Shown here: piece after piece, positions 1-64,000 of the stretch
Numbering within the stretch: the stretch's first letter is position 1
How the letters are laid out: each line of letters begins with the position of its first letter
DNA from: Amyelois transitella
Lineage: Eukaryota; Arthropoda; Insecta; Lepidoptera; Pyralidae
DNA length: 64,000 nt
NCBI RefSeq assembly: GCF_032362555.1
Contig: NC_083507.1
Coordinates: 7,381,001-7,445,000 of the forward strand
Direction of reading: 5' to 3'
Translations under genes and position numbers: made by a program
Notes under the pieces: model-generated
Told to the model about the DNA's origin: nothing
Database searches by the model: none
What the model saw: only the letters and a program-made list of their open reading frames with translations

Positions 1-879
1 TTTGTTTAATTTTATCGCCACATTCATAAAAAAGTTGTCAACATTTAGTCAACCTAGGAAACACGTTTTGTACATGCCACTTTTTCCTATTGGTAAGAGT
101 GGTAGTAAGTATGGTAAAATTTTGAAATCAAATAATACTGTTTTTAACCCGTTTATTATGGTAAAATTAATAAGATATTGAATCAAAGGGACAAAACATA
201 TTTGTACTAAAATAATTTTATTTCACCTTTGTTTACAAAAATAGCCGGTTAACGTGACCGTGGTCGACTTTGCCCGTGTCTCCCCTGTACTAGGATGCCA
301 GAATCGGGAAGCGGAAATGTACAATTATTTGAGAAGTCAATCAGTCGTTCGCTATCCATTTGCGTGACAACCAGTGCTGCCATTTTAACGCTTTGGGCGC
401 TAGATCTAGCGCTTTTTTATGTGTTTGGTGCGCTTTACAGAATTATGGCACCTAGCGGATAATCTGGTGTATTTTTTAATTTACATCATGACATATTAAA
501 AAACTCTATGGCTCTATCAGCATCAGTTATTTTAAAGCCTAATAGAGTGTTTTTTTGTTTGTTTGCTTTATTTCATTCAAGAAAAATTGTTCTTTTAGCG
601 CGATATCTAGCGCTTTTTTAAAGCACAATTTCCAAGAAATCGAGCGCTTTTTTACATCTTACAGCGCTCAATCGGATTTTTGGTCTGGCAGCACTGATGA
701 CAACATTGTTTGTGTTTGTGTTTTGACTTTTTCGTACACGTGTTCTCTTTCGTGATTTCTTTGAGTAATTCAGAATATTATTACGACTACAATGAACATT
801 ATTGGTCGCATACCTAGCTACCAATCCACATGTTTTTACGGAGTCATCTTTCCAGTACCAGTGGCGGATAAATGTGTTG
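1..879. other. Non-coding left edge with a recurrent AGCGCTTTTTTA motif
   Basis: I see no gene here. A perfect 16-bp palindrome, GCGCTAGATCTAGCGC, lies at 397-412. The 12-mer AGCGCTTTTTTA occurs three times, near 408, 609 and 643, which suggests a decayed repeat. The missing 3' exons of the helicase gene, which runs leftwards, were not found here, so this is probably intron of that gene or a repeat within it. Confidence 0.4.
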
Positions 880-1345
880 GCTGGATGCTGGAATAGTCGG
901 AGATGTTGTCGTTGAACCATATTTTTTGCCTAACAGCCTAAATTTCCTAGAAAATTACTTAAATGAGGAACAGTAATGCCAGTGAGAAGTTACGTGGATA
1001 TCGTGATGGAAAACAACCTAATATTCCAACATGGTGGCGCTCCAGCTCACTTCGCTCGTGATGAGCGCAGCCACCTCAATGCCCGGTTCCCGGAATGGAT
1101 TGGACGAGGAGGACGTATCGCATTGCCTCCGCGGTCTCCAGAACTCACACCACTTGACTTTTTTTCTGGGGATACATTAAAAATAAAGTGTATGCGTCGG
1201 ATTCCCCTTCGAGCGAAGAAATGGTTGCCCGCATCAAACCGCATGCGATACTGTAACGCCAGGAATGCTTCGCAATGTCTGGGTTTCCATTTACCGGAGA
1301 GCTGACTTGTGCATCCAAGGAGGTCGACGTTTTGAACCCTTTCTT
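880..1345 (+). pseudogene. Decayed mariner-type DDE transposase fragment
   Basis: The frame at 976-1305 reads through FQHGGAPAHFARDERSHLNA, then WIGRGG and PPRSPELTPLDFF. These are the second and third catalytic blocks typical of mariner-like insect transposases. Just after LDFF a frameshift moves the homology to another frame, which continues with the C-terminal tail near 1225-1345. There is no N-terminal DNA-binding region and no intact frame, and I found no terminal repeats. The copy is therefore dead and 5'-truncated. Assignment to the Tc1/mariner superfamily rests on these motifs; the exact family is not resolved. Confidence 0.75.
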
Positions 1346-1414
1346 TGAAAGGTATGTAGGTTTTCAATCTTTCTTTGACTTAGTTACCAATTTATTTTGT
1401 AATGTAGGTAATTA

Positions 1415-1530
1415 TTTATTAGCTTGCATGAAGAGTTATGAATGTGGATGAAGCGAAGGAAGTATGCAGAGATCGTGGAAAGATGTAGTCTCTGTCTATC
1501 CCTCCGGGAAAAAGTCGTGGTTTTATGTAT
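1415..1530 (+). repeat. Dispersed repeat family A (retroposon 3' end), partial
   Basis: The stretch contains AGCTTGCATGAAGAG, GAATGTGGATGAAGCGAA, GTATGCAGAGATCGTGG and CCCTCCGGGAAA, followed by ATTTTATGTATGTA-like DNA. The same order of blocks recurs about eight times in the window on both strands. In the better copies these blocks read as an open protein frame ending just before a TATG microsatellite tail. This is what the 3' end of a non-LTR retrotransposon looks like. The retroposon identity is inference; the repetition is seen directly. Confidence 0.6.
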
Positions 1531-2517
1531 GTAGGTAATTATTATTTCTTTTGCATTTCATGCGAGTATTTTCAAATCGATTGAATGTCTTAAACGACGT
1601 ACCTCTGTCAAAGCAAAATGATTCTTATTGATTAAGTAAACGAGTCTTATTTGTTTGTTTTAGAATCTTCGTCAAACGTTCGCCGCCTTGCCGCGATCTC
1701 TTTGACGGCGCCGACAAAGCGGCTACCTACGACTTAGGTCGCCGACGGTACCAGGAGAAAATGACGAGTGAGGAGTTAGTGTTTTAGTGTACATCGATAG
1801 TGTCTTAGTGTGTGTGTTGTTTTGAATTGGGGATGTTGACCTGATAGTGATTTGCCACGTTTGTTTACATTTAAATAAATACATTTTATTGCGAAATTTT
1901 ATTGACATGCATTTATGAACATGGTGATAAGGACCAGCAGTAGCAGTAGGAAGAATCTATTTAAGGTATAGTATCCACCCACTTTTTATGATAACCCCCT
2001 TTCCGTTACACCTTGTACAAGAACATCAATATAGATCTTTAAGAAATAACAATGATTTATAATTTTAAATCAATAAATAAAGTTGCATAAATCCAATATT
2101 TTTTATCTGTGCAGCGTAAGAACCCAAACACCAATCACAGTGGGTGACGTCATACGTAATGAGTGATAAGTAAACAACACTGCTTTGTATGTTATTTCGA
2201 GTTATTCTACGAAATATTTGCATTTTTCTAAAAATATTTAATTGTAATTAGTTACGAATTGAAGGACTATAGTCATAACAGAAGTTGTCGCTAGTACTTG
2301 AAGCCGCCTATCAAGCTTTTATCCTGGTTACAAGCCGACAATAGAAATCTCCCAAAAGTTGATATTTTCATGGTCGGCAGTTTCTTTTCCACTTATTCCA
2401 ACTTTTGTTCTGCTGAATTTAGAAATGTGGAAACATTTGTGTAGATATTTCAACCTCTTTTTGTTTATCTTAACAACAGAAATGATTGAAGAAATAACAA
2501 AAGAAAACATAACCTAA

Positions 2518-2613
2518 AACTATAGTAGAACCGCCTAAATGAGTCCTCGCCCGCGGAGTACAGGGGCGCGGGGGTATGACGACGAAGGGGAACGAAAGAG
2601 GTGCGGGCGGCGG
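2518..2613. repeat. Left terminal inverted repeat of the IS630/Tc1-related element
   Basis: GC-rich 96-bp arm containing CCGCGGAGTACAGGGGCGCG, the reverse complement of the right arm at 4479-4574 apart from about three bases. Its high GC stands out from the AT-rich flanks. Long GC-rich arms are unusual for mariner elements, whose repeats are often near 30 bp. Confidence 0.9.
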
Positions 2614-2998
2614 TCGAGCGTAGCGTGTAATACAAGGGGCGAAATGTTACTGGACATTTCTTGAGATATGTGACGTCATAGTGGTTAGCGGCAAACAGGT
2701 GAAGATTTTTATTAAAAAAATAATAATGGCTATACAAAATTTGAATGAAACAACTGTAAACTATACAACGTGTTCCTTTTGTTATCCCATAACTCCATGG
2801 TATCAACGAGACCACGTACATGAATTAAATAGCATAAGCATTTTTCGATTATTGTTATTTTCAAATTTTTATTTTTCATACAAAACAATTCGATAAAAAT
2901 GTGATTTTATGATATATAGGTATGATATGTAGGTAAAAAAAAGGTAATAAAGTTATGTATGTAATATTTATTTATGCAAAATTTATCAAAATTATAAA

Positions 2999-4372
2999 TC
3001 AATCACTTATGTCCATAATATCACTATCACTGGAACTTGATTCTTCACTTTCACAACAGCCATCATCAGAATCATCAGAATCGTCTTGCACATTAATAAT
3101 AAAATCAACAACTTCATCTAGGACTCCATCATGTTTGCAATATTCGTCTTCGATTTTAATCACGTGTTTAACACAATTCTCCCATTTCTCTTTGGGATAT
3201 TCAGCAAATAATCTCTCTAATATTTCTTTTTTCTGGTCCAAATTAGAGTCGATACTTTTTTGTGCTAATTGTCCTTTGATATCACCCCAGACCAACTCAA
3301 TTGGGTTCAGGTCTGGGTGATATGGAGGCAAACGCAATACTTCGTGTCCGTTTCTTTTCAATACCTCGTCAATTTTGTAAATATCTTCTGTGAAATTACT
3401 TTTAATTAATTTATATAAGTCATCCTTTCTAAGTTTTTCATCAAAAGGCACGTTATGTCGTCGTAGCCATTCTTGCATAGTTGGCTTGGTAGAAGCCATA
3501 GTTGGCTTTTTCTCTTCTCGAACCGAATGATAAGCTGCGTTGTCCATTACTATGACAGAATTTTGCGGTATATTAGGCATGAGCTTTTCATTTATCCATT
3601 TACTGAAATTTGCGAAATTCATAGAATCGTGATAATCACCTGTTTTACATTTGGATTTGAATATCACAAGGGCTCCGTCTACAAATCCAATTTGACCTCC
3701 ACAATGTACGATGATCAAACGGTCCCCTTTACCAATATGAGATAGAACGCCAAGTTCATCCTTTGATTGCCAACATTTTGAAACGTTATGAGACGCGTTT
3801 ACATAAGTTTCGTCAAGGTATAAAATATGTCTTCCTTCTCTACGATATTTTTTAATAGTATTTAGGTATTTCCACCTCCACGATGTGATATTTGGCTGTT
3901 CGATAAGGAGTTTCCTTTTAGATCCGCATTTCTTAAATTTAAAACCTAGATCATGTAATAATAGCCTTAAATATTCCCTGCCGCAGTGTAATATATTCTC
4001 TTCTCTAAGTACAGCGTTCAAAGTTTTCAGAGTAGGTATTTTTTTGAAAATTGTGTAAAACTGAGTGACTTTTCTTCTTACCACTCCTTTTGTGAAATCG
4101 TCTATTTCCACTCTTTTTCTACGAACCTGTTTTGGTTTTCTCGGTGATTTAAATCTCTCGTTGTCATTTAATGCTTTCCCTTGTTGTACAATTCTAGATA
4201 CAGTCTTTTCTGATAGTCCAGTAACTTCTGCTACAGTTTTATTTAAAGGTATATCTTGTTTATATTCATCAGAATTTGGGTCGAGTTTCTTTTTTCTAAA
4301 ATATTCATATACGTTAAACGCCATTTGTTTGCACTGACTATTAATTCTATGTCCGAAAATATTTCGACTCAT
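2999..4372 (-). CDS. IS630/Tc1-superfamily DDE transposase, 457 aa, intact
   Basis: Catalyses cut-and-paste movement of the flanking element. Near residues 48-65 the sequence VTGLSEKTVSRIVQQG looks like a helix-turn-helix, followed by a basic stretch (KPKQVRRKRVEID). The catalytic core shows YLDETYVNASH (first Asp, near residue 195), VIVMDNAAYH (second Asp, near 277) and PPYHPDLNPIELVWGDIK (Glu, near 359). By my count 81 residues separate the second Asp from the Glu. This is far more than the 34-39 of common mariner/Tc1 groups and close to the DD82E ('Sailor') group as I recall it. The C-terminus is a run of Asp and Ser. There is no internal stop or frameshift, and the frame starts with ATG about 107 bp inside the right inverted repeat. 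The name of the DD82E group is from memory; the motifs are seen. Confidence 0.88.
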   Translation of the reverse strand: MSRNIFGHRINSQCKQMAFNVYEYFRKKKLDPNSDEYKQDIPLNKTVAEVTGLSEKTVSRIVQQGKALNDNERFKSPRKPKQVRRKRVEIDDFTKGVVRRKVTQFYTIFKKIPTLKTLNAVLREENILHCGREYLRLLLHDLGFKFKKCGSKRKLLIEQPNITSWRWKYLNTIKKYRREGRHILYLDETYVNASHNVSKCWQSKDELGVLSHIGKGDRLIIVHCGGQIGFVDGALVIFKSKCKTGDYHDSMNFANFSKWINEKLMPNIPQNSVIVMDNAAYHSVREEKKPTMASTKPTMQEWLRRHNVPFDEKLRKDDLYKLIKSNFTEDIYKIDEVLKRNGHEVLRLPPYHPDLNPIELVWGDIKGQLAQKSIDSNLDQKKEILERLFAEYPKEKWENCVKHVIKIEDEYCKHDGVLDEVVDFIINVQDDSDDSDDGCCESEESSSSDSDIMDISD

Positions 4373-4478
4373 CTTGAGAATGTAATCTCATGTATAATTT
4401 TCACAAGGCGTCCGCAACTGTCAACACGTGTGATCGCTAACCGCGTAGCGAGCGAACTGAGTTTTTACAAGAATGCGC

Positions 4479-4574
4479 CCGCCGCCCGCACCTCTCTCGG
4501 TCCCCTTCGTCGTCATACCCCCGCGCCCCTGTACTCCGCGGGCGAGGACTCATTTAGGCGGTTCTACTATAGTT
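4479..4574. repeat. Right terminal inverted repeat of the IS630/Tc1-related element
   Basis: Mirror partner of 2518-2613, ending in GGCGGTTCTACTATAGTT. Its inner edge lies about 106 bp from the transposase ATG (4372, minus strand), so promoter and 5' leader of the transposase must lie in or next to this repeat. Confidence 0.9.
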
Positions 4575-5391
4575 GCATTGTTTACCAAGTTATTTTCACA
4601 CATGTATTTTCTATGATTTTCAAGGTTAGATATTTATGGGTTTTGCATGTTTCTAGATCTGCGAGAAAATACTTAAATTATCCAAGCACTGATCACTTGT
4701 AATAGGGCTTGTAGTTTGTTTTCCAAACATATGACGTCACGCGATCCGAATTGACGTAAAGTGCTGTTTTCGCGGCAAATTTAAATTAACTACGTTTTTG
4801 ACGTTTTTAGATTTATTTAATTAAAATATTATTTTTTATGGATATATAAATAAATAAAGATTATTTTTAAACACAATCTGAAACGTTGTCCGGTTCCCTA
4901 TTACAGGCAAAAAAGACATTTTATTTAAATTGTACTTAAAAATTTAGTTCGTTTCAAATGAGCAATTTTACATAACATGTTTTTTTTGGTAAATCTACAT
5001 TACGAAATTATTGTGTGACACCCAACAAACTCCTGAGAGGTTCCACCGAGCATACATCGCTGCGCTCACACAAACCCTGGAAATATATTGCACACCAAAT
5101 TTATATTTCACATGGATGAATGGATGCAAGAACGATAAATATCTATGAAAAAGAAAAGTGTTTAAGAACAAATAATTAAGTACTTTCTATATTGCGTATA
5201 ATGTTAACAGGTAAGGTAACAACTTTGCAAGCAGAAATAATCTACAAATCGATGATATTGAGTGTGATAACGAAATATGAAAGAAATGCTTATTCTTAAC
5301 AGTAGTTATTACATGGTAAAAAGTATATTAAAAAATAATATCTAAGAGTGTAGTAAGAATCTAAACAAGCGAAGCGTTCGATAAACGTATA
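4575..5391. other. AT-rich non-coding stretch
   Basis: No exon or RNA gene is visible. A CRE-like TGACGTCA lies near 4732; the same octamer also occurs near 2144 and 2671 on the other side of the transposon. The stretch probably belongs to the intron after the last visible helicase exon. Confidence 0.35.
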
Positions 5392-5463
5392 CATAAAGCG
5401 GACACTCGAGTATATTAATATACACCGGTGCCTATATTGGTATACTCGAGTGTCTGCTTTATG
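5392..5463. repeat. 72-bp near-perfect palindrome
   Basis: Two 23-base arms, the left beginning CATAAAGCGGACACTCGAG and the right its reverse complement, differ at one base and enclose a 26-bp AT-rich centre with ACCGGT. This would form a strong cruciform or hairpin. It could be a tiny non-autonomous element or a remnant of paired transposon ends. No target duplication is clear. Confidence 0.8.
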
Positions 5464-5638
5464 TTAATCCGCTCTAACGCCGTGTTTTCGATGAGTACAC
5501 GTTAATTAAACGCCTACGGTAGTAATAAGCTTTTATATGGAAGAAATTCGAAACTTGGAAATGTAATGTAAGTTAAGCGGTGTACATATGCGTGCAATCG
5601 TCGCGTTAGCGCGGTCGGTGCGAGTGCGTGCTGTATAC

Positions 5639-13293
<7,655 letters not shown>

Positions 13294-14098
13294 ATTACTA
13301 CCAAGCGGTACGTTTTTTTGGGAACTTTTCTCCAAAAATACTATACAAACACAGTCTACAATGAATTTTGCACAAACACAAATTCACAAAATCACATGAA
13401 AAGGCTTCAATTTTTCTCACCGAAATCACTTTTCATTCGTAGTTTTTGTTCTCACAATTTTTTTTTATTTCTTCATTTGTCTATGGTTTATTTCCTGAAT
13501 GGATGAATGCATTTCGGCTCCACAGCCACCAAGTGCAAACTACGTTGCTTAAGGCCCTATTACACCATTCGTTGTTCAGCACGCGATAATAAAACTATCT
13601 GAGGTTCTAACTAGACCGCACGTTATTACACTAGTCTGAAAAACAGGCGCTTGCTCAGTCGCACGTAATCTGTCTATGTTTCTAGGTATGTATGGCCCAT
13701 ATACTTTGGAAGCCATAAAAAATTGTCGTAGCACCCGTAGAACTGGTTGCAAAGAGATTAACTAATAATAATAGTGTTTGACTATAACCATCCGACTTAA
13801 GAAACTTAAATTGAGTCAATATTCAAAAGTAACCTGTATTTAGAAAACTGTTCACCCCTCATTTGTAAATTTCTATGCGTGGTTCTTGGCAGTTGGCACG
13901 TTAGAATAGAGCCACTCATCTCTTTCAAGGGATATGCCAATGAACGTAGGATTCTTATTTAAGCGATGGGCTCGTCTATATTTGAATCTCAATTCTATCA
14001 TTTAAAGACGTGATTATGTGAATGTATGTATGTGTTAATGATTTTTTTGCACTTATTACACTATTCGCTTTAAGACTAAGATAGCCTTAATATTTATA
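13294..14098. other. Upstream region of the helicase gene with a family B fragment
   Basis: The region holds the presumed helicase promoter (minus strand), but no core element is clear. At about 13855-14035 lies a diverged, internally deleted copy of dispersed repeat family B: GATTCTTATTTAAGCGATGG, then TTGAATCTCAATTCTATCAT, then a TATGTATGTG tail. No coding region is seen. Confidence 0.4.
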
Positions 14099-14240
14099 GC
14101 GGCCACAATTAAATTGGGGAACTCCTGGTGAAAAGTCAAAAGTACATGAAACTGACGAGCTTACAAGAAAAGAGTAATGAATGTGAATGATTGTGGCGAG
14201 TGGAAAGATGTAATTTCTGCCTACCTTGGAGTGATATAAA
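14099..14240 (+). repeat. Repeat family A, diverged copy
   Basis: AGTACATGAAACTGACGAGC, TAATGAATGTGAATGA, then GTGGAAAGATGTAATTTCTG follow the block order of family A (compare 14430-14640), with several indels. The frame is broken and there is no TATG tail. Confidence 0.55.
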
Positions 14241-14429
14241 TATTTATATGTACTTTCCTTATAAAGTGATAATAGAAAATAAAACACCATAAACATCTGT
14301 TGTGGGCGAGGTTGGCGTGCCAAAGTTAAGTCTTAGCTGGACGTAGTACCTAAGGCAAGGAAGTTAGTGAGTAGAAATCTATAATCTCCTAACCTAATAT
14401 GGACCCATCATATTTTTCTCCTTTTAGTA

Positions 14430-14695
14430 TTGACGTATCTTGATCAAATTAAGGACGTCCTGGTAAAGGGTCAGGTCAAAAGTACCCGAAACCGCCGAGC
14501 TTGTATGAAGAGAGTTATGAATGTGGACGAAGCGAAAGAAGTATGCAGAGATCGTGGCAAGTGGAAAGAGGTAGTCTCTGCCTACCCCTCCGGGAAAGAG
14601 GCGTGATTTTATGTATGTATGTATGTATGTATGTATGTAGTATTGAGTAAATAGAAAGAAATGAATGTAAAGAAAGAAAGAAAGAAAAATCTTTA
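14430..14695 (+). repeat. Repeat family A (retroposon 3' end) with (TATG)n tail and GAAA repeat
   Basis: The copy runs from TATCTTGATCAAATTAAGGA through ACCCGAAACCGCCGAGCTTG, GTGGACGAAGCGAAAGAAGT and CTCCGGGAAAGAGGCGTGAT into (TATG)5 at about 14612-14640. A short GAAA-rich stretch follows near 14665-14690. Across the body one frame is open and reads YLDQIKDVLVKGQVK, then VDEAKEVCRDRGKWKEVVSA, ending in a stop. This is consistent with the C-terminus of a non-LTR retrotransposon polyprotein; the family name is not known to me. Confidence 0.65.
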
Positions 14696-15541
14696 TGTAG
14701 TGATCATAATCACCACTATATCTATTGTAATATTTTTTCTGAGGCTTAGTACAAATTGCAAATCATTAATCAGGCACATCTCTCATTAAAAAATAAAATC
14801 TGTGTCAATGATTGACATCATTCATCTGTTTGATTCTCTGAAGAACTATCTTATGGAAGTGCCCTATTCATGCACTATTCCTGCTTACCTAAAAAAACAA
14901 ACCGGGATATCAACATGGCGGACTAGAGATGTTGACTTGTTCGTTTATTCGATAATATTTTATCGATGGATGAGTGAGTTAAAATTGTTTATTTACGATC
15001 ATAGTTGTAACTATGAATTTTAATACGTCTGTGATTTGTTTCTACATCGGAAATAATAACTATCTTGGCTACAATCTAAGGTCCAATAATATTTTATCTA
15101 ACACCTATGTCATTCTGATAAAAAGTGTTTGGAAATCAAATATAATTAATACCCTATGAGTCAGATTATAGCTAAACCGCTGGACCGTTTGTAATGAAAT
15201 TTGATGTGAATGTAGTTAAATACCCGAGTTCAAATTAAGGTTGCTTTTAGTGTAAATAAATCAATTCCCCAAAGGGCTGTAATCAGTGATGTACCGTGCC
15301 CGGAAACATTGCCAGGGACTGGAAATTTTGCTGGAATCGCTGCCGGCAACGTTCCCAAAATAGAATTTAAATGAGAATATTGATTATTTATTCTACTAAT
15401 TTAAATATATTGTATTAACATAATGTTTATATGTGAAATTATTCATTATATATAATAAATCCAAAAAAAATTCTGATATGCACAAAATGTTTGTCGGATG
15501 ACTCCGACATTCACGTTTGAAGGGTGAAGAGATAAATGATA

Positions 15542-15838
15542 TCAATAACTAAGAGATAAATAATAGCAATTGTTCGTATCTTCTTTCAAGTATTTATGTT
15601 CTTTTGAATCCTCGAGATTTCGTTTTGACTTAATTATATAAACTTTGTGATAAGCGAGTGACAAAAGGTTGTTGTAAAGTCGCTTGCTCTTTCGTAGCCC
15701 TGTAGCGAGTGCAATGATTCGGGCTGGACCAACCACACCAAAGGAAAGATCTTCCGTCAGGTAAGATATTATGCCTGGAGAACCGCGGCACACATGGATA
15801 TGATTTGTTCCTGGCCGGATATTTTCTATGCCAATCAT
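15542..15838 (-). CDS. Unrecognised 98-codon ORF, doubtful
   Basis: A genuine ATG opens a 98-residue frame. Its first half is less AT-rich than the surroundings and begins MIGIENIRPGTNHIHVCRGS. It has no signal peptide, no membrane segment and no family I recognise. The second half (Lys/Tyr/Asn-rich) looks like translated AT-rich spacer. If real, the gene might use only the first half as an exon. It could equally be a repeat fragment or chance. Confidence 0.15.
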   Translation of the reverse strand: MIGIENIRPGTNHIHVCRGSPGIISYLTEDLSFGVVGPARIIALATGLRKSKRLYNNLLSLAYHKVYIIKSKRNLEDSKEHKYLKEDTNNCYYLSLSY

Positions 15839-15840
15839 TT

Positions 15841-16927
15841 ATCTTCGCCGAGATTCGGTCCTTGGTAAACTAAAACGAGAAAAAAATACTATTACATAAC
15901 TTAGACCCTAATTTATCGATAAGATTTTATATTCGATGATGTTCGACACTAGCATCCGTGTTTAGGTTTTCGATGTGAATGAAATATTGAGAATATTACA
16001 AGTTTCTTAAGCTCACAACTAAGAAGATTAAAAGTAATAGGTTTTAAGACACATTTTATTAAATACATTTTATGATAGACAATAATTTAACGAAATATTA
16101 ACCACTTACCGAAAGAAAGGTTAGATTCGGCCTATTTATGTTCTGGCATAGGCCACAATATGCTATAGAACATTTCATCTTATAGTTTATTTACGATTAA
16201 TACTAGCACAGCTCCGTACAAAGTCGAAAAACACGCGAAAACGCAAAAACACCACGATGACAATTTCCCACATTTAAACAAAGCGGTAAAGTTACATCGA
16301 AGCCAATGAAGAGAGCGCTGATAAAAGAGTGTAAATGTTTTTTCTCCCGTAAAACCACTGTTGTGAGAAAGAGACAAATATATCATTGTTTTTTGTGAGT
16401 CAAGTAGAATAATTACGGCATTTCCATATGATAGTTCTTCAGAGGTTTGATTGTACATCTGTGGATTGATCATCCCAAAAAAATTGTACTAGAGCTTGCA
16501 AAAAATATATTTTATCAACAAAGCTTTTGTGTACAAGTAAATTATAAGTAGGTAAGTAAAACATAAAATAAAATTACCTACTATTGTCTATTGGGTTCCC
16601 TAACCCTTATATTTTACAAATTTAATAGCAATCTTATTCTATTATTAATTTCTATTAGGTGGTGTAAAATCTTTCTAAACAATGTAAATTCTTTTGTAAA
16701 TTGATCACAAATTTAAATATTCTAGTAGGTACCTACCTTAGCAGTTTAGCATTTCACTACATCGCGCGTTTTGTTAAAAACGTTTGTTAGGAACTGGAAC
16801 TGAACCTAATGTAACAAGCCTTATCGTAAATTATAATTTGCGATATATCCTAATTTTTATGAAATAACACTTAAAAGATTATTAAGTTGTATCTAAGCTT
16901 AGAAAACTGCATTGTTATTATAATTTT
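15841..16927. other. Intergenic, AT-rich, nothing recognised
   Basis: I see no exon, RNA gene or complete transposon. A short frame on the minus strand near 16180-16473 has no recognisable features. Confidence 0.3.
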
Positions 16928-16971
16928 TTGGTTCATAGTGTATATATTAATAAATTGTGTTTTACAATAGA

Positions 16972-17169
16972 ATGGACTCAAAAAACAGATTGTGCACTAA
17001 TTCGCCGCCACTTCCTCGTGTTCGGCAACCCCCTCCGGAGCCCAGAGCACGGCAGACGCCGCCGCAGCCTCGTCGTGCGTCTGCTCAATGTCCACCGCAG
17101 CCGAGAGAGCGGCAACCACCACCACAGCCAAGAGAGAGGCAAATACCTCCCCAACCCAGACATTCATAG
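16972..17169 (+). CDS. Pro/Arg-rich repeat peptide, 65 aa, possibly a terminal exon
   Basis: The frame starts MDSKNRLCTNSPPLPRVRQ and continues as tandem octad units of the type PPQPRERQ (PPPEPRAR, TPPQPRRA, CPPQPRER, PPPQPRER, IPPQPR), ending HS-stop. This GC-rich 150-bp patch stands alone in AT-rich DNA. TTTTACAATAG, a good acceptor, lies immediately before the ATG, so it may be the last exon of a longer gene whose upstream exon (possibly a signal peptide) I could not find. AATAAA occurs at 17418-17423, about 250 bp downstream. Overlapping frames exist on both strands; one minus frame has a hydrophobic run. The plus frame is chosen for its regular repeat and ATG context. Function is unknown; proline/arginine-rich insect peptides are sometimes antimicrobial, but that is only analogy. 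Confidence 0.4.
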   Translation: MDSKNRLCTNSPPLPRVRQPPPEPRARQTPPQPRRASAQCPPQPRERQPPPQPRERQIPPQPRHS

Positions 17170-18540
17170 TATAACTAAGTTGATGTAAAGGTGGCATAAA
17201 CTCTGACAATATGTTAAATACTTGAAAATTTTATTATTTTAAGATTTAAAGTTTACCTGTAAATCTAAAAAGTACAGTAGACACTTCTATGGATAGTTGA
17301 TGTGATGTTGATTGCATCAATATGTGTCATTAAATCCCAACTATGACCTTCTCCAATCAGGGCTTTGCCCATTATTATGGGCATGGTTTTGTTATTTAAC
17401 TGATTCCCTGTTCTTAAAATAAAACAATTGATTTGTTTATATGTAATTTATCAGACAGGGAACCTATTAGACTAAAATTTAGAAGACGGACGGACTTTAA
17501 GTTTACTAAAATGTAAAATTATACTATCTTTTTAAATGTTTGAAATAAATTACTGTTTTATTTGTCAAAAAAAAAAGTGTGAAAAAGTTACCAAAAATTT
17601 TGAAGCCAGTGCTTGATCTAATGTCCGCCTATTTGACAATTTTATAACTATATGCTGCTGTTATAGTAATATATATGTAAGTATAAAATTAAATATGTAA
17701 TAGATTTATTTTGTGGAAACCTTTTTTTTAATCATAAGAATATGAAAGGTTGTTCTATTTAAAATTAATCTTTTCTTGTGGTAAGGATATTTTAAATAAA
17801 GTCAAAAATTAATCTTATTATTTCCACATAGGTGCTGTGGTAAATATATACTTATTCCTCAGTAGCATTCTTTTTCAATGTTGTTACAAAATAATACTAC
17901 TAAATCACAGTTCAGATGACGTAATGATAAAAAATAAGCCAAATGTTATGCTTTTTTATTTGTTGTTTGATTACAATTTATTGATCTTGCTAGAATATGA
18001 AAATTAATAAATATCCTTATAAATTCAATTATACATTGGAACTGATCTGTGATTAGTAACTGCCTCTTGAGACTGTAATTACAGTCATAAAAATTACAAT
18101 ACCCACTAGTTTAATGAAAATTTGATTAATAGCTTTGTGCATATTTAACTCTTTGTATTCTCAAAACAAGTGTTAGTTACAAACTACTATTATATTTTTG
18201 AGTCACTGTTGACGTTTTTACTCTTTGCATTATTTTTTGTTTTGTTAAAAATAAATTAAGTTAATTTTAAATATAAAATTTAACCACATTGGTAACAAAA
18301 TTATTTTTCTTATTGGTTTGGCTCTGTCCCGTAAGAGCTAAAATCGTTATATTTGTATGCCCTTTGCTAGTGGGATGTAAATGCTGAAACCTCGCCAAGG
18401 GGCCCAACACCATTGTAGTTCAATGCAGTAAGAGACGGTTTCCCGAAATTTCTGCGGGAACGACATACAACGGGATTTTACGTTCTACGCGGGTAGAACA
18501 CTTGGGCGTATCCTAGTAAATAAATTATAAGTTTCGGTTT
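17170..18540. other. Intergenic, AT-rich
   Basis: I see no gene. The stretch 18360-18500 has higher GC than its surroundings (around CCTCGCCAAGGGGCCCAACA) but no open frame or repeat I can name. It may be upstream control DNA or a leader exon for the secreted-peptide gene that starts at 18694. Confidence 0.3.
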
Positions 18541-18693
18541 AGGTATTCAGTTGAGATAAATCTCAATCTGCGTTGTATACCGTTGATATCCACTTCCACT
18601 GCGTGGGCTGTGGAAGTCGACATGTGGAAATTAAATGTTATTCAATGTTATAAGTAGGTTTTTTTTATTATTTATCATCTATCGCAGCTTACC
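18541..18693 (+). promoter_or_regulatory. Probable 5' region of the secreted-peptide gene
   Basis: A short dyad, TTGAGATAAATCTCAA (18551-18566), contains a GATA core and lies about 130 bp before the ATG. TCGCAG precedes CTTACCATGGG, so the start codon may lie just after a splice acceptor with a pyrimidine-rich tract at 18659-18686. GATA sites are common in fat-body and gut promoters of insects; that link is inference. Confidence 0.25.
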
Positions 18694-18960
18694 ATGGGTC
18701 GTCTCTTTATAATCTTTATATTAATGCTCCTTCTATGTGAGGTATTATCACATCCGAAAAGAGTTAAACGTGTTGAAATGTCCGAGGAGGTGAAGGACCG
18801 CCCTATCTTAAGGTCTGGTTGGCTAGATTCCCCATTCAACTTTCAAAATGGTTGTCCTAATGGTTACCATATGGACGCTTCTGGACAGTGCAGAGAAGTT
18901 TGGGAAGACGATGGAAGTGACAACGGGAATGAAGAGTATTATGGTGACTTTTACTCTTGA
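18694..18960 (+). CDS. Small secreted peptide precursor, 88 aa
   Basis: The start has a strong context (ACCATGGG). Residues 1-19 form a clear signal peptide (MGRLFIIFILMLLLCEVLS). Next comes HPKRVKRVEM, with a dibasic site that could be cut by a proprotein convertase. The core carries only two cysteines, in CPNGYHMDASGQCREVW, probably one disulfide loop. The tail is acidic and Tyr/Gly-rich (EEYYGDFYS). AATAAA at 19013-19018 lies 52 bp after the stop. The two-Cys 'CPxGY...GxCR' pattern recurs in small insect secreted peptides, but I cannot name the family. It is likely an extracellular peptide made by fat body, gut or gland. Complete as a single exon unless there is a 5' leader exon. Confidence 0.8.
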   Translation: MGRLFIIFILMLLLCEVLSHPKRVKRVEMSEEVKDRPILRSGWLDSPFNFQNGCPNGYHMDASGQCREVWEDDGSDNGNEEYYGDFYS

Positions 18961-19144
18961 ATTTTAGTGATTTTCTTTTTGAATCTTTTGTACGAAATAT
19001 AAGTGAGTGAAAAATAAATTATATTTAATTGAATTTCCAATCAATGAATAGTGATGAAATCCTGGTGTGTTTGGTGAATTTCAATTTCAATTCATGTATT
19101 GCATATCATTTTGTACATTTTAGTACTACTATAATACTTAGTCA
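18961..19144. terminator. 3' end and polyadenylation signal of the secreted-peptide gene
   Basis: AATAAA at 19013-19018 is followed by T/A-rich DNA. No other signal is nearer. Nothing else is recognised in this interval. Confidence 0.5.
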
Positions 19145-19425
19145 CTATTTGGTCATGTGGAGAGGATGAATGAAAGCAGGTTGACTAAGCAGATGCACAA
19201 GGAGAGTGTGGAGGGAAAGGTAGAGGTGGGAAGGCCTAGACGAACGTATCTAGATCAAATTAAAAACGTCTTGACAAAGTTTCAGTCAAGAGTACCCGAA
19301 ACCGCCGAGCTTGCATGAAGAGAGTTAATGTGGATGAAGTGAAAGGTGAAAGTATGCAGAGATCGTGGCAAAAGGCGTGATTTTATTTATCCGGAAAAAA
19401 GGCGTGATTTTATATATGTATCTAT
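19145..19425 (+). repeat. Repeat family A, longest copy
   Basis: This copy extends further 5' than the others. It starts near GGTCATGTGGAGAGGATGAA and continues through GTGGGAAGGCCTAGACGAAC and TATCTAGATCAAATTAAAAA to ACCCGAAACCGCCGAGCTTG and a GTGATTTTAT...TATGTA end. The 5' half reads GHVERMNESRLTKQMHKESV and GRPRRTYLDQIKNVL, which is typical of the last residues of insect LINE reverse-transcriptase polyproteins. Small deletions break the frame. It is probably a 5'-truncated insertion. Confidence 0.65.
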
Positions 19426-20078
19426 GTCACTGTTATAATAATGGGCACAACAGTGACTATTGTACCTATAAGGTATGCACCTTGCAGCTTCTTCCTCATG
19501 ATTTGTGAGGTTCAGTCGATCAGACGGGGAGGTGAGGTAGGTAGAGCGATCATAGCAGTAGCATAACTTTCTACTAGATGAACAGCGGGGTACAGAGTTA
19601 TAGTAGTTAGAATGGTTATTGCTTCACTACATAGGTAGTATAAAACAAAGTCGCTATTTTAGTCTGTTTGTCTGTATGCTTAAATCTTTAAAATTACGCA
19701 ACGGATTTTGATGCGGTTTTTTGTAACAGGTAGAGTGAATCAAGAGGAAGGTTTTTATGTATAATAACATTTATAATTTTGCACCCGTGCGAAGCCGGGG
19801 CGGGTCGCTAGTTTGGTATAAAGTAAGAAATTTTTAGGATGGTCACGAAGTAGGTAGGTGTGGGTAGGAAGAAATACTTTTCCGCTTACAAAACGTTAGG
19901 TACGTAAGTTAATTTGCGAATCTGTCATAATAACGTGGTTGTACGCTGCTCAATACAAATGAATACAAAAAAAACAACAAAACTGTTTCACTCTATTTGT
20001 GGGTAGGTATATACAGATCCAATAACATTTAATTTCCAGATTTTAAAAATTTGTCTTCGAAATGTCTTCTACATCAGT
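19426..20078. other. Intergenic stretch with a repeat-like centre
   Basis: At 19640-19810 the text TTTGTCTGTATGCTTAAATC, ACGCAACGGATTTTGATGCG and GCACCCGTGCGAAGCCGGGG resembles the 3' end of a common insect dispersed element that closes with CGGGTCGCTAGTT. I cannot assign its family. There is no gene. Confidence 0.4.
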
Positions 20079-23000
20079 CTAATTGCGAGGCACAAAGGGA
20101 GCGATGTATTTCCAGGTTTCCAATTGTTCTAAGAATGGGTTTCCAAATTCTACAATTAAGATGGACGTGACGAAAGAGATAGCACCTTGGAACCGGTTGA
20201 CGTAGCCGATAAGAATCTCTTCAGTAAAGGCGTTCGCGATAGCATCGAAGTCCCCTCCCCCGATGACACCAACCATTTCAGACTGAAAATTATTAGTAAA
20301 CACTTTTAGTCACTTATTGCAATGCAAATATCTTTAGAATACTTATAAGTATAATACACTTATTGACGTCACATAACTTAAATCTAATTATAACTACTAC
20401 CGCTTCCAAAGGTACCTACAAAGTTAGGTGTCTATTGTTACTCTCACGATAAATAACTCATTACCAGAGATCGGATATTCGGATGCATATTTACCTAAAG
20501 TTGGGGTGTTGGGTAAGTATGGAACGTACTTTTGTACCTCAAAAATTCCGGGATTCGGCATTGATACACTTAATGTTCTAATTATGTATTCGAATGCAAA
20601 TTTACCTAAAGTTGAGGTGGAAAAAATCACGCGGTATAATTCTGGAATCCCGGTACGGTAGGTAGGTAATTTTTTAATAAATATGATCATCCATCACTTA
20701 TGTTTATAAAGGTGTTTATCATACCTAATATACGATAAGTTTCAATTTCTTGTTTAATAAAATTTCCGGGATTCAAAATAATTCGAATCCCGAAAGCAAG
20801 AAGCCTCCTCCATACTTTCTTAGCCAAAATATGAGTTTAGGTAAATATGCATCCGATTATCCGATCTCTACCCATTACTTATAATACGAAAGTCATTTAA
20901 TTCAACGAACTTGTTGATTTTTAATTGATTTTTAAGACCGGGTAACGTTAAGGCAGTTAACATGGGGAGATTGCACCTTACTCTTATCGTAGATCTTTTA
21001 ATCGAGATACAGCAAGGACTATATGAGGAGGAGTATACGAGTCTTGAACCTTATTGGAGTAGGTATTGGATCTTGGTTTCACAAGTTGTTGTTGCTTGAA
21101 TGAGCAGGTTTCCGATGCTTTTCCCTCACCGTGGAGCATCGGAATTAATAACAACATAACTCGGAAAATGAGCCATTGGTAGGTCTATTGGCCGAGGTGG
21201 GATTTGAACCTGTACCTTATCGAGCGGCAGGGATGTTTCGGCTCGACCGCCACAACGCTACGTCACATAAGAGTATTGCATCTTGCATCAATAAAAGCTA
21301 CCTACGTAGGTAATTTACCAGTCTATTTAATAAACCAACCTTGAAACTCGGAATTTCGAAGGAAGCTCCTTCAACTCTGTCGATAAGGACTGACTTTTCA
21401 TCCTCTGACTGTTTCAAATGAAGGACGCAGCGTATCGTATAGTTTTCGATAACAAACCTGCAAGAAAAATGAGAATTCAAAAACATTAATGCTTGATATG
21501 ATGTCCTAATAATCTTATTTTAGGTCAAATAATAATCAACAAGATAACTTGGGATTCTTCTTGTAGGCGATGGCTAGCAACTTGTCATTTTCAATCATCA
21601 CTAAGCTGGACTTGGCCTTCCTTTTCAAGACAGTTTGTTCTGTCAACCCCGCAAAGGATAAAGACGTGATTATATGTATGTCTGTAAGATATTTTTTGGA
21701 ACGCTATTAACCAAAATGAGACTGCTATACTTAAAAGTTCCAGTGACAAACTGAAACTTTTAACTATAGCAGGCTTTAGATTTTCATTTAAGTATGTATT
21801 CCACTGTAACCTAGACGTCACCTTTAGCATTAAAGGATTTTCGGTGCTCTGAAATTTTGGTTTATTTCGTTCAATTTTGAGGTGCAAATTGTTACAGGTC
21901 TTTCATGTCACTTAGATAAAACGAAATTTTTTAAAATTACAAAAGTTGTCAATAAGAACTAGTTAGGTTACCTAAGTACCTAGCTTAGGGGAGACCTGGG
22001 TGAGTTGTGACAGAGGAGAGTTGTGACAGCGATGATTTCTGAAAATTCGTGACCGTTAGCCGGACAGCAACAGCGCACAATAGTCTCTCTTGTGACGCGC
22101 TATTTGTCGCAGTAAGCACGGGGGCCCATGGCAAGTGGTTGCAAGAGCACGACGACGGCACGAAAAAATATCCAAAAAGTAAGTTTTTTTATAAATATTT
22201 TGATTGTGTTTATATCACAACCTATAACACTAACACGGGTTTTCATTATTTTTTTATGGAGCATGTCTATTTAAGTTTCTAAGCATGGTAATATTTTATT
22301 GTGTATGCATCTTGTTTCGAAATTACAAAATAATATTCCGACGGTGTCATGATTTTTGCCACCTAGGAGAGTTGTGACAGCGTGTCACAACTCTCCTAGG
22401 TGGCAAAAATACGTGTCTAGAGCTTGTACTCCTCTTGCTACTGTCTCTAATGTGTTCTCTTCAGAATCAGTAGGCAGTTACCAAAAGCTGCACCAAGAAA
22501 AAAGAACCAGCCTAATAGACGCAAGATCAAGTCAGCGGTGCTAACCAACACACCTATCAAGAATGAAATTGCTGCTATAGAAGAAAAAAGGAAGTTAAAA
22601 AGTATGAAAAAGCGTGTTTTGACCGAAAAAGAGAAGAAACCTAAGAAAGCCAAGAAAATCAACAAGAAGGGTGAAGGCGATATAGATGAAGATGCGGAAA
22701 ATGATTGCTTTTGCTTATGCTGCCTTGAACCTTATGAAAATAGCAGATCAAATGAGAAGTGGGTTCAGTGCCTGAATGCAAAGGCTGGTTTCACGAAGAC
22801 TGCACTGGAGGCGAGCTGCAATATGTCTGTCATAATTGTTTGTCCGATTAGATTGATAATTTTACCTCCTTATAAAACTATTTATCTCTTATCAATAACA
22901 TCAAATAATTAATGTTTTTTTTAAGTTTAATGTCATTCTAGTTCCTATATTCATGACAAAAATGATAATTATATTACTTTTATGCAAAATTATGTGTTTT

Positions 23001-25612
23001 TTGTTTATATTCCCATAATATTATTTTTATTTATCTAGAAATAAAATTGTCACAACTTACCTCGGTGTTAGGAGAGTTGTGACAAAAGGAGTACCTCTAG
23101 TTTTTTCAAAAATGCTCAGAAACCTTCCACTTTTTATTGACTTATGTGATAGTTTTTGAAAGAGTAAGGGTTACGCTATAATATGATATAGAATTTATAA
23201 TTGTGCTGTGATTCTCCGACGAGATATACTCCTTAAAGCAAAAATTGTCACAACCTTCCTAGGTCTCCCCTACTATTTGAGATAGACTTGAAAAACTTTA
23301 CAAATGTGGAAGTACCTTGTTGGGCCCTTTCCATATAGGGGAATAGCGTTGTAGAGGTCACCAACTAGGTCATATTCACCTGAAACAAAAAACTCAGGTT
23401 AATAACACACTAAAAAAAAGAAATATTGGAGTCGGATCATACCTATTCTGGCTAATAACTTTTGTAAAAGGGAACCGCCTCCAATTTATATCCTCCTCTT
23501 TTAAAATCGGTTAAAAATCCAAAAGGCAGCTAAAAAGAAGGTGTATATTAAAGTGCTTACCTGCATCTATATCAATACGTGGAAACACGATTTCCAGGTC
23601 AAATGTCATAGCCCTTAGGTCGAGATTGCTCTTAGGCACTTCGAAACCGCCCAAACCAGTCACCAAAACATCTCTCAGTTTTAGTTGAAGGCTGAAATAT
23701 ATACATTCATATAATTACACCTATATCGCTTGTTAGGTAGACAGAGCCAACAGTTTTGAAAAGACTAATAAGCCACGTTCAGCTGTTTGGCTTAATGATA
23801 GAATTGAGATTCAAATAGTGACAGGTTGCAAGCCCATCGCCTAAAAGGAGAATCCCAAGCCCACAAGCCTATCCCTCAGTCGCCCCTTATTCATTCTATT
23901 GGTGTTATTGGTTTCTATTGGTGACGGGAACTCCATGGAGCCGAAAAAAATACGACGGAAACAGTATTTTTATTGTTAGTAGGTACCTACACCTTAGGTT
24001 TGTACCTTTTGTAATGAAGTATAGCAATTTACAAAAGAAATAGGTGCGTACCACGTAGGTACGTATAAGTACATTTATATATATAACTATAAATACCTAC
24101 ATCAAATGTAAGTAGATAGGTACGTGTTCATTGTACTACATTTACAATTTGTGCTGAAGTACAAAGTGATTATACTGATTATCCTATGAAAATCACACCA
24201 CACAAACCGTATTTAGATCACAATCACACTCGGTTGATTAACACATCTGAACTGATAACAGAATATTAAGTAAGCATCTTTGTTAAATTTAATTTATACC
24301 TAAATAAAATCACGTCTATATCCATTGCGGGGTAGACCGAGCCAAAGCAGTTTTGAAAAGATTTTGGCTGGGGTTCAGATTCAAATAGCGACAGGTTGCT
24401 AGCCCATCGCCTACAACAAAAATCCCAGGTTTATTAGCCTTTCCCTCAGTGGCCTTTTACGATGTCCATGGGAAATATGGACTGGTCCTATTGTGTATAG
24501 TGCCGGAAAGCACACATATAATAAAGCTTAAAAATCGGAATAATCTGATTTCTATAGTATAGATGTATATTTTTTTTGATAAGCACATCAGACAAATTAC
24601 AGCCAGCGATTCAAATATTACAATACAATAGGTTAATCCCAATAGGTTCCTTTCTAAGAACTTACTTACTTGATAAGGCCAGCAGGAATGTTCAAATCGA
24701 GGTGATCCAAGACTAGGGGGTCGAGGGGTGGGAAACCAAAGATGACTGAGCCATTGTTGATGACTCTTCTGACGTAGGCGATCAGCTGACGGATTAACGC
24801 GTTCAACAGGATATTACGCTCTTGTGGGTCATTGCTGATTTCTGCGGACGAAAGAATATAATTTGATAGTGAATAGGTAGAATGTAATTTTATAGTGAGT
24901 TTGTCTTCATTAGGTAGCTATCTGTTTTAACACTCCGATCGTTTCTATAGCTGCAGATCGTTTCTTTTTTTCACAGGAAAAGCACAAACGGTTACAGGAT
25001 GTTGACGTTCTCTATATAATGTGAATTTAAAAGATACCTTTTATTCACCCGGGAGAGTGTGGGACTCCTGGCATCTAATGTGTCAGCCTACCCACTAAAA
25101 CCCCTCCGGTGCGCCCTTTTCGCCATTTTGAGGACATCATGGGATCGCATGGCATTTCACCACAATGCCCTCCAGCTCCCCTGTGCGACTTGCCAGAGAC
25201 TCTTACCGTTTAGGCGACCAGTAAGTTGCTGGCCGCCCTTCTTACTTCAGGGTCAAAATTTGCCCCTAATGAGGCAGTAAGCGCGCGCGATATCGCGCAC
25301 GCCTTCTGCCCCCCCGTCCCCGACGATGTAGGGGCGCGAGATACCTAGTAGTTATTTAAAGCGCTTCATAACGCGCACTCTTTCTCTGCAGATTATGGAT
25401 TCCATAAGTAGCATCTCATCCTAAACTCTCGGTCCCAGTTTCAATTTCAAACAAAATATACTACCTTTGAGAGTAAGTAAATATTATTTATGCCCACGAT
25501 TACCATACGACTTATTTATACCTGACGTCATTGGCTGCAAGATATCTTGCTTCTCAACTCTGGGCGCGGCCGCAGCCAACGCGCACAGCATCAACACCAA
25601 AACTAATTTCAT
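20079..25612 (-). CDS. Secreted TULIP-type lipid-binding protein A (group-7 allergen / JHBP-like), 259 aa
   Basis: Exons in coding order: 25522-25612, 24670-24841, 23561-23691, 23316-23379, 21340-21457, 20079-20282. Phases close over 780 bases. Residues 1-16 are a signal peptide (MKLVLVLMLCALAAAA). The mature chain starts with a long helix (NALIRQLIAYVRRVI), then DPLVLDHLDLNI, a beta-rich half with VTGLGGFEVP and FDLEIVFPRIDIDAGEYDL, and a C-terminal half ending FVPRN. The order and the GL-x-x-F and EYDL motifs fit the TULIP fold of group-7 allergen, JHBP and takeout proteins, which carry hydrophobic ligands in the haemolymph or gut. Oddly, the mature chain has one Cys and lacks the N-terminal Cys pair of classical JHBP/takeout. 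The introns hold a MITE, a SINE and a pogo-like transposon. ATTAAA on the minus strand near 20027 may be the poly(A) signal. Confidence 0.82.
20466..20869. mobile_element. 404-bp MITE with ~34-bp terminal inverted repeats
   Basis: The left end reads AGAGATCGGATATTCGGATG then CATATTTACCTAAA. The right end is the reverse complement with a two-base difference (GATAATCGGATG). An inner block TATTCGAATGCAAATTTACC, near 20587, repeats part of the left end. There is no transposase. It sits in the last intron of lipid-binding gene A. I could not decide the target duplication; ACC on both sides is possible. Confidence 0.78.
21040..21262 (-). repeat. tRNA-derived SINE, minus orientation
   Basis: Read on the minus strand it starts AGCGTTGTGGCGGTCGAGCC, then has a B-box GGTTCAAATCC (21200-21210) followed by CACCTCGGCCAATAG. 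It continues into CTCCACGGTGAGGGAAAAGC, as in the plus copy at 42785-43140. The two copies share A- and B-box arrangement. It lies in the last intron of lipid-binding gene A, close to exon 5. Confidence 0.7.
21560..21690 (+). repeat. Repeat family B, partial
   Basis: TTGGGATTCTTCTTGTAGGC, GGCGATGGCTAGCAACTTGT, then GTTCTGTCAACCCCGCAAAG and GACGTGATTATATGTATG follow the block order of the longer copy at 49215-49480. The middle part is deleted. Confidence 0.55.
22352..22410. repeat. 59-bp perfect palindrome inside the pogo-like element
   Basis: Two 28-base arms (left beginning ATTTTTGCCACCTAGGAGAG) are exact reverse complements around a 3-base GCG centre. Each arm carries the GGAGAGTTGTGACA motif found at the element ends. 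It may be a nested end-to-end fusion, or an internal binding-site dyad. Confidence 0.9.
22455..22850 (+). pseudogene. Remnant of transposase C-terminus with PHD-type zinc finger
   Basis: A Lys-rich stretch (KKPKKAKKINKKGEGDIDED) leads into CFCLCCLEPYENSRSNEKWV. Next come CQ-type cysteines and, after a one-base frameshift near 22775, ECKGWFHEDCTGGELQYVCH, NC, and a stop near 22850. The order C-C-C-C-H-C-C-C fits a PHD-like finger. Such fingers end several insect pogo-like transposases as I recall them. The DDE core is absent and there is no proper ATG, so this is a dead internal fragment. Confidence 0.7.
23725..23950 (-). repeat. Repeat family B in lipid-binding gene A intron
   Basis: CAGAGCCAACAGTTTTGAAA, GATAGAATTGAGATTCAAAT, GTGACAGGTTGCAAGCCCAT and CCTATCCCTCAGTCGCCCCT occur in the same order as in the other family B copies. 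The TATG tail lies at the low-coordinate side, so the copy is in minus orientation. Confidence 0.65.
24300..24480 (-). repeat. Repeat family B, second copy in lipid-binding gene A
   Basis: ATTGCGGGGTAGACCGAGCC, GATTCAAATAGCGACAGGTT, CCCATCGCCTACAACAAAAA and TTTACGATGTCCATGGGAAA match the neighbouring copy at 23725-23950. Both are in the same orientation and about 360 bp apart. Confidence 0.65.
25045..25345. repeat. GC-rich repeat-like island in intron 1 of lipid-binding gene A
   Basis: A 300-bp patch of high GC (GTGTGGGACTCCTGGCATCT ... CCCCCCGTCCCCGACGATGT) has no splice-compatible exon. It contains the palindrome GCGCGATATCGCGC near 25284-25299. The composition is unlike both exons and introns here. 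It may be a fragment of a non-LTR element or Helitron, but I cannot assign it. Confidence 0.35.
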
Positions 25613-26483
25613 TCTGAAAATTAATTTTCGTATATTAGAATTCGGGATAGTATAAGACTATAGAAGTACCGAGTTATTTATTACTTATGACACTTATTAA
25701 TTAAAAAATCGTTGCAACCTTGGAATAACCACTACGAGTCGTTTGCATGTTGCATCCTTCGCGTCTCAATTCGGAGTTTTATTTGCGCAAAAATCTGCGT
25801 GCGTTGCAAGACGACGACAAATCAGTTTCAAAATCGATATCTTTATTTTGTTCTTCATTCGATTTATATGATTTTAATCGACTCAACGGAGTTTTGAAAA
25901 CAAACTAATGGTCATGAATAACTATGTATCATACCCCAACTAAACCCTCATGTTTCATCCATTAGGTTTCAGTTAGTTGTTTTCCGGTACATAATTGTAA
26001 GTAGGTTCTGATATTTTCTTTCCATCTTGCTGAGAAAATGGCTCACAGATAGGACTTGATGACATTTTTAACACAAATATTCAAATCAACAGACGTACAT
26101 ATCGATAAAAAATTAAAAAGTAAAATCTCACCTGAAAGTGTCACGATTAGCAAGCTACTGTGGCGAACCTTGACAATAACACTTATTAAATCAATGCTAA
26201 TCTATCTACGTAGGGAGCTGATGATCTGAGATTTGCGAATTATGATAAATTAATCAAAAACACGCTGTTATCGAACAATCACTGCCGTGTACCTTTATCT
26301 TTAGAGTAGTATGTAATTATATGATATCTTTATGAAAAAAAAAATATTTCAAACCAGAAATAGCCATTAAACCAGTAGATACAATTCTGTAATTAACCAA
26401 TTAAGTATATGTACCTTTAATAAAACGAACAGAATTATCTTTTAATTTTTTATGGGTTTATTAGTAAAATTTTGATTGAGTTT
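25613..26483. other. Intergenic spacer between the two lipid-binding genes
   Basis: This 870-bp spacer holds the promoter of gene A and the 3' end of gene B. The minus-strand AATAAA (plus TTTATT at 26457-26462) lies 22 bp after the gene B stop and is its likely poly(A) signal. No TATA box is certain. Confidence 0.5.
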
Positions 26484-28858
26484 CTAAAGAATCGTGGCCA
26501 AAATTTGCCATGTGTCGAACTTGTCTAATACAGGGTTGAGAAGGTCCATGCTAGGTTGGGTGTAGATAGATGCGAAGTAGCCGTTGAACCGGTTGATGTA
26601 GCCAGCCAGAAGATCCCCAATCATGGCGTTAAATATGTCATCGAAATTGTCGTCCAGCTGGGTAGTTGACTGTAAGATTTAGGAGATTATTTCAAACAGC
26701 CATAAATTAAAAAGGCAAGTAAAATATCAGTCCAGATACAATGTTAGTTTGAATCTTAATTCCATCATGAAACCATACAGCTGGGCACGGCCTTTCAGTC
26801 TTTTCGTAGCTGTTGGCTCTGTCTAATGTATGTATGCTATGTATAATGTTAGACCGATGCCGGTGCACGAGGACCAAACAAAGATTAGGTAGAGGGAGAG
26901 AGAGTGAGTGAGAGAGAGAGAATTATCCTTACCGCAATTTTTTCGATGAAGAATTTGGGATTTTCGACTCTGTCAACTAGTATTGACTTGCCATCTTCAG
27001 ACGGTTTCAAAAAAATCTTTCCCAGGACTGTTAAATGATGCACTTGAAGGCTGAGGGCATAATGAAGTAAATTAATAAGTGCCTAGATACGTATGATCAA
27101 TATATTCTTTTATTAAGCCATTCAGCTATTGTTTTTTTTTAATTAAGCATATAACTTCTACTATTATACTTGGCCTAAGTACCTATCATTGCCAAAATCA
27201 AACTTGTTAACTTGGTCAGGTAATGTCAAAATTAGATGCTTACTCAAATTTTCCTCGGCCCTCCAATGGTATTGCTGTCCAAATATCACCCTCCATCTTA
27301 TAGTTACCTTAAAAAATAAGGCAATAAATTTATAAAAAAAAGCCATGTAATAAGTTTTAATGAATATAATTGAAACCATAAAATAGGCTGAAATGTTTAT
27401 GATTTTATGTAGGTAAGTAGGTATTTTGAATAATACAAACCTGAAACAATTCGAAGCAGTGGAAATATGATCTTTGTATCGATAGATACCTCTGTTTCAT
27501 CAAAATCTGACTTTATCACGTAAAAGTCAGATAAACCTGTGAGTCTGGAATCTGTCATGTTTATGTGGAGCCTGAAATTATATAAGTTTGTTATGTTCCT
27601 GAACAGATACGATAATAAGTAGGTAATTTGTGGTACTTATAGGTAAAAATTACTGTCAAACCCGGGTAGTTACTGCCTATAAATAATAGCGCTTTATTTT
27701 CCCGGTACACAGCTTGTCTCCCAAGTAAGAAAAAATCTAAATGTGTGATTTTTCTCAGATTTCTCTTCCGCGCAGATGTATAACATCTGCGATCAGATCA
27801 CCTTGGGGTTTGTTCTTCTTTTAGGAGGTGTTGTGGCCTCCTCCCCCTTATGAGATACAAATCATGTAGGTATGACTGCTTCTTTAGCATGTGGTTCTAT
27901 TTCTCTCTTATCTTTGCGTGTACAACCTTCCAATCGCTGTGCACATTCGTTTCATAACATTCTCTCTCTACTTTTTTCAGTAAGTATCATATTAAATATT
28001 GTAGTACCTGAAATGTTTTTCTTCGATAGTGGCCTTTATATCGTTTTCGTATGGATCCAAAACCGGCACGCCCTTTTCATCGCTGCCATTTCTGATCAAA
28101 TTCCTCATCATCTCAAACAATTGGTGGATTACTGCATACTTAGAAAATCTTACAGGGCCTGAAAGATCTGCAACAGATCATTAAGGTCTTCTTATCGAAG
28201 TCATGTTATATGGATATGATAAAATTGACTCCACAAAAAGGTATGTTAGATATTGAGGCATTTTGCAGACGCGGAGTTTTCACATAGGTTTTTTTTAAAG
28301 ACTGCATGATAAAGATACGCTACATGCTGAGTAGAGATTTAGGATCGGCTGGTCCTCGTACACAAACTTACTTAGTCTTCAATAGAAGAATATTACCTAA
28401 GTAAGAACTGGAGTTGGTTTATTGCTATTTCATTCGTTTTAGAATGCCAACACTTGATTGGGATCTGAAGTACGCCATATATTTATTTTATCATCAAAGC
28501 TACATTATTACACCAGGTACTACATACATACATAAAATCACGCCTCTTTCCCGGAGGGGTAGGCAGAGACTAGATACCTTTTTCTTTCGCTTCATCCACA
28601 TTCATAACTCTCTTCATGCAAGCTCGGCGGTTTCAGGTACTTATCTATGAAATACTTAATAAAGCTACTATAGGAACCTATAGAAAATCTCAATTAAGTT
28701 ATTCACATTTGTGTGGAGATACCTACTTAAATATGTACATATGTACAGATAGAATATGTATATAAATAAAATTGTAAAATTTTTAATTACATACTCGCAC
28801 TTGCCAGATTTTCCACATTGATGACTGCGAAGAGAACGCTCAGCAAAACAAACTTCAT
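26484..28858 (-). CDS. Secreted TULIP-type lipid-binding protein B (group-7 allergen / JHBP-like), 240 aa
   Basis: Exons in coding order: 28795-28858, 28008-28167, 27441-27571, 27244-27307, 26933-27050, 26484-26669. Exons 3, 4 and 5 are 131, 64 and 118 bp, exactly as in neighbouring gene A, with the same phases, so the two arose by tandem duplication. The chain starts with a signal peptide (MKFVLLSVLFAVINVENLAS). The middle has LTGLSDFYVIKSDF, IFPLLRIVSGNYKMEGDI and WTAIPLEGRGKF, the counterpart of gene A's GLGGFEVP and EYDLVGDL. The C-terminal exon reads DDIFNAMIGDLLAGYINRFN and ends LATIL. The mature chain has no cysteine at all. Its likely role is binding hydrophobic ligands outside the cell. 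Low identity to gene A outside motifs implies an old duplication. Confidence 0.82.
26770..26925 (+). repeat. Repeat family B fragment followed by an (AG)n run
   Basis: GAAACCATACAGCTGGGCAC, GGCCTTTCAGTCTTTTCGTA and TGTTGGCTCTGTCTAATGTA are family B blocks with a short TATG tail. An AG-rich microsatellite follows at about 26890-26921, close to the donor after exon 5 of gene B. Confidence 0.55.
28510..28640 (-). repeat. Repeat family A in intron 1 of lipid-binding gene B
   Basis: ACATACATAAAATCACGCCT, TTTCCCGGAGGGGTAGGCAG, TTTCGCTTCATCCACATTCA and ATGCAAGCTCGGCGGTTTCA are the reverse complement of the family A copy at 14430-14640. The copy is truncated at the 5' side. Confidence 0.65.
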
Positions 28859-29762
28859 GGCTGAGTTAAAAAGAGTATTGGTTACACCTGTAGCCTCGTC
28901 GAATAGTTAACTTCTTATGTTGAAGTAATTACGCCCAAAATGTACCTACGTAGTAGTTAATAGAAATAATCAAAGGTTAACTATTATCTAATTTCGAAAT
29001 ATTTTGACCGTCACGTGGTAGCTTATCCTCCATAGATTAACAATCATAGTTTCATAAGATTAATTACAAAGTACCTCCTTTGTTAAATATGTAGTTTTAT
29101 CAGTATTGTAAACGAAATCCATGGAAAGTGATAAAATAATCTAATAAGACAATCAAGATAAACAGATTGGTTTAGGATTAGTAATTTTTGCATACCTTTT
29201 ATAATTACCTTTTGTAAACAGTTAATTAGATTATCCCTAAATATTTAGTTTTAATTCTCCAACAGACACGTCGCAATTTCAAAATTTAACGAACCTAGTA
29301 ATTTTTGAGACTGAAAATTAATAAGGCAATTACTTAAGAGCTTATGGGCTACGATCCTGTTAAGAGTACCTAGCTAAAACTGCTAAGTACTTTTTGTGGA
29401 CATGAATCTTATTTCTTTAATAGTAACCGAAAATACCAATTGACGAATTAAACCTCCCCTTATTGGGGACCAGCAATGTGTTGTAGTGGTCATTGTTACA
29501 ACCTTCTACTTTGTTACATAGTATAATTAAAACTGATTTTTATTTGATTTCTATAGTGATAAGAGTATATAGTCATCACAAGATATCTATCTTAAATATA
29601 TCTAAGAAGTGCGCCATTCGCTTACTTTGCTCTGTGATTTATTCAGTTACAGGAAGCAACGTGTCAGAAGTTTACAGATGGCAAATCGCTGAAATTTATT
29701 AATGTCAGCGATGTATAACGTATTTTAATTGAATTAATTTTCCCATCCTGACAAAAGGAAGC
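28859..29762. other. Intergenic spacer upstream of lipid-binding gene B
   Basis: AT-rich DNA with no exon or named repeat recognised. It must contain the gene B promoter on the minus strand. Confidence 0.4.
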
Positions 29763-30002
29763 TCACACAATGTCGCCGTGTGTGAGCCGTATGGTCTTCA
29801 GGACCTTGACATAATTCAACGAATGAATGGACGAAAACGAAACGGTATCTGAGTTCAAATCACCACACCTTATGTTTATCTTGGGAAGGTTTACTATGAT
29901 ATACTTACAAAATTCTTCAAAACATTGGATGGTTGTGCCTTTAGGGTAACCACAAAATGTAAGTAAAAGTAAACCAAAACATATAAACAGTCCTTTTAAC
30001 AT
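29763..30002 (-). CDS. Putative small secreted Cys-containing protein, 79 aa
   Basis: A true ATG opens a frame starting MLKGLFICFGLLLLTFCGYP, a good signal peptide. The rest has CFEEFCKY and IRCGDLNSDT (three Cys after cleavage) and ends LTHGDIV. A GTGAGC donor-like site overlaps the last codon (near 29769), so this could be the first exon of a longer minus-strand gene rather than a complete one. I found no convincing next exon before gene B. The family is unknown. It sits just upstream of, and in the same orientation as, the two lipid-binding genes. Confidence 0.5.
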   Translation of the reverse strand: MLKGLFICFGLLLLTFCGYPKGTTIQCFEEFCKYIIVNLPKINIRCGDLNSDTVSFSSIHSLNYVKVLKTIRLTHGDIV

Positions 30003-32468
30003 AGGAATCCCTTAAAGGATTTATGTTAAAAGGCAATACTTAGGTACTTTATTGCGTTTATATTAAAACAATATGGGTTTGATTTTACCTGATGATGACG
30101 GGTCAAATAATAATAGATGCATAAACATACAGTGTTCAATGTTTTACGTACCTATCGTGTGCACATTGCTTCATATATAGGTTAGTGTTGGTTGACGACA
30201 TTCGTCAAAACGTCGTATTGCTTCATCGACAGTAGTTAAGCGAAGATTTACTACGGCCCATCATGTACAATTCAGGTTATTCTACCGGATGCCTGTCTTG
30301 TTGTATGTGTTCCATAACTCTTATGGAATGGAAGACAAAAAAGTAGCTGGTCGTCGGCGGTTGAGTGGGTAACACAAAATAATTGGAACTGCAATATATA
30401 CATAGTAAAAATTTATGTCTAGACACCTTCCTGCAATAAGTAGACATCGAAGGAGATTTTGGTAAAACAAATTCTACTGTATCACGGAAACCGCGACCAA
30501 ACACGTTGTTCCTAACAGCACCGTCACGGGATAGATGAAACATCAAGATGGATTTATGTGAACTAACCAAAGGAATTCAGAGTCTGCCCTCAGAAAAGAT
30601 TGCTCTCCACCTTCCTATAAGGAATCTGGTTGTGGATGACTTATTATACTTATTTTATGAGATAATCTACCATACCAAGCTACGCAGACTTTTCGGACTA
30701 TTCGGCCATTCTCGTCGTCGTCTTCCTAACTTGCCGACTCTATGATAGAGATACACGTGAACTCCAAGCTCCTCTCCAGAGAGGTGAAGAAACCGGTTAG
30801 ATACCACGATATCTATCTAAATAGTTCCATGAGATTTAAGTCAACTTGTTTTAGATAGATAGCTACCTACTTACTGCAATCCTGATATTGGTACCTATGC
30901 AATAAATCTTTATTTGGATTTAAATACCTACCATTTTTAATAATTTGCTCCTGACATATTTTCATCGTAATACCTAGTTGTCCTAAATAAATAATAAAAG
31001 GTAATTAGTCACTCAGTGATTCATTATCAAAAAGCTGTTTAAATAGATCAAATAAGACTGGGGAGTGAATCAGACTTTACAAAATAATTTAACTTTTAGG
31101 CGACACGTTAAATTTTATTTGATACGCCTTTTGTATTCGTTATACTAAAGTGGACCACCTAACCGACCTGCAGGCTGGAGTAACTTATAAGGTCATCGCA
31201 GTTGCAAGGGCAAAAATTTTAAATTTTTCTTTGAGTTGCACTATAGTCTTGAATTTATATAGATTAGAATAGAATAGGTTTATTTTCAAAATTGGATTAG
31301 ATTTTTATCTAATTATATCTATGTAGTACCGGTTCCAAAGAGCATGGGCAGAAGGAGCGGCGGAACAAACTACAAATATTATTTTTGTGGACACCGATTT
31401 CGCCCATTTTTACTAAATGGGCGAAATCGGTCTGCAAGAGACCATTATTTCAATGTTACTGGGGGCCCCGTGACCCAGTTCGTTTTAAATATGATCGCGG
31501 TTTCTCAGTTCTACGTGTTCCTATAAGTGGTTGGGTATTGTTTTCTTTTATTTAATTTTTGTCCGTAGTAGACTTGTAGGTAGTAGAGAAAGATCCACGA
31601 TACTCATAAAGCTTGCGGTAGGCCGATGTCAGTCAGTCATTCTACAAGAAGTTTCCATAGTAAATAAGTATAAATAGCTCGTAAACTCTGTTTTCTGTTG
31701 CTAGCAGCTTATGAAGGAATGTTTGACCATGAACTTGTGATTATTTCGGCATGTGTTGAAATGTTGATTGTAACTCTGAAACTGTAGTCGACGTTGTTTG
31801 GTGAGATTTATATAATAGAGCGAAAACGTAATAAAAAAAAAACTACATCAATTTAACTTGCGCCTTTTAAAAAATTATGTAATGGTTACGTTGATTGTTT
31901 AAGATATTTCGATGTGGTAGGTATCCACTTTTGAGTAATATAATAAACTACCTAGCTATTGCGCGCGGTTTCGCTCCTATCGGATTTTCAGAAAAAAAAT
32001 ATGAAGGTAGGTAATCTATGTTGGACGATCGAAATCGTCCAACGGCTACGGCAGACATGAAAGCGTAAAAGATACAGAGTTTCGCATTTTTATTTACCTT
32101 ATGATAATTTCCTTTTACAAGTGATTTTTTTTAAACATAGTAAATCTTTACGATGTTCCTATTCCTAGACGATAGGTACTTCGACATTTGCCTGCCGAAC
32201 TATATACCTACATCGATATTACGGGCAAATCCGATTCAATGTCTGTATGTCTGTGATGCTATTTATTCTTCGTATACAGAGTTCACGTATCTCAGTGCTC
32301 TCGATCTCCCATGACACCATAGCCGCCTGGTGCTCCGAATTGGCGGTTTTAAACAAAATGTTAGTTTAGTACAAGAAACCGTCAAAAATTTTCTGTAAAT
32401 TTACAATAAATGTTGGCTTATGAAATAAATGGATAATTAGACGTATTTCATGAACGCATTAATTCACA
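30003..32468. other. 2.5-kb spacer with small hairpins and SINE debris
   Basis: No convincing gene is seen. At 30735-30795 CTCCTCTCCAGAGAGGTGAA resembles a SINE tail. A perfect hairpin lies at 31393-31431: 17-bp arms starting ACCGATTTCGCCC around TTACT with neighbours. Another lies at 32021-32042: TTGGACGAT, loop CGAA, ATCGTCCAA. Short frames on both strands near 30277-30745 show no family features. Confidence 0.45.
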
Positions 32469-34324
32469 ATGTGGAGAAAGGTAGCGATTTGCGTTGTGTT
32501 AATTTTTGTAGTTGTAACGTGTGTATTCACAGCTCCTGCCTATCATCATTGTAAGTATTTTTTTTTAATTATTCATTATTCTACTTTACGGCTGTAACTA
32601 GGCTGTCTACATTTCCCAAAATTTAAGAACAGTAGAATTTTTATTTTATTTTTTTTATATTTTACATAGAAAGTCGCTTGGTACAGGTGTAAAATTTCAT
32701 CTAAATAGATACAGCACTTTTTGTAATGATTCATTGCAAACGCATATATAAATATGTTTTTAACCAGGGAAATTTATTCCGTAAGGAATAAAGTGATATT
32801 TGTTTGAATGTTATGTAGCAGGTAGGTCCTGAAGGGGTCCTTATACCTACTCAATATCAATAGGGATTACTTATATGAAATACACCTAGCGAAGAAACGC
32901 CAGTAGGTAAACCCTGTCCAAATCCACGATTCTAAAGTTGATAAATTCCCATGGTCTTTTCTCTTAGCAGGAGAATTAGCAATTGCTTGTTTATTAATAC
33001 CTTGTGCAGTGTTTGTTGTGAAATGCTTCTTGTGTCTGTAAGTGTTGCCGCCGGCGCCAGTAGACCCGAAATTGATGAATCATTTCAAAAGTGAAAACTT
33101 ATTCAGCGCAAGATACCATAAAATTTTAGATTGAGATATGAACGGCTATTCGTTAGGTAAGACTTACACAGAATATTAAGATCACTTTGAAATCTATTGT
33201 ACTATAATTTGAGATATTAAGCTTAGTGAGTTGCCCATGAAGGGCTAGGCAGTAGGCGGTAATCTCTTGATTCGATGCGCCCAATTGACCGGCTTTTCGC
33301 TTATTATCTTTCAGTACGGGGACCTCATTTCACAATAAGTACAACTCCAGAACAGAAGACGCCGTTCATAGAAGTTCGGAATTCCACTTACCACGGTTTC
33401 GGCCCACGGGAGGAGGCCCGGGCGATGTGCGCCGTGAGTACCCACGAGGTCAACGCCACGGCCAATGCCACCATCACAAGGAGATTGCATGGAGTAGTCA
33501 CGTCTAGTGAGTATAATTGATCTTATTAGAAATGATGGATTTCTGGTGATGTCATCTGTTTCAGGCGACTATGACCCTATAATTAAGTGTTGAAAGAGAA
33601 CAAGTCAAATGGACTGTTCCAAAAGTAGAATTGACTTTCTGTTGCTAATTGCGTATTGTATCCAAAAAGAGTAAGGCATTGTTACCATATTCATTGTTAC
33701 ATCGTAAAAGTCAGTTCTTATAAGGTTACATAGGCAAAGGCTATCAAGTTACAAATAGACCTTTATTTCACAACGGTTTTACATATTTTTTTCTTGCCCT
33801 TTCCGGGTAGTTACCAAACTCTTGCGTACTCTATCTTTATTCATTACACTTTTCACGCCAGCGCCGACAGCTTAGTATCCCTTATTCCACGTTCGTAGCT
33901 TGTCTATGGTAACCAGATACGAACATACCTTCCCTTGATCATACCGATTACCAGAACTTCTTCTGTCTATACAGAAATATGTTCAAAGAAGCGTTCGTCT
34001 TGAGCCTCTTTATAGATGTAAATTGTCATATTTTTAACGTGTTGGTTGTATGGTACAAAACCAAATAAACAATTTTTCTTACTTTCTTTCTCTTTCAAAG
34101 TAGCTTTTTACACTTTTGTTAGTTAATAACATTAAATACAAATCAATTTTCCAGGAGAACTACACAACGCAATCCAGCGACTAGAAGTAATAATCTTTGG
34201 CCAGATGCAACAGCTGTGGCAGAGTTTGGACGCCCTGCGAACACATTTGACGAACGACAATATGCGAGCGCCCTTCCCCGATAGGAGGACTGTCTCATTT
34301 CGATACAAGCCCAGCACGAAATAG
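32469..34324 (+). CDS. Secreted N-glycosylated protein of unknown family, 3 exons, 147 aa
   Basis: Exons 32469-32550, 33315-33506 and 34155-34324 join in phase (444 bases) with GT-AG borders. Residues 1-22 form a signal peptide (MWRKVAICVVLIFVVVTCVF, then TAPAYHH). Exon 2 carries three N-glycosylation sequons (NSTY and NATANAT) and one cysteine (AMCAVSTHEVNA). Exon 3 is an amphipathic helix, likely a coiled coil (LHNAIQRLEVIIFGQMQQLW and following), ending in a basic RRTVSFRYKPSTK tail. AATAAA at 34438-34443 lies 114 bp after the stop. I do not recognise the family. The helix suggests oligomer formation outside the cell. Confidence 0.75.
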
Positions 34325-35866
34325 AATTTATATTTGACCGTAGCCACGAGAAGTAGGTTTTGAAAATGAGTTGGGTGGCTAAGTATATTGGAAGGTAACA
34401 AAAAAGACACTCCGCAAAAGTTTAATTCATGTTACGAAATAAAATATAATTGACATTTAAAATAGTATGCAACGCCCTTATTTTTCCAGGGTTTTAGCAC
34501 AAATAATCGGATTATGCCTTGTGTCATTTCTTATTTCCATAGGATTTTAATTTTGATGAGTGACAGTATCGTTTTGGTAGATTATCTTGTTACGTGGATT
34601 TTACGTTATTATATTACGTTATTATTATACTCTTTGGGTCAAAATAAAACAAGTGACGTAATAAAGTTCAATTTATTAACAATTAGTAACCGGAATCAGC
34701 GGGTTGCCGACGAAGTTCTGACGCATGTTTGACTGTTCAAACTTTGTCGGGTAATAACAATAAAAATACGTTAGTTTTTAAGTTAAAAGTATTACGTCTA
34801 AATGCCAGTATTAATAAATATTAACAAAATAATAAACAATTTAAGTATTATGCCTTTTATGACCTGCTTCGCATATCAGTTTATTAGAAGTTAAAAACTG
34901 CTTTTCAATATATGCACAAACTTATTTAAAATTGGACGGATATAATTTCATGTCTTTCTTCAATATAAAAATTGAAATCACCACCACTCAAGCAAATCAA
35001 TTATTATAATTGATTTCACAATTAGATTTTAATACTTTTTATAACATTCTATCTTCATTTTTATCTTACAAACATACATAATCTTTGTCCTGATTATAAA
35101 TTGATACAAATTTTAGAATATTTAATAAAACACTAGAAACCCTTTGACGCGAAAAGTGATATCAAAGAAAATCATCCTAGATTTTTGATCAACGATCAAA
35201 ATCAGTCGCATGGGATTTTAATTAAGTACATTTTTATCTCATTAAAAAAAGAGTAAGGTTTTAAATATCCAGCTTAAATGAAGTATCAAAATATTACCTG
35301 CCTGCTCTAATGATATTTGAATTTCGAAGATATAATGTAGGTACTATTTTGTTTCTTAATTACGGTAAAGAAATCTAACAGCTTTTAACTGCAAAAAATG
35401 TAAATTACTTGACTACTCACGAATATTTTATTTTCACTTTAATAAAGATTTAATAAAGTGTGGTACTGAATTATGTGTAATTTCGTTAGCAGTAAGTTTT
35501 TTGAAAGGGCGCTTATACACTAGGCGTTATAAAACCAGGAAACTATAAATATATACGAGTAGTATTGAGAATCAACTGAACAAAAGAAATAAACGCATGA
35601 TTAACTTAGTGGAAAGATGAACAAAGAAGAAGGCTTGCGAAGTTGTTGAAATTTGTTTATGCAAAGTTATTGTTTGTTGATCGCCCAATGTACCAGCTAC
35701 CTTACGGTCGAATACTCAAACTTATTTAAGCAGCATGATGATTGTCTTTTTTGTAATTGGACATATCGCGGTTAAAATAAATTGGATCAATCGAGCTATT
35801 GGGTTAAAAAAAATCCGTTTCAATATTCAATCAACAGATATCAAAATCTAATTAGGGTACTTGTTG
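34325..35866. other. Convergent 3' region between the glycoprotein gene and filamin
   Basis: The two genes converge here. The plus-strand AATAAA is at 34438-34443. For filamin, minus-strand AATAAA (plus TTTATT at 35427-35432) is a candidate about 435 bp after its stop. I found no repeat or gene between. Confidence 0.5.
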
Positions 35867-38800
35867 TCAAGCGGCGGAGGCTTGGAGATATCTTCGCAAT
35901 TCCTCTTGTGTGTCGAAGATCATGACCGGGAACGGCGAGCCGGGCACGTGGCGGCCTGCCCATCGGACCTCCACGCGGTAGTCGCCGGGTTCGGTGGGCG
36001 AAAACTGGTGACAACAGATGCAATTGAGTTACAGTTACTTTATTATTTATTTTAAAACGTCGTATGCAATTACGAGTGTGGTAGGTAACGGCGGATAGCG
36101 GCAATCGTGTCGGCGGTCGAAGGGTTACCGCAGAATAAAAGGTGTGATGCGCCAGTTGATGATGACTTACAAAAAGTATACTTCTTTCAGCATTCAGTAT
36201 TCAGTCCACTTAATGAAGCAATCATGCCCGCCTACTTAGGTAAAACTTGATGCGGGTCTGGTCAAAATCTGGCCTTAAAGCGTTTGATTTGAGTGCAACA
36301 CGCAAGGATGAGAGATAATGACCTAAAAGGGCAGTATTTTTAATTGTTCTTATTACGTAGCAATTTATATTATAAAAATAAAATTTATCATCAAATGGAA
36401 TTATATCAGACACCTGTATCATAGAATTAAACTACCACCCAAATCGATAGGAGCATATTAATTTTATTGTTTCGTACAATTAGATAACAATCATGATGAA
36501 TGGGGAACAATTGGGGAGATATCGTAAATTATTTTCATATCTGATTTCAAGCATTGAAGTTGTTTTCAATATTTATTTGATAAGAATAATCTTTTAATCA
36601 GGTGCGATGGTGACTGGTACGTACTAATTTGAGTGTTCATAAGGTATTTAAATATAATTTTATTAATATTACCAGACTACTCTTTGGTTGGATGACTGTT
36701 GTTAATTTGGTGAAAAAAAAATTTTACAAAATGTCCACATAATTTTCGATAGTAAAAAAATAATATTTATATTCATTTTGTACTTTAATAGTAAAGTATT
36801 TACATATAGTCCGTCTTTATCCTTTGCGGGGTTGACAGAGCCAACTGTCTCGAAAAGACTAAAAGCCACGTTCAACTGCATGACAAAAATTAAATTAAAT
36901 AGTGACAGGTTGCTAACCTACAAAAGGAATCTTAAGCTTGGAAGCTTATCCCTTAGTAGCCTTATACGAGATCCATGGGAACGATATGAAGTGGTTCTTT
37001 TCGCTGTAAACTCAACACAAACGGTGCGGCAACGGTTTTGTTTGCCCTATCTTCAGTGGGAGGCTTGCGCCGGATATACCCCTGTGCATTATCAATTGAG
37101 GGCGTTCCGACCTTTACGTAATGACGTCATCATTTCCTTCCATAGTATGGTCCTTGAACTACTGGTTCTCCCTCTGGATTACAACTCGGCACCCTTTGGT
37201 CCTCGCACTCGCACTGTAAACTGACCTGCCTCAGCGCCTCTAGTGTTGCGTAGGAATCGTGACTAAAATTTTTCTTTGAAAGACTCCTATACAATGTGAT
37301 GTTAGCATTTACCTTGCAAAGTATAGTCCTGTCCTTCTGGTTTTCCCTTTGCATCTCAACGCGGAAGGCGCCCTTCGGTCCGCGCACTCGCACTGTCAAC
37401 TGTCCTGCGCCGGCGCCCTTCGTGTCGCATAAGAACCGTGACTGGAATGTCGCCAACACGCCTGGCTCCACACCCGGTCCGTACACACGAACCTGAGATA
37501 CGATATATATTAATGTTATTAACTACACATATAATCACATTTCGATGCTCGGTGACTTCTGGCATACAAAATAGGAAGGAGAGGAAGAGTTCTTGAAAGT
37601 GGCCACGTCAAAGCACTTACAGTTAGTTTACCATAAGTACAAAATGACATTGAATAAGCTTTTGTCTTCCCTATCTCACACTAGAATCAACTAGAAAACG
37701 AAAAGAAAGAGATAGAGGGTACAAATCTAGGTCATCTCACTCTTTAGTAACTGGCTCATTAAAAGTAAATTAAAAAAAATCGTAACAGCTTTCAAAAATC
37801 GAACTTACCTTAGAAGGGTCAGGCGCGCCGGCCACTTTGAGTATGAACGGCGATCCTGGCACATGTTCTCCAGCAAACTGTATGCTGAGCACGTGTCGGC
37901 CCGCCTCCGCAGGCTTTACGTTGAGTGTGAATGTGCCGTCACCGTGCTCGTATAGTTCGCAGTACGCGACCTGTAGGTGATTAAGTGTTGTAAGTATAAT
38001 TACCTACACAATTATGTGACTAGTTGTAAGGAAGTCTGCTTTGAAGTTAAATATTGGCAGTCAATGCCACTTTCTCGTATTTTAGCGCATATCCAATTTC
38101 ATTCTCAGTTATAAATAAAAAGCATATTTGCTGCTGTTTAAATTGATTTTTAGTTGTTTGTACTTTCCCAACATGCGTTACGTAGAAAGTGTGCAACACC
38201 ATTTGAAAAAACGTTATAGGTAATATCAACCAATCAACGACTTACATCATTGTTTTCTTGTTATTTTTTTCCTTAACTATGTTGATTACCTGATACGGAT
38301 TCAACTACGTCTAAAAAAAATACAACTACGTTACCTTGTTAGGTCCGGTGCAGTGCGCCGTAAGCTCGCCGGGTCCGGCGCGTCGGGTGTCGATCCACGA
38401 ACGGATCTCATGCCCGACGATGCCGGACACGAGCCCGGTGCCGGAGCAGACCACGCGGGAAGCGTCGCCGCTCTCGCCGCCCGGCGACACGTTCACTGTT
38501 AGAGGGCAGCCTGAGGAGAAGAAAGTCAAATTAGTGATTGATTGATCATTTTGTCTTTCATATAACTAAAAATTATTTGAGTGACTTGCCTCCTTATTCG
38601 CGGACGTTGCACAGATATATTTCTTATCAACTCTTACATTGTGATAAGTGTAGGTACTATGGTAACGTTTAAACAGTGTTAGACAAATAGTCAAGAATGC
38701 AGATACTTAAGTCGTTGCAAATTATTCTCACAAATCCTATGCAATAATTTAAATGACTGACAGACATTGGACATTATTGATTCGGCTCGAAGGACCCATA

Positions 38801-41800
38801 GACAAGAGTATATAGAGCCAAGGCAGCTTGAATGAAACTCAGACTCCCGGAACGAAGACATTTACTCAAATCTCAATCTCAATTATATGCTTGTACAGAA
38901 ATCAAAACCATATCGCGTTTCAATATGGGATAACGTCATCTATGATTATAAAAGTAAACTAAACATATGTTTAAACCAAAATTAGACAAGGAATGGTAGC
39001 TTAAAACTGTTTAAGCATAAAATGTTTTAATGGAAATAGTACGTAAAAAATCCAAATCAGGGTGATAATAATTGAAACGTAAAATATTAATGTGCGAAAC
39101 TCACCCTTGACGAGTCGACCAGCCCACATGACCCTAAGCTGGTGGTCGCCAGGTCTTCGCGGGGTATACGTTGCCCGCCACAGCCCCGGCCCGGCGGCCG
39201 CTAACGCCACCGGGACCGTCTCCCCGTCCGGGGTAGACAGCGACGCTTCGGGAGCGCCGGGACCTGCTGCGCTTCCGTCTGGAAATTTAATTTATAATTA
39301 ACACTAAAGTTTAACTTTTACGTGTTTCAGGAGATCTAAGTGGGTGAAGTAAGTTGATTTGAATAAAAACAAAACAAAAATCAAACAGATGAAATGTTAC
39401 ACAGTTAAGCAAGGAAGGATGGTGTGTAACAATACAAATAAGATAGGTGTGATCAATAGCTAAATACAAACGGAGAAGACAGCCGGTATATGAGCACAGA
39501 CGAGGGCCAATCCACGTCTAGCTAAAGCCACGCTGGTCCGCTGATTCTAGCGCAGCCAATACCGCTTTGCAAGGAGCTCCCCACTCTTAGTTACTATTTC
39601 TAGCATAGAAAGACTGTTTGTGTAAGAGGCACAGTGTGAGCTGATCCGCGTTCAGCTAATATCAGCAGTTCCTGGCGCGGCTAGTAACGCTCTACGGGGA
39701 GCTCCCCCTACCTGACGCCATTGTATATCCTCCACATAGTCACAAGTGAGGGCTTAAATAACACTACAGATGGCTTACCGATGGTGAAGACAGCCGGTGT
39801 ATGAGGTGCTGCATGAGCCAATCCACGTCCAGCCAATGCCACTCGGTCAGCAGTTCCTGGTGCAGCTAGTAACGCTCTGCGAGGAGCTCCCCCCACCAGG
39901 GCGCCGTTATACGTTAGTTCTAGTTCATGCTCGCCAGCGCCGGCGCCCTCGCCAGATAGGGTAACTACTGCGCGGCCGGATACAGTTTCCACACCTGGAA
40001 AAATATAATTAATAATGGCATGTTAATACGGTCTACTGGAAGCATTTTCTTTTAAGTCTAATTATCCTGTACTAGGTTCAGTTTTCTTCAGTGGCCGTAG
40101 AATGGACGACAAAAACATAAATTGGTAATTTCGCTAGCAACACTTTACGAGTCGTAAAGGACACTTACGTTGATGGCGTCCAGCCAACAGACACTCCAGC
40201 GATCCTGGTCCGGCGTTGCTGGTGTCCAGTACTAATTTGGAGGGAGCTCGTACACGCCCCGCGTTGTCTGCGCCCCAACCGCCCACTGGCATTATAGCTG
40301 AGGTATCTATAACCTGCCAAATTAAAAAAAGATATATATATTAAGAAAGAATAGCTAGCCAGCTACTGCGTGAGTACGTGTACATTGCGGAGTGTTTTTG
40401 TTGTAATTACATAAATAGCAAATACCTACGTTTGACAGAATTTTTATCTCGTAAGTCAGTACCCGTTTTTTCCCACCCACTGTCTTTAACTTTTATGACT
40501 AACACCCTGTGTCCACTTAGAACCAACTTGTCCATGGTCCACCAAGATCTAAATCTTGGTTATAAGTAGACACAGGGTGTTAGATAAGAATGAAAGCGCT
40601 AAAAGAGCAAAGAGAATGATGATGGAGAATAAATACAGAGGGAACAAAAACCAACATAATACAGGGACAGGGGAAAGTTAAGCACGCTTTATACCTACGT
40701 ATTTTGTAAACTTACCTTCACGGAGAATGGACTTCCAGGAAGAGGTCCGCTGCTGGTGAATATCCTGACTTCATACAAGCCCACGACTAAAGGAATATAG
40801 GCGCATAGCCACTCCCGAGGCGCACCTGCGACTACTCTACATTCTAATAGACCGGAATCTGTTGAGTCTTCTTTGCCGTCGGTTAGCCTTTCAACCTGGG
40901 GAAAAATATTGAAACTAAAATTTTATCAAATGTAGAATGAAGCTTTAAGCTTTTTTATATTAAGTTTAGTATGTATTGTTTACATGGTGATGACTGTACT
41001 AATGGTGGATCTGAATATGTCTGTTTTTATAATCACAATGAATTAACAGTTGCATTTTAAGCAGAAGCCGTTTTAGTATATTCGTTTCATAAATAAAATT
41101 AGGAAAAGATGTTCAGCTCGTCTTCTTTCTCTAGCGTTAATCCCGGCTACATTCTCACCTTTCTGAAGAAGACCCGTGGTACGTCTTTTGACTATAATCC
41201 TCGATTGGGTTATTCAGGTTTTTACACAAAGACATTCAGCTCGTCTGCGGGGTATATACCTGGACAGTGGGCGTGGCATCTTCATCGCAATGTATGGTGA
41301 AAGCGGCCTCTTTACCCACGTGCGCATGGACCAAACCCGTGCCAGCACATCGCGCCACGCTACTACTGCGAGTGTTCAGAACGCCTAGCGAAACTGGACT
41401 GCCTGCTACTGGGGCACCTGAGAAGAAAATACTAAATTGAAGGGATTCCTTGTGGTATATAAATTTTTCTTCGGTTTTCTTTGCGTATATAACTTCGAAA
41501 TGTATAACTCAATCAAAAGAAAGGCTAACAAACTTGGGATTTTTTATTTAAGGTGATGAACCTATCGCCTAGAATAAAATTGATAGCCAGCACCATGTCA
41601 CTCTTTGAATCTCAAATCCATATCAAGCCCACAGCTGACGGTTACCTATCAATCTTTTCGAGACTGTTGGCTCTGTATGTCCACCGTAAGGTAAGTGTCG
41701 GGACGAGCAGCGAGGAAGACGAGGGGTTGCATCAGTGCCTAGCCAGGCACTTGGAAAATCGATCCTTTAGGAGCCGCGCGGGTCCATAAAATATTTTACC

Positions 41801-44800
41801 TACTTATATTTTCGTTTCGAACCAACACATTTTATAGATAACAGTCCACTTTTAATTAGAGAATCTTCCGGATACCTGGATAGGAAAAGTAGGCTGAGTC
41901 AAGACATAAGTGGTTTCTTGGCAAGGTAATATTTATAAAGTGGTACGCTATCTCTAACTACCCACATTATTTAAAATACCGTTTTACAAGCGGTACAACG
42001 GTAACTTCGCGTTTGAATTTGATTAGGAGCAACAAAGATTCATATTATTTCACTCACCTCCGTAAGTAATATAAATGCGGTAATGCGCAGGCAAGGCAGG
42101 CCGCATGCGCACGCGATAAGAGCGGCCATCTTCTCTGATATCGACGGGTACTCGAACTCTCCTCTCTCCACCTCCCCCTCCATCGCCCATAGCCTCACAA
42201 ACCACTTCTAATTCTCCCACACCAGCGTCTTTTGTTTCCACTGAAAGATAAAATTGGTCTAAACACTACTAAAAACTATAGGTACCAATTTCATAATAGG
42301 TTATATACTAATATAAAATAGCGATTGTTACTAAAAATATTAGTAAAAAAAACTTTTTAAAGTCAATAGGAAGTGCACAAAAGATATTTAAGTTTAACTA
42401 AAGAGTTTTTGCAAGGATTGAAGTAACCTTATTTACGTACTGTATGTTGGATCCAAAAAGATTTATTTGTAAGGCACGTTACTAACCAACTCACATAACA
42501 CATGTTATTTGTGAACCTTACTTGATTTCCAGGTTATTACTTCTTTCTTTATATATTTGAAACAAAATCTTACCATTAAAGTTAATCGGCGTATTGGTGA
42601 TGATATTGCCAGTGGGTAACCCTGACAGAATCACTCTATTAGGGTCGAATGACTCGCATGTGAACGGACTTCCTGATACTGGTTTGGAGAGGTGTAGTAC
42701 TTCTGTTGAGTAAAAAAAAAAATATTTGTAAATAAGAATGGCAACTTTAAAAGCAAGATGATAAGAAATTTTTCTAATTAGATACGAGCGTTGGTAGTCG
42801 AATCGGTAAGGTGCCTGGTTAAAATGCGTGATGCGCAGAAGGGCACAGGTTCAAATGCCACCTCGGCCATATACCGATGACTATTTTCAAAGTTATGTAT
42901 TATACATTAGTTTGAATACTAATCGATGCGCTTATGGTGAAGAAAAACATAGTGAGTAAACCTGCACATGGATCAAATACGGATAAGGTTCCCCTCTAAG
43001 GGTTGCGTGGTTCAGATGGGAGTCGCTTCGTGTAAAAAACTGATTCACCTAATCGAGGATCCATGGTCCAAGCCATACCCCAGGCTCCTCTTTAGAAAGG
43101 TGAGGATGCAACTGGGAATAAAGCCAGGAGTAAAAAGGAATTCTTGTTCATCTCTTTTTCTTCTCTTTTTTATTTAAATTTATTTTAGAAATATCGTTGA
43201 AGCGGTATAAACTTATTTGCACATATTTTCATTAACTAAGCTGTGGACGACTGTTTTCTCTATAGGAACATGTGAGAACAAATGATTTACCTATAGTGCT
43301 TTGGCCCACTTCAGTAATGGTATACTCCGCTTGTAACAGGCCAGATTTGGTTTGATAGCAACGCACGGGCAATGCCCTGGAACCAGGACCGGAGACCACT
43401 ACGTCGAATTCTCTCGCGGGCCGCCCAAGTGTGTCGATACTGAACGAGGCTACACGACCGACTTGAGCCTGGTAGAGGCCGAGGCCTGATGCCGAGACCT
43501 GTAGGAAAAGATCACAAATAAGTTTGCCTGCTCACAAGTGTTGTTGTAGAATTAACAACCTGATCACTACGAGCAATTGTTGATTAAATTCAACTTGGAA
43601 AAAATATTTTCACCACTAAGCTTCAAAAGGGGAACATGACTTAACTTTTCCGTGCCCGCCTTTTTATACTAATTGGCCCAATTCGATAGAGATGATGATT
43701 TTACATAGAGTACTTTCAAGTATATAAGTGCTATAGTAAAGGAAAAACGGTCATTCGCTTCAGTCGTCTCCTGTGGTGAGCTAGCAGTTCGTCGACAAGG
43801 CGAGGCGGCGTGCCACACCAGCTCCTGGCGCCCTGCCTCACAGAGTGAGACACCCTAGCATCGCACTGTAGACACTCGCCTCTTGTCCATGGTGAGCTGG
43901 CAGCACGTCCACCAGCAGCGGCTGCCTGTGCAGCGGCGTGGCGCTCCACAGCAAGGCGAGGCGGTGCGGCGCGGCGCGGGCGGGGTGCCACACCAGCTCC
44001 TGGCGCCCCCCGCCGCGTCTGCGCACGGAGTGGGGCACGCTAGCGCCGCCGCACCACACGCGGGCGGATAACCGCCCAGCTCCGGCACCGGTCGTGCTCA
44101 CTAAAAAGAAAAAAAAACATTCGAATGCAGTTGTTCTTAATTTAAAGGTATAACTCGGTTCAGAAGTAATTGCAGTAAGTAAAAAAAATATAGTTTCTAT
44201 GTAAATATACGCAGAGTCAAATCTTGTCAAATGAGTAATAGTGACATGTACACTTAGTCTGTAAAACGTTATTTGAAATAAAGAAATAAAAATTTTTGCT
44301 CAAGTTCGCTTTACAATACATACCTGTCTCCCATTGGAGTAGGCGTATACATACATACATAAAGTCACGTCCATATCAGACAAAGCCAACAGTCTCGAAA
44401 GCAGATAAGAGACTGAAAGGCCACGTTTAGGTGTATGGCTTCATGATTGAATTGAGATTCAAATTTTATATATATATACGGGACAAATTGAGTGGTTCTA
44501 ATCTAAAGTGCCGGAAACGACTAATACTTTGCCTGCAAAATCCTCAATAATGTTGTCCTTACCTGTCAAAACCGCAGGTTTATGTGCCACTGCCTCTCCA
44601 ATAGACAGAACTTTCACGGCTGAAGCGTCCAGGGCCTCTACTTCAGCGACTGGTCCTCTGGAACTGCGCACCAAATATCTGCCCACTCTAGTAGCCGGGA
44701 AGGTCAATAGACCGGTGTCCTCTAAATGTGCTTCGGGTATGCGTACTCCAGTTGGTGATATGACTTCTACGTCGGATAGTGTCTCGTCCAACTCCACTGT

Positions 44801-47800
44801 GGCGACGCCCCCTGGAAAAGTAAAACGATATTTCGAAATTAAAGATGAAAGTAACTCTATTTTCACATGGACATTATCGATAACGATCTCTTTAAATATT
44901 AATAAATATTATGTCAATATTATTTACCTATTTGTACATAAGTGTGAGGCTCGCTGACTCTGCAGACGAAGGGGCTTCCTGGCACCGCTTGCTCGTTGAA
45001 CGTGACAGACACTCGGTGTGGCTCGCGTGATACCGGCACAAATGTCACGTCGTATAGACCACGGGCTACGGCTACCACCTGAGAACATAGATTTAGTTAC
45101 TTCATCTAATGTTAATGCTCTGACGGTGGCAAATGCTCGAATCCAATGCATAATAGGAAAACTTCTTAGGAAGAACGCAACCAGCATAAATGACAAGAGA
45201 ATGATATGAATGCGTACTCAATTTCAGTAGCGTCCGCACAAGGAGAAAGTGTGGACGCTGTTCTTAACAACAACGCTGTACTTTTTGTCTACCCTATTGT
45301 ACTACAGTTATTAAAAGAACCATTATAAGCTCACCTCCGCTTTAACCGTGGTAGACGGAGTGGACACTACTAGTTCCAGGGTGCCTTCACCGGCACCAGC
45401 AGCATCTACGCTGAACGTCACTGGCTTTCCAACTTCGACACCACGCTCTTCGTCCACACCATCGTCCAAACTGAGGCCTTCTAGTGTGCCTTCTAATTCT
45501 GAAATGGAAATATTTGATGTTAGAACCCTGAGTATAAGGATAAAACTTATTCCAACATAACAGAGGCCTCTTCCGCCACGTTTGTTAGTCGTCTTTAAAT
45601 TTCCAAATAATCAACTTTTGAGAATGTGCAGATTGATGAAGAAAATACGTTGACTGTGGTGGCCGCCAATTCAAGAGTTTACATAAAAATATGTTTCATA
45701 CCTCTCGGCCCAAGTATGGTGACTCTCACTCATACCATATCATACACGTTGCAAGTGAACGGCGAGCCGGGCACATGGCGACCGGCACAAGTCACTCGTA
45801 TGTCGTGACGGCTGACCATTTCCATATTATATGGGAAGAAATTTGTGTAATATACCTCCAGGCCCAAGTCCAGTAACTCTGACTCGTCGCACATCATACA
45901 CGTTGCAAGTGAACGGAGAGCCTGGCACGTGGCGACCGGCACAAATCACTTGCACGCTGTGACGTCCGACTGCTTCGGGGGTGTAAGTGGCTGTATATCT
46001 TCCTTCCCCAGTGGACGTCACACGAGTACGAACGTTGCTGCCGCCAGGTCCAGAGACGTATACTGTAGGTTCGCCAGCTAGAAGAAAAAGGCACTTTGAT
46101 AAATACTAATATATAACAGATAATCTTTAATAAAACACTTGAGAACAAATTAGACCTGTAAAGAGCACTTTAAACAAATTCTACCGTTATTTGCGCTCAG
46201 GAAACGCTAATAAATGTAATGTTTCATGTCCACAAGTGACACCTTGTATTCAATATTGAGAAACAACAAAACATACATTTATTAACGAGATTAAAACCGT
46301 TACAAATTGAAATAGATAAACACCTAATGTATTCTTAATATTTAATTTTATAACAAATGGCATTGAGATCACAATGTTCGAAATAGGGTAATAGAGACAA
46401 AAAGTGTAAGAATTTATTTTTAAATTCCAAGTAGCAAATAAACTAGCTATACTTTTGATCAGAAGCAATAAAACGTACAAATAGAAACAATGCGTCGACG
46501 CCGCGAACACTTGATGCAATGCATGCACATCGGCAGACTATACATCGAACTACTATTCTTAGATGTCAACAAAATACTAATAGCAAGAGATTTATAAACA
46601 CACGTCTCTGTTATTATATACACTAATGATCGTTTATAAACAATTATGATTATAGGAGCGTTAGATAGGTAGGATAAAATTTTATGAATCCAGCATGTTG
46701 AGTTTACAGATACATTTAATTATCAAGGTTAGTAAATTAAATTACTTTAAATGTCGTAGACCAGAACACTGTTTTACTCCTTGTGAAAAGATTTATCAGA
46801 CTTAGTGGTGACCGCTAACCAGAAATAAGTTAGTTTATACACATATAAACCTTTATTTAATATTCTAATCTTAAAAATATCCAAGAATAACTTGATTGAT
46901 TTTAAAATCTGCGCGGGAATAGAAAACGCAAGTCGTTCGATCGACAAAATTACAAATGTCATGTTATGTGGCAGGCACACTCACTATGAAATCCAGTGAG
47001 GTGTATCTCGGCGGGTTCAGCCCTAGACGCCGAGCTCAGCCCCGGGCCGTGAGCACGGGCGTCGCCCGAGTGCGGGGGCGCCGATACCGGGCACACGAAC
47101 GGCGACCCGGGGACCGTGTGCCCGTTGAAGCGAACTGACAGCATGTGTGGGGCCGGCTCCACTGGCTTGAAGTTTACCTGCAACGATTTTGATTGAAGAA
47201 CGATGGCTATTAAAAAAAAATTTAGGTACCTACGTAGATCGAAAATATATACTTTTTGTTTATGGCCAGTTTCCACTTTGAAGTTTGTTCTCTCAGTCTA
47301 TTAGAAAATTGTGAGCAGACTCAAATAAACATCTTATTTATCATAGGGAGATAGAACAAACCTTGAATCTTGCATTTCCTTCACTTTGTACGTAGTTTGG
47401 CACGTTTCTCCCATTGACTGCGACTATAATTTCTAGATTGCCAGCACCTAAAAATAAAATCAAATTATAAATAAATGTTCTTCATGTATGACACGGCATT
47501 TGATATAAACTAGTTACGTTTTTCACCTGTCATGGCAAAGAGAACGGATATGCGCTACTGCATACTATTAGCCAATTACAATTCTGTTCAAGTTATTTCT
47601 TTTTACCTTAGATAACTTTTTTATTAACAAACTGTAATTATTTCCTTTGCACTGCGGGCAAACCCGAATGTGTCAGCTAGATTAATAAATTTAACTACGT
47701 ACCCGCATGAGAAGCATTGATAGTGAAGGACACTGGCCGCCCCACCACACCGGGAGATATGTCGGTGACGGCCACGCGACCAGCACTGTACGCTTTCACC

Positions 47801-50800
47801 AGGAACGGGCTGCCTTCCACATGCCCGCCCATGGCGCCGGCTCGAACCTGTTACATGCAAACATGACGAGATTTAAAAAAGAAGGGATAAGGATTTTTTT
47901 CGGTAATTCTTATAAGCTTGTAATACAGTCGCACTGAGTTTGTATTTTAATAGTTCACAAAAAAATTGTTTTTTTAAACTATAACACCATTGTTTACTTT
48001 GGTGCCTAGCCTACCTACACTTGCCGCAACTTGAAAGACGATGCAGCCTGTGACAAAGTCGTAAAACCATTAAAGTGACAAGTCACGTCTAAAGTAGTAA
48101 CGATTTGTCAAACTAACCTCTATGCTATGATCTCCGACATCGACCGGCACGAAAGAGATGGTATATCGCTTGCTAGCTTCATTTTCTCCCACTGTTTCTT
48201 CAGCTGATACCTGCAAAAATATAACAGAAACATTGAATTGATCTTTAACACTCTTGCGAGTATAACTTCATGTCAATGCTATTGCGTTTTCCCCTGCCTG
48301 GGGAAAAACCCGGTGTTTGCCTGTGACCACCAACCTGGATTTGGTTAATCGGGTTTTTGCTGAACAGTAGCACTCCTACCCCCATAACAGGTGGATTGTA
48401 ACTAACTCATGTTTAATCATGGTCAACTTTGCAAAGTATTTTACATCTACAACTAAATTGGCCCTAGAAACTCTACGTGTGTGGACGAGGACCAGAAGTA
48501 AGTTAAAAGTGTAAAGGTCCTTTTAACTCATGAGAACTTTGTCGAGGGACTAGCTTAATACTGGGCTGGGACCAACACATGGCAAACAAATTTACGTACT
48601 AAACATACCTGTACAGGTACTGGTCTTCGAGCTGGACCTAGCACTTCCACGTGAGGGGACGTGGGCGAGTCTACGCTGAAGGTGTAAGGATCACCCACGG
48701 ACACTTTGTCTGGAGACTCGCTTGATCCTGCGCCGATTACCCGCGCTGGGGCCGACACATGGCAAACGAAGGGGCTGCCTGTAATATTGTTTATCCTATT
48801 TATGGAATATGTTAATATATGTATATTAACATAGTTTATCCCAAGCAGGTAGGCGTTACCTGTTAGACTTTTTGTAAATCAGTGTAATATCCAAGTTTCT
48901 TACCTGGCACATGGTCTCCATTGAACCGTAGCTCTACCGTGTGCGGTCGCGGGTCTCTGGGAGTGAAGCTGATGGCGTATGTGTGAGCTCCTTGCGCAGC
49001 CGCTGCTGTGGGCACTCGCCCACCATTCACGGTCACCTCTAGATTACCAGGCCCCGCGGCCATCGTCTCAACTGGGTGAAAAATAAGTTTTTAAATTAAT
49101 ATATTATACGCACGATAATTTGTATAAGTATTTTAAATAGGTGGTTGAAGAATAAGAAGGAAATAATTGCTTTAAGCACTCATTTTTCTTTTTCTCAAAA
49201 AAAACATTATGGTATATTTGCCGTGTGGTTCCCGGCACCAATACAAAAAAGAATAGGACCACTCCATTTCTTTCCCATGGATGTCGTAAAAGGCGACTAA
49301 GGGATAGGCTTACAAACTTGGGATTCTTCTTTTAGGGGGTGTGCTAGCAACCTTTCACTATTTGAATCTCAATTCTAATATTAAGCCATATAGCTGAACG
49401 TGGCCTTTCAGTCTTTTCAAGACTGTTGGCTCTGTCTACCCCGTAAGGGATATAGACGTGATGATATGTATGTATATTTACCTAGAAAAGTTACGGGCTT
49501 GCCAACTGTTCCATGTGCCACGTCTTTGACTCTGATGGCGGTTACATCATAAACCTATGAAACAAAAAATTATTTCATTTTCACAATAAGACAAAATACT
49601 TTAGTGCCACTTTCATAACCTTATTTTAAAACAATATTGAAATACCTTCAGATGGAACGGGCTAGCTGGAATGGGGACTGAGTCGACAAGCACGTTGAGG
49701 CGATGCTCGCCGACTGCCCGCGGCACAAACTCTGCGCGGAAGACTCCCGCGCCCGCCGACGACACCGCCGCCGGCACGGACGCGCCGTTGGGACCTGCCA
49801 CCGCGCAACGCTCAGCTCAACGCTACGCCCTAACCCCCACTATCTAACTAGCCTCCTGACCTCCTAATGTGATTGACCAATTCTATTTTTTAATTTTTCT
49901 CCCATTTTTTTTTTGTCTTTTCTGGCAGTAATATAATTACTGAACTTTAAAAATGATGTTAGAAGTTAAGGCGAAGCGGATGAGCGAGCTTATTGATACA
50001 TGAATGTTATATGGAGTCATGTTATTTTTAAAACCCATAGTAGATTTATCCATACGCATTGAATTTATCATCTCGAATCTGAACCTTAAAATTAAATCTT
50101 ATGGCTAAAAGGTAAATACAGTATCTAAAAGCAAAGTTAGGAGATTAGTGATATCAAATTGTAAGCACGTTAAGAGGTGGATTGTTAGTACCGCTAAGCA
50201 GATAGATGGTTAAAAACGATTATTTGGATGCTTATATCTCTAAATTTATCTTGTGACACTTTCTGTTCTACATTTACTACTGGCACATTCATAAGTGCTT
50301 TTTCATTTCAATTTGTGATCAAATCAAATATTTTCTAATATCTATGCCCTCGCATATCACCCTGGAAAGAGACAAATACAGTTGTTGTACTAAGAAACAC
50401 TGCTAGCTTGCTACTAAAAGCACAGTTACATATCCACCTCCTAAAGATTCATATATACTAAACAAATTATATTTAGGTAGGCGCCTATTGAATAATATAG
50501 GTATTATTAATTAATACAGGGTGTATCGCGCATATCCTTTATCCATACATTTGCTATTTGGTGCTCTATTTTATCTGTATCTCTGTAATCGAAAATCATA
50601 CATTTGAGCAGGAGCTTGTCCACATAGTTAAAGATGAGTTCCGCCCATGGCTCCTGTGTATATACATACACATATAGGGAAGGCTAAGACTATTTCTTTC
50701 CACTTGCCCCCATTCCTGCAAAATTATTTTACTTCACACACATTAATTACTTTAAGTTCGTCGGTTTCGGGCGGGTATTCTTGTTCTGACCTTTCGCCAG

Positions 50801-53800
50801 AACGTCTCAGATTTGATAAAGATACCTTTGTTTCTCATGTATATTTTTAGAATTTTTTGGTCTTTCTTGGATAGTTTCTTTCTTTACAAAATAGAGCTAT
50901 GGTTATTCAAATTGAGACCCCCTCGATGACGACAGGCCATGGATATTTCCTGAATTTCTTTTTAATTTTTTTAATATATTGCAAGCACTTACCCTCAACA
51001 TTGACTTCGATCTGGTCCAGCGTGGCTGTGGGGTGGTGTAGCGTGAGTGCGGCAGGTTGGTGTAGCGGCGCGGGGCCCGGCACTGTGACGCGGGCGCCGC
51101 TGCCGGTCCCTTCGGATACCTCGATGACGAGGGGGCAGCCTGGGACGCGCATCTGTTATATATATATATTACATCAAGTTATGTATTTATTCATAATATA
51201 GTACATACATTAAGTACCAACACACTTTTATATTTATGAAAAAACATGAATGACTGTAAGATATTTATATACTTAGTAAATTCAATGCATTATTCCTTAC
51301 AAATTTAGCAACTCACACTAACAAGACAAAACAGGACAGGCAGAATGAATTCACAAGAATAAGTCTGCACTAAACAGATCACATTGAGTCAGTTGTTTAC
51401 ACAGCTGATACCTAGTGTACTAATAATCCAGTTTGCTCTGATAACAGATGAAAATAGTGACCATAATTTTTATTCATTTTTAAATAAAAGAAGATAATTC
51501 AATTTGCACATATGCAGAGGTCATTCTCTCACCTCTTAAAAGTTTTTGAATGTCTTTTGGTGCAATGGTCGTATTTTCTATTTATTCTTGCTTTTTATAT
51601 TTCAATCAACCAATTATTATTAATTTCTTTAATAAAATGAAAATAATAATTTTTTGTAATGTAGGAGTCTTTTTAAAATAAACCTAAAAAAGTAAATTAT
51701 ACACAAACTTTCATTACCTTATTGAATGATACATTGACAACATGATCACAAGCATCTGTTGGGGTGAAAGATACTGTGAAACGGGCATTTCCCTGTAAAA
51801 AAAGAACAACTGTAATAATTCTGCTGTCCTTTGTGAAATCCAATTATGATACTATGATAATTGGAATTTATACTATTTGGAATTAAAAATAAAAGCTACA
51901 CGATTATCTTTACCTGTGGATGAACTTGGGTAGGTATATTGAGCCCTCTTGCGGCAACTGTGATCTCCAGGTTCCCTTCTCCAGCCTGAGCTGCATCAAC
52001 AGCCAACTGCACAGGCACACCAACCCGGGCTGACGATCCTCCAGTCACACTGACTAGCTTCCCATCATAGGCTTTACAAATGAATGGGGTTTCCTAGGGA
52101 CATTGTAAGAGATTATTTCTGGAGCAGCAGAAAAATGCATGAAAGTTGAATCAAGTTGTGAATGAAGTATAATTGGGGTAGGCCTACATAAATGTAACTT
52201 GATCAAATTGGAGATGTTTTGGCAAAAGGTCAGGTCAACCACCCAAAACCAAAAACCTATCATGAAGAGAGTTAAGATTATGGATGAAGTGAAAGAAGTA
52301 TGCAGGGATTGTGGCAAGTGGAAAGATGTAGTCTCTGTCTATGCCTCGGGCAGAGGCATGTTTTTATGTAAGTATATTTTTAAAAATGAAAGAATCTTTT
52401 GAGAATATGGAATAAACTTAAAGAGGAGAAAACTATGACAATGATGTTGGATAAACTTTCCCGTTACTTAACACATTGCTTGTAGTTTGCATGACCGTAC
52501 TTTGCTTTAGCTCCATATAATACATAAACTGAATTTGTAATCTACTTACCGGTACCGGCTGGTTGTTGTAATGGGCCGTGAGTGTATGAGGCCCAACGTG
52601 TCTTGGGACAAAGCTGGCTACTAGTCCCGTTATGATATCACCAGTTAATCTCACTGGAACTTCTCCCCGCGGTCCTCGGACTGTCACTGTAAGCTCACCG
52701 CCGCCAGAGCCTTCCACACGCACTGAACACGACGCAGTCTCATCCACCGGTATTAATTCTGAAGAAGAATATGAATACCTACGTTAAGTTTATTGCATTG
52801 TTTCAAACTGTTTCTAGTTTAGTTTTACTCTTTGTTTGTAAATAAGAAAAGTGTTGGCCACTGTCTCAGATAAAATGCGCTAAATAGGCATAATGTAATA
52901 TACATTACATAAAATCATGCCGCTTTCCCGGAGGGGTAGGCGGAGACTACACTTTTCCACTTGCCGCAATCTCTGCATACTTCTGTTGTATCATTCACAT
53001 TCATAAATGTTTACCTTTTGTAAACCTAAAGACAATGTCTTTTTTTTAAATGGGTATCATTTAAACTATCGCCAAGTTAATTAGTTTTGCATTTCTAAAA
53101 TAATAAAGTTAAATGGTAAATTTGTCACCAAAATACAAAAATTCATCTTAAATCATCAAGTATCAAATATATCTTTTAAGTAGGTCTATTCTGAAAAATC
53201 TATTGCTGTTTCGCTTTTTATTATGACGTGATTCAGGTTAGTGATAGAAGAAAATACGCGATATGCTCGACATAATGCCGGAAAACGCTAAGTTGGCAAC
53301 ACTAAATAAAAACTGAAACAGTCAGAGTCAATGTCAAAGTCAAGTGTCAAGTAGAGCAAATAGTAATACCGAACTATCGACAGTTTGAATGTCGATAGCA
53401 GACCCAAGAAATCACCCTATGATATCGATAAGCCTATCGACAGTAATGCTGTCAAACCAGAACTCAAAAGCAGTAGATTTATTAACCTTTTAACCGCGCG
53501 AGTCGCATATATGCGACAAATATTGCCGTGCCCCTACCGCCCGTGTCGTATTTCTGCGACAGAGAATATCCATGATTTTTTCGTTCTATTATCGTCCTAT
53601 TAACTTCGTGGTATAACTAAAACTATTATTGAATAGAGCTATTTATTACAACAATTACTTAAAATTATGTTTCATAGCTCTAAGCATTGAAAAAACTTAA
53701 ACAAAAATAAGTAATTGGCAGCTCGGACTTTTCTTCGGTGTCTATCGCGCGTGTCGCATAAATATGACCATAGGGATGGGATACAATGCAATGCGCATTT

Positions 53801-56800
53801 TAAAAACAAAATAACAAACAGTTAAATAATCAGGTATAATGCATCATTTAGCATGAAATAAACAGTGTCATACGAAATAAAGTTAAATTAACAAGTATAA
53901 CTTTAAACATAAGAATTATTAAAACGGTCGCTCCATTCGCTCTCACAAAGAATTAGTCAAAATAAGTTAGATTTCGGAAATTTTACTAATTTTCACTTAG
54001 AGATAAGCTTTCACCTTAAAGATGAATGATTGTGATACAAGAAGGCTGATTTTAAATAAAAACATAAAAAACTTTTTGACTTTTTTTTATCGATACAACG
54101 ATTACTCCTCCTTATTTATTGTAGGTATTATTTTATCGATTTGTAGCGGCGCGCTAGGGGCACGACAATTGATATTTAGCCAAGCGCTTAAAAGGTTAAT
54201 GTATTTATTTAATAAGTTTAGGTAAAAAGTTAGTCCAATTAAAAATTAAGTTTTATAGCTAGACTAAATTAAGTACATTTTACACACATGGTCAAAACCG
54301 TAAGGTACATAATAAGTATACTATGCAAAAAAAATATAATAATAAAAAAACACGTGCATTTACCGATTTGCGAAGTGTCAATAGTAACGCGTTGAGCAGG
54401 CGTTACGTGGAATACAAAAGGCGACGATGGTACTGGTTCTCCATTGAATTTAATGTCTACTCTATGCGGAGTGGCTGTTTCAGGCCTCCAAAACACTAAG
54501 CATCGTCCACCACCGACGACCTGTATTAAGATAGATAAAAGTAACTAGGTACCTAGTAATAGAATAGGAAAAGATTAAATGTTGAGGGTGAGGATGAATT
54601 TGTTTTTTTATCATCATCTTATATTTTTTATTAACATTATTACATAAATTTCGGCTGGGTGTTGATAGATAATAAGTCACCTAAAACTTTTTATGATAAT
54701 TCAATACCTAGATTAAACCTTTGCAAATAATAAATCTAAATTAATTAAAATTTCTAGCTAGAAGAAAATAAAATATACCTGAACATGGTTGGGTACTTCT
54801 CCTTCATTGATAGAGATTTCCAACTGTCCTTCGCCAGCTGCACTTGCGTCCACTGAAATATTTTATTTTTTAGAAAATATCACCGTAAAATTTTAATAAA
54901 CAACTAAAACTAAGTATATGGTCCAAAACAGATAAAATCTCCATTCCATATTAGGTAACCCCAAGTTAGTAGGTAGCAGTTTTATCTAGTTAACTCTAGT
55001 AAGCCATTTGTAATATTACAATGCGATGTGTATTTGGATAAGGTGAGTAGGTATAACCGCTTACATGTAAAGCTTAATCACTTACATAAGATTTCTTTAA
55101 AAATCAACAAAATTTAATTATTACTAATGAAATTTTACGCTGTCTGTATGTATACATGGCAAAAGTTAGCTCTTACTTTTCTATTCTTATATATACTATT
55201 CTTATAAAAAGAGGTATAAAGATAAGCTTTTTAAAATACCTCTGAATTGGCATTGCTGTCCCACGACGGCGTTGCCAACATCCGTGACTTTGATGAGGCT
55301 GGCGTCGTAAACCTTCGCGACCAACGGACCAGCAGCAAGCTTGTCATCGGCAATCGATACCTGTAGTAGAAAAAAGGATACAGACGTCAACATAATCCAC
55401 CTACTACCGCTTTCAAAGCGCAAGTAGAAGAAGCGGCGGAACAATATAGAATGTATTATTTTGATAAAGAAGACAGGGAATAGTGATTAATGAGTGTGAA
55501 AAGCGTGATTCGCTGGTGGGTTACCAATGATTAATGTATGAGTATGAGTTTAGTACATTATATTGAATTTCCAAAGACATATTACGTTGAGGGCATCATG
55601 AGGAAACCTGCTTATTTGGGCATCTTGATATATTACCATGAGGGGTTTTTTTTTTTTTTTTTTATTAATTTTGTTTGTTTAAACTTTATGTTGTTGTATC
55701 ACATCTGTTTTTTTTTTAAGTCCTTAAAAGGCTTTCTAGTTTGTTTGCGATTTGATACAAATCAAACTAGTCGGCCCTTGTTTAACTTATTCAGAAGACG
55801 CTAATGGTTTATTATGTATTCATAAATATTTATCATATTATTTAAATTATAGTAAATTTAGTTGAACTATCTTTATTGGAATTATTGAGGTAGCCTTCTG
55901 GTTTGATTGCCATTTGATGCATTTCAAACCAGTTGGCCACTGCTTTATTTGTTTAGGTGTGACAAATGACTTATGATGTATTCCTACATATATTTATATT
56001 ATAATGATATATAATGAATTATATTAAGTTTTATGAAACACATACGATTAAATTATTGAGGTAGCCTTCTGGTTTGGTTGCCATTTGATACAAACCAAAT
56101 CAGTTGGCCAACGCTTTTCTCATTTGTTTCGAAGTCACGGCTGTTTTGTTATATATATACTTTTATTTACTTATTTATTACACATATTTATATTATTATA
56201 TTATACTTATATTTGATATTCACACCATGAGGGGTTAGGTTCCCCTGTAAAGTAGCAAAGGTAACGAAGTAGCTTCGTTTAATGTTAAGTACCTAACGGT
56301 CAAGGGGATAAAGATGAGGAGAAAAATGTTTATGTATTGTATGTATACATAGTGTTTTGGTTTTGCAGATTGCGCCGAAAGTTTATCATTCGATGCTTTG
56401 TAGTCGTAGCTGCAGTAACTACGTAGTAAGCGTAGCAGTTCGTAGTAGCTGTAGCGTTTTATTGTAGCAGTCGTCGTAGAATTTGTAAGTCTCGTAGCAG
56501 TTGCCGTAGCGCTTGGAAGCTTTGCATTGTGATTATGTTTTTAAAACGATACCTACCCTAATTTTGCGTACCATAATAGTTAAAGTAAAAAAAGAAGTGC
56601 TTGCTTATATGTATATTTTTTTGTTAATGCGTCCTCTATAAGTCCATTGGGATAGCATAACATTTCTCGCGACGTGCAGGCAGCCCTAAACATAACCATC
56701 AATCAATCCGCTTAATTATCTATCTGCGCGTTATCAATGTATTACGAGTTCGTGCTTACTGCTCGTCTACTCAGGGGTTAATCCCTAGCAGATTATGTTG

Positions 56801-58577
56801 ATGCACTAGATTATAATGTTTGACATGAAACATCGAATTGCTTACAGATAATGCTCTAGCTAGTTTGCCATGTTTGTTAGAGATGGGGGCGCAGAATCTA
56901 TGATTTACTTGGATTACTAATATCTACATAAGTAGGTACTTAGACTGAGTGGTCCTTTAACCACTCAGTCTTTTTCCCGTTGTGGATTAAGAAATAAACA
57001 AATATCTAGTACAGGCTGCCTTTCTGGTCGAAGGTATAGTGTGTGTTAGCTGCTTCTGTTCTCGCTTAGATTGTGAAAGTCAAAGAAAAGTTATTTAATT
57101 TTACCTTGAAATTCTTCTTATAGTCGACGGACTAGGAACCGTACTACTATTTTAATCTCGATTTCATCATCATCAGTTTAGTAAAATTAACAATATCAGT
57201 ATTAATACAGTGAAATAAAGTGGGTTAGCAGGCAAGTACAGAAAACTAATTTCAGGCCGGCTAAAAGTTATCATAAGCCGGAGTTTTCGCCGTTCCTATT
57301 CCAACTAAGCGAATACACACGTTTCATGAATTTTAAGCTAAAACTCAGAATTAAATAGGCATTTACGAGAACTCTTCGCTCTCCAATTACTTTTTTTATT
57401 CACTCATTTACTATGCTAATTGTTCATTTTTTCCCTCTTCAATTTTTAATGCAATTTACCTAATTTTGGTTTTTACAGCTTTTAAGTGTTTAGGTTTAAT
57501 TTCTTGAAGTGTCTTATTTTTAGAGCTATATATTTCGTCTTTTACCGTCCTCGACTGTCCTCAACCGCACCCAGAAAGTATACAAAAGAGTTGTACATAC
57601 CTAGGATCATTGCGTAAAACTAACCCGCATTGGAAATATTGCCACCAAAATTTTTACTTGTACTTTTAAAGTCCAATAGAAATGTAAAATTTTCGCTTAA
57701 TAAACGAACTTCAATGCCTTACATCAATAAGATGTGTTCCGACTTCCTCTGGTGTGAATTCGATGCGGTAGACCCCTGGTCTTTCAGCTACATCCAGCAC
57801 TCTCGCGGTCACGGGCCGTCTTGACGGGGCAGTCACAGTCACGCCGACCTGGTTACAACAATACAATATTATTTTTATTACACCGTATAATCACAGACTA
57901 AGGCAGTAGGTGAAAAGGTATTGACAAATACTTGCTTAATTACCGATTGTGCACAATTTTCACATTGTTTCGGACAATAACTAAGTAAATATTTGGAAGA
58001 TTTGGCCCAAATTAGACGATCTTTGTCTTTAGTAGATACTGATGTTAGCAGTAATAATTAAAGTGAACGAAACTTGCTATGTATGTACCTAACGATGTAG
58101 AAGTTGCACACCTACATTCCAAGCATTGACGAGTTCAAGGTTACATGAATGTATTTTGATAAATGAATGAGATTATCATTTGATGACCTTGGCCATTTAG
58201 AGTTACCAGCTAATGATCCTTTATATGTGCATGGTACTCACAATAGGTTCTTGTTCCAGGTCTTAATGGAGAGTTAAGCAATCGGTTTTTCAATAGACTC
58301 ATGTGGTTTAAAATTGGTTTATAAGCACTTAGTAGGGGATTTTAATTTGATTGGCAAATTATATTTGTTACTCTTTACGAAATATGCCAAAAGATGAGGT
58401 TGTCAAAATAATCATTTAAACTCTTAAAAATTATACAGACCTCACTCTTAGTGAAGGTAGTTGTTCCTGGGGCCGTAGTGATCTCGAAGACAGCCGGCAC
58501 CCGCGCGGGGATTAGCCTGGCGGGCTCGCCGCCGCCGCCCGCCGGCCCAGCCATCACCTCTACCTTCCACGGGGATC
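35867..58577 (-). CDS. cher: Filamin (Cheerio), 34 exons, C-terminal ~1,790 residues; 5' end missing
   Basis: Actin cross-linking scaffold made of Ig-filamin repeats. Exons, coding order: 58441-58577, 57723-57848, 55240-55360, 54779-54852, 54364-54520, 52550-52758, 51914-52093, 51718-51792, 50993-51152, 49646-49794, 49482-49554, 48904-49071, 48609-48778, 48118-48210, 47703-47847, 47362-47447, 46985-47177, 45856-46077, 45335-45498, 44928-45078, 44563-44811, 43880-44100, 43291-43498, 42574-42702, 42058-42240, 41260-41417, 40716-40895, 40169-40313, 39779-39994, 39105-39278, 38335-38510, 37809-37970, 37313-37492, 35867-36004. All phases close over 5,372 bases. About 19 repeats are marked by G-strand motifs such as VPGSPF (GRHVPGSPFTCNVYD, GEHVPGSPFILKV) and AGAGxL strands. 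The end, WAGRHVPGSPFPVMIFDTQE then ELRRYL, matches the insect filamin tail. The CH-domain actin-binding region and first repeats lie right of 64000. One donor (after 43880) seems to be GC. Confidence 0.95.
36795..36990 (-). repeat. Repeat family B in the last filamin intron
   Basis: TTTGCGGGGTTGACAGAGCC, CTCGAAAAGACTAAAAGCCA, AGTGACAGGTTGCTAACCTA and TATCCCTTAGTAGCCTTATA are the family B blocks in minus orientation. Confidence 0.6.
37137..37262 (-). pseudogene. Decayed copy of filamin exon 37313-37492 (3' part)
   Basis: On the minus strand the copy reads SRFLRNTRGAEAGQFTVRVR followed by GPKGAEL-stop. The real exon has SRFLCDTKGAGAGQLTVRVR and GPKGAFRVEM. A TAG replaces the codon before SRF, a frameshift and TAA follow GPKGAEL, and the donor GT is GA. 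It lies 50 bp beyond the functional donor, in the same orientation, inside the last intron. It is best read as a tandem duplicate of the exon's 3' end that lost coding function. Confidence 0.85.
39473..39592 (-). pseudogene. Decayed copy 2 of filamin exon 39779-39994
   Basis: Plus-strand text GAGAAGACAGCCGGTATATG, GGGCCAATCCACGTCTAGCT and AAGGAGCTCCCCACTCTTAG parallels GTGAAGACAGCCGGTGTATG, GAGCCAATCCACGTCCAGCC and GAGGAGCTCCCCCCACCAGG in the exon. Frame and donor are lost. With the next copy, the exon's 3' half exists three times in 520 bp. Confidence 0.8.
39602..39727 (-). pseudogene. Decayed copy 1 of filamin exon 39779-39994
   Basis: CAGTTCCTGGCGCGGCTAGT, AACGCTCTACGGGGAGCTCC and CTGACGCCATTGTATA parallel CAGTTCCTGGTGCAGCTAGT, AACGCTCTGCGAGGAGCTCC and GGCGCCGTTATA of the exon. 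The copy lies 52 bp past the donor. Divergence and stops show it is not a live exon. Confidence 0.8.
40499..40583. repeat. 85-bp palindromic mini-element in a filamin intron
   Basis: The ends CTAACACCCTGTGTCCACTT and (reversed) CTAACACCCTGTGTCTACTT form 28-base arms with three or so mismatches. The centre has its own dyad CCAAGATCTAAATCTTGG. It looks like a minimal foldback element. No gene is inside. Confidence 0.78.
41535..41700 (+). repeat. Repeat family B in a filamin intron
   Basis: AACTTGGGATTTTTTATTTA, GATGAACCTATCGCCTAGAA, CTTTGAATCTCAAATCCATA and TTTTCGAGACTGTTGGCTCT follow the family B order in plus orientation. The tail is replaced by GTCCACCGTAAG. Confidence 0.6.
42785..43140 (+). 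repeat. tRNA-derived SINE, near full length
   Basis: The head (GAGCGTTGGTAGTCGAATCG) with B-box GGTTCAAATGCC at 42848-42859 is tRNA-like, giving an internal pol III promoter. The body runs ACCTCGGCCATATACCGATG, TGCACATGGATCAAATACGG, AGGATCCATGGTCCAAGCCA, and the tail CAGGCTCCTCTTTAGAAAGG ... GGGAATAAAGCCAGGAG. It is antisense to filamin and lies in the intron between exons 43291-43498 and 42574-42702. Similar SINEs are common in moths. Confidence 0.8.
43765..43862 (-). pseudogene. Decayed copy of filamin exon 43880-44100 (3' part)
   Basis: GCCACACCAGCTCCTGGCGC is shared exactly, then GGTGAGCTAGCAG matches GGTGAGCTGGCAG and CACAGAGTGAGACACCCTAG matches GCACGGAGTGGGGCACGCTA. The copy lost about 70 bp internally. 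It begins only 17 bp past the exon border, in the same orientation. Confidence 0.8.
44345..44470 (-). repeat. Repeat family B in a filamin intron
   Basis: ATACATACATAAAGTCACGT, AAAGCCAACAGTCTCGAAAG, GAAAGGCCACGTTTAGGTGT and GATTGAATTGAGATTCAAAT are family B blocks in minus orientation, truncated at 44470. Confidence 0.6.
45690..45845 (-). pseudogene. Young decayed copy of filamin exon 45856-46077 (3' part)
   Basis: The minus strand reads CAGRHVPGSPFTCNVYD, identical to the exon, then MV-stop-VRVTILGPRG where the exon has VRRVRVTGLGPG. The single in-frame stop (TGA) and a retained GTATGA donor-like site make this the least decayed copy. It includes about 20 bp of intron past the donor. No acceptor precedes the copy. 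Confidence 0.88.
48440..48600 (-). pseudogene. Decayed tandem copy of filamin exon 48609-48778
   Basis: GTGTAAAGGTCCTTTTAACT, ACTTTGTCGAGGGACTAGCT and CAACACATGGCAAACAAA parallel GTGTAAGGATCACCCACGGA, ACTTTGTCTGGAGACTCGCT and CGACACATGGCAAACGAA. The similarity runs on through the donor region into about 30 bp of intron, so unit and original form a direct tandem repeat of about 166 bp. The coding frame is broken. Confidence 0.85.
49215..49480 (+). repeat. Repeat family B, near-complete copy touching a filamin donor
   Basis: The order is CGTGTGGTTCCCGGCACCAA, ATGGATGTCGTAAAAGGCGA, AAGGGATAGGCTTACAAACT, TTGAATCTCAATTCTAATAT, GGCCTTTCAGTCTTTTCAAG, TGTTGGCTCTGTCTACCCCG, then GATATGTATGTATA. The tail ends at the 5' splice site of filamin exon 49482-49554, so the intron side of that donor is made of repeat tail sequence. 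Confidence 0.75.
50740..50830 (-). repeat. Repeat family A fragment in a filamin intron
   Basis: AAGTTCGTCGGTTTCGGGCG and TATTCTTGTTCTGACCTTTC reverse to the family A blocks GGTCAG...ACCCGAAACCG(C/A)CGAGCTT. Only this middle part is left. Confidence 0.5.
50905..50955 (-). pseudogene. Possible short copy of filamin exon 50993-51152
   Basis: CCCTCGATGACGACAGGCCATGG resembles CCTCGATGACGAGGGGGCAGCC at 51117-51140. It covers the exon's 5' part rather than its 3' end, but again lies in the intron just downstream in the same orientation. It is short and less secure than the other copies. Confidence 0.4.
52150..52375 (+). repeat. Repeat family A in a filamin intron
   Basis: GATCAAATTGGAGATGTTTT, AAAGGTCAGGTCAACCACCC, TATGGATGAAGTGAAAGAAG and GTGGCAAGTGGAAAGATGTA follow the family A consensus. 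The GTTTTTATGTAAGTA end lacks a long TATG tail. Confidence 0.65.
52910..53005 (-). repeat. Repeat family A, minus copy
   Basis: ATAAAATCATGCCGCTTTCC, CGGAGGGGTAGGCGGAGACT, CTTTTCCACTTGCCGCAATC and TGTATCATTCACATTCATAA are the reverse complement of family A. With the plus copy at 52150-52375 it brackets one filamin exon (52550-52758). Confidence 0.65.
53270..53460 (-). promoter_or_regulatory. Promoter-like cluster in a filamin intron
   Basis: A perfect 8-bp DRE, TATCGATA, lies at 53423-53430. Beside it are the CTATCGACA...TGTCGATAG stem (53374-53398) and another CTATCGACAG at 53434. AGTTGGCAACACT and direct repeats of GTCAAAGTCAAGTGTCAAG precede them. In Drosophila, DRE (TATCGATA) marks many core promoters and filamin has a short isoform made from an internal promoter. 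This region lies just upstream of filamin exon 52550-52758 on the transcribed strand, so an internal promoter is conceivable. No transcript evidence is available. Confidence 0.3.
53486..54195. mobile_element. piggyBac-like MITE with TTAA target duplication
   Basis: TTAA at 53482-53485 and 54196-54199 flank ends CCTTTTAACCGCG and, reversed, CCTTTTAAGCGCTTGG. The TTAA target and CCY-start repeats are diagnostic of the piggyBac superfamily. Inside the left end are two TCGCATATATGCGA / GTCGTATTTCTGCGAC-like dyads, and a third GTCGCATAAATATGAC lies near 53752. There is no transposase frame (about 710 bp in all). It is a non-autonomous element in the filamin intron between exons 54364-54520 and 52550-52758. 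Confidence 0.82.
55720..56220 (+). repeat. Three tandem ~165-bp units each with a conserved hairpin
   Basis: Units start near 55725, 55887 and 56058. Each carries an 8-bp stem: CTAGTTTG/CAAACTAG (55736, 55763), CTGGTTTG/CAAACCAG (55898, 55925) and CTGGTTTG/CAAATCAG (56069, 56096). A 19-base loop containing CATTTGAT or GATTTGAT closes each stem, and an outer stem (AGCC or GGCT pairing with GGCC) extends it. The A-T to G-C exchange in both arms is a compensatory change. The third unit has a G-T pair that is stable only in plus-strand RNA. The units lie antisense in the filamin intron between exons 57723-57848 and 55240-55360. Confidence 0.75.
56395..56515. repeat. Degenerate GTAGC-type short tandem array
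   Basis: About 115 bp is built from variants of CGTAGCAGT and TAGTCGTAGCTG (GTAGTCGTAGCTGCAGTAAC, CGTAGCAGTTCGTAGTAGCT, GTAGCAGTCGTCGTAG, CGTAGCAGTTGCCGTAGCG). It is an impure trinucleotide-type repeat with no open frame of note. It lies in the same filamin intron as the tandem hairpins. Confidence 0.65.
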
Positions 58578-61500
58578 CTGGAAACAAAGGATTTGTTGTT
58601 GTTATGTTTCATATGGAAATAGTTTTTGTAAAACTTGTTTAAATTTAGGAGTTTTTTCTGTTGAGGTATAAAAAGAGGATATCAATCAAAATCGACATTC
58701 TCATAAAATCCACGAGTTCGGAGTTGCTGGCAACAACTAGTTACTTAGTTTAGTAGGACAACTCTGGAACCAATTATTTATTGTAGTAATGTGCTTGCCT
58801 GTGATACTTAAGTTCCCGGGATCGAATAATGGGTACGATAAAAAGACACCAAATGCCTTGGGAATTTATTTACGAGTAGAAAAAATCATAATATTGGTAC
58901 CAATGGCGACAATAATATCATCAAACCTTTGCATAAATAAATCGGTTTGAGCAACACAAACCGCAGTATGCGAACGACGGTCTATCACTTCACTTCAAAT
59001 TAACTACACCTAATGGCCGACAATTGTCATTCATGTGAATGTGTGTCTGTGTATCCAATGATTACGAATAAACGCAATTTGAATATTCACGTAACTTTTT
59101 ACAAAATTATGTCGATTAGAGTTAAATTTTGAGTTTGAATTCACTAATTTTATTTGTTGAATAAAACTTGTGTTTGTTGTACACAATTAAGGATGCGATA
59201 ATTTTTGAACTTTTTGTCTTATTTTGATAAAAGTTAAAAGGTAGGTAGCCATATAGTGTCTGCCGAAAGAATTTTCAATATAGTGGGACAACAAAATTGA
59301 TTAAGTGGTTTTTGAGATATTCATAATTATGTAAAAAAATGTGTTCGTGAGGTCTATGTTTACGGCGAACGATTTGTATCTATTTTTCCCGTGAATACCC
59401 TACTAATACGATAAAAAGTATGTATTTTAATACTGGTTATCAGTTTATACCTACCTTTCTGGTAAAGGTTTTCATGTTACGATACCTTTTTAAATTTGAA
59501 AACGTACTCGGTGAAGTCATTTCTACTTTGGGTTAACCAAAGTAATAAAAATGATAATTCTATGCGTTGGAATTTAAGCTTATTTTGATTTCTAAAATAG
59601 GACGAAGATATGTACTTCAATTAGCATAAAAAACCGATTGGGTGACTACCTATAGCAGGTTTCTTAAAATAGTAATTCAGGTTTATGAAGTAAACATAAC
59701 GGTTTTTTATTTCCTACAGTGAACTTCTACTCAAGTTAAATGATAGCCTCATCAATTGATCTGCAAAGATATTTTAACATATTTCAGTATCAATTTCATA
59801 CAATCTTTATAACAGACATACATACATATTTTTCCCTTCCGAGTCTTATTTGACTATACGACTATTGGCTCTGTCTACTCCGTAAGGGAAGTTTAGTTCC
59901 CTGTGAGATTCGGTACAGCGCATTGTTTTCAACTTGCTACGATCCTGCAGATTGCTTTATTTATTCTTTTCCTCTAGGCTCATAGCAATCTATAAATAGA
60001 CTAGTATGGGAATATACTATGAATTTTGCATTTTATTCTATACAAAGTTTCATAAGACACTAATAATAGACCTAACAATGTTGAATGCGAGTTCAAACAG
60101 AAGCGACATGCGGTAATTACTTTCTGCGACCTTCCGTTGAAGCTGTCAGCGGCACAGCATCAGCCCCGGACACCACTTGTAATAGAGATGCAATTAATAG
60201 GGCATTGTTACACCGTCTAGATGACAATCTAAACAAACATCGTTGAAATAGTGCGGTGTAACTAGGATAAAACCAGACTTAGTTACCTATTTCTTAAATG
60301 GTTTAGATTTAAAAATAAGCAGTGTTGGAACATGAGCGTCCCATCTCTTGGTTATATTGCTAATTATGGAAATTTATGGAAAAATACGCTAAGTATGGAT
60401 TATGATTATAGGTTAAATGGTAACCGGGAGAAATATGAGAAAGGAAAGAAGATATTACTTAAATAACTTAATTATCTACTGCAACTAAGTACCTAATCGC
60501 GTAATTTCGGTAGAACAGCGGGGCTAGTATGGCACGATATTTAGCGCGCGATAAACGAAGAGTGAGAATGTAATTGTCGAAGGAGTTCTACAAATGAACC
60601 CAGCGATCCCCGTATGTGATGTGATAGAAAGATAGACATTAAGATATAACAGACAGCTTAGTTTCATAGCAGATATGGGAACCACTAGATATGTCAGCAA
60701 GCTTACTCACAAGTCGAAAGATAAAAGCAAAGTGTTACTCAAGATATGTACCTAACTCTTTTCATGGAATTTAAACTGATTTATATAACACTGTAAATAT
60801 AATAATAATAAATCAGAACGTAAATGTGTTTTGGAAGACTTGACTCGTTAATTTTACAAACCTGTTGTTAATGCCATGTTCAACCATATTTCAAAATGCA
60901 TCAGATAGGTTTAAAGCGATGTGAACGAAATATAAATTATTTAAGAAGAATAATGGCCTCCAGGTTTTTAATGAATTTTTATTTAAGTAACTGTCAGTGG
61001 GTGTAATTAAATATTGATCTTTGACCTTTGGATTCGATGAAAATGGCTGGAACCACCAACTAGGCATAAAATGTCACTATATTATTTTAAAATAAATGTC
61101 CTAAGCTGTAGTTAGAAAAAAAATATATCTTCATAATGTAATAATTATGTCTGCCTTAAATTTTATATTAGTGCCCATGAACTTCATGAATATTCTAAAC
61201 AACACTTTTTCTATAGGTATAAATAAGTGTTAAGTAACTGGTACTTACTTAATTTTAATTGCAAAACTATAAGCCCACAACGACTTTCACGTAGGTAATT
61301 ACATTAGCGTATTTAGCTATCAGCATTACGTTGTAATTATTCCAGATTTTTCGTGAATCTAAAGGCGGGTTCACACATCTGTGTCCCGCACGAAACGAAT
61401 CGTTCGCGAGTTCCTAAGTATAGCCACTAGCCTGTTGGTTTACGTTGTATTCAATAACAAAATAAAACCAAGAGGCTAGAGAAAAGTTAAAATCAATTGC

Positions 61501-64000
61501 GAATAAAATCTTTTGCCAAAACTAATAAAATTGAAAAAATTCTGTTCTAGAATCCCTTTACTAATTCGTACTACGGTTGGATATGCGTATCCCAGTTACT
61601 ATCTACATATGAATAATCGCGTGCTGTAGCTTTCGTGTAATCTTTGTAAGCGAACAGTATGTTTCACGCACGCGAGTTTTGGCTTATACACGTACAATAT
61701 GGCGCGGGCCATATCTATGAAGTGTATGAACATACGTTCGTCTGGTCCCACCTTAGCATTACACAAGACATGTGTAAAAAGAAGAAAGTCGAGATTCTTT
61801 AAGATAAACTGGGTCCATTTAGCGCTTCGTGGCGTGTGGAGAATATCTTTCATGGTGGTGTAAGTAGGTGCTTATTCATCACCTACAGTTGTTCTGAGCA
61901 GTCGACCGTGCGTCACCTAACGGCGGTGCAGTTGCAGTGAACAAATGCATAATTAATGGAACTTATTAATGCTACCTTAAGAGTTCACCTACACATTGTC
62001 ATAATAGAGTGTGAGCGAGTACAGAATTGACTCTCGCAACCTACTGGCAGATTATAATCGTCTTCTTCATTCTTCCGGCGTTAGTCCCGACTTTTTAATA
62101 GTAGATATGTCTCATAGATATCTAAATACTTCGGATTCAGATTTCTGTGATACGTTCGTTCATGACTTTTGCAATGAGATTTGCAAGCTGTTATATTCGT
62201 TTTAGACAAGGATAAAAATGGTTTGAATTTAGTTAATCAATTTGATTTAATTTCAAGGCTCTTTATAAAATTTGTTTGCGAATATTTAGCGATCGTTTTT
62301 AATAGCATTATTTTTGGTCTAGACATGATGTAGCGTAATTAGGAGTTGGCCTAAATTGACTCATTAAGTTTTCAGTTTCATTACCATTCACACCTTCACT
62401 TATCTTGTCTGAAATATTTAAATTTTGCTTATACAAAAATATAATTAAGTTTGTTTTTAAAAAACACTTCTACTCTCAAGATTTTACTCCCAAAAAGTAA
62501 AGTAAGATCTTCGCGTATTGAGTACGTTGGGTATAGTAACTGGATGCTTAGTTTCATTTCTATGATTTGAAAATAAAATTAAGTAAGTCCGCAATGCTTA
62601 TACCAATTTGATGTGTGGAAGTGAAAATAATTTTAAAAAGTGGTGCATCTAAGATAAAATGTTGCTTCGAAAGTTTCAGGATATCTTCCATTTGAAACTT
62701 GTCGGCATTGCAATATATTAAATGTACCAACCCGTGAGTATCTATTGTTCCTGATTCTGAACGTTAGTAAAATTAGATAAATTAAACTTTTAAAACTAGT
62801 CCAGTTTTAAATAACTTGCGCAATAAGCAAAACATTTGTTATCAATTTGCTTAGAAAGTAAACAAGTCCGACACTTAGAGAAACAGCAAAGTTGTATACA
62901 CAATTTCCATAAGCCGTTAAAAATATTTCACCGTACACGTAATCGTTTACTTTGTCTGTAATTACTTTGTAGATTGGAAGACAATGTTAACTTTCGCTGT
63001 GACGCGGGACGCCCATCAAAATTGCTCAAGTTTAATTTGCGGTCGCACCGACCAGTGGCGTAGAACACAGGCATAAAATACCAATAGAGAAAACGTACAA
63101 CCTGAACATTAATTTTCAGACTTTTAGAGAGAATAAAGCGCTTATTTTCCTTTAGTATTCGCAAGCCTTCATGCTTCGAAACTTGAGATCCGCTTACAGA
63201 TGTTTTGTCTTCTCAATTCGATCAGCTGATTTTACATTTGTATCGGTTATGAAGAGTCAGCTTTAGGATATCAAACTTGAAACAGACATGTCCCTTAGGC
63301 TCACCATATTATCTATCCTCTTTTCTGTCATGCTTACATAACTCTCTCCACTCTCAAGAGGGGAAGGCAATATGTAATTATATTTTTCCACTTTTTCACA
63401 CCATGTTCACACGTTCTCATATTCTTCGGTGAACTTATGCATAAATTGCTGAAATTATCTTACTTATTCTTAGCGAAGTTCACTAGTATAATCTGCAAGC
63501 TTTGTTTTCACAGCACATTTGTGATCCTTAGAGGCCTGTCATCTCCACCACGTGCGCCGTCTCGGATTTAGATAAACTAATGTTGAGCTATACGTTTCCC
63601 TGAATGGCGCAGACAACAGAGTACTGCCACTTGTACTGTTAATTCTGTCATACTAGTGCTGTTGTGTTTTTTTGTCCATATTATCATAAGTATATATTGA
63701 ATAAAAAAATATTCATATTATATTTAATAGTAGACTATTTATAAGCCAATAGATAATTGTGTTTTCAATCCTAAACATATCCCAAATAATATTTACCTAC
63801 TAACGAAAAAACATCTGTGCATTCCGCGAGATTCGAACATAGGTACCTACCTACTGGAACTGATCAAGAAACAGACAGTGGCGGAGAGCAATTTTGTGTT
63901 TGTATTATGTATTGATAAATGTTATCGTTTATATATGTATTTATATCGTATAATGTTTATTATTTTGTGTTTCATACTGTAAAGATTTTTCCGACAATCT
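58578..64000. other. 5.4 kb without a convincing exon; probably a long filamin intron
   Basis: The first visible filamin exon starts in mid-codon after an acceptor at 58578, so coding sequence must continue to the right, but no exon with a filamin strand pattern and good splice sites was found. A family B fragment lies at about 59850-59890 (CTATTGGCTCTGTCTACTCC). A tRNA-like GTTCCCGGGATCGAA occurs near 58812. A GC-richer patch at 60118-60178 can be read as filamin-like (see findings). Frames at 61599-61853 and 62928-63164 on the minus strand show no family features. Confidence 0.5.

Follow-up and report, generated by a model that had tools for sequence, protein, structure and literature searches.

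The window examined here, a stretch of 64,000 nucleotides of the moth Amyelois transitella (NC_083507.1, positions 7,381,001 to 7,445,000), contains a filamin gene and a helicase gene. The filamin gene is on the minus strand; "downstream" of its exons therefore means the low-coordinate side. A sequence-only reading of this DNA had proposed that five filamin exons are followed, and never preceded, by decayed same-orientation copies of their own 3' ends. Smith-Waterman comparison of the 34 curated filamin exons with as much as 600 bp of the intron flanking them on either side identified exactly these five as having strong downstream matches (5/34, scores 191-380) and found a strong upstream match for none of the 34. 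All remaining filamin exon-flank comparisons score 103 or less, the top one involving the upstream flank of exon 42574-42702. The sources and copies are listed below, with unit lengths measured from the upstream end of each copy.

37313..37492, minus strand: filamin exon, copy source (gene model, Smith-Waterman); unit 37272-37450, 179 bp
37111..37271, minus strand: decayed tandem copy of 37286-37450 (exon 3' part, donor and 27 bp of intron), 73.5% identity (alignment)
39779..39994, minus strand: filamin exon, source of two copies (gene model, alignment); unit 39726-39911, 186 bp; second copy 39456-39586
39610..39725, minus strand: copy 1, of exon part 39787-39911, 73% (alignment)
39456..39586, minus strand: copy 2, of 39770-39896, crossing the donor, 72.5% (alignment)
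43880..44100, minus strand: filamin exon with a GC donor (GAG/GCGAGT), copy source (gene model); unit 43865-44049, 185 bp
43775..43864, minus strand: copy of exon part 43955-44049, 69%, with internal deletions, donor unaligned (alignment)
45856..46077, minus strand: filamin exon, copy source, Filamin repeat PF00630 with E 1.8e-15 (gene model, domain match); unit 45823-45976, 154 bp
45666..45822, minus strand: copy of 45816-45976 (exon 3' part, donor, intron start), 75.5%, with the donor GT retained and one in-frame stop (alignment)
48609..48778, minus strand: filamin exon, copy source (gene model, alignment); unit 48591-48770, 180 bp
48401..48590, minus strand: copy of 48571-48770, 58% overall, core 48459-48590 at 63% (alignment)

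The same reading had suggested a short copy for a sixth exon, 50993-51152. This candidate (50921..50939, minus strand) is a 19 bp match at 84%, and its score of 68 is equalled or beaten by 3 of 66 control flanks; it was rejected as not significant. The helicase gene around 7174-7340, which we take to be of the DEAD-box family, adds the following features, the last of which has a junction score of 120 against a control maximum of 107.

7174..7340, minus strand: predicted helicase-gene exon, source of a short copy (Helicase_C in a neighbouring exon)
7131..7165, minus strand: copy of exon part 7250-7284, 83% over 35 bp, beginning 8 bp beyond the donor
10011..10092, minus strand: weaker candidate for a copy, from exon 10360-10601 (3' end and donor region), 66%

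The first line of evidence on the origin of the filamin copies is their position relative to the source. For each of the five exons except 43880, the alignment extends past the donor into the intron. In exons 37313, 45856 and 48609 the aligned source either ends no more than 14 bp short of the copy or overlaps its start, which is what tandem duplication requires; in exons 39779 and 43880 part of the duplicated unit is no longer alignable. The proposal that the ancestral event was a tandem duplication of exon 3' end, donor and intron start is thus supported by the donor-crossing alignments and by units of 154-186 bp, which in the alignments contain no acceptor.

The copies have since decayed, as had also been proposed. 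Their identity to the source is 58-76% in alignments that include intron and at most 79% over the exon part, corresponding to a divergence of 21-42%, indels included. A frame-breaking indel is present in five of the six filamin copies and an in-frame stop in the sixth, and codon positions 1 and 2 account for 85 of the 158 changes. The filamin copies are therefore broken as coding sequence. They sit in existing introns of the gene model, creating no new intron position, and none combines its own acceptor and donor with an open frame in the manner of a tandem duplicated exon.

Younger events of this type are found in spectrin-family introns of the same genome, which carry arrays started from exon ends, including one of 111 bp in about 19 copies (100% identical) and one of 128 bp in about 11. 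The young arrays, given as unit length times copy number, are 111x18.9, 128x11.2, 139x2.6, 141x3.6, 157x2.8 and 192x2.2. All six displayed exon-anchored arrays start inside the exon, span its border and contain the splice site, and the donor sequence is retained in most of the displayed copies. The 111 bp array lies within an open frame of 767 codons, and our gene-finder called some copies as exons.

Old and young copies together bear on three alternative explanations. Retained donors and the 767-codon open frame are what one might expect of functional alternative exon segments or splicing regulators maintained by selection, but the broken state of all six filamin copies, the changes at codon positions 1 and 2 and the missing acceptors make this explanation very improbable. 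Remnants of full tandem exon duplications, that is, failed mutually exclusive exons that lost their 5' part and acceptor, would account for copies that retain the 3' part and often the donor. Against such an origin, four of the five filamin units fall short of the length of their exons (154 vs 222, 185 vs 221, 186 vs 216 and 179 vs 180 bp), the fifth (180 vs 170) begins inside the exon and extends into the intron, and the six displayed young arrays likewise begin inside the exon; we consider it highly unlikely. An assembly or haplotype artefact is scarcely credible: the assembly might give a wrong size for the array of identical 111 bp copies, but the filamin divergence, with its indels, is far above haplotype differences. 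Mutually exclusive exons, whole-exon remnants and assembly artefact were accordingly rejected, on the evidence of broken frames, short units and high divergence.

The second line of evidence is the polarity of the copies in other genes. The sample comprised 227 exons in 350 kb of this genome, distributed over 11 gene regions; the regions were picked for many exons, not at random, and the exons came from our own gene-finder. For the polarity, coverage and intron-length counts the window was represented by the 34 curated filamin and 17 predicted exons, and exon C3:1513816-1514021 was set by hand. Score thresholds, 110 for the junction-centred and flank counts and 120 for the GC comparison, were chosen after scores and controls had been seen. 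With the best match counted per flank and 19 rows overlapping other predicted exons excluded, exon copies are present in 21 downstream flanks and 1 upstream flank. The excluded matches, attributable to domain homology, split into 9 downstream and 10 upstream, which indicates that the flank method has no built-in direction. Three weak downstream matches (C3:3481095, C24:6682045 and C30:3198064, identity 0.60-0.62) and the sole upstream one (C3:1517068, whose copy at 1517823-1517937 lies next to a predicted exon and may be an overlooked homologous exon) are counted in the 21:1 ratio and were not relied on.

A search centred on the splice junctions gave matches at 17 of 227 donors, 1 of 227 acceptors and 0 of 1180 controls. 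One of the 17 donors, that of exon C3:1490996, matches through intron sequence only, and filamin exon 48609 scores just 90 in this search. The 58-bp array that follows exon C3:1490996 is of intron origin. Of 210 introns, 18 bear marks solely on the donor side, 1 solely on the acceptor side and 4 on both; intron-only duplication events, which are present in the same hot genes as the exon copies, mark 5, 1 and 3 introns, respectively. Polarity tracks the gene strand, since the C14 gene, which is on the plus strand, has its copies on the side of higher coordinates.

The asymmetry is strong and has an exception. A clear acceptor-spanning array exists at C30:3187830-3188357; intron makes up most of its unit (roughly 100-113 of 134 bp), so that each copy may be a complete acceptor. 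The statement that no copy lies upstream of its exon thus holds for filamin and as an overall tendency, and fails at this array. Nor do the copies reflect what happens everywhere, as had been suggested: six of the eleven gene regions, comprising 68 of the 210 introns, contain no marked intron, so the phenomenon is gene- or region-specific. Another array, C24:6690189-6690884 in a calcium-channel gene, includes only 18 bp of exon and seems in part to resemble a dispersed repeat; it was therefore left out of the list of 17 events. The 17 unit lengths and the added intron lengths were entered by hand from earlier results, the unit of filamin exon 37313 as 176 where the copy end gives 179 (with 179, the median unit would be 177 rather than 176).

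These counts also bear on a mutational origin of the polarity, in which a directional duplication process, coupled for example to transcription, to R-loops or to the abrupt fall in GC content at the donor, would act with no selective filter. Such a process is consistent with the clustering of matches in particular genes and with base composition, the exons with copies being GC-richer (0.632, n=18) than the others (0.572, n=196; p 6e-4). Two genuine downstream cases, filamin exon 45856 and the exon of the 111 bp array, escaped this comparison, for which two manual changes had been made: predicted exons lying within known arrays were taken out, and one exon end (C14:5186443-5186647) was placed at the donor. 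The distribution of local duplications, calculated with low-complexity repeats dropped, argues in the opposite direction. Such duplications cover 7.5% of the 150 bp that follow donors, similar to the 6.2% of intron interiors, and 1.3% of the 150 bp that precede acceptors, a pattern that resembles removal. Acceptors are avoided by the intron-only duplications as well, and one acceptor-spanning array does exist. When the three longest arrays are left out, the interior falls to about 3.7% and the donor side to about 6% (sums from the coverage data), which leaves room for an attraction to donors. For this reason we slightly raised our estimate for a purely mutational polarity, which we still regard as unlikely, and lowered that for the reading we consider best, local tandem duplication filtered by splicing, from 0.66 to about 0.63.

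In this reading, units mostly of 110-190 bp, larger in a few cases, and consisting of exon 3' end, donor and first intron bases, are duplicated in tandem, probably through replication or recombination instability of GC-rich sequence; the higher GC content of exons with copies counts in favour of this reading too. Some duplications grow into arrays of up to about 19 copies, and old single copies decay into faint "shadows" such as those in filamin. Where the duplication spans a donor, the original upstream donor would still be used, the exon would remain unchanged and the copies would leave with the intron. Where it spans an acceptor, the outermost upstream acceptor would retain a complete branch point and pyrimidine tract and would tend to be chosen; intron sequence would then enter the mRNA and the allele would be purged. 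A selective filter had already been suggested as the cause of the asymmetry, and it is the likeliest one. The original wording, that a duplicate without an acceptor is simply skipped, is incomplete, because it leaves unexplained why an acceptor-spanning copy without a donor is not equally harmless; a rule for which of the duplicate splice sites is used is needed. The tandem structure, the decay, the polarity and the existence of young copies with intact donors are observed, whereas the choice of splice site, including first-donor use in the arrays, and the subsequent purging are inferred. The acceptor-spanning array on C30 counts against the filter.

Human data, as presented in one study (PMC9225289), offer a partial precedent. 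In minigenes with two identical strong donors the upstream one was used exclusively, and pairs of 3' splice sites also favour the upstream site. Against the filter stands the finding that, as long as differences in strength are not equalised, the downstream site is favoured in about 60% of all alternative-donor events, as does a reduced upstream preference of acceptors under exon definition. For introns shorter than 250 bp the same data predict use of the downstream donor. The corresponding expectation, that donor copies are tolerated only in introns longer than 250 bp, failed: 7 of 17 copy-bearing introns had been shorter than this prior to gaining their copies, compared with 18 of 197 unshadowed ones. 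The intron-length version of the exon-definition rule therefore fails. A broader formulation, which we put forward tentatively and at somewhat less than even odds, is that local duplications hit introns and exon borders alike and that the survivors are a fossil record of splice-site competition: duplicated donors would be tolerated because the 5'-most donor wins, and duplicated acceptors purged because the 5'-most acceptor wins too.

Several known systems resemble the moth copies. Intronic minisatellites, too, are tandem arrays, their units measuring tens to hundreds of bases; in the moth arrays the founder unit is the neighbouring exon end with its donor. Tandem exon duplications, including the "intronic match" class of Exonize (PMC12343006), also place exon sequence, sometimes degenerate, in an adjacent intron; as described there, these and mutually exclusive exons involve whole or nearly whole exons, whereas the moth unit begins within the exon and lacks an acceptor. 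Intron gain in Drosophila, in the account of PMC2891723, similarly proceeds by tandem duplication of exonic sequence with a donor-like site, but creates a new intron position in coding sequence, whereas in the moth an existing intron is lengthened.

The closest counterpart, contrary to the earlier statement that such copies have no described name, is the "exon stuttering" or "sequence stuttering" of avian dot chromosomes, described in chicken (Hron et al. 2026, PMC12954441). According to its main text, the source there lies at the exon border and includes the splice site, copies number 1-44 with an exon part of 20-187 bp, the genes are GC-rich and purely intronic stuttering occurs alongside; gerbil genes are also mentioned. 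The moth copies are the same kind of event: border and splice site are copied in 4/5 filamin exons and 6/6 displayed spectrin arrays, purely intronic local repeats accompany them, and they are associated with GC-rich coding sequence. Unlike the avian cases, the moth matches are on contigs of 4.7-13 Mb; the dot-chromosome location is a feature of the host, not part of the definition used in the stuttering screen. The exon part is larger in the moth (median 115 bp in 17 events, compared with 36 bp), and large intron length variation between individuals is central to the avian description, whereas the moth copies are known from a single assembly. The moth copies show a strong donor-side polarity, whereas the avian paper speaks of "donor or acceptor" and its main text uses neither "upstream" nor "downstream". 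The stutter in intron 18 of avian PHF8 is described as derived from exon 19, i.e., from the acceptor side, and counts against a donor-side rule. What is new in the moth is thus the occurrence in an insect, on ordinary chromosomes, with a strong donor polarity that the main text of the avian paper omits.

These observations extend to insects a gene instability described for birds in the one paper found; in the moth it touches 7-9% of the sampled exons (17 to 21 of 227). They also carry a warning for annotation, as copies with coding potential are easily called exons. The arrays also offer natural experiments on the competition, within one transcript, of identical donors, of which as many as about 19 follow one another. 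The polarity is quantitative, can be tested cheaply across many genomes and is relevant to models of splice-site choice; if it is general, counting donor-side against acceptor-side copies would allow the splicing rule of any genome to be read without RNA data.

Alignment of each of 34 curated filamin exons with its flanking intron sequence (at most 600 bp per side) confirmed the sequence-only reading that five exons (37313-37492, 39779-39994, 43880-44100, 45856-46077 and 48609-48778) have a copy of their 3′ part in the adjoining downstream intron, which for this minus-strand gene lies at lower coordinates. Downstream scores were 191 to 380 for these five and at most 103 in all other comparisons. 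No strong match was found on any upstream side of the 34 exons, in keeping with the claim that filamin copies never precede their source. A sixth candidate, exon 50993-51152, did not survive the alignment with its flanking intron. The copies fit a tandem duplication of exon 3′ end, donor and intron start: the alignment crosses the donor from exon interior into intron in four of the five exons, and in three of the five the aligned source stops no more than 14 bp short of the copy or overlaps it, as in tandem duplication; for the remaining two, a portion of the unit is too decayed to align. Unit lengths are 154, 179, 180, 185 and 186 bp, those of 185 and 186 bp being inferred in part. Since one of the exons was copied twice, there are six copies; five carry a frame-breaking indel (length indivisible by three) and the other has an in-frame stop. 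The filamin copies are non-coding. Their substitutions, counted from substitution lists, run from G/C to A/T in 86 cases and the reverse in 40, an excess in the direction expected for GC-rich exon sequence decaying within an AT-rich intron. Exon 43880-44100 has an apparent GC donor instead of GT (GAG|GCGAGTGT, window 43874-43880). Two further features lie elsewhere in the window:

3002-4387, minus strand: open frame of 462 codons, stop to stop, which by eye looks like a transposase
53480-53780: like short GC-rich motifs (CGCG...GTCGCATA-like) near 53490-53560 and 53740-53770, by eye perhaps a small dispersed repeat

All exons are predictions from sequence, made by a purpose-written gene-finder (splice sites and codon usage) as phase-consistent chains, from which the filamin exons were curated. 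Four of nine filamin pieces scanned matched PF00630 (Filamin repeat), three of them above the family cut-off, and a genome search with that family gave many more matches along the gene. The sample comes from this one genome (327 Mb, 33 contigs) and adds to the window 286 kb around other exon-rich genes, for a total of 350 kb: the remainder of the window's filamin, a second filamin on contig C24, five ion-channel regions (located with PF00520) and three spectrin-family genes (located with PF00435), which we take to be alpha, beta and beta-heavy spectrin. The choice of genes, made for their many exons, was non-random.

In a screen of fixed 700 bp flanks of 227 exons across the 350 kb, matches on other predicted exons being excluded, copies lie downstream of 21 exons and upstream of 1; the asymmetry extends to other genes of this genome. 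The 19 excluded matches, expected from repeated protein domains, divide into 9 downstream and 10 upstream, so the search method itself is direction-free. When every junction was searched symmetrically, with 60 bp taken from its exon side and 30 bp from its intron side, matches appeared at 17 of 227 donors, 1 of 227 acceptors and 0 of 1180 mismatched controls at the same score threshold; one donor match (C3:1490996, on the window's contig) is intron sequence alone, and the old copy of filamin exon 48609 scores below threshold.

Strict absence of upstream copies, which stands in filamin, breaks down elsewhere. Exon C30:3187689-3187850 has, besides a downstream copy, an acceptor-spanning array with a unit of about 134 bp, of which about 21 to 37 bp are exonic:

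C30:3187830-3188357: acceptor-spanning array, called by the gene-finder as 24-bp mini-exons, each with an acceptor-like and a donor-like site

Since the unit is mostly intron, every copy may hold an entire acceptor together with the signals that precede it. The filter model would tolerate such copies, but this is a single case.

The spectrin genes show the duplication process in progress:

C3:1511797-1513896: array in a spectrin-family intron, each unit joining 81 bp of exon end to 30 bp of intron, about 19 repeats, 100% identity
C14:5186544-5187977: array in a spectrin-family gene, 128 bp unit, 11 times, 98% identity

Shorter arrays in these genes have units of 139, 141, 157 and 192 bp. Most young-array copies inspected retain the source donor sequence, the 111 bp array having been inspected in part. 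Medians over 17 events are about 176 bp for the unit, 115 bp for the exon share and 48 bp for the intron share. Because the 111 bp unit is a multiple of three and lies in an open frame, splicing at a later donor would insert 37 residues for each copy included. A 155 bp array at C24:6690189-6690884, following a calcium-channel-like exon, holds 18 bp of exon together with intron sequence that presumably resembles a dispersed moth repeat.

Coverage by local direct repeats (offsets 60-700 bp, low-complexity repeats excluded) is 7.5% over the first 150 bp past donors, 6.2% in intron interiors, 1.3% over the 150 bp leading up to acceptors and 0.5% in unassigned sequence. About two fifths of the interior coverage is owed to three long arrays; with these set aside, interiors fall to about 3.7% and the donor side to about 6%. 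Among 210 introns, 18 are marked on the donor side only, 1 on the acceptor side only and 4 on both; events confined to introns give 5, 1 and 3 in the same order. Together, the coverage with and without the arrays and the intron counts make the depletion of duplications at acceptors clear and their attraction to donors possible. Genes contrast sharply as hot or cold: none of 68 introns is marked in the upstream filamin part, the C24 filamin and four ion-channel regions, and 22 of the remaining 142 are donor-marked. GC content is higher in exons with copies than in others. With copies subtracted, the 17 introns that hold them would have been short (median 350 vs 602 bp, p 6e-4), their current length being average; differences between genes and overlooked exons may confound this comparison.

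The mechanism we propose begins with tandem duplication over an exon border, a step we regard as established. Donor-duplicating alleles would then persist and acceptor-duplicating ones be lost, as a putative cause of the observed polarity, and the upstream donor would be used. An upstream acceptor would retain its branch point, which later copies may lack. In a human study, minigenes with 365-nt flanking introns and a pair of identical strong donors used the upstream donor exclusively, and 3′ splice-site pairs leaned toward the upstream site (PMC9225289). Against a simple transfer of this human rule, pre-duplication length is below 250 bp in 7 of the 17 introns, and the same study gives the downstream donor as favoured in about 60% of events in unfiltered human data (PMC9225289). 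At the DNA level, replication stress or meiotic conversion is suggested in the avian work (PMC12954441).

That such copies had no described name was not borne out: the kind is exon stuttering, described on chicken dot chromosomes (PMC12954441), and its screening criterion also picks out the moth copies. That paper reports exon stuttering in birds, with gerbil genes as the exception; direction relative to the exon is not discussed in its main text, and the showcase in PHF8 intron 18 is said to derive from exon 19 (PMC12954441), which would be the acceptor side. Compared with avian exon stuttering, the moth case is a variant that differs in its insect host, normal chromosomes, larger exon parts and strong donor polarity.
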